The notes under the pieces are model-generated. The model did no database searches and was not told the DNA's origin. It worked only from the letters and a program-made list of their open reading frames with translations. A stretch of 64,000 bases of DNA, taken from Larsenimonas salina (GTDB taxonomy: Bacteria > Pseudomonadota > Gammaproteobacteria > Pseudomonadales > Halomonadaceae). A program made the position numbers and the translations under genes. This document shows, piece by piece, positions 1 through 64,000 of the stretch; the first letter of the stretch is position 1; every line of letters starts with the position of its first letter. The stretch spans positions 186,001 through 250,000 of the forward strand of contig NZ_JAMLJJ010000004.1 in NCBI RefSeq assembly GCF_023736155.1. The letters run 5' to 3'.

Positions 1-604
1 TGAGCATGCGGTAATGGATCAGATCGGCGATGGTACCGATGCGAATGCCGTGGCGCTCGGCGAACGCTTCGAGCTCCGGCCGGCGCGCCATGCTGCCATC
101 GTCATTCATGATCTCACAGATCACACCTACCGGCGGAAAACCCGCCATGGCCGCGAGATCGCACGCGGCCTCGGTGTGGCCGGCCCGGCGCAGAACGCCC
201 CCGTTTTCGGCCATCAGCGGGAAAATGTGGCCGGGCTGAACGATGTCGTCCTCGGTCGCACCGCGCGCGGCAGCGGCCCGAACCGTTCTTGCCCGGTCCG
301 CCGCCGAGATGCCGGTGGTTACGCCGGTGGCGGCCTCGATCGACACCGTGAATTTGGTTCCAAAGCCCGAGCCGTTACGCTTGACCATCAAATCCAGGCC
401 GAGCTGGGTGCAGCGCGCGGGCGTCATCGGCATGCAGATCAAGCCACAGGCATGACGGGCCATGAAGTTGATGTGACTGGCCTCGACGCATTCCGCCGCC
501 ATGATGAGATCACCTTCGTTCTCTCGATCCTCATCATCCATGAGAATCACCATCTTGCCTTGCCGAATGTCATCGACAAGTTCTTGAATCGGCGAAAGGG
601 CCAT
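1..604 (-). CDS. ribBA: RibBA, 3,4-dihydroxy-2-butanone 4-phosphate synthase / GTP cyclohydrolase II (C-terminus beyond window)
   Basis: Riboflavin biosynthesis, cytoplasmic. The RibB domain converts ribulose 5-phosphate to 3,4-dihydroxy-2-butanone 4-phosphate. The minus strand reads from ATG at 604 to the window edge without a stop. About 200 residues are visible, beginning [19 protein letters not shown]. They contain the family motifs [10 protein letters not shown] (Mg2+ and substrate binding), [12 protein letters not shown] and [20 protein letters not shown]. Whether a cyclohydrolase II domain follows cannot be seen, so RibB alone is possible; RibBA is expected for this neighbourhood. It lies 79 bp downstream of ribD. 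The riboflavin synthase gene (ribE/ribC) often found between the two is absent. Confidence 0.9.
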
Positions 605-683
605 GCGCTCTCCTAAAAAATCAAACTCATCATGACGACGAGCCACAGACTACTCGTAACGAAACGGTTCTGCCAAGGCGCGC

Positions 684-1844
684 TTATTCAAGCGACGCAT
701 TGGCCACCGTTTCCGGCCGCGCAAGAATTCGCCAATCGCTTCCGAAGGCGCGGACGTCTTCGATCACCAGTCGACGCTGATCGCTCATTTTGGCAAGCGG
801 GCCAAGCTCGAACAGCGGCCGGGCCTGCCCGCCCATAAGCGTTGGGGCCATGAACAGGTGAAGTTCGTCCACCAGCCCAAGTGTCAGCGCCTCACCGGCA
901 AGGGTGGCCCCGGTTTCAAGAAGAATGTCATTGCACGCCTCTTGGTCACCCAGATAACGCCACAGCGCCACGAGATCGACTCGGCCCTCGGCATTGGCCG
1001 GCAGCACCAGACAACTGGCCCCCGCCTGCTCGAGCGCTGAGCGCTTGTCGGCATCGGTCGACGTGGTCGCAACAAGGGTCGCGCCCGGCTCACTTAGGCA
1101 CTGAGCGTCAACCGGCATGCGAAGTGTGCTGTCGACCACGACCCGCAAGGGCTGACGGTAGCTTCGCCCGGGCTCGCACGGCACGGCAGCGACGCCGTCC
1201 GGCTCGGCGCGAACGGTCAGGCGGCTGTCGTCATCGAGGATGGAACCGATGCCGGTTACCACCGCGCTTGCGCTTGCGCGAAGTCGTTGAACCTCGCCCC
1301 GCGCCGCTGCGCCGGTGATCCACTGGGATTCACCGCTTGCCATGGCGGTTCGGCCATCGAGGCTCATCGCCATCTTGAGCCGGGTATACGGCAAGCGCCC
1401 GGTCATGCGGGCAATGAAGCCTCGATTGAGCGCACGCGCCTCCTCCTCGAGCACACCCTCGACCACCTCGATGCCGGCATCCCGACACATCTGAAAACCG
1501 CGCCCGGCCACCTGAGGGTTCGGGTCCGTCATCGCAACAACCAGCCGCGCGATGCCGGCGTCGATCAACGCCTTGGAGCACGGCGGGGTTCGACCGTAAT
1601 GAGAGCATGGCTCCAGAGTGACGTAGGCCGTCGCCCCACGAACCTGATCGCCGGCCGCCATGATGGCGTGAATCTCGGCATGGGGTTCGCCCGCCCACAT
1701 GTGGGCGCCCTCCCCCACGATCTCGCCTTCCCGGACCAGCACACACCCCACCCGAGGATTGGGGTCGGTGGTGTAGCGGCCGCGCTCGGCAAGCCGAATC
1801 GCGTGAGCCATGTAGAAAGCATCGGTTCGAGACTGAGCGGACAT
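684..1844 (-). CDS. ribD: RibD, bifunctional diaminohydroxyphosphoribosylaminopyrimidine deaminase / 5-amino-6-(5-phosphoribosylamino)uracil reductase
   Basis: Catalyses the second and third steps of the GTP branch of riboflavin synthesis. The N-terminal zinc deaminase domain (about residues 5-150) carries PHAEIHA and PCSHYGRTPPCS, which supply the zinc ligands and catalytic Glu. The C-terminal reductase domain starts near RLPYTRLKMAMSLDGRTA and ends with the usual GGQARPLFE-type segment. I start at ATG 1844 (MSAQSRTDAF) because homologues begin there. The frame stays open 16 codons further upstream, but that stretch looks like intergenic sequence. It is read in the same direction as nrdR (gap 72 bp) and ribBA, so a shared transcript is likely. 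Confidence 0.95.
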   Translation of the reverse strand: MSAQSRTDAFYMAHAIRLAERGRYTTDPNPRVGCVLVREGEIVGEGAHMWAGEPHAEIHAIMAAGDQVRGATAYVTLEPCSHYGRTPPCSKALIDAGIARLVVAMTDPNPQVAGRGFQMCRDAGIEVVEGVLEEEARALNRGFIARMTGRLPYTRLKMAMSLDGRTAMASGESQWITGAAARGEVQRLRASASAVVTGIGSILDDDSRLTVRAEPDGVAAVPCEPGRSYRQPLRVVVDSTLRMPVDAQCLSEPGATLVATTSTDADKRSALEQAGASCLVLPANAEGRVDLVALWRYLGDQEACNDILLETGATLAGEALTLGLVDELHLFMAPTLMGGQARPLFELGPLAKMSDQRRLVIEDVRAFGSDWRILARPETVANASLE

Positions 1845-1916
1845 TACTGCAGTTCCTGAAAAACATGTGACGCGACCGTACGAGCGCGGCAAGCGCCGCG
1901 CTGCGACAACGTGTCG

Positions 1917-2375
1917 CTAGGAAAGATCGCCGGTAAGGCGTTCAATTTCAGCGCGAAATTCGTCGAGGTCCTGAAACCGACGGTAGACCGACGCAAAGCG
2001 AATGTAGGCCACCTGATCGAGCTTTCGAAGCTGCTCCATGACGGCCTCGCCCACGATGCGGGCGGCGACTTCCCGCTCGCCGCGTGCACGCAGGGTCTGG
2101 CGCACGCGCACGATGGCCGCCTCGATCGCCTCGGCGCTGACGGGCCGCTTTTCGAGCGCACGCATCATGCCGGCGCGCAGCTTGTGCTCATCAAAGCTTT
2201 CGCGCGAGCCGTCGCCCTTGATCACGCGGGGCATGATCAGCTCGGCGGTCTCATAGGTCGTGAAGCGCTCGCCGCAGGCAAGGCACTGGCGACGTCGTCG
2301 AACCTGATCACCCTCGGCCACCAGCCGCGAGTCGGACACCTTGGTTTCGTGGGTACCGCAAAAAGGGCAGTGCAT
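1917..2375 (-). CDS. nrdR: NrdR, transcriptional repressor of ribonucleotide reductase genes
   Basis: A protein of 152 residues, the usual NrdR length. It has an N-terminal zinc ribbon ([13 protein letters not shown] ... [12 protein letters not shown]) followed by an ATP-cone domain from about residue 45 that senses ATP/dATP. The family represses nrd operons by binding NrdR boxes. No nrd gene lies in this window, so its targets are elsewhere. It heads the nrdR-ribD-ribBA direction of transcription, an order common in proteobacteria. ATG 2375 is the natural start because the zinc ribbon begins at residue 3. Confidence 0.97.
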
Positions 2376-2554
2376 CGGCAGACTTCCGATGAATAACGAT
2401 GAACAACGGCGTCAGGCGTTCGAATCGATCGACGTCTGAGCCACGCGATAAATCGCATTGTACCCCGCCTGACGGGATGGGGAAAATTACACGACCGGCG
2501 CGGCCTCTCCAAAGTGGGGTCGCTCAACGTTCTTGACCACCTAGGAGCGCACCC

Positions 2555-2815
2555 ATGGATATTCTGTCCTGGTTCTTTACCGGCCTTTTAACCGGCTTTC
2601 TGTTCAACATCGTCGTTCCCCGCCGAGGGGCGCTCGGCTTTCTCGGCAGCATGGGCGCCGGCGCCCTCGGTGGCGTCGGTCTCGCCTTCATCGCCTCCAT
2701 TGCCGGCCTACTCCCTGAGGGCGCGTTCAGTGAACTGGGCGTAGCACTTGCGTTCGCGGGCGCGCTCGGTTTCAACATGGTGTGCGCAAGTTATCGCCTC
2801 GTCAGCGGCCGTTGA
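2555..2815 (+). CDS. Small membrane protein, GlsB/YeaQ/YmgE-like
   Basis: An 86-residue hydrophobic protein with three likely membrane helices (about residues 5-22, 28-50 and 60-80), rich in Gly and Ala. Its layout resembles the GlsB/YeaQ/YmgE (transglycosylase-associated) stress proteins, and a clearer member lies 120 bp downstream in the same direction. A ribosome binding site (TAGGAGCG) precedes ATG 2555. The function of this family is not established. The assignment rests on size, topology and the neighbour rather than on a strong motif. Confidence 0.65.
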   Translation: MDILSWFFTGLLTGFLFNIVVPRRGALGFLGSMGAGALGGVGLAFIASIAGLLPEGAFSELGVALAFAGALGFNMVCASYRLVSGR

Positions 2816-2936
2816 GTGAGCGGCCGTTGAACGCCCATGCGTCTGCCGTTGAGCACAATGAATTGCCATTGCCTTAAAGCCCGCCTAGGGTAAGAGCGCA
2901 TCCACAACTCGGTTCACGCTCACTCAAGGAGGACTC

Positions 2937-3185
2937 ATGGGCATCATTGCATGGATAGTGTTCGGTCTTATCGCAGGCGCCATCGCCAAACTGCTCATGC
3001 CGGGCAAGGATCCGGGCGGGTGCATCGTCACCAGCGTGATCGGCATCGTCGGCGCGGTGGTCGGTGGCTGGATCGGCTCGGCGCTCGGCTTCGGCGATGT
3101 AACTGGATTCAATGTTGGAAGCTTCGCCATTGCCGTGCTCGGCGCCGTGATCCTGCTGGTGCTTTACCGGCTAATCAAGCGCTAA
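2937..3185 (+). CDS. GlsB/YeaQ/YmgE family stress-response membrane protein
   Basis: An 82-residue inner-membrane protein with the typical pattern of this family. It starts MGIIAWIVFGLIAGAIAKLL, then PGKDPGG, then a glycine-rich second helix (GIVGAVVGGWIG), and a third helix ends at YRLIKR. The family is linked to envelope or general stress, but its molecular role is unknown. A strong ribosome binding site (AAGGAGG) sits 7 bases before ATG 2937. A bidirectional terminator follows at 3212-3242. The weaker relative at 2555-2815 may be an ancient duplicate. Confidence 0.88.
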   Translation: MGIIAWIVFGLIAGAIAKLLMPGKDPGGCIVTSVIGIVGAVVGGWIGSALGFGDVTGFNVGSFAIAVLGAVILLVLYRLIKR

Positions 3186-3211
3186 CGCACCTGATGCGCT
3201 TGCAGTGCACT

Positions 3212-3242
3212 AAAAAAACGGCCCCTTGAAGGGGCCGTTTTT
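3212..3242. terminator. Bidirectional intrinsic terminator
   Basis: A GC-rich stem (ACGGCCCC / GGGGCCGT) with loop TTGA is flanked by an A run on the left and a T run on the right. It can therefore end both the rightward GlsB-like gene and the leftward terC gene. Confidence 0.9.
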
Positions 3243-3268
3243 GATGGCGGCGGCGCGATTGCGCCGGC

Positions 3269-4249
3269 TCATTCTTGGTTGTGCGTCTTGACCAGACTCG
3301 CCATGGTCGTGGTGGCCAGCACACAGACGATAACGGCAAGTGAGGTCCAGGTCGAAATGTGCGGCGCCCAGGCGATCGACTCGCCCCCATTGAGAAACGG
3401 CAGCGTGTTTTCGGTCATCGCGTGGAAAATAAGCTTGAGACCAATGAACGCAAGAATAACCGAGAGCCCAACCCCCAGATAAACCAGGCGGTTCAACAAT
3501 CCTCCCAACAGGAAGTAGAGCTGCAAGAGCCCCAACAGCGCAAAGGCGTTGGTGGTAAACACGATGTAGGGCTCATTGGTCAGGCCGTAGATGGCCGGAA
3601 TGGAGTCGAGCGCGAACAGCACATCGGTCAGGCCAAGCGCCAGCACCACTAGAAACAGAGGAGTGACGACGCGCTTGCCATCGATCTTGGCGAAAAGCTT
3701 GTTGCCGTGAAACGTCTCGGTTGCCGACAGGTGCTTCTGCGCGAACTTGACCACCGCATTCGGCTCGTATTCGTCGTCTTCCTTGCCGTGAGACAGCGAC
3801 TCGAGCGCAAGCTTGACCGCGGTGTACAGAAGAAACAGGCCAAAGATATAAAACACCCAGCTGAACTGGTTGATGGCCGCCGCCCCCACGGCAATGAAAA
3901 TACCGCGAAGAATCAGGGCGATCACGATGCCGATCAACAGCGCCTTCTGTTGAAACTCCCTGGGTACGCCGAATTTCGCCATGATGATCGCGAACACGAA
4001 CAGATTGTCCACCGACAGGCTCTTTTCGGTGATGAACCCGGCCAGAAACTCGCCGCCGTGCCCATGCCCCCAGACCGTCCAGACCCCGGCGCAAAAGACC
4101 AGCGCCAGCGCGACGTAGAAAACCGACCACAGCGCAGCCTCTTTCATCGAGGGCGCGTGCGCTTTTCGAGTATGTGCAAAAAAATCGAATACAAAAAGGG
4201 CGGCGAAGCCCGCGATCGTGACTTCCCAGACCCAGACGGGGACATCCAT
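3269..4249 (-). CDS. TerC/Alx family integral membrane protein, probable manganese exporter
   Basis: A 326-residue inner-membrane protein with seven to nine predicted helices. Conserved TerC signatures are ITEKSLSVDNLFVF near the N-terminus and LGLTDVLFALDSIPAIYG in the second half; the acidic and Asn residues are thought to bind metal. It is closest in layout to E. coli Alx, which acts in Mn2+ homeostasis. The start is ATG 4249 (MDVPVWVW), just after the riboswitch and its ribosome binding site. The frame stays open further upstream, but that stretch is riboswitch RNA. The Mn2+ riboswitch is the best clue to the metal; the name TerC alone does not prove tellurite resistance. Confidence 0.92.
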   Translation of the reverse strand: MDVPVWVWEVTIAGFAALFVFDFFAHTRKAHAPSMKEAALWSVFYVALALVFCAGVWTVWGHGHGGEFLAGFITEKSLSVDNLFVFAIIMAKFGVPREFQQKALLIGIVIALILRGIFIAVGAAAINQFSWVFYIFGLFLLYTAVKLALESLSHGKEDDEYEPNAVVKFAQKHLSATETFHGNKLFAKIDGKRVVTPLFLVVLALGLTDVLFALDSIPAIYGLTNEPYIVFTTNAFALLGLLQLYFLLGGLLNRLVYLGVGLSVILAFIGLKLIFHAMTENTLPFLNGGESIAWAPHISTWTSLAVIVCVLATTTMASLVKTHNQE

Positions 4250-4256
4250 TTTCAAA

Positions 4257-4395
4257 CCTCCGGTAAAGCAGTAAGTGCCATGAACCCCATGGCTGGCTAC
4301 CGGAGGTCTCTTCCGCAGCGAAATGCTGCCGAAGGCACCGGGGTGATGAACCCGTGATGACGACACCTTCGTAGACGGGAATACTCCCCTCCTGA
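4257..4395 (-). promoter_or_regulatory. yybP-ykoY manganese riboswitch upstream of terC
   Basis: On the minus strand the leader contains the class hallmark GGGGAGTA (4389-4382), then GTCGTCA with ACGGG, and ends in a long hairpin beside the gene. The final hairpin is a perfect 10-bp inverted repeat, ACCTCCGGTA (4307-4298) with TACCGGAGGT (4265-4256). Its right arm contains the GGAGG Shine-Dalgarno sequence of terC. This points to translational control: Mn2+ binding would favour a fold that frees the site. The family and its Mn2+ ligand are established; the switching mechanism here is inferred. Confidence 0.88.
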
Positions 4396-4523
4396 CGCGG
4401 CTCAAGTCTCGTCGAGACCGCCCTCACATGCAAGTGCTCGCCTTTAAATGCGCTTAACTCTGAGCCGGCCCAGAGTCGTCGCCGCCAGAGTCAGGCACTA
4501 CAGTTAAAGAGCCGCCGAGCGGC

Positions 4524-4592
4524 CCATAACGACGCATTACCCATAACAACGCACTATTCACAACAACGCACCATTCATAACAATAAGGCACC
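4524..4592 (+). repeat. Four imperfect 17-18 bp tandem repeats before the GH13 gene
   Basis: Four consecutive units share the core CATAACRACGCA. They start at 4524, 4541, 4559 and 4576, and the last is degenerate. The array ends directly at the ribosome binding site (AGGAG) of the glucosylglycerate phosphorylase gene, so it lies in its leader or promoter. The units could be regulator binding sites or simply slipped-strand duplications. Confidence 0.6.
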
Positions 4593-4603
4593 AGGAGTCA
4601 GTC

Positions 4604-6358
4604 ATGACCTTGAAGGACACCTCCGTTACCCCATTGAATGAACACCAATTCACCGAGCGCGCCAGTGCGCTCTTGAGTTTTGTCTATGGCGAGGCGCGCG
4701 CCGACGGCGTACTCAGGCGGCTGATGCAGCTGATCGAGAGCTACGCAGACGCCTTCGATGCCACTCCCCGGCCGCTTTGGAGCGAAAAGAGCCAGGTCCT
4801 GATCACCTACGGCAATACCGTAAGCGCCGCCGCCCCGGACGTGTTTCCGCTTGATGAGCTGAACCGCTTTCTCGGTGAGCGGCTCAATGACACCTTCAGC
4901 GCCGTGCACATCCTGCCCTTTTTCTCCTGGAGCTCCGACGACGGCTTTTCCATCACCCACTACCTCGAGGTCAGCCCGGATCTGGGCGACTGGGCCGACA
5001 TTCGACGAATCGCCGAAGGACACAACCTGATGCTGGATTTGGTGATCAACCACGTCTCGCGTGAATCGCTCTGGTTTGCCGACTACATTGCCGGCACCCA
5101 ACCCGGGCGCGACTACTTCATCGAACTGCCGGCCAACACCGACGTTTCCAGAGTCACACGCCCGCGCAATACGCCACTTCTGGTGCCGGTCTCGACCCGG
5201 CGCGGCACACGCCACGTATGGGCGACGTTCTCCGACGATCAAATCGATCTCAACTTCGAAAACCCAGACGTTTTGATCGAAATGCTTGGCGTACTGCTCA
5301 ACTACCTGAGCCAGGGCGCGCGCATCGTGCGACTCGACGCCATCGCCTTTTTATGGAAAGAGCTCGGTACGGCCTGCATTCACCTGCCCCAGACCCACGC
5401 CATAGTCAAACTGATTCGGGCCGTATTCGACTACCTCGTACCGGGCGTGCTGTTGATTACCGAAACCAACGTGCCGCACCATGAAAACCTGAGTTATTTC
5501 GGTGACGGCGATGAAGCGCACATGGTGTATCAGTTCACCCTGCCGCCGCTTCTGGTGCACACACTCAGTACCGGCGACGCCGCCCCGTTGACCGAGTGGG
5601 CGGCAACGCTTCCTCCCCTGCCTGCGGGATGCACCTACTTCAATTTTACTGCAAGCCACGATGGCATCGGCGTGCGCGCGCTCGAAGGCCTGCTGCCCGA
5701 GCACGACATCAGCCAGTTGCTTGAGCTCATGAAACGCTTCGGCGGCCACGTCAGCATGAAAACCGGCCCGGACGGTGAGGACTCGCCCTATGAGATCAAC
5801 ATCACCTACTTCGATGCCATGAAAGGCACCCGCAAGGGCGAAGACCCGTGGCAGATCGGTCGATTTCTGTGCAGCCAGACCATCATGATGGGGCTTCAGG
5901 GCATTCCGGGCGTCTATCTTCACAGCCTCACCGCCACCGGCAACGACACCAATGGCGTTCAACGCACCGGCCACCTGCGCGCCATCAACCGCAAACGCTG
6001 GCAGCGTGACACGCTCGAGCACCTGCTTGATTCGCCCACCACCCCGACGCGGAGCGTGTTCGAGCGCTTGACCAAGCGCTTGAAACTCCGGCGGGCGGAG
6101 CCCTGCTTTCACCCGGACGTGCCTCAGAAAATTCTGGAACTCTCCCCGCAGGTGTTCGCCTTTCTGCGCGGCCCGCTTGAAAATGGCCGACGCTTGCTGG
6201 CCCTTCACAACGTCTCAGACCAGCCCCAGGCCATCACCTTGCCAGACGGCCTCAAAGGGCGCGGCTGGACCGATCTGATCGATAATCTGGCCTCGCCCGA
6301 TGACGAGAAACTGCTGCTCAAGCCCTATCGCAGCGCCTGGCTTGTAAGCCAGAGCTGA
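4604..6358 (+). CDS. GH13 family phosphorylase, probable glucosylglycerate phosphorylase
   Basis: A 584-residue cytoplasmic enzyme of the sucrose-phosphorylase branch of GH13. Visible motifs: region I DLVINH (145-150), region II RLDAIAF with nucleophile D245, region III ITETNV with acid/base E287, region IV TASHDGIG (H352, D353). The segment FLWKELGT after the nucleophile resembles the glucosylglycerate phosphorylase subgroup (E. coli YcjM type) rather than true sucrose phosphorylase. That subgroup splits glucosylglycerate with phosphate into glucose 1-phosphate and glycerate. The neighbouring genes make the same compound, which supports the assignment. ATG 4604 follows AGGAGTCAGTC. Sucrose or another glucoside as substrate cannot be excluded. 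Confidence 0.8.
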   Translation: MTLKDTSVTPLNEHQFTERASALLSFVYGEARADGVLRRLMQLIESYADAFDATPRPLWSEKSQVLITYGNTVSAAAPDVFPLDELNRFLGERLNDTFSAVHILPFFSWSSDDGFSITHYLEVSPDLGDWADIRRIAEGHNLMLDLVINHVSRESLWFADYIAGTQPGRDYFIELPANTDVSRVTRPRNTPLLVPVSTRRGTRHVWATFSDDQIDLNFENPDVLIEMLGVLLNYLSQGARIVRLDAIAFLWKELGTACIHLPQTHAIVKLIRAVFDYLVPGVLLITETNVPHHENLSYFGDGDEAHMVYQFTLPPLLVHTLSTGDAAPLTEWAATLPPLPAGCTYFNFTASHDGIGVRALEGLLPEHDISQLLELMKRFGGHVSMKTGPDGEDSPYEINITYFDAMKGTRKGEDPWQIGRFLCSQTIMMGLQGIPGVYLHSLTATGNDTNGVQRTGHLRAINRKRWQRDTLEHLLDSPTTPTRSVFERLTKRLKLRRAEPCFHPDVPQKILELSPQVFAFLRGPLENGRRLLALHNVSDQPQAITLPDGLKGRGWTDLIDNLASPDDEKLLLKPYRSAWLVSQS

Positions 6359-6377
6359 TTCCGTGGCGTCAACTTGC

Positions 6378-6411
6378 CATTAAAAAAGGGCCGTTCGGCC
6401 CTTTTTTAATG
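6378..6411. terminator. Bidirectional intrinsic terminator between convergent genes
   Basis: A perfect 15-bp stem (CATTAAAAAAGGGCC with its complement) has loop GTTC and A/T runs on both sides. It serves the rightward GH13 gene and the leftward synthase/phosphatase operon. Confidence 0.93.
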
Positions 6412-6444
6412 CATGGTTCGTGTCGGCATAAAGCCTTTGATCGC

Positions 6445-7665
6445 TCACACGTCGCCGCTGTTGTCCTGCTCAACGGCGTCATGCAGGCGCTCGAGTAGCG
6501 CAGGAAATGCAGACTGCACCCGGCTCCAGCTCGCGATGAACGGCTTGTCACGCGGGTTTTTGAGAAACGCGTCACCGGCGTCCATGATCGCCTGGGCGAA
6601 CAGCTCGACGGCCTGCTCCTCACTGTGACGGTCGACCTTGAGACCGTTCATCATCGCGTCGTTGTAGTAGCTTTCGATCAGGTCGAGCGCGGTGCGGTAG
6701 TAGGTCGCCTTCAGGGTGCGGAAATCCTCTTCGTGAATGATCACGCCAAGCGTTGCCAGCTTGCGATAGAGCGCCTTGGCGATGTCCAGACTCATGCGGT
6801 TGAGCCCGGCGCTTGCGTCCTCCGGGGACAGCGGCTGATGCTTGTGATCGTAGGTATCGGCGATATCGACCTGACACAGCCGTTTGGTCGAGTAGTTGCG
6901 GTGAACTTCTGAGAGCACCCCGATTTCAAGCCCCCAGTCGCTTGGAATGCGAATGTCGTTGAGCACCGAGGCGCGCATCGAAAACTCGCCCGACAGCGGA
7001 TAGCGGTAGCTGTCGAGGTAGTTCAGGTAATCAAGCGGCCCATACATCTTTTTAAGCGCTCGAAGCATCGGTGTGACCATCAAGCGCCCGACCCGGCCAT
7101 TGAGCTTGCCGCTGGCGACCCGGGCGTAATAGCCCTTGCAGAACTCGTAGTTGAACCGCGGGTTGGCGATCGGATACATCATCCGTGCCAGAAGCGTGCG
7201 GTCGTAGGTGACGATATCGCAGTCGTGCAGCCCGATCGCCTCCGAGCGGCCAGAGGCCAGGGCGTAGCCCGAGCAGAACCAGACGTTACGCCCCTTGCCC
7301 GGGGCCTGCGGCGCCAGCTCTTCCTTGGCCAGATCCTGGTCGATTGCGCTCAGGCGCGGCCCATCGTTCCAGAGGATGCGGTGGTGCTGGGGAAGCCGCG
7401 AGAAAAAATCCCGCGCATGCAGAAACTGGTCGCGGTCGGCGCGGTCGAGTCCGATGATGATCTCATCGATGTAATCGACCTCTTTCAACTGATCAACAAT
7501 GCGCGTAAGCGCCGGGCCTTCAAGCTCCGAGTACAGCGACGGCAGGATCAGCCCCATCGGGCGACGCTTCGAAAACTGCTTGAGCTCGCTTTCAAGCGCC
7601 TCGACCGGGCGATTGCCCAGATTGTGGAAATTGGTGATGATGCCATTTTGGTAGAAGTCGCTCAT
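6445..7665 (-). CDS. gpgS: Glucosyl-3-phosphoglycerate synthase (GpgS-like, GT-A fold)
   Basis: A 406-residue glycosyltransferase expected to join glucose from an NDP-glucose donor to 3-phosphoglycerate, the first step of glucosylglycerate synthesis. It shows a GT-A core with IIGLDRADRD (donor-binding region) and the metal-binding HDCDIVTYDR, plus the IPSDWGLEIGVLSE segment typical of GpgS. The start is ATG 7665, which shares one base with the TGA of the upstream phosphatase gene (TGATG); a TTG one codon earlier is less likely. Translational coupling with the phosphatase is probable. The related mannosyl-3-phosphoglycerate synthase is the main alternative, but the phosphorylase nearby favours glucose. 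Confidence 0.86.
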   Translation of the reverse strand: MSDFYQNGIITNFHNLGNRPVEALESELKQFSKRRPMGLILPSLYSELEGPALTRIVDQLKEVDYIDEIIIGLDRADRDQFLHARDFFSRLPQHHRILWNDGPRLSAIDQDLAKEELAPQAPGKGRNVWFCSGYALASGRSEAIGLHDCDIVTYDRTLLARMMYPIANPRFNYEFCKGYYARVASGKLNGRVGRLMVTPMLRALKKMYGPLDYLNYLDSYRYPLSGEFSMRASVLNDIRIPSDWGLEIGVLSEVHRNYSTKRLCQVDIADTYDHKHQPLSPEDASAGLNRMSLDIAKALYRKLATLGVIIHEEDFRTLKATYYRTALDLIESYYNDAMMNGLKVDRHSEEQAVELFAQAIMDAGDAFLKNPRDKPFIASWSRVQSAFPALLERLHDAVEQDNSGDV

Positions 7666-8489
7666 CAATCCGCCTCTTTGTCATGTCCCAGCCAATGATC
7701 AAGCCCTTCGGCCCAGCCGGCAGGCCCCGAATGCTGCGTCATGTAGGCCCCCTCAACCTCAAGCACGCGGCCGTGGTCGTTTCGAATCGCCACGGCGCGG
7801 TCACAGGCCTTGAGCATTGATACATCGTTTTCACCATCGCCAAGGGCAATCGAGCGCACGCTCTGCTCAAAGATCGCTTCGTGACGCTCGCACAGCCAAC
7901 GCGCGGCCGCCCCCTTGTTGACCTCCTCGCCCAACACATGATGAAAGCGCCCGCCGCGGGTCAATGAAAGGCCGGTGCCGGCGAGCAGCTGTTGAAAGTG
8001 GGTCAGTTGATCGGGCGTATCTTCCCAGACGATCGGCTCGGAGCCCTGGCGGTCGCGCGCGCGCTCGGCCGCCTGCTCATCGAGCCCTGTCCGCTCGACG
8101 ACCTCCTGAAGCGTCATGTCCCCGAAGCCCCGAAAGCTCAAGCGCTCCTGAGACCGTACGGCCTCGAGCACGTCTCGTATCCGGGCGTAGTCCGCGCCCA
8201 GATGAACCACGGCCCAGCCGCTGTCATCGACCGCTTCATTCAGGCACCACTCCGGCGGCAGGATGACGGCACTGCCGTTTTCGACGATGTACGGTGCATA
8301 GAGGTCAAGCTCCTGGCGAAGCGTTGCGACCTCGGCGCGGGTCTTGCTGGTATTGATGATGACGGGAATGGCCTTGTCGCGCAGGCGATCAAGCCAGGGC
8401 GCGGCGGACTGCCAATCGTAGTTGTCGTGATCGAGCAGCGAGCCGTCCAGATCGGTAAAAACAAGTAACGTGTCGTGCGATAAAACCAT
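7665..8489 (-). CDS. Glucosyl/mannosyl-3-phosphoglycerate phosphatase, HAD-IIB family
   Basis: A 274-residue HAD-superfamily phosphatase of the MpgP/GpgP type, which removes the phosphate from glucosyl-3-phosphoglycerate to give glucosylglycerate. Motif I is FTDLDGSLLD (nucleophile D13, general acid D15), motif II lies at VIINTSKTR, and the C-terminal motif IV is IALGDGENDVSML. It also has the IVENGSA signature common in this family. It is the first gene of a two-gene minus-strand operon, overlapping the synthase by one base. The region before it (8490-8607) should contain the promoter. Confidence 0.87.
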   Translation of the reverse strand: MVLSHDTLLVFTDLDGSLLDHDNYDWQSAAPWLDRLRDKAIPVIINTSKTRAEVATLRQELDLYAPYIVENGSAVILPPEWCLNEAVDDSGWAVVHLGADYARIRDVLEAVRSQERLSFRGFGDMTLQEVVERTGLDEQAAERARDRQGSEPIVWEDTPDQLTHFQQLLAGTGLSLTRGGRFHHVLGEEVNKGAAARWLCERHEAIFEQSVRSIALGDGENDVSMLKACDRAVAIRNDHGRVLEVEGAYMTQHSGPAGWAEGLDHWLGHDKEAD

Positions 8490-8607
8490 AAATGCGCGCC
8501 CTGGGTTGTGGTGTTGTCGAGGCGTCTGGCGTACTTAAGCATAGACTTTTTAAAGTATGGAGCTTAATCAAGCATAGACTCACGACATCACTTTAGGCAC
8601 GCACCGG

Positions 8608-9528
8608 CTAGTCACGGCGCGCGCTGGAGGCAATAAGCGACTTGATGCCGGCCCGGGTCGCGTCATCGCTTGCCACGCTCTCAAAACGAAGATCGGCACG
8701 CGTCAATGCCCGCTCATAAAGCGGCGTGAGCTGGCTTGAGCCGATCAGACACACGGTCGCACCGTGCGGCAGGCGCGCACGCATGGTCGCCACTTCCGAG
8801 CCGATCAACACCCCCGACAGAAAGCTTCCGACCTGCTCGGCGGCAAGCCCTGTATAAAGATGACGGCTTCGCGCCTCAAAAAGTGCATGCAGCACGCCCT
8901 CTTCGGCGCCGCCACGGGCAAGGCCCTGATCGAAGGCGGAGTCATCAAACGGCGCGTCATCGCGGGCAGGCTCACCGGGCAGCGTGTGGTAGCGCACCGC
9001 GTGGTACAGCTCGCCGGTCATGAAGGTTGAAAAGCGCACCAGCGTGTCACCCTCAAGCTCGGCCCACTTGCTGTGGGTGCCCGGCACGCAGAACCAGCGC
9101 GCCTCGGCGCTTGAAAGCGCGCGAGCCCCGAAAAGCTGCACTTCCTCGCCGCGCATCACATCCACCACGCCGTCACCGTCCGCCTCGAGCCATTTGACGC
9201 CGGGCACGATAAAGGCGTTGTCGAGGCCGGGCGCCGGCAGGCAGTGGCGGGCCAGTTCATCGAGCGTGACCGGCAGCGACAGCTGCGGCGCCTCGGCCCA
9301 ACCACGCTTGGCACCGACCATGCCCGACAGATAGATCGGCGTGGCCTCACTCTCACGCCAACCCGCCACCTGGCGCGCCAGATAGTGGGGAAACTCGGAC
9401 TGGCTCAACGCCTTGATGCCGGCGTCGGCCCGGCGCTCCTCGAGGCACGCCCCGCTTTCGGCATCGACCAGAAACGCCCGAAAGTTGCTGGTGCCCCAGT
9501 CCACCACGATGTAGCGCGCCTCGCTCAC
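8608..9528 (-). CDS. dgoK: 2-dehydro-3-deoxygalactonokinase
   Basis: A 306-residue kinase of D-galactonate catabolism (De Ley-Doudoroff route). It phosphorylates 2-keto-3-deoxygalactonate at C6. The N-terminal ATP-binding motif is VVDWGTSNFRAFLV; further in are GMVGAKRGWAE and GTHSKWAEL, typical of DgoK. I start at GTG 9528: it overlaps the dgoA stop by four bases (GTGA), and AGGAGG-like sequence (GGGAGG) lies just upstream. An ATG 20 codons earlier lies inside dgoA and has no such support. It is probably translated with dgoA. Confidence 0.93.
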   Translation of the reverse strand: MSEARYIVVDWGTSNFRAFLVDAESGACLEERRADAGIKALSQSEFPHYLARQVAGWRESEATPIYLSGMVGAKRGWAEAPQLSLPVTLDELARHCLPAPGLDNAFIVPGVKWLEADGDGVVDVMRGEEVQLFGARALSSAEARWFCVPGTHSKWAELEGDTLVRFSTFMTGELYHAVRYHTLPGEPARDDAPFDDSAFDQGLARGGAEEGVLHALFEARSRHLYTGLAAEQVGSFLSGVLIGSEVATMRARLPHGATVCLIGSSQLTPLYERALTRADLRFESVASDDATRAGIKSLIASSARRD

Positions 9529-10196
9529 TGATCGACCTCCCGCTGAAGCCCTTCGAGCTTGCCGGAAAGCTCCTGAAGGCGCTGCCATTCAGCGACGATT
9601 TCACGGGCAGTCTCGCCGACTTCACGCGCGGCCTTGCCCGGGGTGTAGAGCATGCTGCCGTAGCCGAACCCATTCACGCCGGCGGCGTGCCACTCCCCCA
9701 TGGTGTCAATGCCGATGCCACCAACCGCCAGCACGGGCACGCGTGACGGCAGCACCGACTTGATGTCTTTCAGGTAATCGCAGCCAAAGCGCGCCGCGGG
9801 GAACAGCTTGAGGCCGGTCGCGCCGTGCTTGATGGCCTGAAACGCCTCGGACGGCGTCGCGCAGCCGACCAGACTGTAAAGCCCGGCATCATCGGCGGCC
9901 TCGATCACCTCGGGGTCGGTGTTGGGCGTGACCATCAGCTCCGCACCCGTCTCTTTCAGCCGCTTGACGTCGCCGGTATGCAACACGGTGCCCGCGCCAA
10001 CGATAACGTTACTGGGCGCGCGCTTGACCAGTGCCTCGATCGATGTCCACGGCGAGGGTGAATTGAGCGGTACTTCGATAAAGCGCACCCCGGCCTCGAC
10101 CAGGGCGTCGCACACCTCATCGACCTCGGCCGGCTTGATGCCGCGCAAAATGGCGACCAGCGGGCGGTCGTTCAGCGCCTCGTGAAATAAAGACAT
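9525..10196 (-). CDS. dgoA: 2-dehydro-3-deoxy-6-phosphogalactonate aldolase
   Basis: A 223-residue class I aldolase of the KDPG/KDPGal family. It cleaves 2-keto-3-deoxy-6-phosphogalactonate to pyruvate and glyceraldehyde 3-phosphate. Conserved elements are VAILRGI with FIEVPLNSP (catalytic Glu), GAGTVL, VTPNTDPEV, and GLKLFPA, which carries the Schiff-base Lys. The segment AVGGI binds phosphate. AAGGAG precedes ATG 10196. It sits between dgoD and dgoK. KDPG and KDPGal aldolases are close relatives; the galactonate context favours KDPGal. Confidence 0.93.
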   Translation of the reverse strand: MSLFHEALNDRPLVAILRGIKPAEVDEVCDALVEAGVRFIEVPLNSPSPWTSIEALVKRAPSNVIVGAGTVLHTGDVKRLKETGAELMVTPNTDPEVIEAADDAGLYSLVGCATPSEAFQAIKHGATGLKLFPAARFGCDYLKDIKSVLPSRVPVLAVGGIGIDTMGEWHAAGVNGFGYGSMLYTPGKAAREVGETAREIVAEWQRLQELSGKLEGLQREVDQ

Positions 10197-10298
10197 GATT
10201 TCTCCTTGGCGATATCAGGATCTGTTGGCCACCGAGCGTGCACTCAGGCGCGCCCGACAGTGATCTTCACACGGTTCAAACAACGTATCGTGCCCGAA

Positions 10299-11447
10299 TT
10301 ACCACTCGGCGATGCTGCCATCGTCGTGGGTCCAGACCGGGTTACGCCAGCGGTGCCCCACTTTGGAGCGCTCCTCGACAAACGCCTCATCGATCTCGAC
10401 CCCAAGGCCCGGGCCGTCGGGAATGGCCAGATAGCCGTCATCGATGGCGAGCGCCGACTTGTCCACCAGGTAATCGAGCACGTCGTTGCCCTGATTGTAG
10501 TGAATACCCATGCTCTGTTCCTGGATGAACGCATTGTGCGAGACCGCGTCCAGATGCAGCGAGGCCGCAAGGGTCAAGGGCCCGAGCGGACAGTGCGGTG
10601 CAAGTGCGACATCATGACACGAGGCCAGCGAGGCAATCTTGAGCCCTTCCGAGATACCGCCACAGTGGGAGAGATCGGGCTGGATGATGTCGACCATGCC
10701 GTCTGCCAGCAGGTCGCGGAACTGATAGCGTGTATGCAGACGCTCGCCGGTAGCGATGGGGTAGCCGAGGTTGCCGGCGATGTGCTTGAGCGAGGGCAGA
10801 TGTTCGGGTAGAACCGGCTCCTCGACGAACATCGGCCGGTACGGCTCGAGTTCCTTGAGCAGGATCTTGGCCATCGGGCGGTGCACGCGGCCGTGGAAAT
10901 CGATGCCGATGCCGACATCCATGCCGACCGCCTCGCGGGCCTCGGCGATACGGGCCACGGCCTCATCGACCTTGGTGTAGCTGTCGACCATCGCCATCTC
11001 GGCGGTGCCGTTCATCTTGAAGGCGGTGAAGCCCTTGTCCACCAGCGCCTTCGCGCCGGCGCCGACGTCGTGGGGCTTGTCACCGCCGGTCCAGGCGTAC
11101 ATCCGCATCTTGTCGCGCACGCGCCCACCCAGAAGCTGGTAGACCGGCACGCCCAGATCGCGCCCCTTCAAATCCCACAGCGCCTGATCGATGCCGGCGA
11201 TCGCGCTCATCAGAATCGGGCCACCGCGGTAGAATCCCGCGCGGTAAAGCGTGTTCCACAGATGCTCGATGCGCCGCGGATCCTGGCCGATCAAATAGTC
11301 GGAAAGCTCATGCACCGCCGCTTCCACGGTGGCGGCGCGCCCTTCGATGACCGGCTCACCCCAGCCGTAGGCGCCCTCGTCGGTCTCGATCTTGAGAAAG
11401 AGCCAGCGCGGTGGAATCTGCCAGGTTTTCAGGCGAGTAATCTTCAT
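10299..11447 (-). CDS. dgoD: D-galactonate dehydratase
   Basis: A 382-residue enolase-superfamily dehydratase that converts D-galactonate to 2-keto-3-deoxygalactonate. The N-terminal capping domain contains [14 protein letters not shown] and the start of the barrel has [20 protein letters not shown]. Metal ligands fall in IDFHGR, VEEPV and ATGERL, and the catalytic His lies in LAPHCPLGP. This pattern matches GalD/DgoD. GAGG lies upstream of ATG 11447. A 102-bp gap to dgoA contains nothing recognisable. No galactonate transporter is present in the cluster, so uptake must be encoded elsewhere. Confidence 0.94.
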
Positions 11448-11501
11448 GAATGCCTCGGGAAATAACGTGGAATGTAAATAGCGCGAACTCCGGGCGGCTC
11501 G

Positions 11502-12227
11502 CTATTCAAGCGATGCGCCCGGGCCATCGCGCAGGTCTTCGGCGGTATGGGACAGCAACTCACGAGCGGCCTCGCAGGCCTCGCCCCGCTCCTGACGGCG
11601 AATCGCCTCCATCACACGGCGATGGCAGCCAACGCTTTCGCGCATTGCCTCGACGCTTCGACGGGTGCGGGCGACCTGAGCGTGGATGATGGGTTTGAGC
11701 ATGTGTGAAAGCTGCGTCCAGATGACGTTGTGAGTCGCGGCGTACACCGCCTCGTGAAAGGCCACATCGTACTCATCGTGGCTTGCGCCCTGACTATGAT
11801 GGTCAGGGGCGTCAATGGTTGCAGCCATGCCGCCAAGCGCCCGCTCGATCGCGACCAGATCCTCGGCGGTGGCGTGCGTGGCTGCCTCCATGGTCACGAA
11901 CGGCTCGACCGACTCTCGAAACCGCAGCAGGTCGTCCATGTAGAACGCGCTGGCCTCGGTGTAATGGGTCAGCCAATGGGTGACGCGCGGGTCAAGCAAC
12001 TGCCACTCGCTCGGCGCACGCACCCGCGTGCCCTGCCCCGAGATGCGCACCAGAATGCCGGTATCCACCAGCGTCTGTAGCGCGCTTCGGGCCGTACTGC
12101 GACTGACCTGATGCGTACTGCAGATGTCGATTTCACGCGGCAGGAAGCTGCCAGGAGGATAGGTGCCGTCGAAAATGGCGCCAGCCAGCTTCTCGAGCAA
12201 GTCGTCACGGTTTTGCGCGCCCGCCAT
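11502..12227 (-). CDS. dgoR: GntR-family (FadR/FCD) regulator of galactonate genes, DgoR-like
   Basis: A 241-residue repressor-type regulator. The N-terminal winged helix (about 5-75) includes GSFLPREIDIC and VSRSTARSALQTLVDTG. The C-terminal FCD ligand domain (about 90-230) has DLLRFRESVEP, HEAVYAATHN and CHRRVMEAI, whose His and Asp/Glu residues normally hold a metal and a sugar acid. In E. coli DgoR, galactonate releases the repressor. This gene lies just upstream of dgoD in the same direction, consistent with autoregulation of the whole cluster. A palindromic candidate operator sits 41 bp ahead of its start. Confidence 0.88.
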   Translation of the reverse strand: MAGAQNRDDLLEKLAGAIFDGTYPPGSFLPREIDICSTHQVSRSTARSALQTLVDTGILVRISGQGTRVRAPSEWQLLDPRVTHWLTHYTEASAFYMDDLLRFRESVEPFVTMEAATHATAEDLVAIERALGGMAATIDAPDHHSQGASHDEYDVAFHEAVYAATHNVIWTQLSHMLKPIIHAQVARTRRSVEAMRESVGCHRRVMEAIRRQERGEACEAARELLSHTAEDLRDGPGASLE

Positions 12228-12267
12228 GGTGGTATCGTCTCTCTGGGAAAGGCCTACATCAATACCT

Positions 12268-12280
12268 TATGTCGGACATA
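12268..12280. promoter_or_regulatory. Candidate DgoR operator
   Basis: A perfect inverted repeat, TATGTC-G-GACATA, lies 41 bp before dgoR. Its size and shape fit FadR/FCD-type operators. Binding by DgoR is inferred from position only. Confidence 0.5.
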
Positions 12281-12334
12281 GCTGCAAGCCAACGCATGCT
12301 AGACCATAGTGGGACACGCCCGTGTCGCCCGGGC

Positions 12335-13231
12335 TCAGAGCGCCTCGCGAATCGCCTTGCACGCCGCCATCAGGTTGGCAACCGCGGGCCGGGCCTCCTC
12401 GGCCCGACATACCAGAGCGATGCCGGAGACCAGGGGTCGGCCGGTCAGCCGGTGGTAGCTGACCCCAGGCGCATGCACCGAGGCGATCGACTCCGGCACG
12501 ATGGCCACGCCAAAGCCTGCCGCGACCATATTGATCGAGGAAGAAATCTGCGGTGATTGCTGAGCCAGACGCGGCGTAACTCCGGCCGCCTGGCATTTAA
12601 GCAAAATGCTGTCGTAGAGCTTGGGCCCGAGCGAGCGCGGAAACAGGATCAGCGCGTCGTTTGAAAGCTCCGACAGCGCAATATCGTCTCGGTCGGCCAG
12701 CGCGTGCCCTGGCGGCAGCACCAAGCGCATGTCTTCCTCGACCAGCACCTCATACCGGTAGCGGCCGTGATCGAGATCGAACGGCAGGCGCACCAGCGCA
12801 CAATCGAGCTCAAAGTTATTGATCGAGGCCGCAAGCGTTGGCGTATTGCTCTCGACCGGGTCGATCTGCACCCCGGGATAGCGGTGGCGATACGTTCGCA
12901 TCAGCTGGGCAACGCCTGGGTGAAAGACCGCCGAGCCCGCGAACCCGACCGACAACCGCCCACCCTTGCCGGCCGCCGTTGCCAGTGCCTGCCCCCTGGC
13001 CGCCTCGAGGTCGGCAAGCACGCGCTGAACGTCACCGCGGAACTGCTCGCCGGCCTCTGTGAGGGTGACCGAGCGCCGATCGCGGTGAAAAAGTGGCGTA
13101 CCCAGGCTCGCTTCCAGCTTTCGAATCTGCTGGCTGAGCGGTGGCTGCGCCATCCCCAGCCGTTCGGCGGCGCGGGTAAAGTTCAAGGTCTCGGCAACGG
13201 CCAAAAAATAGCGGAGCTGACGCAGTTCCAT
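12335..13231 (-). CDS. LysR-family transcriptional regulator
   Basis: A 298-residue LysR-type regulator. The helix-turn-helix spans about residues 16-45 (LNFTRAAERLGMAQPPLSQQ) and is followed by the linker helix and a periplasmic-binding-like effector domain from about 90. I start at ATG 13231; a TTG two codons earlier is also possible. It is transcribed away from the D-lactate dehydrogenase gene across 191 bp, the classical arrangement for a LysR regulator and its target. D-lactate oxidation is therefore a reasonable guess for its role, but no inducer can be read from the sequence. It shares no operon with dgoR, whose promoter side faces its stop codon. Confidence 0.88.
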   Translation of the reverse strand: MELRQLRYFLAVAETLNFTRAAERLGMAQPPLSQQIRKLEASLGTPLFHRDRRSVTLTEAGEQFRGDVQRVLADLEAARGQALATAAGKGGRLSVGFAGSAVFHPGVAQLMRTYRHRYPGVQIDPVESNTPTLAASINNFELDCALVRLPFDLDHGRYRYEVLVEEDMRLVLPPGHALADRDDIALSELSNDALILFPRSLGPKLYDSILLKCQAAGVTPRLAQQSPQISSSINMVAAGFGVAIVPESIASVHAPGVSYHRLTGRPLVSGIALVCRAEEARPAVANLMAACKAIREAL

Positions 13232-13422
13232 ATCCAAAACGTCTCACAGAAGGCAATTTGATATATTAGACATTCTTTTCGAGAGCCACCATGATGCCCT
13301 GATCAAGCAATGACTCCATACCGTTCGCCCTCTGACCCAAGACGCTCAAGGATGCGTGCGACGGCCGCCGCCCATAAGCGCAGGCCTTCCCGCCCGGCGT
13401 TCGCTGATGCGCAGGAACCCTC

Positions 13423-15189
13423 ATGACCGACGCCTCGCGGGCCTCCTCGGCCCTGACACCCGACACCCCCGTCGATGCCTTCATCGATCACCTCAAACGT
13501 GTGGTCGGCGATAAACACGTACTGACCAAAGACGCCGCCACCCGGCGCTACCGCACCGGCTTTCGCTTCGGTACCGGCCCGGTTACCGCCGTGGTGCGCC
13601 CCGGCTCGCTGGTCGAGCAGTGGCGCATTTTAAAGGCCTGCATCGACACCGATCGCATCGTCATCACCCAGGCCGCCAACACCGGGCTGACCGGCGGCTC
13701 CACCCCGGATGGCAACGACTACGACCGCGAGATCGTGATCATCAACACGCTGCGCCTTGCCCATATTCAGCTGATCGACGAGGGGCGACAGGCGCTGTGC
13801 CTGCCCGGCGCCACCCTCGATCAGCTCGAGAAGGCGCTCGCCCCGCTTGGACGTGAACCTCATTCGGTTATTGGCTCATCGTGTCTCGGTGCCTCGGTGT
13901 TCGGCGGCGTGTGCAACAACTCCGGCGGCTCGCTGGTCAAGCGCGGCCCGGCCTACACCGAGCTTGCGCTCTACGCCCGCGTGCGCGAGGACGGCGCCCT
14001 TGAGCTGGTCAATCATCTGGGGATCACGCTGGGCCAGGGCGAGCCGGAGACACTGCTCGAGCGCGTCGAGCGCGGCGAGTTCCGGCCTGATGACATCGAA
14101 CTTGATCGAGGTGTCGCCTCTGACCCCGATTATCAGGACCACGTTCGAGACATTGACGCCGACACCCCGGCCCGCTTCAACAATGACCCCCGCAGGCTTT
14201 ATGAGGCCTCCGGTTCTGCCGGCAAGCTGATGGTGTTTGCGCTGCGCCTCGACACCTTTCCGATGGAAAAGAACACGCAGGTGTTCTATCTCGGCACCAA
14301 CGACCCCGACCAGCTGACCGAGCTTCGACGCACCGTGCTGCGCGAGTTCGACACGCTCCCGGTGGCCGGGGAGTACATGCACCGAGACGCCTACGATATT
14401 GCCGAGCGCTACGGCAAGGATACGTTTCTGACCATCGCCCGTTTCGGTACGCACCGATTGCCGACGCTGTTCAAATGGAAAAGCACGCTCGACTCACTCG
14501 CCGGGCGCGTTCCGGGTCTGCCGGAAAACCTGTCCGATCACGTCCTTCAGCGCCTCGGCCGGTTCTTTCCCGCGCACCTGCCCGCGCGGATGACCGAGTA
14601 CCGCAACCGGTTCGAGCATCATCTTCTGCTGAAGGTCTCCGAAGAGAGCCTCGAGCAAACCCGCAGGACGCTCGCGCATCTGTTCGACGGCACTCAAGGG
14701 GCGTATTTCGAATGCACGCCCGAGGAAGGCAAGAAGGCGTTTCTGCATCGCTTCGCCGCCGCCGGCGCTGCGGTGCGCTACCGAATCATCCACAGCGAAG
14801 ACGTCGAAGACATCGTCGCGCTCGACATCGCGCTTAAGCGCAACGAACGCCAGTGGCTTGAACAACTGCCGGAGGCGATCGACCGTCCGCTGATTCACAA
14901 GCTCTACTACGGGCACTTCTTTTGCCATGTGATGCATCAGGATTACATTGTTGCCAAGGGCACCGACTGTCTCGCCCTCGAGCACGAGATGTGGAAGCTG
15001 CTCGATGCCCGCGGCGCCGAATACCCGGCCGAGCACAACGTCGGCCACCTTTATACCGCGAAGCCAGCGCTCAAATCGTTCTATCGAGATCTTGACCCGT
15101 GCAACTGCTTCAACCCAGGCATCGGCCAGACCAGCAAGCACCGCGGCTGGAAAGAAGACGCCAGCGCCCCGCGCGCCCCTTCCACCTGA
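13423..15189 (+). CDS. dld: Quinone-dependent D-lactate dehydrogenase
   Basis: A 588-residue FAD flavoprotein of the membrane-associated Dld type (E. coli Dld is of similar length). It oxidises D-lactate to pyruvate and passes electrons to quinone. The FAD-binding type 4 domain (about 35-260) contains QAANTGLTGGSTP and SSCLGASVFGGVCNNSGG. The membrane-binding, Arg/Lys-rich middle segment and the C-terminal cap follow, with the conserved GHFFCHVMHQDY and EHNVGHLY near the end. AGGAA precedes ATG 13423. A divergent LysR gene may regulate it, and an intrinsic terminator follows at 15221-15247. Confidence 0.94.
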   Translation: MTDASRASSALTPDTPVDAFIDHLKRVVGDKHVLTKDAATRRYRTGFRFGTGPVTAVVRPGSLVEQWRILKACIDTDRIVITQAANTGLTGGSTPDGNDYDREIVIINTLRLAHIQLIDEGRQALCLPGATLDQLEKALAPLGREPHSVIGSSCLGASVFGGVCNNSGGSLVKRGPAYTELALYARVREDGALELVNHLGITLGQGEPETLLERVERGEFRPDDIELDRGVASDPDYQDHVRDIDADTPARFNNDPRRLYEASGSAGKLMVFALRLDTFPMEKNTQVFYLGTNDPDQLTELRRTVLREFDTLPVAGEYMHRDAYDIAERYGKDTFLTIARFGTHRLPTLFKWKSTLDSLAGRVPGLPENLSDHVLQRLGRFFPAHLPARMTEYRNRFEHHLLLKVSEESLEQTRRTLAHLFDGTQGAYFECTPEEGKKAFLHRFAAAGAAVRYRIIHSEDVEDIVALDIALKRNERQWLEQLPEAIDRPLIHKLYYGHFFCHVMHQDYIVAKGTDCLALEHEMWKLLDARGAEYPAEHNVGHLYTAKPALKSFYRDLDPCNCFNPGIGQTSKHRGWKEDASAPRAPST

Positions 15190-15220
15190 GCGCCTTCCAG
15201 AAAGCGTCACTTCTGAAACG

Positions 15221-15247
15221 AAAAAACCCTGCCATTGGCAGGGTTTT
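15221..15247. terminator. Intrinsic terminator after dld
   Basis: An 11-bp stem (AAAACCCTGCC / GGCAGGGTTTT) with a 3-nt loop has an A run on the left and a T run on the right. It lies between convergent dld and the small minus-strand gene at 15270-15389 and can serve both. Confidence 0.9.
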
Positions 15248-15269
15248 ATGAATCGTGCGCCGGTTGCGC

Positions 15270-15389
15270 TCAGCACATTTGTGCGGTCTTGGGCGGCTCA
15301 TAGCCGGAGCCGTGATCATCGTGAGTGCGGTCGTTGGCGAAAATAGCTCCGAATACCAGCAGCAGCGCGAAGAAGATTCCCAGTTGCAT
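15270..15389 (-). CDS. Predicted 39-residue single-pass membrane peptide
   Basis: A short minus-strand reading frame. It begins with a hydrophobic helix (MQLGIFFALLLVFGAIFA), continues with NDRTHDDHGSGYEPP, and ends KTAQMC. AAGGA lies 10 bases before ATG 15389. The bidirectional terminator that ends dld lies 22 bases after its stop, as expected for a real transcription unit. The peptide would have one membrane helix and a His/Asp-rich, possibly metal-binding tail with a terminal Cys. I do not recognise the family. Support comes from the composition, ribosome binding site and terminator; it is still a small-ORF prediction. Confidence 0.55.
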   Translation of the reverse strand: MQLGIFFALLLVFGAIFANDRTHDDHGSGYEPPKTAQMC

Positions 15390-15751
15390 ATCGATCCCAT
15401 CCTTGTCTTGTGTAAGGGCGCGTTAAAGCGCGTGACAAGGACGTTAATTTGTTTCCGAGCTGCAAAATGTGCCGATCGCGCGAGGTTGACACAAAACCAC
15501 GCGCCGGCATGACGCCGATTTACATCTTTAAAAACAGAAAGTTGCATTACTCTGAATCAATGACAGCCTACCGACCTACTCCCAACCAAATCCATGACAT
15601 TATCTTCGGAATTTATCATTCCATAAAGGCGTTTTAAGTAGGTGAAATACGGCGTACATAGCATGGTGCCGATGTGCGCATCGGCTCATCGGTATTGTTT
15701 TAAAGCATGAGGATTCGAGCGTTAAAGGCTTAGCATTTATTTCAACCAGGC
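15390..15751. other. Intergenic region, A+T-richer, no gene recognised
   Basis: This 360-bp stretch lies between the small membrane peptide gene and the cysQ terminator. It should contain the promoter of the small peptide. A rightward 62-codon open frame (15449-15637) has no ribosome binding site and no recognisable motif, so I do not call it. Confidence 0.5.
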
Positions 15752-15782
15752 ATTAAAAAAGCCCACCCGAGTGGGTGAGCCT
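15752..15782 (-). terminator. Intrinsic terminator after cysQ
   Basis: On the minus strand the hairpin GCTCACCC-ACTC-GGGTGGGC is followed by a run of six T, 22 bases after the cysQ stop. Confidence 0.85.
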
Positions 15783-15803
15783 TTCGCAACCGCGCCTGCC
15801 AGG

Positions 15804-16640
15804 TCAATCAAGGGCCACAGGTACGGCCTCGAGCCATCGCGCATCGCGCTGACCGAACACGATAAACCACGGGTTCAAGAGCTCAGCCTTCTGGTTATAG
15901 GCAAGCGGGGAACGCGTTTTAGCCTCGAGCACGTCACCGCCGGCCGCGCGCACCACCGCGTGGGCGGCGGCAGTGTCCCACTCGCTGGTCGGGGCAAAGC
16001 GCGGGTAAAGATCCGCCAGGCCTTCGGCCACCAGACACAGCTTGATCGAACTACCCATCGATACGCGCTCATGGGCTGGCAAGCGCTGGCACAAAGCCTC
16101 AAGCACTTCGCCCCCATGGCGCCGGCTGGCAACGATCTGCCAGGGCGTCTCGCTTTCAGGCGTGGGTAACTCGCGCACACGAATCGGTTTCGTATCGCCC
16201 TTTCCAACGCGCTTGAACGCCCCGCCCTCGGTACTGCCCCACCAGCTCGTCTCCAATACCGGCGCATGCACAATGCCGAACACCGGCTCGCCGTCTTCGA
16301 TCAGCGCAACATTAAGCGTGAACTCGCCGTTTTTGCTGATGAACTCCTTGGTGCCATCGAGCGGGTCGATCAGGAAGTAACGCGCCCACGCTCTTCGGGT
16401 CTCGAACGCAATGTCGGCATCTTCCTCGGACAGAATCGGCACCTCCGGGCATGTATCGTTCAGAAGCGCCACCAATGCATGATGGGCGGCCATATCGGCC
16501 TCGGTCACCGGGCTGTCATCGGCCTTGATCGAGACATCAAACTCGCGCTCATAAATCGCCATGACCTGCCTGCCGGCCTCGATCACACCCTCGAGCAGGC
16601 GAGCACACTGGATCTCTGTCAGATTGAATCGAGCGGTCAT
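15804..16640 (-). CDS. cysQ: CysQ, 3'(2'),5'-bisphosphate nucleotidase
   Basis: A 278-residue Mg2+-dependent, Li+-sensitive phosphatase of the inositol monophosphatase fold. It removes the 3'-phosphate of PAP, a by-product of sulfate assimilation. Metal sites are seen in LSEEDAD, DPLDGTKEF and SEWDTAAAHA, the family's three signature blocks; AVVRAAGGDV follows. I start at ATG 16640 behind AGAGG. An alternative ATG at 16667 overlaps the rfbB stop but has a poorer ribosome binding site. It follows rfbB closely in the same direction and may be cotranscribed with kdsA-rfbB, although its job is in sulfur metabolism. Confidence 0.93.
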   Translation of the reverse strand: MTARFNLTEIQCARLLEGVIEAGRQVMAIYEREFDVSIKADDSPVTEADMAAHHALVALLNDTCPEVPILSEEDADIAFETRRAWARYFLIDPLDGTKEFISKNGEFTLNVALIEDGEPVFGIVHAPVLETSWWGSTEGGAFKRVGKGDTKPIRVRELPTPESETPWQIVASRRHGGEVLEALCQRLPAHERVSMGSSIKLCLVAEGLADLYPRFAPTSEWDTAAAHAVVRAAGGDVLEAKTRSPLAYNQKAELLNPWFIVFGQRDARWLEAVPVALD

Positions 16641-16663
16641 GGAATTTACCTCTGAGGTGTAGG

Positions 16664-17727
16664 TCATGGATGGAACAGCGGCGCTGACGCGCCAGACCAC
16701 CCCTCGGACGCATTGAGATACCACTGCAGGGTCTCAAGAAGGCCCGCCTCCAGCGTCACGGAGGGCTGCCACCCCAACGCGACGGTCTTGCGGTGGTCAA
16801 GTGCGTAGCGCACGTCATGGCCCGGCCGATCTTCAACCGGCGTAATCAGGCGCTCATAACATGCGCCCGGCGTCGGAACCAGGCGATCAAGCTGGCGGCA
16901 CAGCGTCTCGACCAGAAACCGGTTACTCGTTTCCTGGCCGCTCCCGATCAGATAACGCTCCCCGATACGGCCGCGTTCCAGTACGCACATGAGCGCACGC
17001 ACATGATCGGTCACATGCAGCCAGTCCCGTGTTTGAGCGCCGTTGCCGTACAGCGGAATGGGCGTTCCCGCCAGGGCATTGAGGATCGTTTTCGGAATCA
17101 ACTTTTCCGGAAACTGATACGGCCCATAGTTATTGGAGGCGTGAGTGATGATGGCTGGAATGCCATAGGTGCGCCCCCACGCCTGAACCAGATGATCGGA
17201 TGCGGCCTTGCTGGCCGAATACGGTGAACTGGGCCGGTATGGCGAGTGCTCATCGAACGGAGGCGCCGTGAGCGCCAAATCACCGAAGACCTCATCAGTC
17301 GAGACATGAATCAGCCGAAACTCCGCCCGCCGGGCTTCGTTATTGGCCAGATAGCGCCGAAGCGCCTCGAGTATTGAAAAGGTACCGGAGACATTGGAAT
17401 GCATGAATGGCGCCGGCCCATCGATGGAGCGATCAACGTGCGACTCCGCCGCCAGATGAATCACCGCATCAGGAGCAAACACCTCAATGGCCTCATGAAG
17501 CGCCGCCTCCTCGGTGATGTCGAGTTTCAGGAAGCGGTAACGCGGATGATTGCCCCGAGGAAGCGAGGCCAGATTGCCGGCGTAGGTCAGTTTGTCGACA
17601 TTGAGCACATGGTGCTCGGTTTCATCGAGGAGGTGGCGCACCAGCGCACTGCCGATAAACCCCGCGCCACCTGTAACCAACAGTTTTTGTGCCGCGCCCG
17701 TTCCTGAAGCGCGCGTCGAGCGCGTCA

Positions 17728-17728
<1 letters not shown>
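16664..17728 (-). CDS. rfbB: dTDP-glucose 4,6-dehydratase
   Basis: A 354-residue short-chain dehydrogenase/reductase that makes dTDP-4-keto-6-deoxyglucose, a precursor of rhamnose and other deoxy sugars. It has the NAD-binding GGAGFIGS, the catalytic STDEVFG (Thr-Asp-Glu), the YSASKA active-site Tyr/Lys pair, and ASNNYGPYQFPEKLIP, where homologues usually have Cys-Ser-Asn-Asn. The partner genes rfbA, rfbC and rfbD are absent from the window. The product must therefore use enzymes from elsewhere or another 6-deoxy route. Its ATG overlaps the kdsA stop by one base, so the two are cotranslated. Confidence 0.92.
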
Positions 17729-18894
<1,166 letters not shown>

Positions 18895-20319
18895 TCAGCT
18901 TCGCATCGTATCCAGCTTAATTAATGTGCGCTCTACTTGCCCTTCTGCTCTAAGCGCGGTCGACGATTCAGCGTAGCATCGCAATTCAGGCGCATTACCC
19001 GAAGGGCGTAAATGGATCACATCCCTATTTTCAAGTATGACCCGAAGACCATCAGTCGTATCCATGTCTTTAATCGCTGATTCAAGCATCAGCTCACTAC
19101 CCATTGCAGACCAATCCAGACGCCATCGCTCCAGTAGGCTTTGGCTAAGTTTTGTTGAAAACTCTTTCAAGCGGTCGCTGGCCGTGAAGCGCTCCGGCAA
19201 ATCAGCCACTAGCTTGGAAATGGAGCGGTGGGTTCTTGCCGCCAATATCATAAGACTTAACGCGGGTAACAATGCATCTCGAGTCGGTAGCGCCGTCATA
19301 CGTTTGCACCCCTGCTCCAAAGGCGTATTCAATAAAAAACCGCCGTTAGCCTCGAAGCCGGCCACGCGCTGATGGCGCGCTGACAGCTGGCCCATACCTT
19401 CAAGCACGTAAGGGGAGCCGATACGTGTGCGTACGACCTCATCAAAAGCATCGCAGGCCTCAACAGCACTATTACAGCTTACCGGAATGGCCAGTGCCTG
19501 TATTTGCAGCTCACGCGCGCACAGAAGCCCCAAAATATCGCCGCGCAGCCACTCCCCCTGCTCATCGGCTACCAATGGCCGATCGCCATCGCCATCGGTG
19601 GTCAGCAAGGCGTCCAAATTGTGTTCATGCGTCCAACGGCGCGCCTGATGGCGGTCTTCATCACCAACAGCCTCTGTGTCAACCGGTACAAACGCCTCGC
19701 TACGACCTAGCACAATGACTTCAGCCCCGAGTGCTTCCAAGACCTGCACATTCAGGTCACGCCCCGCTGCCGAGTGCTGATAAAGACCGACCCGCTTGCC
19801 ACTTAACGACGTCCGTCCAAACCAGTCAACATAACGTGTGACGTAACGTGTGCGGGCCTGATTACTCTCGACTTGCCTTGCGGGAACACCCAAAGCAGGA
19901 AGCTCTGCTGAACTTTCAAGAATCAGTTTCTCGTCTTGTTTTGTAATTTCACCCTGTGGTCGATAAAACTTGATTCCATTACGATCAAAGGGAATATGAC
20001 TTCCGGTGATCATGATGGCAGGCACGCCATCGGTCATTGCCTGAAGGGCCAGTGCCGGCGTTGGTAAAATGCCATAATCAGTGACTTCGATCCCCAAGGC
20101 CTGCGCTGCCGCGGTACAGGCTGCGGCCATGGCTGGACTGCTCGGGCGACGGTCAAACCCGATAGCAACCTTCGACGCCCCTTCTTGATTACGTATCAAG
20201 GTCAGAAAGGCAACCGTAAACGCGGCGCAGACGTCGTCTGTAAAGTGCTCTACAAGCCCCCGCGCACCGCTGGTGCCAAACGTCACGCCTGACTCAGACA
20301 ATATCGAATTAATGGTCAC
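18895..20319 (-). CDS. Phosphohexomutase (phosphomannomutase/phosphoglucomutase-like), divergent
   Basis: A 474-residue alpha-D-phosphohexomutase, expected to interconvert mannose (or glucose) 6-phosphate and 1-phosphate for GDP-mannose supply. Landmarks: FGTSGARG at the N-terminus, phosphoserine loop TGSHIPFDRNGIKFY (S107), metal loop TDGDGDRP (about 241-248), sugar loop EANGGF (about 330) and phosphate loop RPSGNAPELR near the C-terminus. The serine and sugar loops differ from the usual TASHNP and GEMSGH forms, so substrate choice is uncertain. I start at GTG 20319, which has GGAGG five bases upstream; a TTG nine codons earlier lacks one. manC in the same island suggests mannose. Confidence 0.87.
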   Translation of the reverse strand: MTINSILSESGVTFGTSGARGLVEHFTDDVCAAFTVAFLTLIRNQEGASKVAIGFDRRPSSPAMAAACTAAAQALGIEVTDYGILPTPALALQAMTDGVPAIMITGSHIPFDRNGIKFYRPQGEITKQDEKLILESSAELPALGVPARQVESNQARTRYVTRYVDWFGRTSLSGKRVGLYQHSAAGRDLNVQVLEALGAEVIVLGRSEAFVPVDTEAVGDEDRHQARRWTHEHNLDALLTTDGDGDRPLVADEQGEWLRGDILGLLCARELQIQALAIPVSCNSAVEACDAFDEVVRTRIGSPYVLEGMGQLSARHQRVAGFEANGGFLLNTPLEQGCKRMTALPTRDALLPALSLMILAARTHRSISKLVADLPERFTASDRLKEFSTKLSQSLLERWRLDWSAMGSELMLESAIKDMDTTDGLRVILENRDVIHLRPSGNAPELRCYAESSTALRAEGQVERTLIKLDTMRS

Positions 20320-20936
20320 TAAGGCCTCCTGCAATCCCGGTTTCAATTAGCGTGTTTAATATAGAACAATGATCTATCAAAAAATTGTACGTCAAAAGGC
20401 CTTACTGCTCTAAAATCGGCTAAGCAAAAATTTAGAAAAGCCACTTATACTCATTCAACGCATGAAAGACACTCTATCGAGGGTCGACTCTTACGGCTGA
20501 TCCATTAGGCTCGCTCGTCAATTCCGTTCCAATTCAACCTGGCGCCGTCAACCAGGGGGCATTGATATTACATACATTCGAACAAGCAGCGTGCCCGATG
20601 CGCCCCCAGAAACCCGAGCCAATAGATCAAGGATGAGATCCTATTGTGGCGTTTCATATGCGGGACAGGAAAAAGACCGTTATTTAGTCGGCAAAGGCAA
20701 AAGATTGAATGGGTAGCTCTTGGCCCGACGCTTGCATGGGCGCTTTCAGAAACATTCAAACACTACAGCGCAGCCAACAATAGTGGAGCGACCCAAAAAC
20801 ACCATTCTCTGACCCCATCCGTAGAAACGAGCAATATCGTGCATCGTGAGGATCTTTAAGCCGTATTACTTTGCAACTTCGATAAAGGCATCCGGATGAC
20901 GTCCACTGCGAACCGCGGCAGTCGCTCCATGGCGAT
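20320..20936. other. Intergenic region, no gene recognised
   Basis: About 620 bp between the phosphohexomutase and the protease gene. Short frames exist on both strands (for example 20644-20859 plus and 20568-20759 minus), but none has a ribosome binding site, motif or composition that supports it. No mobile-element ends were seen. Confidence 0.5.
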
Positions 20937-22256
20937 TCACACTGTATCGATCGAACCATGGTCTAACGTGTGACCTACCGTAGCCACTGCTAATGCGCTC
21001 GGCGGTTGAGCAAAGGTATCGTCCAACGCTTCATCAGCCAGCGTCCAAATCATGTTTTCAGCATCGTAGTAAAGGTCTTCCAGCCAAGGAGTATTACCTC
21101 GATTTTCTTCTGAGAGCGCAAACCCCAGCAGCACCTCCGCCTTAGTGACCCCGTTGTCCATGGCATCACGCCAGTAATCGAATCCGGCCTGATCCGGGTG
21201 GCGATCCAGCGAATTGAGATACAACCGTTCGATATACCCAGCATTATCCCTGGCCCCAAAGCGAATCATGAATTCAGGAGAATCTGCAAAGGCGCCGGCA
21301 ATCGACGTCAGCTGCATACCGCCTGCCGACTGGTCCACCCAGTAATTCAGCCCGGCTTCCTCAGGCCGCCGATCCAACGCCGACGCGTACAGCAGCGTGA
21401 TGTTCTCGGCATCAGTCGCCGAGAGGTCGACCGCCCCTGTTAAATCACCTTCCAGCCGCGCGAGCGTCTCATCGATCCACGTTTGATAATGGCTGACACG
21501 TTGCCAGGCCGCTACTTCACCGAAACTGCTATCCAGAGTGGCATTGACATCAAGGCGCTCGCCATTTTGCAGCATATACTGAGACGTATAGCTGGCCACG
21601 CCTGCAATCTTACCCCCAAGAAATGCGGGCCCGCCGCTGTCGCCCGGCGCAATCAAACCTTCAACGCGCCCAAGCCCCGTGTCGGTTAGCCCGAGTAATC
21701 GGTCAAAACTGTCGTAGCGCGCTGTTCCGTTATCGAAATCACTCAGAAGCTGTGACCCCACCGGCGCCCGCGGCCCCCACATTTGATCGAGCGCATCCTG
21801 CGTAGTATCCAAGCGGTTTTGTACCATGGTGCGCACGCCGCCACTCCCGGTGACATACCCCTGCTCTCCTGTGCCGGTGATGCCGTAGCCCACTAACGTT
21901 GCCACTTGTGACAACTCGTCGCTGCCACGGTACAAGGTGTAGCGCGGTATGGATAAAGGTGCGGCTTCACCAAACCACAGCAGCGCCAGGTCGTTGGCAA
22001 ACCGAGCTTCGCTGTAGTCTGCATGCAGATGAACACTCTCGACCGGCAGCCACTGGCGCCCTGACGGGGTATCAAAGGCAACCCGTACCGGGCCTGCACT
22101 GTTCTCCACGACATGCGCTGCCGTAAGAACCGCGCGCCCGCCCATCAAAAGCGAGCCAGAACCAAATTTTGAGGCCGTCGCAACCAGCCCGACACCATCC
22201 CAACCATCCCCGACATGGGATATGAATTGATCGTTATACCGCGTGACGGTAGTCAT
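20937..22256 (-). CDS. Trypsin-like serine protease with two C-terminal DUF4214 units, putative type I secreted
   Basis: A 439-residue protein with a chymotrypsin-fold catalytic domain (about 1-265): LTAAHVV (H48), NDLALL (D89) and APGDSGGPA (S207), the full triad. Two DUF4214 units follow, LLYASALDRRPEEAGLNYW (about 285) and LYLNSLDRHPDQAGFDYW (about 345). There is no N-terminal signal peptide and no cysteine, features common in type I secretion substrates. A complete type I exporter lies 15 kb away in the island. I start at the ATG nine bases after GAGG; an ATG two codons earlier is too close to it. Likely role: processing or turnover of the surface protein encoded nearby. Both role and export route are inferred. 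Confidence 0.82.
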   Translation of the reverse strand: MTTVTRYNDQFISHVGDGWDGVGLVATASKFGSGSLLMGGRAVLTAAHVVENSAGPVRVAFDTPSGRQWLPVESVHLHADYSEARFANDLALLWFGEAAPLSIPRYTLYRGSDELSQVATLVGYGITGTGEQGYVTGSGGVRTMVQNRLDTTQDALDQMWGPRAPVGSQLLSDFDNGTARYDSFDRLLGLTDTGLGRVEGLIAPGDSGGPAFLGGKIAGVASYTSQYMLQNGERLDVNATLDSSFGEVAAWQRVSHYQTWIDETLARLEGDLTGAVDLSATDAENITLLYASALDRRPEEAGLNYWVDQSAGGMQLTSIAGAFADSPEFMIRFGARDNAGYIERLYLNSLDRHPDQAGFDYWRDAMDNGVTKAEVLLGFALSEENRGNTPWLEDLYYDAENMIWTLADEALDDTFAQPPSALAVATVGHTLDHGSIDTV

Positions 22257-22537
22257 CAGCATCTACCTCGAGCAAAAAGCAACGGCCCAATAGGCTGCTC
22301 GCCTTTCTGGATACGATGCATTGTTTGGGGGAAACGACCACCATGGCAATGCACGGCGGTGATACTGGAATTAACGGCCTGGCCACCGGCCCCTGAAGAC
22401 CTGACAGATCACACCATGCGTTGCCCACCCACTGAAATGACACGCTTTTTTTGATACGTCGCCCAGGCGCTCATGCCGCCAACGCCTGGCAACGACCGGG
22501 GTGCGAAAAGCAATAACGAGCATCAAGGCACCCCTTG
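22257..22537. other. Leader region of the protease gene
   Basis: About 280 bp between the sapC terminator hairpin and the protease start. It should contain the protease promoter. No further gene or repeat was identified. Confidence 0.45.
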
Positions 22538-22580
22538 AAAAACGCCCTGCCGAGCGTTCCAGAAAACGCTCGGCAGGGCG
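22538..22580 (-). terminator. Strong intrinsic terminator after sapC
   Basis: A perfect 16-bp inverted repeat (22543-22558 with 22565-22580) has a 6-nt loop and, on the minus strand, is followed by five T. It lies about 80 bases beyond the sapC stop and separates sapC from the protease gene. Confidence 0.9.
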
Positions 22581-22657
22581 CGAGGGTGGATGCATTAAAA
22601 TGCCAAAGAACAGAGCACCGAGCATTGACGGTGCAAGGTAGACACAGGGACATGTGC

Positions 22658-23419
22658 TTATTGATCGAAATCGAAGATTAGATCGTCATTGTCAGCGAAC
22701 AGACGTTCAAAGCCCTCTTGCATGGCCTCGGTGCCCGGATTGTGCCGAGCCATTCTGGCAAGTAGGTGCGCCTGCGACAGCGACAGATTGACCGCGTACG
22801 CCACCGGCAGGGCCTGCGAGGCTCGAAGCTTCAAAAACGCGGTGTCATCCAGCGCTGCCAGCCGGCGTTCATCTACCATGTGCACCTCTGGCATGGTCAT
22901 GCCCACACGGGACTGCAATGACTCGGGCCACGGCGTAAGCAGGCCCGCCTCATAAAGCGCCGCCACCGCCGACTGAGTCGTTTGCTGCTTGCCCCAGCTG
23001 GCCTTCAAGGTGGCGATGATTTCTGCGGTTCGCCCGCAGGGCTGGCCCTTGTCATCAAAGAATGGTTCTCCGCTTTGCTCGCTCAACAGATTGCTCGCCT
23101 GATCGAAGGTGACCACGCGCCGGTCCCCGGCCTTTAACACATCAAACGGCCAGGTGGTCAGCCACTGGGGCCGGTACTGCCCCAACCACTGCCCCTGTTT
23201 GATAAACACATTACGCTCGGAAGTAAGGCCGCACACACCCACCAGCTGCCAGGTACCGCCAAGGCTTGCCAGGGCCAAGGGCATGCTGAAGGCCGCCTCG
23301 GCCATTTCGCCGGCATGCAAAGGCACCAACGGCTGATCGGCGGCAAAGTCCAGTGTGTGGGAGGGCAGCCACCCAAGCCCACGGCATTTCATCGGGCTGA
23401 TGATGAACGGATTGGCCAT
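22658..23419 (-). CDS. SapC family protein
   Basis: A 253-residue soluble protein of the SapC family, named after a gene at the Campylobacter fetus S-layer locus and usually found near surface-layer or surface-protein genes; its molecular role is unknown. Typical segments are GLGWLPSHTLDFAADQPLVPLHAGEM, with basic and aromatic positions conserved, then FIKQGQWLGQYRPQWLTTWPF and RVVTFDQASN, and an acidic C-terminus (DNDDLIFDFDQ). It has no signal peptide. The start is ATG 23419 behind AAGGAG. It follows the S-layer-like gene, separated by a hairpin terminator, so it is likely transcribed by partial read-through. Confidence 0.85.
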   Translation of the reverse strand: MANPFIISPMKCRGLGWLPSHTLDFAADQPLVPLHAGEMAEAAFSMPLALASLGGTWQLVGVCGLTSERNVFIKQGQWLGQYRPQWLTTWPFDVLKAGDRRVVTFDQASNLLSEQSGEPFFDDKGQPCGRTAEIIATLKASWGKQQTTQSAVAALYEAGLLTPWPESLQSRVGMTMPEVHMVDERRLAALDDTAFLKLRASQALPVAYAVNLSLSQAHLLARMARHNPGTEAMQEGFERLFADNDDLIFDFDQ

Positions 23420-23437
23420 GGTCAGCTCCTTATCACA

Positions 23438-23467
23438 GAAAAAACCCCCGGCCGAAGCCGAGGGTTT
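23438..23467 (-). terminator. Intrinsic terminator between the S-layer-like gene and sapC
   Basis: On the minus strand, AAAACCCTCGGCTTCGGCCGGGGG followed by a run of six T forms a stem with a TTC loop. It lies 33 bases after the S-layer-like stop and only 19 before the sapC start, so it may act as a leaky terminator setting a high protein-to-SapC ratio. Confidence 0.85.
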
Positions 23468-23499
23468 TACGGTTAACACCGTTATACGTACCAGAACAA

Positions 23500-25263
23500 T
23501 CAGGCGACTGTTACAACACCGTCGTCGGTTACGGAGATACCGGTGATTGGAACAGTACCGTCAGAGGTCAGAGCCAGGTCGACGTTGGACGTGTCGCCGT
23601 CGGCGAATGTCTCAACCGTCAGGACACCGCTGTCTTCGTTAAAGAAGTACTCGAGCATGCTGTCGTCACCGTCGACGTTACCGTCGGCATCGAAGGAGCC
23701 CTGGGTATAGCCGCTGCCCAGATAAATCGCGTCGTTGTCTTCCAGAGTGACAGTGGAAGTTTCCGTCGCTTCCTTATCGAAGACAAACAGATCTGCACTG
23801 CTGTTTGTACCTGTAAAGGGCCCTGCGCCGTTGAGATCAACCTCGTCAAAGCCCAGATCATCCTGTGCGCTCTCAACATCGTCTTCCGCAGATTCAACTG
23901 CGTCTTCAGCTGCCTGCAGCGTGGCCTGGTCAGACTGGGCGGTTTCGATGTTTTCACGCAGGGTTTCACGCGCTTCGACCGCATCTACTGCAGCTTGATA
24001 CTCACCGAACTCACCGTCAGTTGAGGTAGCGTCGTTAATAGCACTCTCGGTATCTGCGGCCGCGTCTGCCAGGTCGTTGCGCTGGTCAAGCGTGGTCAGC
24101 AGGCTTTCAACGCTGTCGCCCGTGGCGCCGTCGGCCAGAATGCTTGCGTCATTGGTACCGCTGAACACGTTGTCATAGGCGGTACCTACGGCGTCGAGGA
24201 AGGCATCAGCATTAACATCACTGGAAGGGTCACCCAGATAAGTTTCCGCCGCGGTCTGAATGTCGCCTAAAACTGTAGCACTACCACCGGGACTAGAGTC
24301 AATCTCGTCATTGTTGGCCAGATACGCCGCAATGGCTGCATTCACGTCAGCTGCCAGGCTTACGTTAGAGCCGTCGGCGCTCACGTCGTTTTCAAGCGCA
24401 GTTTGCGCCGTGAGGTAGTTGGAGAACAGCTGGCTGGCGGAGAGCGTGCCACCAGCGGTGCCATCGGCATTGAATTTACCATCAACCGCACGAACCGCGG
24501 CGGCGGCGTCAGTCACGGCCTGCTGAAGCTCGGCATCGGTGCCATCGTTGATGAGCGAGGTTTGCAGCTCGACCTGCTGGTCTTTCAGGTAGTCGGTAAC
24601 GTCTTGAGCCTCTAGATCATCAGCATCACTGCCATCCTGATTGTCGTAGGCATCAAACAGTGAGGAGTTCTCGAGATCATTCAGCGCCGAAGTGAAGTTC
24701 TGATTCGCCAGATCCAAAGACGCTTCAGCGGTCTGGAGGGTTTGGTAATTGGCGGCAACACCACTGAGGTCCTGCATGTCATTGATCTGCTGGATCGCGG
24801 CATCAAAGTCGGCACCCGCATCCTCGCCGCTGATGCCTGAAAGCAAAGCCTTGGCGCTGTCAGCGTCGTAGCTTGGGGCGTTTTCAGTGTAGTAGTCGGC
24901 CGCGCGCTCTTTGGTGTTGAGCACGATGCGGTCGTTGCCCTGGGCGCCGGCCATGATGGATACAGCGATCTGTGCCAGAGAGCTCTCACCAGACTCGAGC
25001 AAATCGGAGTAGAAGTTGACACCTTCCTGTTCAGCGCTGCGACCAAACATCTGCTGATACAGGTTGGTGATCAGCTCTTGGCTGGACAAACCGCTTGAAA
25101 GCTCGGTGAACTCTTCTGACGTACCAAATGCGTTAACGATGGCAGCATTGCCTTCCGCATCGGCGCGGTCAGCCCAGAATTCCAGGCCTTCCTTGTCGGC
25201 AGGACGGCCATAATAGGCCACATAAAGAGATTGGACGTAGTTGAGAGATTCTGTTGTTGCCAT
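23500..25263 (-). CDS. S-layer-like secreted protein with two N-terminal DUF4214 units
   Basis: A 587-residue, strongly acidic protein with no cysteine and very few lysines. Two DUF4214 units lie at the N-terminus (SLYVAYYGRPADKEGLEFW, about 12-30; NLYQQMFGRSAEQEGVNFY, about 67-85). A long Ala/Asp/Ser-rich helical middle (about 130-470) follows, then a beta-rich C-terminal domain containing SADLFVFDKEATETSTVTLE and ending TDDGVVTVA. There is no signal peptide, so type I secretion through a C-terminal signal is likely. The composition, SapC neighbour and type I exporter suggest an S-layer or other abundant surface protein. No RTX nonapeptides are present. AGGAG precedes ATG 25263. Confidence 0.8.
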   Translation of the reverse strand: MATTESLNYVQSLYVAYYGRPADKEGLEFWADRADAEGNAAIVNAFGTSEEFTELSSGLSSQELITNLYQQMFGRSAEQEGVNFYSDLLESGESSLAQIAVSIMAGAQGNDRIVLNTKERAADYYTENAPSYDADSAKALLSGISGEDAGADFDAAIQQINDMQDLSGVAANYQTLQTAEASLDLANQNFTSALNDLENSSLFDAYDNQDGSDADDLEAQDVTDYLKDQQVELQTSLINDGTDAELQQAVTDAAAAVRAVDGKFNADGTAGGTLSASQLFSNYLTAQTALENDVSADGSNVSLAADVNAAIAAYLANNDEIDSSPGGSATVLGDIQTAAETYLGDPSSDVNADAFLDAVGTAYDNVFSGTNDASILADGATGDSVESLLTTLDQRNDLADAAADTESAINDATSTDGEFGEYQAAVDAVEARETLRENIETAQSDQATLQAAEDAVESAEDDVESAQDDLGFDEVDLNGAGPFTGTNSSADLFVFDKEATETSTVTLEDNDAIYLGSGYTQGSFDADGNVDGDDSMLEYFFNEDSGVLTVETFADGDTSNVDLALTSDGTVPITGISVTDDGVVTVA

Positions 25264-26047
25264 TGACTATAGTCTCCTAGCTTATAAATAGCCGGCTTCC
25301 AAGCACCGGCCGCATCACCGCTTGAGCGCTCAAACCCGCTTCTTTTGATTCCATCATCACTCAGGATCTATTACAGGAAAAAGACATCATCAGTCTTTTT
25401 TACCAGTCCTGTTAGTTAAGGAACGTCACTAATGTAATGAGAGTTGGCTATTTTCGTCAACTTTTCTTTACCTAGAATAACGATGCTTTTTCATGCTTTA
25501 ACTCCGAATCAAATAAAGCAAAAAAAACCATTCAAATCCACGCATATATGTATTCTTTTTTCAAAAAATTACATTTTCTAGCGTTATCAACTACTTAAGC
25601 GTTTACTTTTAATAAACCTTATAAGGATGAATACAGTCAGTCCATTATCCTAAGGTTTAAAAAAATTTGGCACTGACGTCTTAAAATCATAAAAAATGAA
25701 TATAAAACTATATCAGACTTAATGAATATTAAAACAGATTGCTTGCCAAGCTTCGTGCTTATGGCAGTACGCATAGAGAGGTATCGACTGCATCGCCTAA
25801 ACCAGCGGGTGATGCTTGCGGAATGTTCAGATTGAGGCAGCGGGGCCAAGATTCGATAGGGCATTTGAGACGGGGCAATGGCCGCCCTCCCCTTATGCGA
25901 CGCTCTGCCGCATAAGGGGGAGGCGTATAAGACAACCACGTTGAGTCAACTGGCACAGCAACGTGCGTAGATGCTTCGGGCGCAAGCGGGTACACGTTGC
26001 AAAATAGCGTGAGGCGTATGCGCGCCCCCAGCCAGAGAGGCATGCGA
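25264..26047. other. A+T-rich leader and intergenic region
   Basis: About 780 bp. The first 480 bp are very A+T-rich and form the upstream region of the S-layer-like gene, probably its promoter and a long leader. The rest is ordinary in composition and carries a large hairpin (25883-25925). Short minus-strand frames (25759-26043, 25637-25939) look like chance and match nothing I know. A decayed gene fragment cannot be excluded. Confidence 0.5.
25883..25925. repeat. Long near-perfect inverted repeat
   Basis: Arms CGCCCTCCCCTTATGCG and CGCATAAGGGGGAGGCG differ at one position of symmetry and enclose ACGCTCTGC. It lies about 120 bp beyond the end of the glycosyltransferase operon. There is no T run, so it is not a classical intrinsic terminator. 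It may be a factor-assisted terminator, an mRNA-stabilising hairpin or a remnant of a small repeat element. Confidence 0.6.
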
Positions 26048-28585
26048 TCAGGCGGTCGGCGCTACGCCAGATACTGCATCATCAGGTATGACACCAATAA
26101 GGTGGCCGACGACGCTAGGCCAGGTAAAGCATGCCTCGGTGCGCGCACGCGCATGAGTCACCCGCGTGTCGCGCTCACAGTCATCTGCACTCAACAAGGC
26201 GCGCAGAGTTGCGGAAAACGCGTCGCGCTCGGCAAGCCATAGTTGGTGTTCATCAAAGTCCAGCCCCCGATTGCCAAAAGGCGTGGTCAATACCGGTACG
26301 CCGCTGGCAGTGTAATCCAGCATCTTGAGGTTGCTGCCGGAACCACTGAACATGGGATTGAGCGCCACGTCGGCACTGGCCAGCAGTACCTGAAGCTCGG
26401 CATCACTGACTCGACCCAGCGAGCGCACATTCGGAGGTAGATGGAGAAAATCAGGGTGTTGACAGAGACTTCCGGCCAGATAGAAAAGGACTTCCGGGTG
26501 GTGCGGCGCCAGGTTCCGGCAGATAAAGTCAGCGGCTTCGAGGTTTGGCCCATGCCAGCTTCCCAGAAACAGGGCTATACGGCGGTGCTGGCCCAATCGC
26601 TGCTGCCACCGATACCGAGCGGCCATGGAGATAAAGGGCAGCTGTTCGATGTTGGCACAGTTAGCGATGACCACGCCCTTGTCAGCCGGCAGATTATAAC
26701 GATGCCGAAAGCATTGAAGATCTGTTTCTGAACAGGCCAGAATAGTATGACTTTGCTGGCAGGCAAGACGCTCGGCCTCATCCACCGCCTTGATGGCTTC
26801 CTCGGCTTCCGGTAAATGCTTCTCCAGTGCTTGAGCAATAATGGCCCGCTTGAGGTCAAGTTCAACGTTGTGTGCTTCATAAAGCCATGGACCGTGGTAG
26901 TGCGCCATCAAGGCATGCACCAGATAGGGATGAGCGCAGAGCGCGAGCGTTGTGCTTGTGCTGTAGTGTTTTAGCGCGTCGATAAATGCCGGGTTGTGCT
27001 GCCAGCCATGAATGGCGGCGATATCGTCTACCGAGGCACTTAAGACCCGCCCCAGCGACTGTCGCTGAGTACGCTGCGCCGTGGTTAACGGTATGCGGTG
27101 TTCAAAGAGGCCGGGGGCAATTTCTCGTCGGCCGGCCTGGTCATCGTTGTCACTCAGTACAAGTAGGGTAATCTGCACGCCAAGCTCAGCGGCAATGTGC
27201 CGGTAGAGATGGTACATGCGACTTTGTCCACCGCCCATGGGCGGGTAAACCGAGTAGGTATTGACCACCAGCCAGTGCGCTGCTGCCTTGACCTTGGCCG
27301 CTGACTGACGGCCACTGACGACTATGGGAAACGCTGAATCGGCGCGGTCTGCTTCACTGTCATGGGGCGTATCATCGAGCAGCTCGCGGACGGTGTTGTG
27401 CCAATTGACGTGGGCAACGCACTTTTGAGCGTGTTCCCCCATGCGCGCAGTCGTGGCACGGTCGGTGGCGGCTTCAACAAACGCATCTGCCAGCGCGTGA
27501 GCCTCCGGCGCAACACTCCAGCCACTGATGCCGTGTTTCACGAACTCGTTGACACCACCGGAGTCACAACAGGTTATCACCGGCTTGCCCGCACCCATCG
27601 CCTCTACGGTAATCAAGCCGTAGTCTTCATCGTAGGGCAGAAAAGGCACGGCAAGGGCATCGCGGTAGTGTTCGATAATCTCTGAGTCGCGCAAAAACCC
27701 TAAGAAGCGTATGCGATCATCCTCCGCAGCGAGTGCTTTCAGCTCGTGCTCCATGGGCCCAGTACCCGCAATGCGCAGCTCCATGTCGAGTTCTGTACGC
27801 AAAAAGGCGCGAATCAGCAGGTCGAGTCGTTTAGGGCCATCAAGGCGGCTGACCGTGAAGAAATAGTCGCGGCCTTCGCCCTCAAAAAGCGGGAGGTCCG
27901 AGGGGTGATGGATTACCTTGACTGGCACGCCCTCGGGAAAGTAATCGACGCGTTCGGTGACGTTGCGAGAAATTGCGGCGTAGCGACTTATTGCATGAGG
28001 CGCCAGTGCAATGGCGTCCAGATGATGGACGATGGCGCGGGTCAGTGGACCGGGAAATGCAAGCAATGCTGCGCGCACGTTAGCCGGAAGCGTGCTTTCA
28101 GTGGCCAGACGCTGTACTCGGCCAAAAAGCTCCGGTAGCTGGGCACGCTCGGGCGGCGCGTGTAGCAGTACCCTTAGCGCCCTAAGGCTTGGGTGGTGTC
28201 GCAGTACCTTAATGCTGCGCTGCCCTTTTTCCCCGGGCCACGCCTCGGGCGTGAAAGGATCTTGTACTGCACGCTCGGGCCAGGGGTAAGTGTCGTAAAG
28301 CCCACGCAGGGTATGCTGCAGGTACAGATGGTGGTCTGGGTGCTGAACCATCCAGGCCGGATACTTGGTTGAAATCACACGGTCGAAATGGCTTAAATCA
28401 AGCTCGGAAAAGCGCTGATAACTGTCCATCAACTCAACGAAGGTGCGTTCAGGACTCGGTATCTTGATCAGTTCCATCTGGTGGCCGCTGAACTGATTGA
28501 CGCTCTGCAAAAGCCCCCACCAAAGCTTTTCGGCACCGCCGACAGTGAAGGGAACGGCGCTTGGTGCCACCAGCGCTATTTTCAT
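26048..28585 (-). CDS. Double-domain glycosyltransferase (two GT4-like GT-B modules)
   Basis: An 845-residue cytoplasmic protein made of two GT-B glycosyltransferases. Module 1 (about 1-400) starts MKIALVAPSAVPFTVGGAE and has the donor-site block YDEDYGLITVEAMGAGKPV. Module 2 (about 430-845) starts near WLVVNTYSVYPPMGGGQSRM and has FLGSWHGPNLEA and SGSGSNLKMLDYTASGVPVL. Module 1 is clearly paralogous to the next gene upstream. Such fusions occur in polymerases that alternate two linkages, for example polymannan O-antigen enzymes. The start is ATG 28585, overlapping the preceding stop (ATGA). It is the last gene of the manC operon. Confidence 0.88.
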   Translation of the reverse strand: MKIALVAPSAVPFTVGGAEKLWWGLLQSVNQFSGHQMELIKIPSPERTFVELMDSYQRFSELDLSHFDRVISTKYPAWMVQHPDHHLYLQHTLRGLYDTYPWPERAVQDPFTPEAWPGEKGQRSIKVLRHHPSLRALRVLLHAPPERAQLPELFGRVQRLATESTLPANVRAALLAFPGPLTRAIVHHLDAIALAPHAISRYAAISRNVTERVDYFPEGVPVKVIHHPSDLPLFEGEGRDYFFTVSRLDGPKRLDLLIRAFLRTELDMELRIAGTGPMEHELKALAAEDDRIRFLGFLRDSEIIEHYRDALAVPFLPYDEDYGLITVEAMGAGKPVITCCDSGGVNEFVKHGISGWSVAPEAHALADAFVEAATDRATTARMGEHAQKCVAHVNWHNTVRELLDDTPHDSEADRADSAFPIVVSGRQSAAKVKAAAHWLVVNTYSVYPPMGGGQSRMYHLYRHIAAELGVQITLLVLSDNDDQAGRREIAPGLFEHRIPLTTAQRTQRQSLGRVLSASVDDIAAIHGWQHNPAFIDALKHYSTSTTLALCAHPYLVHALMAHYHGPWLYEAHNVELDLKRAIIAQALEKHLPEAEEAIKAVDEAERLACQQSHTILACSETDLQCFRHRYNLPADKGVVIANCANIEQLPFISMAARYRWQQRLGQHRRIALFLGSWHGPNLEAADFICRNLAPHHPEVLFYLAGSLCQHPDFLHLPPNVRSLGRVSDAELQVLLASADVALNPMFSGSGSNLKMLDYTASGVPVLTTPFGNRGLDFDEHQLWLAERDAFSATLRALLSADDCERDTRVTHARARTEACFTWPSVVGHLIGVIPDDAVSGVAPTA

Positions 28586-29616
28586 CTCTTCCCTCCAATG
28601 AGTTGTTCGGTGACCTGCTGCCAACTGATGCCAGCTCGGTGATATGCGGCAGTCGCACACCGCCCCATTTCAGCTGAACGCACGCGATTATGCCAAGCGT
28701 CATCGATCGCCGCTGCAATGGCTTGCGGCTCAGGCGCAACGATCCAGCCGGTTTCACCATGAGATACGAATTCGCACGGACCACCGCTGTCCTTACAGGT
28801 AATCACCGGCTTGCCGGCCAGCATGGCCTCCAGCGTGATATAGCCGTAATCTTCATCATATGGGCCAAAGAAGACCGCCATGGCGTGTGCGTACCAGGCA
28901 AGTTTTTCTTCCTCGCTAAACCCACCCAGTAGACGAACACGATCATCCAGCCCGTGTTGTTCGATCAACTGACGGTAGCGTTCACGCTGCCCCCCTTCTC
29001 CGGCAATCAGTATCTTGGCAGGGGTTTGAAGGTAACGGGCTGCCTCAATCAACAAATCTTGCCGTTTAAGGCTTTCCAGCCGGCTGGGACAGAACACATA
29101 ACCCCACTCTTCATCGCAATAGAAGCGCTCGGCATTATACGGAGGGTGGTACAAGGGCCGTGCTTCGAGCTGATTGTAAGTGTGCAAACGTTCGGCAACC
29201 CGGCGTGAGTTGGCGAACAACCGGCGCGCTTTAGAGAGGTGACAGTTATCGAACGCATGAACGGCGCTTTTAAGATGACGCTGTTCAGCGTTTGCCTGTT
29301 TTTCGTCCCAAAGCTCGTACATGGCTCGATGCTGGTGCATGACCCAAACGGTATGATCCGGGTGATTCACACCATAGCCTGGAAACTGAAGGCTGATGAC
29401 TCGATCGATCGACACGCCATTGGGTGCGGTCATGTCGAGGCTTTCAACATAGGCCATCAAACGCTCGATCTCAGCCTCTGGCTGGAAACGAAAGGGAAAA
29501 CGAAGCAGCTCTACACTATGGCCTTGCTCGCGCAATGCGCGCGCCACACCCTCTATGTGATAATCGGCGCCTCCACGCATAAAGGGAACCAAATTGGCCG
29601 TCAGCAAGATTTTCAC
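28582..29616 (-). CDS. GT4 family glycosyltransferase
   Basis: A 344-residue GT-B enzyme. The N-terminal acceptor domain starts KILLTANLVPFMRGGADYH. The C-terminal donor domain contains FCPSRLESLKRQDLLIEA, ILIAGEGGQRERY and the E-x7-E-type block YDEDYGYITLEAMLAGKPV. The last block and the following DSGGPCEFVSHGETGW are nearly the same as in module 1 of the neighbouring double enzyme, so the pair probably arose by duplication. GTG 29616 overlaps the methyltransferase stop by four bases. The sugar donor is likely GDP-mannose given manC, but this is inference. Confidence 0.87.
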   Translation of the reverse strand: MKILLTANLVPFMRGGADYHIEGVARALREQGHSVELLRFPFRFQPEAEIERLMAYVESLDMTAPNGVSIDRVISLQFPGYGVNHPDHTVWVMHQHRAMYELWDEKQANAEQRHLKSAVHAFDNCHLSKARRLFANSRRVAERLHTYNQLEARPLYHPPYNAERFYCDEEWGYVFCPSRLESLKRQDLLIEAARYLQTPAKILIAGEGGQRERYRQLIEQHGLDDRVRLLGGFSEEEKLAWYAHAMAVFFGPYDEDYGYITLEAMLAGKPVITCKDSGGPCEFVSHGETGWIVAPEPQAIAAAIDDAWHNRVRSAEMGRCATAAYHRAGISWQQVTEQLIGGKR

Positions 29617-31169
29617 ACCGACACCTCCCCGTCATCCAGCGCCCGATCAGCACGTTTGGCCATCATCTCGTTGTCTGAAGCCTCGCCCTCTTTCACCGGT
29701 GCACGCTTAAGGCCAACAGCAGCAAAATCTTGAGGACCACAAAGGTGTCCATTGACACGTGCTGTCAGAGGGTCGTCCCCCGGGACTTTCGCCTCTTCGG
29801 GATAGGGGTTGAATCGCAGCACTTCGACGCTTGAAAAACCGTGGTAGCGCAGCATGAATGTGACGGCAGTTGGAGTCAGCGGGTTACGGTGGGTGGGGTC
29901 ATGGTAAAAGGTATGACTGCCTACCAGCACGTTTTCCGGATTGGGCGTTTCAAGTATTAGGACGCCCCCGGGGACCAGAATGCGGTGAGCCTCATTTACC
30001 ATCGTATAAAACACATCAAATGGCAGGTGCTCAGCAATATGAAAGCCACTGACAAGCGCATGGCTGTTATCTGGCTGGCGCCGCAGGCATTCGATAATAT
30101 CGCCTTGCTCGACTGAAAAGCCCGCATGCTGACAGTGATCGATCATGGCAATATTGAGATCAACCCCATGAGGGTCAAACCCTTGTTCGGTTAACAGCGC
30201 TAACCATTCGCCGCGCCCGCAGCCGAGATCAAGCGCCTTATTTCCGGCAGCCAAGGCAATATCAAGCTGCGGTTGATATTTACGAAGATGGACAGCAATC
30301 GCATCTTCACTGCCACGACAGGCATCTTCGAATGCAAGGTACCATGCGTCAATCAAGTCCTGTGACAATTGGGTTGACTGCTCTGATGTATTGACAACAC
30401 TTTCAGAGGACGCCAGTTTTTCCACGGCACGACGATGGTGCTGAAGTGCGCTCCAAAGCGCTGCCTGATAACGCTCCTGCTCGGACAGTATATGTTTCTG
30501 CTGATCGAGCTCATGCTCAAAAGAACCAAGTTGCGCGCCCTGTGACTCGAGCGTTGCAAGTAGACGCTGTGTTTCTCCATCAAGCTCTATCAAAATATCG
30601 CGTATTAATTCGCCATTGCGTTGCTCTTTAACCTCCAGGCATGAAAGGCGCGCAAGCAGACGCAAACGTGGACGTATCGCAATTGAGGCCATGCGATAAA
30701 TGGGGCGTAGGACAACATGCACTCCTCGCCTCAGTGGACCGAACTTTCCGGCGATCCTGAAGGGCAGTGTCAATGCGCCTCGACGCGGAATAACGACATT
30801 TTCTCGAGCTAGATACGCCTGCGCTTCATCCGCGCAAAGCAAAACAGCCAAGATGTAAAGCCTACCGGCGCGCGGCAAGAGATCTAGGTAGTGGTTCATA
30901 CCGCCGCTATCGGCTGCACGACCCATCAATATCTGATACGCACGATCAATAAAAAGCTCATCACTTAGATGAGGTGCAAAAAGCTCCTCGAAACAAGGAT
31001 GATGTAGATTTAAAACGTCTTGCTTGTAAGCATCTTCGCTGAGCTCATTCAAACAATGGCGCCATGTATATGACGGAGGTTCACTACTAGGTGATTGTGT
31101 ATCGATTTGACGCGCCACAACCTTGAGTCGATTAACAAGGCCATCGATATCATTAAATGTCTGCGACAT
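29613..31169 (-). CDS. Coiled-coil SAM-dependent methyltransferase with N-terminal DUF4214-like unit
   Basis: A 518-residue protein. Residues about 72-97 (ELFIDRAYQILMGRAADSGG) look like one DUF4214 unit. Residues about 178-255 form a probable coiled coil rich in Glu, Gln and Leu. The class I methyltransferase domain spans about 275-490, with motif I KALDLGCGRGEWL, later SGFHIAEHLPFD and RILVPGGVLILETPNPEN. It sits between Wzt and the glycosyltransferases. In E. coli O8/O9a the methyltransferase WbdD caps the polymannan and uses a coiled coil as a length ruler. A similar capping role is inferred here, though the domain order is reversed. Confidence 0.8.
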   Translation of the reverse strand: MSQTFNDIDGLVNRLKVVARQIDTQSPSSEPPSYTWRHCLNELSEDAYKQDVLNLHHPCFEELFAPHLSDELFIDRAYQILMGRAADSGGMNHYLDLLPRAGRLYILAVLLCADEAQAYLARENVVIPRRGALTLPFRIAGKFGPLRRGVHVVLRPIYRMASIAIRPRLRLLARLSCLEVKEQRNGELIRDILIELDGETQRLLATLESQGAQLGSFEHELDQQKHILSEQERYQAALWSALQHHRRAVEKLASSESVVNTSEQSTQLSQDLIDAWYLAFEDACRGSEDAIAVHLRKYQPQLDIALAAGNKALDLGCGRGEWLALLTEQGFDPHGVDLNIAMIDHCQHAGFSVEQGDIIECLRRQPDNSHALVSGFHIAEHLPFDVFYTMVNEAHRILVPGGVLILETPNPENVLVGSHTFYHDPTHRNPLTPTAVTFMLRYHGFSSVEVLRFNPYPEEAKVPGDDPLTARVNGHLCGPQDFAAVGLKRAPVKEGEASDNEMMAKRADRALDDGEVSV

Positions 31170-31206
31170 GGGGTTGTTCCTGATCTGCGATAAAATAGCC
31201 GGCCTT

Positions 31207-32412
31207 TCAAGACTTGTTTACTGTGTCTGTAACCATTTCGATAGGCAGACGGCAAACACCAGAAAAGATATTATGTTTGAAACCGGCAACTTCAAACTGC
31301 AGGTAGCCATCACACCACCAGTAACAATCATCAAGATGATGCTCACGGCTATGAAGTGCTGCAGTTAGAGTATATTTACCAGGGGCAATATCAGCGCAAA
31401 TACTGATTCGAATAAAACGACGCTCGCCAGCTGCAAATGATAGTGTTTCCCCTAACTGAAAGGTATTAAAACCAAATATATCCTGACCGAAGCGGTCTCT
31501 TATTAATAAACCCAGCGTCACCTCTTCAATGCTTTTCTTGGCCTCTAATTCCAATTGAATATCCAGCATTTCACCGCTGGAAATTGAACTTGCCAAACTT
31601 TCACGTCCCGTAGCTTTTCCCTGGATTATCTGTATTTCGCCGCTACCATAGGCCCCTTGGTCACGGTCGGCTCGACGCCCCTCTTCTTCTTCGGCTTGAC
31701 GTGCCATGATGCGATTATATACGTTAACCGCATCATCAGGGCTTCCTTGAAATACAATGCTTCCCCCTTCGATGACCAGCGCTCTATCACACAGCATTTT
31801 TACAGCGTTTAAATCATGCGATACAAAAAGAATGGAGCCACCGCGCTGCTTGAACTCGCGGATTTTTTTCATGCATTTTTGTTGAAAATAACCGTCCCCG
31901 ACTGACAGAGCTTCATCGACCAAAAAGCAACGTGGGTCAGCATGGATCGCGATCGAAAAGGCCAGGCGCATAGTCATTCCCGAGGAATAGGTGCGAAGTG
32001 GCTCATCTATATAGGCACCGAGCTCTGAGAATTCGACGATTTCGTTACGTTGTTCTTCGATTTCAGCATGGCTCATGCCAAGCATCAGGCCGTTGGCAAT
32101 GATATTTTGAAGGCCAGTTAACTCAGGGTTGAATCCTGTCCCCAGTTCCAGAAGACCAGTAATTCTGCCATCAACTTCAATCTCACCACTGTCTGGTAAT
32201 AACACACCAGTTATCAATTTGAGCAAGGTCGATTTGCCAGCACCATTACGGCCCAGAACTCCGAGAACCTCTCCCGGAGAAACACTGAAGGAAATATCAT
32301 CGAGTGCTTTATAGCAGCTATGGTGTACATGACCGGTAACGGCCTCCCGAAAACGATCAAGAGGCCGATCAAATAATTTAAACGTTTTTTCGAGGCGTCT
32401 GATTTCTATCAT
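31207..32412 (-). CDS. wzt: Wzt, ATPase of ABC O-polysaccharide exporter with C-terminal carbohydrate-binding-type domain
   Basis: A 401-residue protein. The N-terminal nucleotide-binding domain (about 1-240) has Walker A GRNGAGKST (about 54-62), signature YSSGMTMRLAF, Walker B CFLVDEALSVGD and the H-loop in FVSHDLNAV. It is followed by a beta-rich C-terminal domain (about 265-400). In O8/O9a systems this domain binds the modified polymer end and licenses export; systems that export unmodified polymers usually lack it. It therefore predicts a terminal cap, which fits the adjacent methyltransferase. AGGAG precedes ATG 32412. The permease gene is 9 bp upstream in the operon. Confidence 0.92.
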   Translation of the reverse strand: MIEIRRLEKTFKLFDRPLDRFREAVTGHVHHSCYKALDDISFSVSPGEVLGVLGRNGAGKSTLLKLITGVLLPDSGEIEVDGRITGLLELGTGFNPELTGLQNIIANGLMLGMSHAEIEEQRNEIVEFSELGAYIDEPLRTYSSGMTMRLAFSIAIHADPRCFLVDEALSVGDGYFQQKCMKKIREFKQRGGSILFVSHDLNAVKMLCDRALVIEGGSIVFQGSPDDAVNVYNRIMARQAEEEEGRRADRDQGAYGSGEIQIIQGKATGRESLASSISSGEMLDIQLELEAKKSIEEVTLGLLIRDRFGQDIFGFNTFQLGETLSFAAGERRFIRISICADIAPGKYTLTAALHSREHHLDDCYWWCDGYLQFEVAGFKHNIFSGVCRLPIEMVTDTVNKS

Positions 32413-32421
32413 TTCAATCTC

Positions 32422-33225
32422 CTACAGACAGTCCCTTAAATCACGCTCAGTGCGCTTCAGAAGCCAAACTGAAAGCCCTAATACAAATAAGGTTGCCAGC
32501 GTGAATAGAAAAATCGGTAATAAATCCGGCACTTTATGGAGCATAATAAGTGAACGGTAAGACTCAACCAAAGTAAAGAAAGGATTAAAGTGCATCCAGT
32601 GCATTACCCAAGAAGGTAAAATATCAGTAACGTAAACAATTGGCGTCACCCAAAACCAAACTTGCAAAACTACAGCAACAACTTCCTTGACATCTTTTAA
32701 ATATATTGAAAGTATTGCCAAACCTAACCCTAACGAGTAGACAAACAAGCATTGCAACAGGAAAACTGCAGGTACTAATAAAAAATAAAAGGAAAGAGGA
32801 AAGCCAATTATCAGCAAAAACCCTATAAAAAAAGCCATACTAATAGCATAAACTATAGCCTCAGCTAAAATCACAGAAAGTGGCATAGCAAACAAAGAAA
32901 GATTCACTTTAGTAACGAGATGCCGATGATCTCTAAAAAGGTTTGTTATTCGGGCGATACCATTTGCAAATGCTGTCCACGCCAACACACCGCTAATCAA
33001 ATATATGCTGTAAGCGTATTGATCTATATCAACTCCAAATCCTTCAAGCCGTGCCCCCATAATGCGAGAAAAAACCAGAACAAATACTAAAATATTAACT
33101 AGTGGAGCGATAAAGGTCCATGTAGCGCCGAGCGCCGAACCGGTATGCCTCTCGATTAGATCCTGCCGCGTAAGGTGCAAGATAACAGGCAAACTGTCTT
33201 TTATTCTACAAAAACGATCAAGCAT
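32422..33225 (-). CDS. wzm: Wzm, ABC-2 type permease for polysaccharide export
   Basis: A 267-residue inner-membrane protein with six predicted helices and the ABC-2 permease layout. It has a cytoplasmic amphipathic N-terminus (RQDLIERHTGSALGATWTF), a first helix pair near 35-85, and the conserved WFWVTPIVYV and FNPFFTLVESYR segments toward the C-terminus. It pairs with the Wzt ATPase to carry undecaprenyl-linked polysaccharide to the periplasm. No wzx or wzy is visible in the window, so the island uses the ABC-transporter route. The gene is visibly A+T-richer than the flanking chromosome. Confidence 0.93.
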   Translation of the reverse strand: MLDRFCRIKDSLPVILHLTRQDLIERHTGSALGATWTFIAPLVNILVFVLVFSRIMGARLEGFGVDIDQYAYSIYLISGVLAWTAFANGIARITNLFRDHRHLVTKVNLSLFAMPLSVILAEAIVYAISMAFFIGFLLIIGFPLSFYFLLVPAVFLLQCLFVYSLGLGLAILSIYLKDVKEVVAVVLQVWFWVTPIVYVTDILPSWVMHWMHFNPFFTLVESYRSLIMLHKVPDLLPIFLFTLATLFVLGLSVWLLKRTERDLRDCL

Positions 33226-33233
33226 TTAATATT

Positions 33234-34409
33234 TTAAACTCGTTTTAATGAGCTTACCAAAAGCTCAAATGAATGATGCCAGTTGAACTGGCCTGCACGC
33301 TCCTTTCCGGCATACATAAGCTGCTTAGATTTATTATTGTCTTCTAAGAGTAGTATCATTGCCGCTCTAATTTCCTCAATATTTTCGGGGTCTACACATA
33401 AAGCTGCGCTTGAAGCAACTTCACGAGTAGCACCTCGATCAGAAGTAATAACAGGCACTCCTGCTGCCATGGCTTCAACGATAGGCATGCCGAATCCTTC
33501 ATATAATGAAAGATAAGCAAAAAAAGTGGCATTAGCGTAAAGCGCTGGCAAATCCTCGTCGGCAATGTAACCTAATAACCGAATACGTCCTGCATTAATC
33601 GCTTTTGATGCTTCAGGAGAAATAGCATCTCCCCATCCTTGCATTCCAACCAATATCAAAGGGCAATAACGTTGTTGCTCTGGTGGAAGTGTTAAAAAAG
33701 CCTCAATAAGACGATTCAAATTTTTACGAGGTTCAAGCGTTCCAACACTCAAGCAATAATGCGAAGGCATTTGGTATTTAGCTATCACACGCTGCTGATC
33801 AATAACATTTGAGTAGAAAAAACGCTCTGAAACACCAGGAGGTACAATATCTATGCGCCCCTGGTTAATACCATAAAGTGTTGTTAATTCTTCAGCAGTA
33901 AATTCAGATACTACATTAATGCGATCAGCTTTTTTCAGACTATTTTCTAAGTTTCTGTTTAAAAAAGAAACCCGCTCTTTTGGATGGTATTCAGGAAAGC
34001 GTTTATGAGAAAGATCGTGTACTGTAATAACACTTTTTCCTTGCCAGGGCAGCCGAATAAAGTTTGGTTCCCAATAAACTGCTTCAGCCGCGTCTGGTTT
34101 TTGAAGCCGGTACCATTGCAAACGATAAGTCAAGGCAGCACGATAAACATGACGTGTTAGAGGATTACGCATATATCGCTTTAACGCGCCATTCGCTTTA
34201 CTCTTGCTTGAATAACCACTTGAGCACGGGCTTTCTTTCAAGAGCGATGATTCGCTATTTAAAGGTGAAATATTAGGCCCAGCCAGACCATGCACGTTAA
34301 TGCCGTGAGAAGCATTTTTACTAACTAGTATTCGAGTTAGCTCACGGGTGTAATGCCCGACGCCAGTTAGAGGAGCCATCAAGGGCTGTAGGTTCACTAT
34401 GAGCTGCAT
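33234..34409 (-). CDS. GT4 family glycosyltransferase, probable mannosyltransferase
   Basis: A 391-residue GT-B enzyme. The N-terminus MQLIVNLQPLMAPLTGVGHY with TRELTRIL matches the WbdA/WbdB-like mannosyltransferase group. The donor domain has LSVGTLEPRKNLNRLIEAF, LLGYIADEDLPALYANA and the block YEGFGMPIVEAMAAGVPVI with both conserved Glu residues. It lies 8 bp upstream of wzm and 1 bp after the next glycosyltransferase. GDP-mannose is a likely donor because manC starts this operon. The gene is A+T-rich relative to both flanks of the island. Confidence 0.88.
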   Translation of the reverse strand: MQLIVNLQPLMAPLTGVGHYTRELTRILVSKNASHGINVHGLAGPNISPLNSESSLLKESPCSSGYSSKSKANGALKRYMRNPLTRHVYRAALTYRLQWYRLQKPDAAEAVYWEPNFIRLPWQGKSVITVHDLSHKRFPEYHPKERVSFLNRNLENSLKKADRINVVSEFTAEELTTLYGINQGRIDIVPPGVSERFFYSNVIDQQRVIAKYQMPSHYCLSVGTLEPRKNLNRLIEAFLTLPPEQQRYCPLILVGMQGWGDAISPEASKAINAGRIRLLGYIADEDLPALYANATFFAYLSLYEGFGMPIVEAMAAGVPVITSDRGATREVASSAALCVDPENIEEIRAAMILLLEDNNKSKQLMYAGKERAGQFNWHHSFELLVSSLKRV

Positions 34410-34410
34410 A

Positions 34411-35646
34411 TCAAGCCGGCTGAAAAAGCCTTTTATCCTCTAATAGTGTAATGATACGGCTTAAAAAAACTTCACCGGAAAATCGTTCGGCATTTCTTCG
34501 ACAAGCCATGTGTGAAAAATCTATAAGTTCGAATTTCTCTACCGCCTCGCAAAGGCTTTCAGCAGTTTGTTCATTGAAAAAAATGCCTGTTTTTTCCGAA
34601 TCAGCTAACTCACTGATACCACGAACTGTTTCCAAAGCACCACCCCGGCCATACGCGATTACCGGCGTTCCACATGCCTGAGATTCCAATGGCATAATGC
34701 CGAAATCATCATCCGCAGAAAAAATAAATCCACGTGCACGAGCAAGATAATCATACAGCAGATCATCCTCACAATATCCTAGGAAGGATATATTATCGTG
34801 GCCTTTAGACAACTGCTTAAAATAATCGGCTTCCGGGCCGGAACCAATTACAATTAGGTTCCGCTGCGGCATTTTTTTAAAGGCTTTTATGGCTAAATCA
34901 ATACGCTTATAAGGTACAAGTCGTGATGCAGCAAGATAGAAGGCCTCTCGTGGAGCTGCGCTAAAGGGGATCTTTTCAGTAGCAACAGGAGGATATAAAA
35001 CCTCACTCTCACGCCTGTAATATTTTTTTATCCTTCGTGCAACATTTCTTGAATTAGCCCAAAAATAATCCACTTGGCCGGCAGTAATGTAATCCCAGTG
35101 GCGTATTTTATAAAGAGCGTATCTTACAAACCATCTAAGAAACACCGATCGGTAATTAGCATCAGTTAAATACTCTTCTTTCATATCCCATGCATAACGC
35201 ATGGGTGTATGGCAATAACATATATGCAATTGATTCGGATGAGTCACAACTCCTTTAGCCACAGCCGAGCTTGACGAAATAACCAGATCATATTCATTTA
35301 CATCAAGTTGCTCGATAGCAAAGGGCATTAATGGCAAAAAAAGCCTATGGTGTTTTTTAGCAAAAGGAACCTTTTGTAAAAAGCTGGTTGTTATTTTTTT
35401 ACCTGTAAGCCACCGCCTTTTTTGAATTGGTAGATCATCAACTGTTGTAAAAATATCTGCCTGAGGAAATGCAGCCAGCAATCCCTCAATTACTTTTTCA
35501 GCACCACCGTTAGTTACTAACCAATCATGAACAATAGCAACGCGAAGATGCGCTGTTAATATATGCAAATGCGATAATGCGCCATCAGTGTGATTAATCA
35601 TGCTTGATAAGCTCCCTTGAGCTTCAACTTCATCTGAAAGCGACAT
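34411..35646 (-). CDS. GT4 family glycosyltransferase, WbaZ/WbdC-like
   Basis: A 411-residue GT-B enzyme. After a 33-residue N-terminal extension, which may reflect a later true start at the internal Met16, it has RVAIVHDWLVTNGGAEKVIE. Then follow CYCHTPMRYAWD, ASRLVPYKRIDLAIKAF, VIGSGPEADY and DDFGIMPLESQACGTPVIAYG. This pattern is typical of mannosyltransferases such as WbaZ and WbdC, which add early mannose residues. ATG 35646 follows the manC stop with no gap. The extension lacks an obvious function. Confidence 0.87.
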   Translation of the reverse strand: MSLSDEVEAQGSLSSMINHTDGALSHLHILTAHLRVAIVHDWLVTNGGAEKVIEGLLAAFPQADIFTTVDDLPIQKRRWLTGKKITTSFLQKVPFAKKHHRLFLPLMPFAIEQLDVNEYDLVISSSSAVAKGVVTHPNQLHICYCHTPMRYAWDMKEEYLTDANYRSVFLRWFVRYALYKIRHWDYITAGQVDYFWANSRNVARRIKKYYRRESEVLYPPVATEKIPFSAAPREAFYLAASRLVPYKRIDLAIKAFKKMPQRNLIVIGSGPEADYFKQLSKGHDNISFLGYCEDDLLYDYLARARGFIFSADDDFGIMPLESQACGTPVIAYGRGGALETVRGISELADSEKTGIFFNEQTAESLCEAVEKFELIDFSHMACRRNAERFSGEVFLSRIITLLEDKRLFQPA

Positions 35647-37098
35647 TTATTTTTCTTCTTTAGAGCTATCTGGCGTACGACCATAAATATCATCAAATCG
35701 CACGATATCATCTTCCCCAAGATAACTACCCGTTTGCACCTCAATCAAACGAAGAGGGATTCTACCAGGATTCTCAAGACGGTGAATTTTGCCTAATGTG
35801 ATATAAGTTGATTCATCTTCTGAAAGCAGAAAACTTTCGAATTTTTCCAACTCCCCAAGAGTAACCCGCGCTGTACCGCGCACAACTACCCAATGCTCAG
35901 CACGATGATGGTGCATCTGTAGTGATAGCCGTTGACCAGGATTGACCACGATTTCTTTAACCTGAAATCCATCAGCAAGAACCATAGTACGATAATAGCC
36001 CCATGGACGATATATATGTTTATGGTTCAAATACTCAGAGCGTTGATGAGATTTTAAAAGATTTACAACTTCTTTGGTTTGCTGAGCGCTTGCACGATCT
36101 GTAACCAAGACAGCATCGTCCGTTTCAACAATAATAAGGTTATCAACACCAATGGCTGCTACAAGTCGTGATTCGCTACGCACATAACTATTACGACACT
36201 CACGAAGCAAAACATCACCATGCGTAGCATTACCATTATCCGAATCTGGCTTTGCTTTGAGATCATAAAGTGCATCCCAAGCACCAATATCGCTCCAGCC
36301 TGGATTCATGGGTATCACTGCAGCATTACGAGTGTGTTCCATTACAGCATAATCAATGGAATCGCTTCGGCATGTAGAAAATATGGATTCTTTAAACCTA
36401 ACAAAATCAAGATCCTTTTGGCGTTGTTCGAAAGTTTCTTTACAGGTTTTTAAAATATCAGGAGCATACTCTGACAGCTCATTAAGATAGCACTTGGCCC
36501 TGAACAAAAAAATGCCACTATTCCAAAGATATTCTCCGCTATCTAAATATTCTTGTGCTTTTAACTTATTCGGCTTTTCGACAAATGAAGAGATTGAAAA
36601 ACCTTCACCTAATTCACTCGCCTTATGAATATAGCCATATCCAGTATTCGGAAACAGAGGTTCGACACCAAAAGTAACAAGATTATTATTTTCAGAAAGC
36701 TCTAAACCAAAATTTACTGCCTTAATAAAACTAGAGTTATCTTGGATAACATGGTCGGCCGGCATAACCAATAAAGTGGGATCACTATCATTTTCAAGCG
36801 CAGAAAGCGCAGCTAGTGCCAGTGCTGGAGCGGTGTTGCGCCCGACTGGTTCCAAAAGTAAAGATGACGGTGTTATACCTATATTTTGCATTTGCTCTGC
36901 AACTAAGAATCGATGTTCTTCGTTACAAACAAGTATTGGTCTACAACAATTCTCAAGCCCATTGATGCGCAGAGCCGTTTCTTGAAGCAAGCTGTGTGTT
37001 TCTGAGTTGAGATTTAAAAATTGCTTGGGATAATGCTCGCGTGATACTGGCCATAAGCGAGAACCTGAGCCGCCTGAAAGAATAACAGGAAATATCAT
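35647..37098 (-). CDS. manC: Mannose-1-phosphate guanylyltransferase / mannose-6-phosphate isomerase
   Basis: A 483-residue bifunctional type II enzyme that makes GDP-mannose. The N-terminal nucleotidyltransferase domain (about 1-290) begins with the GTP-binding SGGSGSRLWPVSREHYPKQF, then VMPADHVI and FVEKPN. The C-terminal cupin phosphomannose isomerase domain has YRPWGYY, QRLSLQMHHHRAEHWVVVRG and ENPGRIPLRLIEVQTG. It is the first gene of an eight-gene minus-strand operon reaching 26048, with gaps of at most 37 bp and several overlaps. AGGAG precedes ATG 37098. Its presence is the main reason to expect a mannose-containing polymer. Confidence 0.95.
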   Translation of the reverse strand: MIFPVILSGGSGSRLWPVSREHYPKQFLNLNSETHSLLQETALRINGLENCCRPILVCNEEHRFLVAEQMQNIGITPSSLLLEPVGRNTAPALALAALSALENDSDPTLLVMPADHVIQDNSSFIKAVNFGLELSENNNLVTFGVEPLFPNTGYGYIHKASELGEGFSISSFVEKPNKLKAQEYLDSGEYLWNSGIFLFRAKCYLNELSEYAPDILKTCKETFEQRQKDLDFVRFKESIFSTCRSDSIDYAVMEHTRNAAVIPMNPGWSDIGAWDALYDLKAKPDSDNGNATHGDVLLRECRNSYVRSESRLVAAIGVDNLIIVETDDAVLVTDRASAQQTKEVVNLLKSHQRSEYLNHKHIYRPWGYYRTMVLADGFQVKEIVVNPGQRLSLQMHHHRAEHWVVVRGTARVTLGELEKFESFLLSEDESTYITLGKIHRLENPGRIPLRLIEVQTGSYLGEDDIVRFDDIYGRTPDSSKEEK

Positions 37099-37459
37099 TT
37101 AAACTCCTAATGACAATGAGTCGCAAAACAGAATTAAGACAGTTACCACAAAAAGGTTTGAATCTATATAAAATATAATTAATATCAAGATGTTAAAATA
37201 CACAAAGTAGATTTACTATCCCAATTACAATTTTTTGTTATCAACCTCTGCTATAAGATAGCCCTTAGAAGTTAGAACAACATGAATGTAAGTTTAAAAG
37301 ACTAAAATATTTCAAAATGGCAACTCAAGATCAAAACCTTACCCTAACTAGACCAATCTAAGATATTACACCTTATTGCCAAATGGAAAAATGTCGATCA
37401 AAATTGTATTTTTTTAATTCCAGCACACACAAAATGTACATCGTCAGAAGATAAAGCCT
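37099..37459. other. A+T-rich intergenic region upstream of manC
   Basis: About 360 bp, very A+T-rich, with no supported gene. It should contain the promoter of the manC operon and the end of the type I secretion operon. No JUMPStart/ops sequence and no clear terminator hairpin were found. Confidence 0.5.
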
Positions 37460-39076
37460 CTAATCTGCCTCTCCTGCTTCTATTATAGTGCTAATTTGAT
37501 GCATCACCTCAATAAGATCTTCTGTAGCTAACTTACCACTGGCAGCTTTAAGATTGAGCCTATCCAATAATAATTGACGAAAGGTTTCCACGTATTGGAT
37601 TCGCTGCGAATACAGGTCGGCACGCGCCCCAAGCACATCGACCAGATCGCGCAGGCCAAGAGCGGCACCCTTGTCTGCGGCTTCAAGGTAGAGTTCGCCG
37701 GAACGAATGGATTGAGCAAGCGCCTCAAGACGGGTGATGTCTCCACCAATGTTGCGATGATACTGCCGCATTTTTTCCAGCGACTGCCGACGAGCGTCAC
37801 TGACGTCCGCCATGGCCGCCTGTTGGCGCAGCTCTCCCTGACGAATACTGGTACTGGTATAGCCACCCCGGTACAGATTCATCCGGGCCTGTATGGTGGC
37901 TGTCTTGTCCTCGCTTTCCCGATAAGGGTCATCGCTGTTGCGATCCTGCCAGGTCAGATTGAGATTGACCTCCGGATAATAGCCCGCCTGGCGAGTGCTG
38001 GTATCGGCGCGCGCCACTTTAAGCTGCGACTGCGCCAGCACGACTTCTGCATTGTTGCTGATCAGGGGCTCCATCTGGTCGAGTGGCGGCGGTGTTTTAA
38101 ACCCCTCGTCCGGAAATGTGCTCAATGCAAAATGATCAAAGTCAGGGGAAACGCCGGTCAGGCGTTCCAGAGTCGATCGAGCATTATCGTAGTCGTTTCG
38201 GGCCGCTGCGATATCGGCAAGGGTACGATCATGCTCGGAGCGCGCCGCCAGAAGGTCGATCCGATCTCCGATGCCCAAGTCATAGGCTCTTTGCGCCTGA
38301 GTAACCTGAAGTTCCAGTGATTCACGCTTGCTTGCCAGCAGCTCAACACGCCTGGAAAGATAGAAGGCATTTAGATAGGCCTCGGCCGTCTCCAGCGCCA
38401 GGTCTCTCTCATTGACCACAATCTGTTGCTCGGCAGCATCGCGCTGACGGTTGGCCTTTTGAACCTGACGAATGCGCTCCATTGAAAACAGGGGCTGAGA
38501 GAGCCTGATCTGACGTGTCGTGTCAGTAGATCTCCCCTCACAACGGCGCTCGAACTCGGACCCGGCCGCCGGCTCGCCCGTCTCGGGGTTTTGCACGCAG
38601 CTATTTAGATTGCCGTCGGTGTAGATATTGTCGCTTTCGGTATAGCTGCGCAGCACCGTAACATCGATCTGTGGCTTGAGACGCGCCCATGCCATGGGCA
38701 CTTCCAGACCTGTCGCCTCGGCTTGGAGGCGCTGACTGGTCAGCGAAGCGTCGTTTTCAAGCGCGCGTGCAAAAAGCACCGGCAATGAGGGCACGGTATT
38801 GGCATAAGATACCTGCGACTTCGACGCCGAAATAGTCTGACGACTTGACCCTCCATTTCGGGCCGACAACGGCATCTGCTCACTTGATGATAGCGAGGGC
38901 AGCGCCGCACCGTTCGACTCGTCCCGCTTCGTGAGATTCAGCTGGACGGCGCCATTGGCTTCACCGGTGTCTATTTGCATCATGAAGTCATTGCCGGAAG
39001 CCGGTACGCTCGTTAGTGCCACGCCGCTAAAAAGCAGGGTACCGATACTCCACAATGTGCGCCGAAAATGGGTCAT
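37460..39076 (-). CDS. TolC-family outer membrane protein of type I secretion system
   Basis: A 538-residue outer-membrane efflux protein with an N-terminal signal peptide (MTHFRRTLWSIGTLLFSGVALTSVPASG, cleavage near residue 28). An unusual Ser-rich linker of about 75 residues precedes the TolC repeats (about 95-530). Typical motifs are LSQPLFSMERIRQVQKA and, in the second repeat, AQSQLKVARADTSTRQAGYYPEVNL and LYRGGYTSTSIRQ. It is the last gene of a three-gene operon (ABC, HlyD, TolC-like), 9 bp after hlyD. A separate housekeeping tolC lies at 60211-61695, so this copy is dedicated to the island's exporter. Confidence 0.93.
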   Translation of the reverse strand: MTHFRRTLWSIGTLLFSGVALTSVPASGNDFMMQIDTGEANGAVQLNLTKRDESNGAALPSLSSSEQMPLSARNGGSSRQTISASKSQVSYANTVPSLPVLFARALENDASLTSQRLQAEATGLEVPMAWARLKPQIDVTVLRSYTESDNIYTDGNLNSCVQNPETGEPAAGSEFERRCEGRSTDTTRQIRLSQPLFSMERIRQVQKANRQRDAAEQQIVVNERDLALETAEAYLNAFYLSRRVELLASKRESLELQVTQAQRAYDLGIGDRIDLLAARSEHDRTLADIAAARNDYDNARSTLERLTGVSPDFDHFALSTFPDEGFKTPPPLDQMEPLISNNAEVVLAQSQLKVARADTSTRQAGYYPEVNLNLTWQDRNSDDPYRESEDKTATIQARMNLYRGGYTSTSIRQGELRQQAAMADVSDARRQSLEKMRQYHRNIGGDITRLEALAQSIRSGELYLEAADKGAALGLRDLVDVLGARADLYSQRIQYVETFRQLLLDRLNLKAASGKLATEDLIEVMHQISTIIEAGEAD

Positions 39077-39085
39077 GCCTTCTCC

Positions 39086-40471
39086 TCAGTCCTGACGCAT
39101 GGAGCGGTTGAGCATATCGGTTACAGGCTGCATCAAGTAATCGAAGAGCGTTTTCTCACCCGTTTGAATCATGATCTCAGCGGGCATGCCGGAGAGTAGC
39201 TGCATATTCTCGGTCATCTGCTCTCGCCCTTCCTCCGAGACCTGAAGCAGTGCCTTGTAATAACGCGAGCCGGTGTTTTCATCTTCAAAGCTATCTGCCG
39301 AGACGTGATCCACCACACCATCAACCACTGGCGCGCGGCGCTGATTAAAGGCGCTGAAACGGATTTCGGCCGACTGGCCACGGTAGATATTGTCAATATC
39401 CTGAGCAGGTATGCGCGCCTCAACCATGAAGCCTTCATTGGCAGGCACGATACTCATGATGGGCTCACCGGCCCGAACCACGGCACCGATGGTGTGAATA
39501 TCAAGGCCGACGACAGTGCCACTGACCGGAGCCTTAATATCAGTACGACCCACTTGATCCTGAAGGGCCACCATGCGCTCACGTGAATCGGAGATCTGAG
39601 ATTGTGCCTGGCGCAATTGCTCGCCAATTTCCTGCTGATAGTTTTGTTGTTGAGATTCGATACGCGAGCGGTTTTCGCTAATTTGGGATTTTAACTGCGC
39701 GATTTGTGCCCGTGCCCGAGCGGTCTCGGATTCAGATTGCAGGACTTGGCGCTGAAGTTCGCGAATACGCTGATTATTGCCAAGCCCTTCCTTGAAGAGC
39801 GACTGGTAGTCTTCCACTTCACTACTCAAGGAAGAGATCCGTTTTTGATCGATACTGATGGTTTTTGTCAGACCATCGATTTGTTCGCGATATTGCTGAA
39901 TTTGATCATTAAGGGCAGCGATCTCGCTTTTCAGTGAACTACGACGCGAGAAGAACAGACTTTTTTGAACCGCCATGATCTGCTGAAAACGATCATTGTT
40001 CTGCACCATTTTCGTTAGCTCATCCGGAAAGGTCATGCTGTCGCTCCCCTGCTGTTCTGCAAGCAGCCGGGCTTCCTGAGCGCTGGCAATGAACCAGTTG
40101 GCACGTGCGATATCATATTGAGAGCGGGACTGGGTGCCATCCAGTACCATCAACACATCGCCTGCTTCCACATGATCGCCGTCGCGCACATTGATTTGAT
40201 CAACGATACCGCCCTCAAGGTGCTGCACCGTCTTTTTAAAGCTTTCAACCGAGACAGTCCCGCTGGCAACAACCGCGATGGAAAGCTGGGCCAAGGCAGC
40301 CCACAGTCCGAACCCCCCAAAGGCGACCAGCAGGATAATAATACCGGCCAATTTCACCTTTCGGTCACTGGTAGGCAGTTCAGGGCGCTGACTGCCCGAA
40401 CTGCCCTGACTACCTGGCGTACGGTTGCCTTCCAGAAAGGTCTGGCTGCCAGCAACAACATCATTTGCCAT
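39086..40471 (-). CDS. HlyD-family type I secretion periplasmic adaptor (PrtE-like)
   Basis: A 461-residue membrane fusion protein. One membrane helix lies near residues 38-60 (LAGIIILLVAFGGFGLWAAL). The first half of the biotinyl-lipoyl domain contains VQHLEGGIVDQINVRDGDHV, followed by a long coiled-coil hairpin (about 130-315) and the second half (VGRTDIKAPVSGTVVGLD). The C-terminal beta-barrel contains ARIPAQDIDNIYRGQSAEIR. This is the PrtE/HasE type that works with metalloprotease, lipase and S-layer exporters. It links the inner-membrane ABC protein to the TolC-like channel. The gene lies 50 bp after the ABC gene. Confidence 0.95.
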   Translation of the reverse strand: MANDVVAGSQTFLEGNRTPGSQGSSGSQRPELPTSDRKVKLAGIIILLVAFGGFGLWAALAQLSIAVVASGTVSVESFKKTVQHLEGGIVDQINVRDGDHVEAGDVLMVLDGTQSRSQYDIARANWFIASAQEARLLAEQQGSDSMTFPDELTKMVQNNDRFQQIMAVQKSLFFSRRSSLKSEIAALNDQIQQYREQIDGLTKTISIDQKRISSLSSEVEDYQSLFKEGLGNNQRIRELQRQVLQSESETARARAQIAQLKSQISENRSRIESQQQNYQQEIGEQLRQAQSQISDSRERMVALQDQVGRTDIKAPVSGTVVGLDIHTIGAVVRAGEPIMSIVPANEGFMVEARIPAQDIDNIYRGQSAEIRFSAFNQRRAPVVDGVVDHVSADSFEDENTGSRYYKALLQVSEEGREQMTENMQLLSGMPAEIMIQTGEKTLFDYLMQPVTDMLNRSMRQD

Positions 40472-40521
40472 GAAAGGAAACTCCAGAACTTACAGAAATG
40501 GTGACAGGAACTCGCCGGTCT

Positions 40522-42294
40522 TTAGCTTTTTGAAGCGTGCCCCGAGACTGATTTACGACCATGCTCGTTAAGAGATGTCGGCGGCTTGCTGCCTTGATCA
40601 GCGGGTTTACGCTGGCGAGCAAAGCGGTTTAGTACTTCATCCCGTGGGCCGAACATGCTGACCTGCCCATCCTTGAGCACAAGAAGTTTGTCCATGCTGC
40701 TAAGTACACTGGTGCGATGCGAGATGACAAAAACGGTAGTACCTTCTTCCTTGAGCACCGCAATCGCTTTGGCAAGAGCCCTTTCACCACTGTCATCCAG
40801 ATTGGAATTGGGTTCATCGAGCACAACCAGTACCGGTTTCCCATAGAGCGCACGCGCCAGGCCGATGCGCTGTCTTTGACCACCGGAAAGTGCACCGGCA
40901 GAAGCCGATATGAAGGTGTCGTAGCCATCGGGCTGCTGCAGAATCATTTCATGAACACCAGCACGCTGAGCGGCTTCGACCACACGTTGGGCATCCACTT
41001 CACCAAACCGCGCGATGTTTTCACTAATGGTGCCATCGAACAGTTCGATGTCCTGGGGCAGATAGCCGATCCAGGGGCCTAGTTCATGGCGATTCCATTG
41101 AGTGATATCGGCCCCGTCCAGACGAACCTTGCCGACTTGGGTAGGCCAGATCCCAAGGAGAACCCTGGCAAACGTCGACTTACCTGAAGCACTAGGTCCG
41201 ATGACCCCAATGTGCTCCCCCTTACCTACTTCGAACTGCACACCGCGAATGGTCGACATTCTTGCCCCCGGGGGGCCTGCGGCGATGCCTTCGATGCTCA
41301 CCCGCCCTGTCGGATCAGGCAGTGACATTCTTTCGCTTTCAGCAGGGATGTCGTTGAGCAACGTTTGCAGGCGCTCATGGGCGTTTCGGGCGCCTACAAA
41401 TCCTTTCCATGCACCAATCATCTGATCGATCGGTGCCAGAGCGCGCCCCATCAGAATGGAACCTGCGATCATCATTCCGGGGCTGATCAAACCGTCGATT
41501 ACAAGCAACGCACCCAATCCTAGAATCAAGGACTGAAATAACATCCTTAATACTTTTGAAACATTGGACAGAGTGCCGGCACGATCACTGGCCCAGGATT
41601 GCTTGATCAGAAATTCTCGATGGCGAGCGGCCCAACGCTGGCGTATCCCGGGGAGAATGCCCATAGCGTGCAACACTTCGGCATTGCGAAGGTTGGAATT
41701 GGCAAGCTCCTGAGCCTTTATCTGCTCACTGCTGGCCTCGGCCAGAAGTTTCCGAGTGGCATACTCATTGGTGATGGCCAATGCGAACAAAATCACGCCC
41801 GCACCAATGGCAAATACACCGAACCACACATTGAACATGAAAAGGACAGCGATATAGACCGGAATCCAAGGAGCATCAAAAAAGGCAAAGAGACCATTTC
41901 CGGTCAAGAACTGCCTAAGACTTGTCAGATCATTGAGGGGCTGCGCGGTCTGCTGACCGGGAGTCAGAAGGCTTTTTCGAAACATGGCCCCATAGAGCCG
42001 ATCGCTTACCAGCGTATCAATTCGATTACCCACTCGAACCAAAAGGCGGGAGCGCACGATCTCAAGCCCACCCATGACAACGAAAAGGAAGATTACAATC
42101 AAAGTCAGCATCAACAGCGTCGCTTCACTTCGAGTAGTGATGACCCGATCATAGACCTGCAACATGTAAAGAGGCGGTACCAGCATCAAAAGGTTGATGA
42201 ACATGCTGAATACGCCCGCAGAAATGAAGGAGTTTCTACACGCTTTTAGCGCCACCCCAAGGTCGGAAGGAGGCTGTTTTTGCTTCGAAGGCAT
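40522..42294 (-). CDS. Type I secretion ABC transporter, PrtD/RsaD-like
   Basis: A 590-residue half transporter. The membrane domain (about 20-320) has about six helices with PPLYMLQVYDRVITTRSEATL, the signature start of the PrtD group, and no N-terminal C39 peptidase domain. The ATPase domain has Walker A GPSASGKST, Q-loop YLPQDIELFDG, signature LSGGQRQRIGLARAL and Walker B LVVLDEPNSNLD. Such transporters export unprocessed substrates with C-terminal signals, for example proteases, lipases, HasA and the Caulobacter S-layer protein RsaA. The candidate substrates here are the two DUF4214 proteins of the island. Confidence 0.95.
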   Translation of the reverse strand: MPSKQKQPPSDLGVALKACRNSFISAGVFSMFINLLMLVPPLYMLQVYDRVITTRSEATLLMLTLIVIFLFVVMGGLEIVRSRLLVRVGNRIDTLVSDRLYGAMFRKSLLTPGQQTAQPLNDLTSLRQFLTGNGLFAFFDAPWIPVYIAVLFMFNVWFGVFAIGAGVILFALAITNEYATRKLLAEASSEQIKAQELANSNLRNAEVLHAMGILPGIRQRWAARHREFLIKQSWASDRAGTLSNVSKVLRMLFQSLILGLGALLVIDGLISPGMMIAGSILMGRALAPIDQMIGAWKGFVGARNAHERLQTLLNDIPAESERMSLPDPTGRVSIEGIAAGPPGARMSTIRGVQFEVGKGEHIGVIGPSASGKSTFARVLLGIWPTQVGKVRLDGADITQWNRHELGPWIGYLPQDIELFDGTISENIARFGEVDAQRVVEAAQRAGVHEMILQQPDGYDTFISASAGALSGGQRQRIGLARALYGKPVLVVLDEPNSNLDDSGERALAKAIAVLKEEGTTVFVISHRTSVLSSMDKLLVLKDGQVSMFGPRDEVLNRFARQRKPADQGSKPPTSLNEHGRKSVSGHASKS

Positions 42295-42645
42295 GACAAA
42301 TGCTCATTGTAATTGAAAAAAAGAGCAGACTTTTAATGCCCGAACTCTAACAAAAAGGGCTACCCTTTTCTAGATTAGGCCTAAGAAGCGCTGTTATTTA
42401 CGATTCAACATCGACCAGACATAAAACGATAACGCTAAGCTATTACGTTTTTTTGACCGGTGTCGGTACTCAGAGGCATGAGGGCATCAGTTATAGGCTT
42501 GAGGTAGCGCCAACTCGATAGGAGGATTCTGATTCTACCGGCCGTATTGTCCGTAAAACGAGGGGAAGTGCTTCAAGGCTTAGCTAACAGTGAAACGCCT
42601 TTCAGAAGCGCCAGAAATCAGACCAAGACCATCAAATTTAAGTTA
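42295..42645. other. Intergenic region upstream of the type I secretion operon
   Basis: About 350 bp with no supported gene. It should hold the promoter of the exporter operon and the 3' end of the sugar-transferase transcript. No convincing terminator was recognised. Confidence 0.45.
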
Positions 42646-44028
42646 TTAAAATACATCTCGCCCCTTAAAACCAATTACTAGTGTTTTAAAAATAATCAAA
42701 ATATCAAGACCAACATTCCAGTGCTCGATATACCAAAGATCGTGCTCAACTCGATTCTGCATTTTTTCCAGTGTGTCGGTTTGTCCGCGATACCCTTTAA
42801 CTTGTGCCCAACCTGTAATCCCCGGCTTAACCATATGCCTTTGCATATACGACTCCACAAGCTCTTTGTAATATTCATTATGTACAAGCGCATGAGGCCT
42901 GGGCCCCACGATCGACATTCGACCTTGTAGAACATTAAAAAACTGAGGCAGCTCGTCAAGCGATGTTTTTCTAAGAAAGGCACCGACGGGAGTAAACCTA
43001 GGATCTCTTCGAACTGCTTGAGTAACATTTCCACTAGGCTCATCATGCACATACATTGACCGAAACTTGTAAACCTTAAATCTTCTCCCACTTAATCCTG
43101 TTCTATATTGCTTAAAAAGTACTGGCCCCGTAGACGTACAACGAACAGCAATTGCAATTGCAATATAAAGAGGAAGACACAACGTCATGATCAAAGAGCT
43201 TAATAAAACATCCTCACATCGCTTAATAATGCGCGCATTACCGCTCATGGGACTGACGCTTAAATCTATAGCATAGAGACCTACTACCTGACTCACTCTG
43301 TGGTTCAGAAGAGGGAGGTCGGAAAACTCAGGTATGAATCGAACTTCGACAGTTTGATATCTCAAGGAATGCATAAGAGATTTAACGACACCACCCAGTG
43401 CCAAAGGCATACAAATCCATACCTCATGAACTTGTCGCTCAGCTACACGGCGAGTAATAATTTCCATTTCCTTAGGCCCAGGATCTTGACTCAGCCGGTG
43501 TATACCGCTGATGGAAAATCCAGCACTTTTCTCCTCACGCATATGGCGTGTAATATCACGCAGAATTATTCCCGGCCCAATAAGAAAAACTTTTCTTCTA
43601 TTTAAACCACGTATTCTCAACCATGACAGGATTTTTTTGGCCAATAAACGAGAGAGGGAACATAAAACAAAAGATATGGCTAATGTCATTCCAAGCCACA
43701 GCCTTGAATAGCGATGCGCCGCCTGAGCAAAATAAATTAATGACGCAGCAGCAATAGCAACCAAAATCCAAACTATCAATAGTCTAAAAACAAGCGTTAT
43801 CAACGAGGTGGTTCTCCATCTAACATAAGCTTGTCTTAATATATTAAGCAGTACAACCAACAGCACAGTGACCATTAGGGCTAACTGGTATCTTTCATGC
43901 AGCTCGAAACTTCCCAGCCTTATTTGATAAGCCGCCATCCCTGAGAGCCAAATAAGCAATGCGTCAAAGACTGGGCCAAAATAATGTAAAGGGAACCGTT
44001 CGGTAACTAAAAGTTTTCTTCCTTTCAT
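42646..44028 (-). CDS. Polyprenyl-phosphate sugar-1-phosphate transferase (WcaJ/EpsE type)
   Basis: A 460-residue inner-membrane enzyme that starts a polysaccharide repeat by moving a sugar phosphate onto undecaprenyl phosphate. It has four N-terminal helices (about 15-125), a CoA-binding-like domain with RKVFLIGPG (about 150-250), a further helix (SLIMTLCLPLYIAIAIAV) and the catalytic domain. The catalytic motifs are VYKFRSMYV, RKTSLDELPQFFNVLQG, IVGPRPHAL and KPGITGWAQVKGYRG. Substrate (glucose or another hexose) cannot be read. It is strongly A+T-rich, stands alone, and has a weak ribosome binding site. Polymannan systems normally start with WecA, so this may serve a second polymer or a different primer. 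Confidence 0.93.
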   Translation of the reverse strand: MKGRKLLVTERFPLHYFGPVFDALLIWLSGMAAYQIRLGSFELHERYQLALMVTVLLVVLLNILRQAYVRWRTTSLITLVFRLLIVWILVAIAAASLIYFAQAAHRYSRLWLGMTLAISFVLCSLSRLLAKKILSWLRIRGLNRRKVFLIGPGIILRDITRHMREEKSAGFSISGIHRLSQDPGPKEMEIITRRVAERQVHEVWICMPLALGGVVKSLMHSLRYQTVEVRFIPEFSDLPLLNHRVSQVVGLYAIDLSVSPMSGNARIIKRCEDVLLSSLIMTLCLPLYIAIAIAVRCTSTGPVLFKQYRTGLSGRRFKVYKFRSMYVHDEPSGNVTQAVRRDPRFTPVGAFLRKTSLDELPQFFNVLQGRMSIVGPRPHALVHNEYYKELVESYMQRHMVKPGITGWAQVKGYRGQTDTLEKMQNRVEHDLWYIEHWNVGLDILIIFKTLVIGFKGRDVF

Positions 44029-44830
44029 TTAGATTTTAGCCATAATTAAATTCATGCATGAATGTAAAGAACTACTGACAACCATATCCAGATCACAAAG
44101 ATTAGGCAAAGACCGCTAAAAAAGCATCAACACCTTTGGAAGCTGTCTATACACTTCAGTCCGAGAACTTTTCTCGCATAGCACTTAAAAACAAGCTGTA
44201 TCCAATTAAAACACATAGCTATCATGCACCAACACCTCTTGTCGAAATAATTACAACCCAGTCAGCTCACCCAGCTAAATTTTAAAAACTCAAACCAATA
44301 TATAAAACTTTAGATTAACGCTAGCATCGATCTCGCTTGAGCACTTTTTTAAAGCGAGCCTAAAAAAGGCTTATACTTTGATACCACATCTAAAAAAAAT
44401 ACCAATGTGTAAATTTATCAAAAAACTATTCACACACACTACCCTAATAATATAAAACAGCCACATCAAGGCTACTTTCAAAAAAACCCAAGCAGATACT
44501 TGCAAAAATTATTACCTTACAAAGATAAACAGCAAATTCACCTACTGACTAACACCAAACGTATTGCTTAAAAAAATCAATAGCGCAGACTTCATAAGCA
44601 CGAACCGCCTCCCCCTCTACTCGAAATGCTTGCCCAATATCTTATAATAAAAAATTAAATCTATCTAAGAGCGTTAACTTGCCCCATCTTGATATCCCCA
44701 AAAACTGAAACTTAAAATTTCACCGAAAAGTAGGCTCGCAACCTGCGTTGACAATGAGAAACCAGCTCTACAGAGGGCATTTATTACGCTAAACACCTAG
44801 CAACTGATTAACAATTTTATTTATTGAACA
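44029..44830. other. A+T-rich non-coding stretch
   Basis: About 800 bp with many stop codons in all frames and no supported gene, RNA or repeat. Its composition resembles the preceding sugar-transferase gene rather than the following one, so it looks like acquired or decayed DNA and the promoter region of the sugar transferase. Confidence 0.5.
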
Positions 44831-46030
44831 TTATCTTTGTAAGGTATTACCAATAAACCCCATCAGCCGATCGCCGTACCGCGTAAGGTTCTGCTCCTGC
44901 ATAAGCTGCGCTCTAGCGCGCTGGCCGATGCGCCGGCGCAGTTCCACGTCATTGGCCCATTCGATCAGGGTTTGCGCGGCCTCTTCCGGGTCGATCACCT
45001 GAGCGGAGACCAGGTCGTCCCTGCTCGGTGAATACACCTCGCTCGGGCCCTGCACGCAAAGCTCGCTGTACTTTTTGAGTGCATCTCTTGGCCGAGTAGG
45101 TTCGATGATGGCGCCGTTGGCGGCGTCCATTAACGCCTCCGGCAGGCCATCAACGTTACTGACAAGCGTCGGCAGGCCATAGGCCATCGCCTCCTGCGCT
45201 ACCAGCCCGAACGGTTCACGCCAGGAGGGGCAAATAAACGCATCGAGCTCGGTGTAAAACGCCGACATGTCGTTGACCAGCCCGCAGAAGCGCACGTTGT
45301 CCTGAAGTTGCCACCGCTCAACCCATTCACGCAGCACCGGCTCGAGCGGCCCCTCCCCCGCGATCCAAAGCTCGGCCTCGGGCAACTCGGCCTGAACACT
45401 ACGAAAGGTCTCGAGCGCGACCATCGGCGCTTTTAAGCCTTTGAGGCGGCCTGCAAACCCGAGCCGAAAGCGCCCTTCCGGGTGTTCAGCAACACGTTCC
45501 GGCACCTCGATGGCGTTATGCAAGGTCAGCGCCGGTACGCGTTCGGAGAGCCCGCAGCGAAGTTGAAGCATGCGATAGGCGGCATGGGAAACCGCGACCA
45601 CGCCGGAAAGACGCGCAAGGTAGTCATCGACCTCGCGCGTTTTCGGCGCGGTCCAAGAAGTGCCGTGCTCGTAATGAAAAACCGGGTGGCGCTCAAGCAT
45701 CGGGAGCGGGTTACCCGCCAGCTTGTTCCAGACAAGAATGGCCTGGGGGTCGATGCGCTCGATCAGTGCTTTCTGATGCCGGCCGCGAAGGCCCAGAAGC
45801 TCAGGCAGCTTGAGTGTCGAGGGCCCCTTGATGTTGTGAATCGGGTAGCCCCGGGCACTCAGCTCATCGCGCAGAAACGGATGCACCTGTTCGGTTTGCA
45901 GCAACACATCCAACGCCATCGCGCGCTTGTATTCGGTCACAAACCGAAGAAAATAGCGCTCCACACCTCCCAGGTTCTTAAGACTGACAAGGTGCGCCAT
46001 TCTGGGCGGCGATGGTGCGTCGTTGCTCAT
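44831..46030 (-). CDS. GT4 family glycosyltransferase
   Basis: A 399-residue GT-B enzyme. The N-terminal domain has MAHLVSLKNLGGVERYFLRF. The donor domain has RLGFAGRLKGLKAPMVALE, WIAGEGPLEPVLREW and the block WREPFGLVAQEAMAYGLPTLVS with the two conserved Glu. I start at ATG 46030 (MSNDAPSP); a GTG 12 codons earlier has no ribosome binding site. Its base composition is that of the housekeeping chromosome, unlike the A+T-rich sugar transferase before it. It is divergent from the capsular-synthesis-like gene at 46086 across only 55 bp, suggesting a shared promoter region. Acceptor and donor are unknown. Confidence 0.85.
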   Translation of the reverse strand: MSNDAPSPPRMAHLVSLKNLGGVERYFLRFVTEYKRAMALDVLLQTEQVHPFLRDELSARGYPIHNIKGPSTLKLPELLGLRGRHQKALIERIDPQAILVWNKLAGNPLPMLERHPVFHYEHGTSWTAPKTREVDDYLARLSGVVAVSHAAYRMLQLRCGLSERVPALTLHNAIEVPERVAEHPEGRFRLGFAGRLKGLKAPMVALETFRSVQAELPEAELWIAGEGPLEPVLREWVERWQLQDNVRFCGLVNDMSAFYTELDAFICPSWREPFGLVAQEAMAYGLPTLVSNVDGLPEALMDAANGAIIEPTRPRDALKKYSELCVQGPSEVYSPSRDDLVSAQVIDPEEAAQTLIEWANDVELRRRIGQRARAQLMQEQNLTRYGDRLMGFIGNTLQR

Positions 46031-46085
46031 GATAGGGTTACCAGCTGGGAGTGATTGACCTGTCACACTATATCATGAGGGCTTG

Positions 46086-47096
46086 ATGAGACACCTGCCG
46101 AAGACGGTTTTCACCAGCCGATGGTTCGAGCGAAAATGCGTTCGCGCTCGTCGGGCACTTCCCGCCCTGGATAACGCCTACGTACGCTTCAATCTGCCCG
46201 GTTTCACGCCGACGGCCGATGAGGCCGCCCCGGCGTCGAAGGCCCTGGCGGCGCTTAAGCAGGCTGGCCACGCCGGGTATCGTGAAGGCGCCGCACCGCG
46301 CATTTTGTGGATGTACTGGAATACACCGGCCGATGAGGCACCGGAGGTGGTTCGGCTGGCAATTGCCTCCTGGCAGGCGCTCAACCCCGAGTATGAAGTG
46401 CGTGTGCTCACCGATGACACGATGGTTGAAACACTCGGTGTTGATCTCTTTTCGGTATTCACGTTAAGCCGCATCAAGCTGACGCTCGCCATGAAGACCG
46501 ATGTCCTCCGGCTGTACCTTCTAAGCGTGTACGGCGGCGTGTGGGTGGATGCCACCGTCTTCTGCCTTCAGCCATTGGAGAAGTGGCTACCCGAGGCGCG
46601 CGCGCCGCTCGATCTCTTTACCTTTCGCCACCCCACGGAAAGAAGCCGGCCTGTGGAGGCGTGGTTCATCGCGGCAAGCCCGGGGCATCCGGTGGTCAAA
46701 AGCACACTGGCCCTGTTCGTCGATCATTTATTCGCACCGAGAACCGCCGCGCTGTTTGTCTCCAATAACCGAAAGGACCTGAAAAAACTCGGGGTACACT
46801 CGAACCATCCTGAACGGCTCTACGCCGATACGATCACCGCCGCCGAAGGCTACGGGTTCATGCCCTATTTTTCAGTGGGCTACTTCTTCAATGAAAGTAT
46901 GCGGCGTCATTGGCACGCCCATGAGATCGAAGCGTTTCTGGCGCTGCCGAACCGTCATCTTTCTCACACGAAGACCGAGGGTCTGGAACAGGCGGTCGTC
47001 TCCAAGGAGACCTACAAGAAGACGCACCAGCAAAGCGAGGCGTATGCGATCAAAAAGGCGCACCTTCAGTCACTCTTGAACACGCCTGCACGCTAG
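46086..47096 (+). CDS. Caps_synth / GT32-like glycosyltransferase
   Basis: A 336-residue protein of the capsular polysaccharide synthesis (Caps_synth) family, related to DXD-containing GT32 sugar transferases. The core is ILWMYWNTPADEAPEVV near the N-terminus, then MKTDVLRLYLLSVYGGVWVD, where the final Asp, with the nearby acidic residues, should bind metal and nucleotide sugar. VEAWFIAASPGHPVV and a YFNES segment follow. It is the only plus-strand gene of the island. I start at ATG 46086 with GAGGG upstream; a TTG one codon earlier is less likely. A strong terminator follows. Substrate unknown. Confidence 0.82.
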   Translation: MRHLPKTVFTSRWFERKCVRARRALPALDNAYVRFNLPGFTPTADEAAPASKALAALKQAGHAGYREGAAPRILWMYWNTPADEAPEVVRLAIASWQALNPEYEVRVLTDDTMVETLGVDLFSVFTLSRIKLTLAMKTDVLRLYLLSVYGGVWVDATVFCLQPLEKWLPEARAPLDLFTFRHPTERSRPVEAWFIAASPGHPVVKSTLALFVDHLFAPRTAALFVSNNRKDLKKLGVHSNHPERLYADTITAAEGYGFMPYFSVGYFFNESMRRHWHAHEIEAFLALPNRHLSHTKTEGLEQAVVSKETYKKTHQQSEAYAIKKAHLQSLLNTPAR

Positions 47097-47137
47097 GAAC
47101 GGACGCGTTCAAGGCTTGAACCCAAAACACAGGCATT

Positions 47138-47166
47138 AAAAAAGCCGCACGGTGTGCGGCTTTTTT
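47138..47166. terminator. Bidirectional intrinsic terminator
   Basis: Stem AAAAAAGCCGCAC / GTGCGGCTTTTTT with loop GGT lies between the convergent Caps_synth-like gene and glyA and can stop both. Confidence 0.93.
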
Positions 47167-47213
47167 GAACAACGCGCCCGTTACCGGGCGCGCGGTTTAA
47201 TGCATCGCGTCGA

Positions 47214-48479
47214 TCAGGAGTAGACCGGCAGACGCTTGCAGATTTCCTCGACCTTGCCACGCACCTGATTCTCGATCTCGGTGGTGTCTTCGCCCTTGCC
47301 GAGCACGTCAAGAATGTCGCAGATCCAGCCGGTAAGTTCGCGGCAGTCGTCGACCTTGAAGCCACGCGTAGTGACAGCCGGCGTACCGATACGAAGACCG
47401 GAGGTGACGAACGGGCTTTGCGGGTCGTTCGGCACGGCGTTCTTGTTGACGGTGATGTGGGCACGGCCAAGTGCCGCGTCCGCATCCTTGCCGGTCACGC
47501 CCTGCTTGACCAGAGACAGCAGGAAGAGGTGGTCCTTAGTGCCGCCGGAGACAACATCGAAACCGCGCTCGACAAACACTTCCGCCATGACCTTGGCGTT
47601 GTCCAGCACCTGCTGCTGATACTGTTTGAAGTCAGACGAGAGTGCTTCCTTGAAGCACACGGCCTTGCCGGCGATGACGTGCATCAGCGGGCCGCCCTGA
47701 CCGCCCGGGAATACGGCAGAATCAAGCTTCTTGTAGAGGTCCTTGTCGCCGCAGGCAGACAGGATCAGGCCGCCACGCGGGCCACGAAGGGTCTTGTGCG
47801 TGGTGGTGGTGACGACGTGGGCGTGCTTGAGCGGGCTCGGGTAGAGACCCGCCGCGACCAGACCGGCCACGTGCGCCATGTCGACGAACAGGTACGCACC
47901 GACGTTATCGGCGATCTCGCGGAACTTGCTCCAGTCGATGATCTGGGAATACGCCGAGAAGCCGGCGATGATCATCTTGGGCTTGTGTTCTTCGGCCAGA
48001 CGCGCAACTTCGTCGTAATCGATCAGACCTTCGTCGTTCAGGCCATACTGGACGGCGTTGTAGTGCTTGCCGGAGAAGTTCGGCTTGGCGCCGTGCGTCA
48101 GGTGGCCGCCCGCGTCAAGGCTCATGCCGAGTACGGTGTCGCCCGGCTTGACCAGCGCCTGGAACACGGCGCTGTTGGCCTGGGAACCGGCGTGCGGCTG
48201 AACGTTGGCGTAGTCGCACTCGAACAGCTCACAGGCGCGGTCGATCGCAAGCGTTTCGACCTTGTCGACGAATTCGCAGCCGCCATAGTAGCGCTTGCCG
48301 GGATACCCTTCAGCGTACTTGTTGGTCAGAAGCGAACCCTGCGCTTCGACAACGCGCGGGCTGGTGTAGTTTTCAGAGGCGATAAGCTCGATGTGCGCTT
48401 CCTGACGCGCCTCTTCTTCATTCATTGCGCTGGCCAGTACGTCGTCGTATCCGGCGATGGTCATATCACGGCTGAACAT
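47214..48479 (-). CDS. glyA: GlyA, serine hydroxymethyltransferase
   Basis: A 421-residue PLP enzyme that interconverts serine and glycine with tetrahydrofolate. Clear motifs: [44 protein letters not shown], and the PLP-lysine block [17 protein letters not shown] start at ATG 48479 ([13 protein letters not shown]), which has AAGGA eight bases upstream and agrees with the family length. The open frame continues 31 codons upstream without support. It marks the return to housekeeping sequence after the surface island. nrdR, a frequent neighbour of glyA in some gammaproteobacteria, lies about 45 kb away in the same orientation. Confidence 0.96.
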
Positions 48480-48616
48480 GCAATTGATCCTTAACAAAGC
48501 GGGCGACTGTAAATCGTGGACGGCCATGATAGCGCAGCTCATTTTCCGATTCACTTGAAACCACCTCATCAAGATTGCCGATGTCGCTCATGCATCGGGT
48601 GTGCGTCGCTTCCTCT

Positions 48617-51118
48617 TCATGACTGTTCGAGCTGACTCAGACTGGTCATCGGCGGCTGCCTGCGAAGGTCGCGTCCAAGCACCCAGCCAAGGCCTCCCAC
48701 CAGCGCCATACCTACACCGGGAAGCCCGACCCACAAAAGCGGGTGTGCCCGAACCGGCAGGTCAAGCCAGAAGGCGTAGAGCGCGGCGGTGCCGCCCTCC
48801 ACCAGCACCGCGGCCATCACTCCGCTGAGCCCGCCCAGCCAGAGAAACTCTGCACCGTGGGCCTTCGAGAGATACCCGGACTGCGCCCCGAACACTCTGA
48901 GCAGCGCGCCTTCATGAGTGCGCTCGGGGCGCGACGCCGCCAGCGCCGCAAAAAGCACCGCAACGCCTGCCGCCCCAACGAACAGGAGAATGAATAAAAT
49001 CGCACGGGCGACCTGAGAGAGCATGCGATCGACTTCATTCAGGATCACGCCAATGTCCAGAAACGACACCGACGGGAACTGCTTGACCACCTGCCCCAGC
49101 GCATCGCGCTTGTCCGACGGTAGGTAAAAGGCAGTGATAAAGCTGTGGCTAAAGCCCTCGAGCACATTCGGCGGAAAGATCACGAAAAAATTGGGCTTGA
49201 AGCTTTCCCAGTCGACCTTGCGAATGCTGGTGATGCGCCCGGTCACGTCTGAACCGCCAATATCGAACGTCAGCGTATCGCCGAGACTCAGATCAAACCG
49301 CGTCGCCAGCCGCTCGGCCATCGAGATCGGCACCACACCCTCGCCCGCTCCGGCATCAGGGGCGAACCACTGGCCCTGGGTCACGTCATTGGTGTCGGGC
49401 AGCGCCTCGCGCCAGGTCAGGTTGAGCTCGCGGCGAAGGTTGCCGTCTTCACGGGCCTCCTCCGGCACCACCTGCCGCGGCGGCCGGTCATTGATTGCAA
49501 CGATTCGCCCACGCACCAGCGGGTAAACGTCGCTTCGACTGGTCGTCAGCGCATCCAGCGCGTTCGTGAAGTCGGCGCGCTCGCTGGGCTGGATGTTGAT
49601 CGCGAACTGGTTGGGCGCGTCCGCCGGCAGGCGGTTCTGCCAATCATCGAGCAAATCGGCACGCACCAGCGTAATGAACCCGACCGCAGCAAGCGTCACC
49701 GAAAACGCAACCATCTGCCCCTGGCTCGAGCGGGTGCGCTGGGCAAGCTGGCGCGCGCCCATTCGCCAGGGGCCGTGAAACCGGTAGGAGAGCCGCCCGA
49801 GCCCACGAAGCAACACGGCGCTGACTGCCCACAATCCAAACAGGGCGAGAAACCCCAGCACCAGCACCCAGAACGACAGCATCAAATCCTTGCTGAAAAG
49901 CCACAAAAGCGCGCCGAACACCAGACTCGCCACCAGCACCACCCAAAGCGCCGAGACCGGCATCGGGTCGAGCTCGTGACGCAGCACCTTCAGCGCGCTG
50001 ACGTTCTTGAGCCTCAAGAGCGTCGGGCCGGCGAACCCCGCAAGCATCGCCACCGCCGTCAGCACCCCAAGCGCCAGCGGCATGATGCCCGGTGGCGGCA
50101 GCGCAAGCGTCAGCATCGCGGCCAGCAGACTCAAAAGCGCCTCCTGACCCAGCCAGCCCAGTGCTGCCCCGAGTACTGATGCCATCAGCGCCAGCCAACC
50201 AAGCTGATACAAGAAGAGCGCCGTAAACTGACGCCGTTGACTGCCGAAGCAGCGAAGCAGTGCCACTGTCATAAGGTGACGTTCGACGTAGCGTCGGGTG
50301 GCCATCGCCACTGCAACGCCTGCCAGCAGTACTGCGGCAAGCCCCGCCAGACTCAGGTATTTCTGGGTACGCTCGAGCGTGCGACCAAGCCGTGGGCTGT
50401 CGTGCTCGACGTCCATCACGCGAATGCTTTGATCGCGCAGCGAATCGAGCCACGGCTGAATGGCCTCGACCGCCCCACTTTCGCCCCGCCCCATCAAACG
50501 ATAGGTCACCCGGGCACCGGGATGGATCAAATCGGCGCTTTCAAGCGTTGCCTGAGACAGGAGGATGTGCGGATTGAGATTGGCAAGCCCGACCCGTTGA
50601 TCGGGCTCGCGCTCGATGAAGCCAGCCACACGCACGCGGGTCTGGCCGAGCTGAAATTCATCACCAAGGCCGGCCTCGAGCCGGCGGCCCAGACGCGCAT
50701 CGATCCAGACCTCACCCACTGCCGGCGGCCCGGTTTTTTGTACCTCGCCGGCGGCAGTTCTGATGGTGAGCGTACCGTAGAGCGGATAGTCATGATCGAC
50801 GGTCTTGAGGCTCGAAAGCTGAAAGGCGCCCTGGCGGCTTGCCATCGAGACCATCTGCGTCTGCTCACTGGTCTTGAACCCACCTTCGCGCAAACGGGTC
50901 ACATCCGCCTGTTCGAACGGCGCCCCCTTGACCAGCACCACGTCGCCGCCAAGGAGCTGCCCGGCCTGACGGGCCATGCCCTGAGTCACTCGGTCGAGGA
51001 AGAAGCCGATCATGGTGGTGGCGGCCACTGCAATGATCATGGCCAGAAACAGCGCGCGAACGTCCGCCGCTCGTAAATCGCGCCAGAGACTCTTGAGCGC
51101 CAGTCGTGCCATCTGCAT
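48617..51118 (-). CDS. ybbP: YbbP-like ABC transporter permease (FtsX family)
   Basis: An 833-residue inner-membrane protein with about ten helices and two large periplasmic domains, the MacB/FtsX-type layout seen in E. coli YbbP. It starts RLALKSLWRDLRAADVRALFLAM. FtsX-like helix groups lie near 275-420, with a pair near 440-490, and at the C-terminus (about 700-820). With YbbA it forms an ABC complex whose substrate is unknown; these complexes are thought to act on envelope lipids or lipoproteins by mechanical movement. ATG 51118 shares its A with the ybbA stop (TGATG), which fixes this start. Confidence 0.93.
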   Translation of the reverse strand: MQMARLALKSLWRDLRAADVRALFLAMIIAVAATTMIGFFLDRVTQGMARQAGQLLGGDVVLVKGAPFEQADVTRLREGGFKTSEQTQMVSMASRQGAFQLSSLKTVDHDYPLYGTLTIRTAAGEVQKTGPPAVGEVWIDARLGRRLEAGLGDEFQLGQTRVRVAGFIEREPDQRVGLANLNPHILLSQATLESADLIHPGARVTYRLMGRGESGAVEAIQPWLDSLRDQSIRVMDVEHDSPRLGRTLERTQKYLSLAGLAAVLLAGVAVAMATRRYVERHLMTVALLRCFGSQRRQFTALFLYQLGWLALMASVLGAALGWLGQEALLSLLAAMLTLALPPPGIMPLALGVLTAVAMLAGFAGPTLLRLKNVSALKVLRHELDPMPVSALWVVLVASLVFGALLWLFSKDLMLSFWVLVLGFLALFGLWAVSAVLLRGLGRLSYRFHGPWRMGARQLAQRTRSSQGQMVAFSVTLAAVGFITLVRADLLDDWQNRLPADAPNQFAINIQPSERADFTNALDALTTSRSDVYPLVRGRIVAINDRPPRQVVPEEAREDGNLRRELNLTWREALPDTNDVTQGQWFAPDAGAGEGVVPISMAERLATRFDLSLGDTLTFDIGGSDVTGRITSIRKVDWESFKPNFFVIFPPNVLEGFSHSFITAFYLPSDKRDALGQVVKQFPSVSFLDIGVILNEVDRMLSQVARAILFILLFVGAAGVAVLFAALAASRPERTHEGALLRVFGAQSGYLSKAHGAEFLWLGGLSGVMAAVLVEGGTAALYAFWLDLPVRAHPLLWVGLPGVGMALVGGLGWVLGRDLRRQPPMTSLSQLEQS

Positions 51119-51879
51119 CAAAGGTTCTCCCACGGGATCAACGCGCCGTCGGCAAGCGTCAGTTGCCGCGCGCACTGGCGGGCAAGCTCGGTGTCGTGTG
51201 TGACCACGATCAGCGTGGTGCCCTGGTCGCGGTTGAGCGAGAACAGAAGCTCCGCCACCGATTGCCCCGTGTGCTGATCTAGGTTGCCGGTGGGCTCATC
51301 GGCGAACACCAGCTTCGGCTCGGTCACGAACGCCCGGGCGATTGCCACCCGCTGCTGCTCGCCGCCGGAAAGCTGGCGCGGCAGGTGGTCGAGCCGGTCC
51401 CCCAGTCCCACGCGCTCGAGCCAGGTTTTGGCTCGGGCACTTTTGTCACGCGCTTCGGTCAATTCAAGCGGCAGCATCACGTTCTCGAGCGCCGTGAGCG
51501 TCGGCAGCAGTTGAAAGTTCTGAAACACGAAGCCGACCTGCCCGGCGCGAAGTCGGGCCCGGCCGTCTTCATCAGCCTTGGAAAGCGCGGTATCGAACAG
51601 ATAAAGCTCGCCGCCGCTTGGCTGATCAAGGCCTGCCAGCAAACTTAAAAGCGTTGATTTCCCCGCGCCGGATCGGCCTAGAATGGCAAGACAGTCGCCG
51701 GGGGCCACGTCCAGGTCGAGCGCATCGATCACGGTCAGCGTACGGCTTCCCGAGCGTACCTGCTTGGAGAGTCCGACTGCCCGCAGGATCGTGGGCGTGG
51801 CCGGCTCATGCCCCGAAGGCTCCCGTGTTACGGATTCATGCGTCACAGACTCACGTATCGAAGAAAAGGATCGAGACAT
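51118..51879 (-). CDS. ybbA: YbbA-like ABC transporter ATP-binding protein
   Basis: A 253-residue ATPase of the LolD/MacB class, partner of YbbP. Walker A is GRSGAGKST, followed by [17 protein letters not shown], signature [14 protein letters not shown] and Walker [13 protein letters not shown]. The N-terminus has a short repetitive, polar extension ([18 protein letters not shown]) before the ATPase domain. I start at ATG 51879, with AGGAG ten bases upstream; the frame is open far beyond but runs antisense through tesA. The start codon overlaps that of divergent tesA in the four bases CATG, so each gene's upstream signals lie inside the other's coding region. Confidence 0.93.
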
Positions 51880-52555
51880 GTTGAAAACACTCCTGACATC
51901 GACCGGGTCATCACGGCCAGAATGGACGCGCCCTCGGTGGGCCGCGGCGTTGATTCTCGCATTGGGCTTGGCAGCAACCGGCGCGGCGCGGGCCGAAACC
52001 ATACTGGTGTTCGGCGATAGCCTGAGCGCTGCGCACAACATGCCGACCGACAAGGGCTGGGTGCATCTCTTGCAGCAGCGCCTCGGCGACAAGGACAAGG
52101 TCATCAACGCAAGCATCAGCGGTGAAACCACCTCGGGTGGGCTCGAGCGGCTGCCCAAGGCGTTAGAGCAGTTTGATCCCGACATCGTGCTGCTGGAGCT
52201 TGGCGGTAATGATGGCCTTCGTGGGCTGCCTCCCGCCCAGATTCAGTCTCGGCTCGACAAGATGATCCAGTTGATCCAGAACCACCCGGCCCGCGTCGGT
52301 TTGCTCGGCATCATGGTGCCGCCCAATTACGGTCAGAACTACTCGACGGCCTTCAAGAACATCTACCCCACACTTGCCGAAAAATACGCCCTGCCGCTCG
52401 AGCCGTTCATGCTCGACGGCGTGGCGCTCGATGACGACCTGATGCAGGATGACGCCATTCATCCCAACGCCCGCGCACAGCCCAAGGTGCTCGATAATGT
52501 GTGGAGTGTAGTCGACGAACTCTTGAGTCTGCCGCCTGCGTCCAAATCATCTTAA
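51878..52555 (+). CDS. tesA: TesA, periplasmic acyl-CoA thioesterase I / lysophospholipase / arylesterase
   Basis: A 225-residue SGNH hydrolase. The N-terminus is a signal peptide (hydrophobic AAALILALGLAATGAARA, cleavage after ARA near residue 39) preceded by a longer than usual charged region. The catalytic blocks are VFGDSLSA (Ser), ASISGETTSGG (Gly), LELGGNDGLRG (Asn) and DDAIHPNA (Asp and His). The start is ATG 51878, with AAGGA seven bases before it. The tesA against ybbA-ybbP arrangement is the same as in E. coli. The shared start point with ybbA is discussed as a separate finding. Confidence 0.95.
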   Translation: MLKTLLTSTGSSRPEWTRPRWAAALILALGLAATGAARAETILVFGDSLSAAHNMPTDKGWVHLLQQRLGDKDKVINASISGETTSGGLERLPKALEQFDPDIVLLELGGNDGLRGLPPAQIQSRLDKMIQLIQNHPARVGLLGIMVPPNYGQNYSTAFKNIYPTLAEKYALPLEPFMLDGVALDDDLMQDDAIHPNARAQPKVLDNVWSVVDELLSLPPASKSS

Positions 52556-52608
52556 GCCGTCGTTTAGACGGTGCGCCCATGCACGTACTGCTCGTTTAAG
52601 GACACTCA

Positions 52609-53583
52609 ATGGTTGATGCCACGACTTCTCTGGTTGCCGCCTACCGACTCGATGGGCTCGGCGGTGGTCAGCTTCTGGAACACGATGACTTGAATCGCAT
52701 CTGGCAAACCGACCCGGCGCCGGTCTGGATGCATCTTGATTTCACGCATGGCGATGCGCCGCACTTCCTGCAGGATATCGCCGACCTGCATGAAGACGTG
52801 ATCGAGGCCCTTTTGGAAGAACAGACGCGCCCCCGGGTCGGGCGCTTTGTCGGTGGGCTTGTCACCACGCTTCGAGGCATCAATTTGAACCCGGGTGCTG
52901 CCCCCGATGACATGATCTCGCTTCGCGTGTGGCTTACCAACAACCGCCTGATCACACTGAGACGGCGCCCGCTTCAATCGATTTCACTGGTGAGAAACTA
53001 CCTGCACGACGGCGAAGGCCCCCGAAATGTGTCGGAACTTTTGGCGTCGATGACCGACGCCATGATCGATAAGGTCGGTGAACTGGACCACGATCTAGAC
53101 GACCGGCTCGGGCAGCTGGAGGAGTGTCAGCTCAACGATGAGCTGATCGACGACGACGAGCTTTTGAAGCTTCGCCGCTCGCTAATCACGCTCAGGCGCT
53201 TCATGGAGCCTCAGTGCGACTGCTTGAACCGGCTGGCCAGTGAGCCGGGCTACGTCGAGGAGACCGCCCGGCTCTGGCTCAGGGAATCCGCCAACCAGCT
53301 TCAACGCTACGTCGAAGACACCAAGGCGATGCAGGAGCGCTCGATGATGCTGCAGGAGCAGCTCAACAGTGAGCGCTCCGAGCAACTCAACGACCGCATG
53401 TACGTGCTTTCGGTCATTACCGCGATCTTCCTGCCACTTGGCTTTCTGACCGGGCTTCTGGGCATCAACGTCGGCGGCATTCCAGGCGCCGACAACCATT
53501 ACGGCTTTACGGTATTCGTTGGACTGATCGTACTCGTGATCCTGTTACAGCTTTGGCTGCTGCGCCGAAAACGCTGGTTCTGA
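52609..53583 (+). CDS. zntB: ZntB-like zinc transporter (CorA family)
   Basis: A 324-residue CorA-family divalent metal transporter. The long N-terminal cytoplasmic domain (about 1-260) is acidic and helical. It is followed by two membrane helices near the C-terminus (about 266-285 and 298-318). The pore motif between them reads GINVGG (GxN type), as in ZntB, rather than the GMN of CorA magnesium channels; VSVITAIFLPLGFLTGLLG-type sequence precedes it. ZntB is thought to move Zn2+ with a proton gradient. AAGGA precedes ATG 52609. Its stop is directly back to back with the stop of the convergent SelT-like gene (TGATCA). Confidence 0.9.
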   Translation: MVDATTSLVAAYRLDGLGGGQLLEHDDLNRIWQTDPAPVWMHLDFTHGDAPHFLQDIADLHEDVIEALLEEQTRPRVGRFVGGLVTTLRGINLNPGAAPDDMISLRVWLTNNRLITLRRRPLQSISLVRNYLHDGEGPRNVSELLASMTDAMIDKVGELDHDLDDRLGQLEECQLNDELIDDDELLKLRRSLITLRRFMEPQCDCLNRLASEPGYVEETARLWLRESANQLQRYVEDTKAMQERSMMLQEQLNSERSEQLNDRMYVLSVITAIFLPLGFLTGLLGINVGGIPGADNHYGFTVFVGLIVLVILLQLWLLRRKRWF

Positions 53584-53850
53584 TCACCGATCCACATGGC
53601 CGAGATCGCGCTCGGGGTCGAGCCGGTCTCGGACCAGCCGTTTGATTTCCTTCACGGCCGGAAAGCCGTTATCGCGCTTGCGGTCCCAAAGCAGTTCTCC
53701 GTTGGCCAGAATATCGAAATGCCCGCCATGACTCGGTGCAAGCGACACTTCGTCAAGATCTTCACCGAACGTCTGTAAAAGCTCCTGAGCATACCAGGCT
53801 GCCCGCAGTAGCCAGTGACACTGTGTACAATAATGGATCGTGATGCGCAT
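53584..53850 (-). CDS. SelT/SelW/SelH family (Rdx) redox protein
   Basis: An 88-residue protein with a thioredoxin-like fold. The redox motif CTQC at residues 8-11 replaces the Cys-x-x-Sec of animal selenoproteins, and HWLLRAAWYAQELL follows, as in bacterial Rdx proteins. The rest (LAPSHGGHFDILANGELLWDRK ... FPAVKEIKRLVRD) matches the family throughout. Its physiological partner is unknown; a role in thiol redox control is inferred from the fold. It converges on zntB with no gap between the two stop codons. Confidence 0.9.
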   Translation of the reverse strand: MRITIHYCTQCHWLLRAAWYAQELLQTFGEDLDEVSLAPSHGGHFDILANGELLWDRKRDNGFPAVKEIKRLVRDRLDPERDLGHVDR

Positions 53851-53930
53851 GGCTCTTACCGCCTTTTAAATTTGACTATGCTTGCTCGCCTACTTTAGCG
53901 ATGCACCGCCATGAGAGACAAGGAAGCCAC

Positions 53931-55283
53931 ATGGCCACCGATACCCAAGATACTCCCTGTCAAGATACTACCCCTCAAGATAGTACGCTTACCCGCACCT
54001 TCGAAGCGTTAACCCATGATGAAGATGCCCGCACCTGCAAGGATATTCCCGACAGCGCCTGCAACCAACAGCCCGGTAACTTTATAAAGCAGCTTCTTGG
54101 CTCGCTTGGCAATAAGCTGGCCGATGAACTGGCAAGCGCCCGGCTGATTCTGCCCTGGCTTCTGGGAGCACTGGGCGCCCCGGGCTGGATGGTCGGGCTA
54201 CTGGTCCCGATTCGAGAAGCCGGCGCGCTTCTGCCGCAGGTGCTGGTGGCGGGTCTGATTCGCCCGCTGCCACAAAGAAAGTATGTCTGGGCCGCTGGCA
54301 GCGCCATTCAGGCCGCGTCCGCCTTTGCCCTGGCGCTGGTGGCGCTGTGGGGCGGCGGCAGCGTAGGCGGGTCGATGGTGCTTGTAGTACTGGTGATACT
54401 GTCACTGGCGCGTGGGGTGACCTCCATCGCCACCAAGGACGTGCTTGGAAAAACCATCGACAAGCAAAAACGCGGTCAGCTCATGGGCTGGAGTGGCAGC
54501 CTTGCCGGGGGCGCAACGCTTGCCGCCGGCGCCATCCTCATTGCACTGGGGAATCAGCCAAGCCGCGCCGCGCTGGTCGTGTTGCTGGTGATCGCGAGCA
54601 TTGGCTGGCTTGTAAATGCCCTCTGCGCACTGCGCCTTAAAGAAGACGACGGCGCAACAGAAGGCGGCAGCACCGCCCTTGCCACATTGAAAGACGGCGT
54701 CAAGGCACTCAAGCGCGACAGGGAGTTTCGCCGCTTCAACCTGGCGCGCACCCTGCTGCTCGGCAGTGCGCTCGCCCTGCCCTACATGGCCCTGCTTGCC
54801 CAGAACAACAGCGACGAGAACCTGAAGGGGCTTGGCGTTTTAATTCTGATTTCAGGCATTGCCAGCATGATCGCGAGCCCACTCTGGGGCAAACGTGCCG
54901 ACCGCGGCAGCCATATTGTGATGAGAAACGGCGGACTGATCGCCGCGGCGGCCGCCTTTCTTGCCGCTCTTACGGCCCTGTTGCCCTTTGCATGGACTCA
55001 GACGGTGTGGCCCTTCGCAATGCTGTACGCAGTGATGATCATCGCACACACCGGCATCCGTCTTGGCCGCAAGACCTACGTGGTGGATCTGGCCGGGCAG
55101 AAGCAGCGAGCGCTGTATGTTGCGATGTCTAATACGTTGACCGGCATATTGCTGCTGGTGTTCGGTGCGGTTATTGGCGTAACGGCACACCTAATCGGTA
55201 GCGCGTGGGCATTAATTTTGCTTACATTGAGCCTTTTCATTGCGGCCATGCTCGCTCAACGTCTTCATAATGTTGAACAATAA
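53931..55283 (+). CDS. Major facilitator superfamily transporter
   Basis: A 450-residue membrane protein. A polar 50-residue N-terminal extension (MATDTQDTPCQDTTPQDST) is followed by about eleven or twelve helices. Features include VPIREAGALLPQVLVAG and the cytoplasmic loop DKQKRGQLMGWSGSLAGG, which is reminiscent of the MFS loop 4-5. In the second half are WGKRADRGSHIVMRNGG and HTGIRLGRKTYVVDLAG. I choose ATG 53931, which has AAGGAAG upstream, over an in-frame ATG ten codons earlier. The substrate cannot be predicted. It is followed 93 bp later by the LOV photoreceptor gene; cotranscription is possible but not shown. Confidence 0.85.
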   Translation: MATDTQDTPCQDTTPQDSTLTRTFEALTHDEDARTCKDIPDSACNQQPGNFIKQLLGSLGNKLADELASARLILPWLLGALGAPGWMVGLLVPIREAGALLPQVLVAGLIRPLPQRKYVWAAGSAIQAASAFALALVALWGGGSVGGSMVLVVLVILSLARGVTSIATKDVLGKTIDKQKRGQLMGWSGSLAGGATLAAGAILIALGNQPSRAALVVLLVIASIGWLVNALCALRLKEDDGATEGGSTALATLKDGVKALKRDREFRRFNLARTLLLGSALALPYMALLAQNNSDENLKGLGVLILISGIASMIASPLWGKRADRGSHIVMRNGGLIAAAAAFLAALTALLPFAWTQTVWPFAMLYAVMIIAHTGIRLGRKTYVVDLAGQKQRALYVAMSNTLTGILLLVFGAVIGVTAHLIGSAWALILLTLSLFIAAMLAQRLHNVEQ

Positions 55284-55376
55284 CGGCGCGCATCACGCCT
55301 CATACGTCGTGGCAGGCCGGGGTGGCCTGCACAATGGAAGAACGACCGCACTCTATCATCAAGGATCCACGACCCA

Positions 55377-55820
55377 ATGCAACGACCTCACATGATCAGC
55401 CCTGAACTTCTCGAGCGCGTTATCAACTCTTCTGATGACGGCATCGTGGTCGCCGAGCAGGAAGGCAACGAAAACATTCTTATCTACGTCAATCAGGGCT
55501 TCGAGCGTTTGACCGGGTACAGCGCCGACGACATCCTCTATCGAGACTGCCGCTTTCTTCAAAACGGCGATGCCCAGCAGCCCGGGCTTGACCGCATTCG
55601 GGATGCGCTGGCGGAAGGCAAGTTCTGTCGCGAAGTCATTCGAAATTACAGAAAGGATGGCAGCCTGTTCTGGAACGAGCTTTCGATCACACCGGTCTAC
55701 GATGAAGGCGATGAGCTTCAGTACTTCATCGGAGTTCAAAAGGACGTCACCGATACCATCGAGGCGCGCCAGGAGCTGGACAGACTGCGGGACCAGATCA
55801 ACACCGACCACAAGGCCTGA
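55377..55820 (+). CDS. Short LOV blue-light photoreceptor (PAS/LOV domain only)
   Basis: A 147-residue single-domain flavoprotein candidate. The LOV core is YVNQGFERLTGYSADDILYRDCRFLQN, where C58 is the predicted FMN-adduct cysteine. It continues with REVIRNYRKDGSLFWNELS and YFIGVQKDVTD, and ends in a C-terminal helix (EARQELDRLRDQI). The order and spacing closely follow the short LOV proteins of Pseudomonas putida, such as PpSB1-LOV, judged from memory. There is no output domain, so signalling probably works through dimer contacts. The canonical Gly after FLQ is Asn here. The start at 55377 has AAGGA 11 bases upstream; an ATG at 55392 aligns better with homologues. Confidence 0.9.
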   Translation: MQRPHMISPELLERVINSSDDGIVVAEQEGNENILIYVNQGFERLTGYSADDILYRDCRFLQNGDAQQPGLDRIRDALAEGKFCREVIRNYRKDGSLFWNELSITPVYDEGDELQYFIGVQKDVTDTIEARQELDRLRDQINTDHKA

Positions 55821-55925
55821 TCTATTTACACACTGCAAAGTCAAGTAACTTTTTGAAAAGGTATTGCATCCGCGCATCAGTCACGTTATATAGCCAGTCA
55901 GGAACCTGGCTTAGGAGGTGAACCC

Positions 55926-56141
55926 ATGAGTTCAGAAGAGCTGCACCTCGATCTTGACGAACTGAGCGACGATGCCGTCAATGACGACGAGTTCGAACTG
56001 ACAAAACCCCGCAAGAGTGACCCCAAGGCCCGGCGGCGCCTTGAGTCGTTGCTTGAAGAACGCAGGCTTCAGCGAGACATTACCGACGAATGGTTGCTAG
56101 ATGATGATGACGACATCGACGAGGATGTCGAAGAAGAGTAG
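55926..56141 (+). CDS. Small acidic hypothetical protein
   Basis: A 71-residue protein with acidic ends (LHLDLDELSDD; LLDDDDDIDEDVEEE) and a basic middle (KPRKSDPKARRRLESLLEERR) that probably forms a helix. A strong ribosome binding site (TAGGAGGTG) precedes ATG 55926, so it is likely expressed. It recalls small conserved proteins of Pseudomonas/Halomonas with a KARRRLE-type helix (PA3496-like), but I cannot confirm the family. No membrane segment or catalytic motif is visible. Confidence 0.75.
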   Translation: MSSEELHLDLDELSDDAVNDDEFELTKPRKSDPKARRRLESLLEERRLQRDITDEWLLDDDDDIDEDVEEE

Positions 56142-56322
56142 CCCCCAAAACACCAACGACGGCCGCCTTGCGCGGTCGTTATCGTTTATGACCCCACATT
56201 TCCGACGATTTTGTCGTCAAGTTCGCACTGCGGCTGGCCTTGATGCCATGCGCGCTCTATCATCGCCCTCTAGTGAGGCCAAGAGCCCCTACCCCACTTC
56301 CTGACAACGGTATTGGAATCTC

Positions 56323-57984
56323 ATGGCGCAATACGTCTATACCATGAACCGGGTCGGCAAGATCGTGCCGCCCAAACGTGAAATCCTCAAGGACATTTCC
56401 CTGTCGTTCTTCCCAGGCGCCAAAATCGGCGTTTTGGGCCTGAACGGATCCGGCAAATCCTCACTGCTGCGCATCATGGCAGGCGTTGACACCGAATATA
56501 ACGGTGAAGCTCGCCCGATGCCGAATCTGAACGTAGGGTATCTGCCGCAGGAACCCGTACTGGATGATTCAAAGACCGTCCGTGAGGTGGTCGAAGAGTC
56601 CGTCGCTCATATTCATGAGGCCCAGACCAAGCTCGACGAGGTCTATATGGCCTACGCCGACCCCGACGCCAATTTCGACGCGCTGGCCGCCGAACAGGCC
56701 CGGCTCGAGAATCTGATCGAGGCAAGCGATGCCCATAACCTCGAGCGCAAGCTCGAAGTGGCCGCCGACGCTCTGCGCCTGCCGCCATGGGACGCAAGCA
56801 TCGCCAACCTCTCAGGCGGTGAGCGTCGCCGTGTGGCGCTGTGTCGTCTGCTGCTGTCGAGTCCGGACATGCTGCTGCTCGATGAGCCGACCAACCACCT
56901 GGACGCCGAATCGGTCGCCTGGCTCGAGCGCTTTCTGGTCGAGTACCCCGGCACCGTTGTTGCGGTTACCCACGACCGCTACTTCCTCGATAACGCTGCC
57001 GGCTGGATCCTCGAGCTTGACCGCGGGCGTGGCATTCCGTTTGAAGGCAACTACTCCAACTGGCTCGAAGCCAAGGAGAAGCGTCTCGAGCAGGAAGCCA
57101 AGCAGGAAGCCTCGCGTCAGAAGGCAATCAAGCAGGAGCTCGAGTGGGTTCGCCAGAATCCGAAGGGGCGTCAGGCCAAGAACAAGGCGCGTCTTAATCG
57201 CTTCGATGAGATGCAGTCCGGCGACTTCCAAAAGCGCAACGAGACCAACGAGATCTACATTCCGCCCGGTCCGCGCCTTGGCGACAAGGTCATCGAGTTC
57301 CATAACGTCACCAAGAGCTTTGAAGGCAAGGTGCTGTTTGAAGACCTCTCCTTCCAGGTGCCGCCCGGCGCCATCGTCGGTATTGTCGGCGGCAACGGTG
57401 CGGGCAAGTCGACCCTGTTCAAGCTGGTGGCCGGCATGGAACAGCCCGATGCCGGTAATGTCGTCATCGGTGACACCGTCGACATCGCCTACGTCGAGCA
57501 GCTCCGTGACAAGATGAAGGATGACCAGACTGTCTGGGAGGCCGTATCCGACGGTCACGACATGCTGAGCATCAATGGCTATGAGGTCTCCTCACGCGCC
57601 TACGTTGGTCGCTTCAACTTCAAGGGCACCGATCAGCAGAAGTACCTGAAGGACCTGTCCGGCGGTGAGCGCGGACGACTTCAGCTGGCGCAGACCCTGA
57701 AACAGGGCGCCAACGTACTGCTGCTCGATGAGCCCTCGAACGATTTGGACATCGAGACCCTGCGCGCACTCGAAGAAGCGCTGCTGGCGTTCCCGGGCTG
57801 CGCGATGGTGATCTCGCACGACCGCTGGTTCCTCGACCGCATCGCGACGCACATTCTCGCCTACGAAGGCGATTCGAGCGTCACCTTCTTCGAAGGCAAC
57901 TACAGCGAGTACGAGGCGGATTACCACAAGCGCGTCGGCAACGACACGCCCAAGCGCACCAAGTACAAGCGCATCGACGCCTGA
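56323..57984 (+). CDS. ettA: EttA, energy-dependent translational throttle ABC-F protein
   Basis: A 553-residue soluble ABC-F protein that binds the ribosomal E site and couples translation to ATP/ADP ratio. There are two ATPase domains: Walker A GLNGSGKSS and GGNGAGKST, signatures LSGGERRRVALC and LSGGERGRLQLA, Walker B LLLDEPTNHLD and LLLDEPSNDLD. The arm insert in domain 1 and the linker (KQEASRQKAIKQELEWVRQ) match EttA. The opening MAQYVYTMNRVGKIVPPKRE is diagnostic. GGAA lies just before ATG 56323; an intrinsic terminator follows at 58001. Confidence 0.96.
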   Translation: MAQYVYTMNRVGKIVPPKREILKDISLSFFPGAKIGVLGLNGSGKSSLLRIMAGVDTEYNGEARPMPNLNVGYLPQEPVLDDSKTVREVVEESVAHIHEAQTKLDEVYMAYADPDANFDALAAEQARLENLIEASDAHNLERKLEVAADALRLPPWDASIANLSGGERRRVALCRLLLSSPDMLLLDEPTNHLDAESVAWLERFLVEYPGTVVAVTHDRYFLDNAAGWILELDRGRGIPFEGNYSNWLEAKEKRLEQEAKQEASRQKAIKQELEWVRQNPKGRQAKNKARLNRFDEMQSGDFQKRNETNEIYIPPGPRLGDKVIEFHNVTKSFEGKVLFEDLSFQVPPGAIVGIVGGNGAGKSTLFKLVAGMEQPDAGNVVIGDTVDIAYVEQLRDKMKDDQTVWEAVSDGHDMLSINGYEVSSRAYVGRFNFKGTDQQKYLKDLSGGERGRLQLAQTLKQGANVLLLDEPSNDLDIETLRALEEALLAFPGCAMVISHDRWFLDRIATHILAYEGDSSVTFFEGNYSEYEADYHKRVGNDTPKRTKYKRIDA

Positions 57985-58000
57985 CCGAGGCCTTGCCTGC

Positions 58001-58030
58001 AAAAACGCCCCGTCGAGACGGGGCGTTTTT
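58001..58030. terminator. Bidirectional intrinsic terminator
   Basis: Stem AAAAACGCCCCGTC / GACGGGGCGTTTTT with loop GA lies between convergent ettA and the acyltransferase gene. Confidence 0.93.
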
Positions 58031-58054
58031 CATGGCGGGGTCATCGACGCACCC

Positions 58055-58978
58055 TCAATACAGCGACGGGTCGCTTTTGTTCGGCCGTGTCTTGAAGCGC
58101 CGATGCAGCCACAGATACTGCTCGGGGTGCTTTCGAATCGCCTGCTCGATGAACGCATTGATGCGTGCCGCGTCCGCTACTTCATCCCCGGTCGGGAAAT
58201 TATCGATCGCCGGCAGGTACTCGAGTGTATAGGTGTAGTCGTCCGGGTTACGATGGAACATCAGCGGCATCACCGGCGCCCCGGTCATCCGGGCAATTTT
58301 CGCAGTCAACTTGATCGTGGCCGCCTCGACGCCGAAAAACGGCGCGAACACGCTGGCCTCACGTCCGAAATCCTGATCCGGCGAATACCACACCGCATGG
58401 CCGGCCTTGATCCGCCGAACCACACCACGGAGATCGTGACGGTCAATCGCAGCACCAAAGATGCGCCGGCGCGCCTTGGTCATGAAGGTTTCAAACACCG
58501 GGTTATCGTGGGGGCGGTAGACCACATCGGCATCGAAAAAGAGCGAGTGCAGCGCACCGCCAAGATCAAGCGTCGAGAAGTGAATCCCGATGATCAGAAC
58601 GCCCTTCCCCTGCGCCTTGGCCTCTTCCATATGCTCAAGGCCCTTGAAGGCCACACGATGACGCATGTGTTCAGGGTCGCGACACCACCCGGTGGCCGTC
58701 TCCAGAATACCGATGCCATTGGCATGAAAGGTCTCGCGCACCCGCCGTGCACGCGCCGCATCGTCGAGCTCGGGGAAGCACAGCGCCAGATTGGTCTCGG
58801 TGATGTGTCGACGACGCTTGGCAAACCGCCAGACCAGCTCACCCAACCCCTTGCCGACCCAAAGCTTCACGCGCCAGGGCAGCCAGGCGGCCAGACGCAT
58901 CAATCCGATGGCGCACCAGGTTGGCCAATACCTCGGGTGGGCATGACTTTTCGGGCGTGTTCGCTTTTTCTTACCCAT
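58055..58978 (-). CDS. lpxL: Lipid A late acyltransferase, LpxL/HtrB-like
   Basis: A 307-residue inner-membrane acyltransferase that adds a secondary acyl chain (laurate or similar) to Kdo2-lipid IVA. It has a basic N-terminus, one hydrophobic anchor (about 18-40) and the catalytic H-x4-D in GIHFSTLDLGG. Further conserved blocks are ADVVYRPHDNPVFE, IKAGHAVWYSPDQDFG and the ending QYLWLHRRFKTRP. The length is that of E. coli LpxL. LpxM or LpxP cannot be excluded from sequence alone. It lies downstream of alr in the same direction with a 72-bp gap. Confidence 0.92.
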   Translation of the reverse strand: MGKKKRTRPKSHAHPRYWPTWCAIGLMRLAAWLPWRVKLWVGKGLGELVWRFAKRRRHITETNLALCFPELDDAARARRVRETFHANGIGILETATGWCRDPEHMRHRVAFKGLEHMEEAKAQGKGVLIIGIHFSTLDLGGALHSLFFDADVVYRPHDNPVFETFMTKARRRIFGAAIDRHDLRGVVRRIKAGHAVWYSPDQDFGREASVFAPFFGVEAATIKLTAKIARMTGAPVMPLMFHRNPDDYTYTLEYLPAIDNFPTGDEVADAARINAFIEQAIRKHPEQYLWLHRRFKTRPNKSDPSLY

Positions 58979-59050
58979 GGGCTGTCCAGTTCACTTAAAA
59001 AAACGCTCATTGTAGAGCGCACGCGGGCGCACTTCGAGCACCAGGCGCGT

Positions 59051-60148
59051 TCATGTCGTCAGATAGCGACGCGGTACACGAGGCAGCACCCCGGTAAGTA
59101 GCGTATAGCTGATGGTCTCGCAGTGTCTGGCCACATCATCGACTTGGAGAGCTTCCCCCGTCGCGGCGCTTCCCCAAAGCGTCACGCGTGAGCCGACCGA
59201 CACCTCGGGAAGGTCGGTAACATCGACGGTCATCATGTCCATCGAGACCCGCCCGGCAAGGGGCGCCCGCTGCCCGTCCACTAGAACGGGCGTACCATCG
59301 GGGGCGTGGCGATCATACCCGTCGCCATAGCCACAGGCGATGACCGCGATACGGCTCGGCCGCGCTGTTTCGAAGCGCCCGCCATAGCCGACCGGCTCGC
59401 CGGGCCCAAGCGTTCGAAGGGCAATGACTTCGGTCTCAAGCGTCATGACGGGCTTTAGCTGCTGACTGAGCTCGGTGGTTCGTTCAAGCGGGTCAGCGCC
59501 GTAGAGCATGATACCGGGCCGGTTCCAGGCACCATGTGCCTCAGAATGCACAAGCGTTGCCGGCGAATTCGCAAAGCTCACCGGGGCGTCGAGCCGACGG
59601 GCTACGGTACGAGCCTTTTCAAGCTGTTCGGCAAACTGCGGCGAGCGCTCGAGATCGGCCGAGGCAAAGTGCGTCATCAGATGACGCTGATGGACGTTTT
59701 CCATAGCCCCAAGCGCATGCCAGGTCGACTCGACCTCATCAAGTGAGAAACCAAGCCGGTGCATGCCGGAATCGAGCTTGACCCATACCGTAATCGGCCG
59801 GGCAAGCGATGCGTTGGCAAGCGCCTCGATCTGCCACTGACTGTGTACGACACACCAGTAGTTACGCTCGGCAATACGCGGAAGTTCGGAGGCGTTAAAG
59901 AACCCTTCGAGCAGGACGATCGGCTGAGTGATACCCCCGTTTCGAAGACGGTCGGCCTCTTCGATGCTTGCCACCGCGAACGCCGGCGCCAGATCCGAAA
60001 GTGCCCGGGCGCACTCGAGCGCGCCGTGCCCGTAGGCGTCGGCCTTCATGACGGCAAGCGTTTGGCTTTCAGGGGCACAGGCACAGGCCAGTTGATAGTT
60101 GTGCCGCAGGGCTGCCAGATCGATATATGCCGTTAAAGGCCGGGCCAT
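59051..60148 (-). CDS. alr: Alanine racemase
   Basis: A 365-residue PLP enzyme supplying D-alanine for peptidoglycan. The PLP lysine sits in VMKADAYGHGA (K35). The second catalytic base is the Tyr in CGYGDGYDRHAPDG, and phosphate contacts fall in FANSPATL. The C-terminal beta domain has GRVSMDMMTVDVTD and VTLWG. GGAG precedes ATG 60148. It stands between tolC and lpxL on the minus strand. Many gammaproteobacteria have a second racemase (dadX) with a dad operon; its isolated position here favours the biosynthetic Alr. Confidence 0.95.
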   Translation of the reverse strand: MARPLTAYIDLAALRHNYQLACACAPESQTLAVMKADAYGHGALECARALSDLAPAFAVASIEEADRLRNGGITQPIVLLEGFFNASELPRIAERNYWCVVHSQWQIEALANASLARPITVWVKLDSGMHRLGFSLDEVESTWHALGAMENVHQRHLMTHFASADLERSPQFAEQLEKARTVARRLDAPVSFANSPATLVHSEAHGAWNRPGIMLYGADPLERTTELSQQLKPVMTLETEVIALRTLGPGEPVGYGGRFETARPSRIAVIACGYGDGYDRHAPDGTPVLVDGQRAPLAGRVSMDMMTVDVTDLPEVSVGSRVTLWGSAATGEALQVDDVARHCETISYTLLTGVLPRVPRRYLTT

Positions 60149-60210
60149 GACGTAACTCCACAGTAAAATACGCCGTTATTGTCGCGTCAGACCCGGCGCG
60201 CGACAAGCGC

Positions 60211-61695
60211 CTAGCGCTCGGGTGTGAGCCGAGCCGGTGTTACGGCGCCGAATACGTTGGAGTCCTGATCGACGGTACTGATCTCGCGACTCAGAAGATC
60301 CTGATCGTTACTGCGATCGGAAATGTCGAGCTGCACGGCCTTGTCGGCGTCGAGCCACTTGTTGAGTGCCTCGAGGGTGCCCTGATCCAGGACACCGGCG
60401 GCCTGACGCAGATTCAGCATATCGAGGATGTAGTCATAGCGTGCGTCGGCGTAGTTCGACATCGCGGTGTAGAAATCCTGTTCGGCGTCCAGGACATCGA
60501 CGATGTTGTAAGTGCCGACCTGATAGCCCTGACGTCTGGCATCAAGCGAGCTGCGCGCTGAGGCGATCGCCTTTTTCTGTGCCGCGATGCTGTAGATCGC
60601 GTTATTGACCTGCGCGTAATAGGAACGGGCGTTTTGAACCGCGGTTCGAAGCTGGTCCTCGGCCTGAAACTGGGTCTGTTCGAGCGTATAGGTATTGGCG
60701 CGAACCTGCGCACTGGTCGATCCACCGGAGAAGATCGGCACGTTGACCTGCACCCCAAAGGTCGTGTCACCGGAGTGGCCGCGAATGTAATCCTGATTGG
60801 ACTTGCTGTAGTCGTAGTTGGCAAAGGCACTTACCACCGGCAGGTGCCCGGCGCGCGCGGTTTTGACATCGGCGCGGGCTGCCTTGACCGCAGCCTTTGC
60901 GGCCAGCAGCGTGATGTTTTGGGTCGCCGCCATGCTTGCCCAGTCGTCACGGGAGCTGGGCTTTGGCCGCTCGATCGGAAGGTCGCTCTTGAGCGTATCG
61001 ATCGAGGCATATTGCTTGCCGGTCAGCTGCTCAAGGCTTTCAAACGCCACTTCAAGCGCGCTTTCCTGAGAAATTCGCTGGGCACGGGCACTGTCGTAGG
61101 ACGACTCGGCCGAACGCACCGCGGGAATCGCGACCACACCAACTTCAAATTGCTGACGAACCTGCTCGAACTCACGCTGTAGCGCACGTTCCTGCGCGCG
61201 GTAGGTCTCGAGCAACTCATGCGCTCTCAGCACTTCGAAATAGGCTTCAGCCACGTTGTAGAAGAGCTGCTGACGGTCACCGGCAAGCGTCAGCGCCTGC
61301 TGAGCCGTCGAGCGTTCGGCCGCCTCGAGCTGAAACCAGTTGGTTGCATCAAACAGCGACTGGGTCAGCTGAACATTGGCCGACGTGGCGCTGTAGTCAT
61401 CATCGCTGCCTCGGGCCGCGGCCGTACCGCCCCCGGCCGTCGCGGCACCGGCGCTTGAATCCGGGCTCGAGATCACGTGATAACGCGTATGCGTTGCAGA
61501 CGCCGTGATCTGAGGCAACAGGTCGCCGCGCTGTACATCTTCCTGAGCCTCGGTGCTGTCGTACCCGGCACGGGAGGCGGCGTAGTTTGCGTTGTTGCTC
61601 ATCGCATCGCGGGTGATGGACATCAGGTCGGCGGCCTGTACCTGGGTCGAGGCGGCAAGCGCCACGGCCAATGAGAGCGCCTTGATTCTTGGCAT
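60211..61695 (-). CDS. tolC: TolC-family outer membrane channel
   Basis: A 494-residue outer-membrane efflux/secretion channel. The signal peptide is MPRIKALSLAVALAASTQVQA, with cleavage after AQA/QA near residue 21, then ADLMSITRDAMSNNANYAA. The two TolC repeats are visible, each with a helical hairpin: VQLTQSLFDATNWFQLEAAE in the first and VQVNVPIFSGGSTSAQVRA in the second. The start is ATG 61695 with AGGAA upstream. This is the general TolC partner for efflux pumps; the dedicated type I copy of the island at 37460 is distinct and longer at its N-terminus. Confidence 0.94.
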   Translation of the reverse strand: MPRIKALSLAVALAASTQVQAADLMSITRDAMSNNANYAASRAGYDSTEAQEDVQRGDLLPQITASATHTRYHVISSPDSSAGAATAGGGTAAARGSDDDYSATSANVQLTQSLFDATNWFQLEAAERSTAQQALTLAGDRQQLFYNVAEAYFEVLRAHELLETYRAQERALQREFEQVRQQFEVGVVAIPAVRSAESSYDSARAQRISQESALEVAFESLEQLTGKQYASIDTLKSDLPIERPKPSSRDDWASMAATQNITLLAAKAAVKAARADVKTARAGHLPVVSAFANYDYSKSNQDYIRGHSGDTTFGVQVNVPIFSGGSTSAQVRANTYTLEQTQFQAEDQLRTAVQNARSYYAQVNNAIYSIAAQKKAIASARSSLDARRQGYQVGTYNIVDVLDAEQDFYTAMSNYADARYDYILDMLNLRQAAGVLDQGTLEALNKWLDADKAVQLDISDRSNDQDLLSREISTVDQDSNVFGAVTPARLTPER

Positions 61696-61832
61696 GGGAA
61701 TAAGTTCCTGTAACGGCTTTGCGCATTGATAGACGACGGCTTCGAACAGCTCGCATCGCGCTCGAGCGCATTGATCAGACATACATACAAGAATGCATGT
61801 TGGTTTCTCTATAGTCTATCGCGTCATGGTGC

Positions 61833-61887
61833 AAATAAAAAAGCATTCTCCGAACGAGAACGGGCGGACCCAAGGTCCGCCCGTTTT
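61833..61887 (-). terminator. Composite terminator region after rpoS
   Basis: Read on the minus strand, a perfect 11-bp hairpin (61860-61870 with 61874-61884, loop of three) is followed at once by a smaller hairpin (TTCTC/GAGAA) and then a run of six T. The T run belongs to the second hairpin, so the pair probably terminates rpoS together. Confidence 0.75.
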
Positions 61888-61917
61888 AGCAATCATTGCA
61901 CCGTCGCGAGGTGCGGC

Positions 61918-62895
61918 TTAATGCTGATCGAAGATCGATTCGAGAGAAAGCCCCTGCCCTTCCAGCATCTTGCGCAGCTTCTTGAGCGCCTCGACCTGAA
62001 TCTGGCGAACCCGCTCGCGGGTCAGACCGATTTCGGCACCGACGTCTTCAAGTGTTGCCGGCTCATGACCACGCAGTCCGAAACGACGTACCACGACTTC
62101 CATCTGCTTCTGGGTAAGCTCGGCGAGCCACTCATCCACGTGCGCCTTGACGTCGAAATCGACCAGATCGGATTCCGGCCCGGATTCATTTTCATCAGCG
62201 ATGGTGTCGATCAGGGGTTTGTCGCTTTCACTGCCTACCGGATAGTCGACCGACGATACGCGCTCATTGAGCCCGAGCATCTTCTTGACGGTCTCAACCG
62301 GCTTGTCGAGATGTGCGGCGATCTCTTCAGCGGTCGGCTCATGGTCAAGTTTCTGAGTCAGCTCGCGCGAGGCGCGCAGATAGACGTTCATTTCCTTGAC
62401 GACATGAATCGGCAGACGAATCGTACGGGTCTGGTTCATCAGCGCCCGCTCGATGGTCTGGCGAATCCACCAGGTGGCATAGGTAGAAAATCGGAACCCA
62501 CGCTCGGGATCGAATTTTTCCACGGCGCGAATAAGCCCCAGATTACCTTCCTCGATCAAATCGAGCAGCGTAAGGCCACGGTTGAGATAGCGCCTTGAGA
62601 TCTTGACGACCAGGCGAAGGTTGGACTCGATCATGCGCTGGCGCCCGGCCGGGTCACCTTTCTGCGCAAGACGGCCGTAAAACACCTCTTCTTCAGGTGT
62701 CAGAAGCGGGGAGAACCCGATTTCGTTCAAATAGATCTGAGTGGCGTCCAGACTTTGGCTGGACTGTTTTTCATCGCGATTGAGAGCCTTCTCAAACGCG
62801 CCTTCTTCCTCGGCGACGTCATTGTCGTCAAGATTCAGTTCCGCGTCGGCGTCTTCAAGATTTACGTCCTGTAGATCTCGTTCTGCTACCGTCAT
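61918..62895 (-). CDS. rpoS: RpoS, stationary-phase sigma factor
   Basis: A 325-residue sigma-70-family factor for general stress and stationary phase, including osmotic response. After an acidic N-terminus (about 1-50) come region 1.2 ([20 protein letters not shown]), region 2 ([20 protein letters not shown], then [20 protein letters not shown]), region 3, and the region 4 helix-turn-helix ([19 protein letters not shown]). AAAAGGGG precedes ATG 62895. It lies 119 bp after nlpD. In E. coli the main rpoS promoter is inside nlpD; the same may hold here. The spacer contains an 8-bp inverted repeat (62977-62984 with 63001-63008). Confidence 0.97.
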
Positions 62896-63014
62896 AGCTA
62901 TTACCCCTTTTCGTTCAAAGCTTCCATTGCCCAGAATCGGGTATCGACGTTGCTTTATTATTGTGTCTTCTTAATGACGGGGCGCCTGGGTAGTCGATCA
63001 CGCCCCGTATCGTA

Positions 63015-63935
63015 TCACCCTTGGTCCGGTAGATAGTTCATCGGATCCTGTGGCTGACCGTCCTTGCGAATTTCGAAATGAAGCGCAACGCGGTCGGCAT
63101 CGCTGTTACCCATCGTCGCAATGGTCTGTCCGGCACTGACCACGTCGTTTTCCTTCACCTTCAAGGTATCGTTGTGGGCGTACGCGCTCAGGAAATGATC
63201 ATTGTGTTTGAGGATGACAAGATTGCCGTAGCCGCGGACACCGCTGCCTGCGTAAACAACGATACCTGGGCCAGCCGCCGTCACAGGTTGCCCCTTTTGA
63301 CCGGCAATATCAATGCCTGCTGTTATGTTTCTCTTGTCTTCGAACGTACCGACGATTTGCCCCTTGGAAGGCCACTGCCACTGCACGTTCTTGACCGGCG
63401 AATACTCCTGTTTGGCGGGCTTTGCCTGCTCGACAGCGCCGGCCACCTGGGTGCCGAGCTCGTTGCCGGCGCTGTCGGTGGATGCACCATCTGCATGCGG
63501 GCTGGCCGCCTCTATAGGTGTTGCACTGATGCCGTTCGAATCGGATTCATCGCCTCCAGAGAGCAGCCAGGAATCGTCCGAATCATCCGCACCGCCCCCA
63601 TTGAGCGGCGTGGTCTTGGCGCCCTGCGGCGCGTTGCCGCTGTCTGAAGGCATACCGCCCCCCGCGCCGGCCTCGTTGAGTTTCAGCGTTTGACCAGGAC
63701 GAAGGTTATAGGGCGGCTCGAGGCCATTGAGCATCGCAAGCGTTCGGAAATCGCTGTCATGCTGCCAGGCGATACTGTAAAGGGTATCGCCGCGGCGCAC
63801 ACTGTACGATGCGGGCTTGGACGCCTGCCCCTGGTCGAAGGAGCGGTCCGAAATCTGGGCGGGATTGGTGCTTGTGGCGCAGCCGGCAAGGGCGCCGAAC
63901 GCCGCCAGAGCACCGATGACGATATAGGTTTTCAT
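63015..63935 (-). CDS. nlpD: NlpD, LysM/LytM-domain lipoprotein, amidase activator
   Basis: A 306-residue outer-membrane lipoprotein that activates amidase AmiC during cell separation. The signal ends in the lipobox LAGC (Cys about residue 18). The LysM domain (about 40-85) has YSVRRGDTLYSIAW and NLRPGQTLKLNE. A Ser/Gly/Asp-rich linker (about 90-175) follows. The C-terminal LytM (M23) domain (about 195-300) is degenerate: the first zinc His/Asp motif reads AGIDIAG, and the last is ALHFEIR, so it should be catalytically inactive, as in known NlpD. The start is ATG 63935 with GGAGAG upstream. Confidence 0.95.
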   Translation of the reverse strand: MKTYIVIGALAAFGALAGCATSTNPAQISDRSFDQGQASKPASYSVRRGDTLYSIAWQHDSDFRTLAMLNGLEPPYNLRPGQTLKLNEAGAGGGMPSDSGNAPQGAKTTPLNGGGADDSDDSWLLSGGDESDSNGISATPIEAASPHADGASTDSAGNELGTQVAGAVEQAKPAKQEYSPVKNVQWQWPSKGQIVGTFEDKRNITAGIDIAGQKGQPVTAAGPGIVVYAGSGVRGYGNLVILKHNDHFLSAYAHNDTLKVKENDVVSAGQTIATMGNSDADRVALHFEIRKDGQPQDPMNYLPDQG

Positions 63936-63939
63936 GACT

Positions 63940-64000
63940 TCACTTCTCTCCTGATGCGTCTGAGGGAGCATTGCGTTCACCAATGGCCACGACCAGCGCG
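63940..64000 (-). CDS. C-terminal end of the gene upstream of nlpD (partial)
   Basis: The last 19 codons of a minus-strand gene, reading ALVVAIGERNAPSDASGEK and ending at TGA 63942-63940, four bases before the nlpD start. The surE-pcm-(yqaA)-nlpD-rpoS order suggests pcm or a YqaA-like membrane protein. The visible tail is too short to decide. Confidence 0.55.
   Translation of the reverse strand, partial: ALVVAIGERNAPSDASGEK

Follow-up and report, generated by a model that had tools for sequence, protein, structure and literature searches.

In Gram-negative bacteria with surface layers, misassembled subunits need handling, and in Caulobacter this job has been ascribed to SapA, a metalloprotease that carries the HExxH zinc motif and is exported by the type I system of the S-layer itself. 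Another described surface-layer locus is sapCDEF of Campylobacter fetus. The S-layer protein of Caulobacter, RsaA, is secreted in the unfolded state by the type I system RsaDEF and binds the O-antigen of lipopolysaccharide (LPS) through its N-terminal domain (residues 1-249), according to passages of PMC8828063 and PMC11026435. A SapDEF-type exporter together with SapC is proposed for the S-layer proteins of Chromatium okenii in a passage of PMC6374484, and a passage of PMC12896265 mentions the deletion of Caulobacter sapA to avoid cleavage of S-layer fusions.

The window, i.e., the whole 64-kb stretch of DNA that was analysed, is from a salt-loving bacterium and contains a locus comparable to these systems (Table 1). 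It is similar to the C. fetus and C. okenii loci in having SapC and a type I secretion system (T1SS), and it is similar to the Caulobacter locus in having T1SS genes along with O-antigen genes. Glycosyltransferases are also present. The gene considered here encodes a serine protease with a C-terminal DUF4214 tail. This enzyme may be a type I-secreted surface protease that is docked through DUF4214 and acts on proteins of the surface-layer locus, a reading that falls slightly short of an even chance. The interpretation given in the preliminary description, a secreted protease of the surface-layer type built on the S1 fold, is partly supported.

Table 1. Features of the surface-layer locus, in window coordinates
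Feature	Position	Strand	Basis
Signal-less S1-fold serine protease with DUF4214 tail, 439 aa	20937..22256	(-)	translation, Pfam, alignment
Catalytic domain, residues 1-270 (H48, D89, S207)	21447..22256	(-)	Pfam, alignment, fold match
Two DUF4214 units, residues 280-390	21087..21419	(-)	Pfam, model
GAGG, likely ribosome-binding site for start 22256	22266..22269	(-)	read from sequence
Likely transcription terminator in the sapC-protease gap: strong hairpin and U-run	22537..22581	(-)	-37.6 kcal/mol, z -8.5
SapC family protein (PF07277), likely start 23419	22658..23479	(-)	Pfam; start read from sequence
587-aa acidic Cys-free protein with two N-terminal DUF4214 units; candidate surface-layer protein (role inferred)	23500..25263	(-)	Pfam
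Methyltransferase with DUF4214 unit, beside Wzt	29613..31169	(-)	DUF4214 27.1 bits, cut-off 23.2
Wzt-type ABC ATPase with Wzt_C domain	31207..32412	(-)	Pfam
ABC-2 membrane protein (Wzm-type)	32422..33225	(-)	profile search
Mannose-1-phosphate guanylyltransferase / mannose-6-phosphate isomerase type protein (ManC-type)	35647..37098	(-)	profile search
TolC-like outer membrane protein of T1SS	37460..39076	(-)	just under NCBIfam cut-off
HlyD-type T1SS adaptor	39086..40471	(-)	TIGR01843, 402 bits
PrtD-type T1SS permease/ATPase	40522..42294	(-)	TIGR01842, 767 bits

The program-made open reading frame of the protease begins at 22262, two codons before 22256; the latter start is favoured by the GAGG site and by the start position in relatives. 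The strong hairpin with its U-run probably separates sapC and the protease gene into different transcription units. A scan for consensus promoters and terminators gave a result at or below the shuffled expectation, missed this hairpin and was discarded.

The catalytic triad reported in the preliminary description is complete and was found in the translation at H48 (TAAHVV), D89 (ANDLAL) and S207 (APGDSGGPAF). It is invariant in 17/17 aligned catalytic domains, the broken protease copies of genomes G236 and G245 having been left out of this alignment. These two copies contain frame changes or stops (G245:C1:1492274-1493085 and G236:C88:29806-30616). A Trypsin domain is recognised by Pfam with E 2e-11. 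The AlphaFold model of residues 1-270, which is of middling confidence (pLDDT 64.6) and weak in the second barrel, has a clear chymotrypsin fold; its best VIA match is MASP-2 (Z 19.4, rmsd 3.0 Å over 201 residues), with which many other S1 proteases tie. Having both the triad with GDSGGP and, as modelled, the two-barrel fold, the protease is a member of peptidase family S1. In contrast to trypsin in the strict sense, which has Asp at the base of the S1 pocket (position 189, six residues before the active Ser), the protease has L201 there; Asp occupies this position in 0/17 aligned domains, and cleavage after Lys or Arg is therefore unlikely.

The HExxH zinc motif is absent from the protease translation, so the enzyme is not a member of the SapA family. 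It is like SapA in its proposed role, being an S-layer-locus protease without a Sec signal and with a tail thought to carry the export and anchoring functions, and differs from it in being an S1 serine protease. The best reading of the analysis is a serine protease that may fill the role of SapA, with trimming, release and quality control of the surface protein, the activities suggested at first, being indistinguishable here. A serralysin-like competitor (PF08548) was represented by partial matches only, of at most 38.4 bits, in 7/19 protease genomes, where proteases of other kinds may well be present; in the genome of the window, the match scored 24.2 bits and lay in a 2358-aa open frame.

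Searching 275 genomes of the same family with the catalytic domain revealed relatives in 19, the genome of the window included, and a scan of named genomes with the same domain gave 80 loci. From these 80 loci and the window protease, 75 rows with at least 200 model positions were kept (L130, L134, L136, L140, L146 and L153 failed this filter). The tree comprised 65 catalytic domains after ten rows under 95 bits had been dropped, the equally weak L147 and L152 being retained, and export labels were assigned to it by hand. The window protease falls into a single clade of 34 tree rows (support 96/94), whose members come from gamma-, beta- and alphaproteobacteria, Campylobacterota and Thermodesulfobacteriota and have no recognisable Sec signal. 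Three further signal-less rows (L110, L113, L131) are placed outside the clade. Most of the remaining rows either possess an N-terminal signal, often together with a PEP-CTERM-like tail, or form part of long proteins. The Sec-exported, PEP-CTERM-tailed relatives from planctomycetes, cyanobacteria and acidobacteria share a homologous catalytic domain but differ in having their own N-terminal signal, often Cys in the domain, and a C-terminal anchor; they stand apart in the tree.

In 23/34 clade rows, an in-frame stop occurs no more than 17 codons upstream of the catalytic domain and leaves no room for a Sec signal, compared to 1/41 of the others. An N-terminal hydrophobic stretch is present in 1/34 clade rows vs. 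26/41 others; the sole clade row is L076, whose stretch precedes a probable later start. Cys is missing from the catalytic domain in 30/34 clade rows vs. 22/41 others. L120, which has an N-terminal extension and an unsure start, was counted as a signal-less member of the clade. The window protease itself has no Cys, a pI of 4.35 and an N-terminus without a strongly hydrophobic stretch, which confirms the initial observation that both Cys and a Sec or Tat signal are missing. The catalytic His follows the native N-terminus at a distance of exactly 47 residues in 15/15 close relatives (window protease included), which all begin with M-V, M-T, M-P or M-S; this distance is 63 and 85 in two distant relatives. 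The constant N-terminus of 47 residues might be a hint, admittedly a speculative one, that the protease needs no propeptide.

The distribution of the protease is related to that of the surface-layer and export genes. SapC was found in 19/19 protease genomes and in 80/256 genomes without the protease among the 275 of the family. Both genes are on one contig within 30 kb in 16/19 genomes and on separate contigs in G194, G237 and G253. The protease and Wzt_C are on one contig within 45 kb in 12/19 genomes and on different contigs in six, with no Wzt_C match in G253. Two genomes of the same genus contain neither the protease nor SapC. Among the 80 named loci, SapC or PrtD was present in the fetched stretch of 20/36 signal-less loci (L110, L113 and L131 counted as such) vs. 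0/44 others. PrtD scored above the cut-off in 19/22 genomes with signal-less forms vs. 2/12 genomes with Sec-type forms; as for the three misses among the 22, the PrtD of G306 is truncated by the end of its contig, and the scores of G315 and G316 stay under the cut-off. The p-values (1.1e-9, 1.1e-4 and, for the locus linkage of 33 clade loci vs. 47 others that include the signal-less SapC-bearing L110 and L131, 3.3e-7) serve as a guide only, since they overstate independence, the genomes being related and the family-genome and named-locus sets overlapping (e.g., L074 is a contig of G185 and L087 a contig of G009). SapC as a general marker of genomes with signal-less forms was rejected: in the wider set, its enrichment per genome was not significant (11/22 vs. 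3/12, p 0.15), and it is the locus linkage that is significant instead.

In L092 (Campylobacterota), the protease is followed downstream by two other ORFs and then by SapC, PrtD, HlyD and TolC. SapC with the PrtD-HlyD-TolC order, here in company of a protease, resembles the C. fetus and C. okenii systems. The SapC of this locus (L092:7579-8991) forms a fusion with a transposase-like domain of the IS200 Y1 type (Y1_Tnp, 35.3 bits), and the SapC open frame of G306 has the same length of 472 aa.

Two proposals of the preliminary description, export by a route other than Sec and an association with a surface-layer locus, are supported by the signal-less clade, by the linkage to SapC and PrtD, and by the T1SS and the O-antigen exporter in the window. 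Judged by this pattern in the sequences, type I export of the protease has good support. With regard to a possible uncleaved C-terminal secretion signal, relatives often end in acidic-plus-hydrophobic residues, and the window protease ends with ...DHGSIDTV. The PrtD-HlyD-TolC set at 37460-42294 is a candidate exporter only, because the same genome has a second PrtD-type exporter with HlyD (L156:8665-13040) and, on contig C4, a T1SS-like ATPase that is less closely related. An acidic 382-aa protein encoded beside the second PrtD on the opposite strand may be a substrate of that exporter. The lack of a Sec- or Tat-like signal would also agree with a cytoplasmic or otherwise non-exported protease. 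This is very improbable in view of the calcium-binding-type tails of the relatives, the linkage to PrtD and the acidic Cys-free composition. No paper joining trypsin-like proteases, type I secretion and Calx-beta was found in the open-licence literature, where absence is weak evidence; in the available text of PMC8224329, the terms for trypsin-like, type I secretion and S-layer occur in unrelated places.

The C-terminal part of the window protease matches DUF4214 (PF13946) in Pfam with 101.7 bits (cut-off 23.2) and E 2.3e-29 in two stretches. The clade is constant in the protease part and variable in the tail, which may be Calx-beta, RTX or DUF4214. Calx-beta and RTX repeats are typical of type I secretion substrates. 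Calx-beta tails occur in most clade members and were confirmed by Pfam in all three tested (L061, L092 and the plasmid-borne L154). The tails of L056-L060 consist of RTX and other repeats, with RTX confirmed by Pfam in both tested (L057 and L059).

In L067 (Bisbaumannia pacifica), L066 (genome G235) and L154 (a Pseudomonas plasmid), a protease with a Calx-beta-type tail is accompanied by nearby genes for separate DUF4214 proteins. The DUF4214 parts of these are 49% (L067) and 50% (L066) identical to the DUF4214 tail of the window protease; the identity is 36-43% for those of L154, which also carry RTX repeats according to Pfam. The window protease gene would therefore seem to join two parts that lie side by side in other genomes. 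The C-terminal units were at first said to match the S-layer-like neighbour; both do belong to the DUF4214 family, but the tail is only 19% identical to the DUF4214 part of the 587-aa candidate surface protein. In L067, a 230-aa ORF (L067:5816-6505) between SapC and the separate DUF4214 protein has no Pfam match at E 0.001. Methyltransferases adjoining Wzt with a DUF4214 unit occur both in the window (29613-31169) and at L067:13143-14717 (27.2 bits, cut-off 23.2), and the methyltransferase at L154:12294-13745 scores just under this cut-off (21.4 bits). In the Pseudomonas loci L154 and L155, the set of protease, DUF4214 and O-antigen genes is plasmid-borne. IS transposases are annotated in L155, and the plasmid of L154 contains two protease genes, three RTX-DUF4214 proteins and O-antigen genes.

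The variability of the tail is what would be expected of a general exoprotease secreted by a type I system for nutrition or competition and merely situated in a genomic island together with genes for surface and secreted proteins, as the tail would then only need to provide an export signal and calcium binding. The prevalence of Calx-beta or RTX tails in relatives, the absence of a DUF4214 match in 9/19 protease genomes, the absence of the protease from 80/99 SapC genomes and the plasmid-borne copies are in line with this explanation. The repeated linkage to SapC, PrtD and Wzt and the presence of DUF4214 in the protease, surface protein and methyltransferase of the window argue against it, and a general exoprotease is considered rather unlikely, though with an appreciable chance. 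Proteases that release adhesins are a known comparable case, and the enzyme could serve the maturation or release of a large adhesin, or of some other protein exported from the locus, instead of acting on the surface-layer lattice. Large DUF4214 open frames do occur on the protease contig in some relatives (e.g., 1446 and 1975 aa in G231 C26). There is none of this kind in the window, where the nearest exported candidate is the 587-aa protein, and an adhesin protease appears improbable.

For a surface protease docked through DUF4214, the fold of this domain is of particular relevance. Its model (pLDDT 91.5) was aligned by VIA-align with O-antigen-bound RsaA of Caulobacter (6z7p_A) at a middling Z of 6.8 (rmsd 3.7 Å, 126/131 residues) and with the Caulobacter S-layer protein 6t72_A at Z 6.6, values that, by the tool's own note, may reflect merely a common arrangement. 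Phycobilisome linker domains score higher than RsaA (best Z 7.6, rmsd 5.5 Å), and all other kinds of structure are at Z 3.6 or below. RsaA was not among the best 50 of 121 Foldseek rows obtained with the model. The DUF4214 profile matched mainly phycobilisome linkers among solved structures (best E 2.5e-7) and did not retrieve RsaA; SapC and each DUF4214 stretch, searched as single sequences, had no match among solved structures. In a Halomonas study, a passage of which describes a SWISS-MODEL alignment, 88 residues of a DUF4214 protein were aligned to the Caulobacter S-layer protein (PMC11970703), and DUF4214 and S-layer are named together in PMC11970703 and PMC12780176. In the open-licence literature, no paper was found joining DUF4214 with SapC, or DUF4214 with RsaA and lipopolysaccharide, an absence of little weight, and the match found for DUF4214 with type I secretion concerns type VI systems. 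The O-antigen-binding part of RsaA may be similar in fold to DUF4214, but RsaA is a lattice protein and not a protease, the fold match is weak, and there is no sequence-profile hit. The docking of the protease on the O-antigen by DUF4214 has moderate support, with the Halomonas alignment and the DUF4214 unit of the methyltransferases adjoining Wzt as independent hints.

The proposed sequence of events is as follows. The protease would be made without a Sec or Tat signal. A PrtD-type T1SS, most likely the set at 37460-42294, would export it unfolded in a single step, and it would fold outside the cell. It would then be held by its C-terminal DUF4214 units on the O-antigen polysaccharide that this locus makes and to which the surface protein with the N-terminal DUF4214 units would be anchored as well. 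On the surface, it could cleave proteins of the surface-layer locus, which we infer to be its substrates, either as misfolded or misassembled subunits or at maturation sites. A bolder and more doubtful extension regards DUF4214 as a module for O-antigen recognition that is placed N-terminally on the surface-layer protein, C-terminally on a watchdog serine protease lacking a propeptide, and on the methyltransferase beside Wzt. If this were true, the polysaccharide would be a docking address for the whole exported set, and unfolded secretion would replace zymogen activation of the protease.

If the proposed role is true, the widespread signal-less S1 clade, with its links to SapC and to type I exporters, would show that an enzyme unrelated to SapA has solved the problem of misassembled surface-layer subunits. 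A testable role would also follow for DUF4214, which has no assigned function and is shared among surface proteins, proteases and O-antigen enzymes at loci of this sort.
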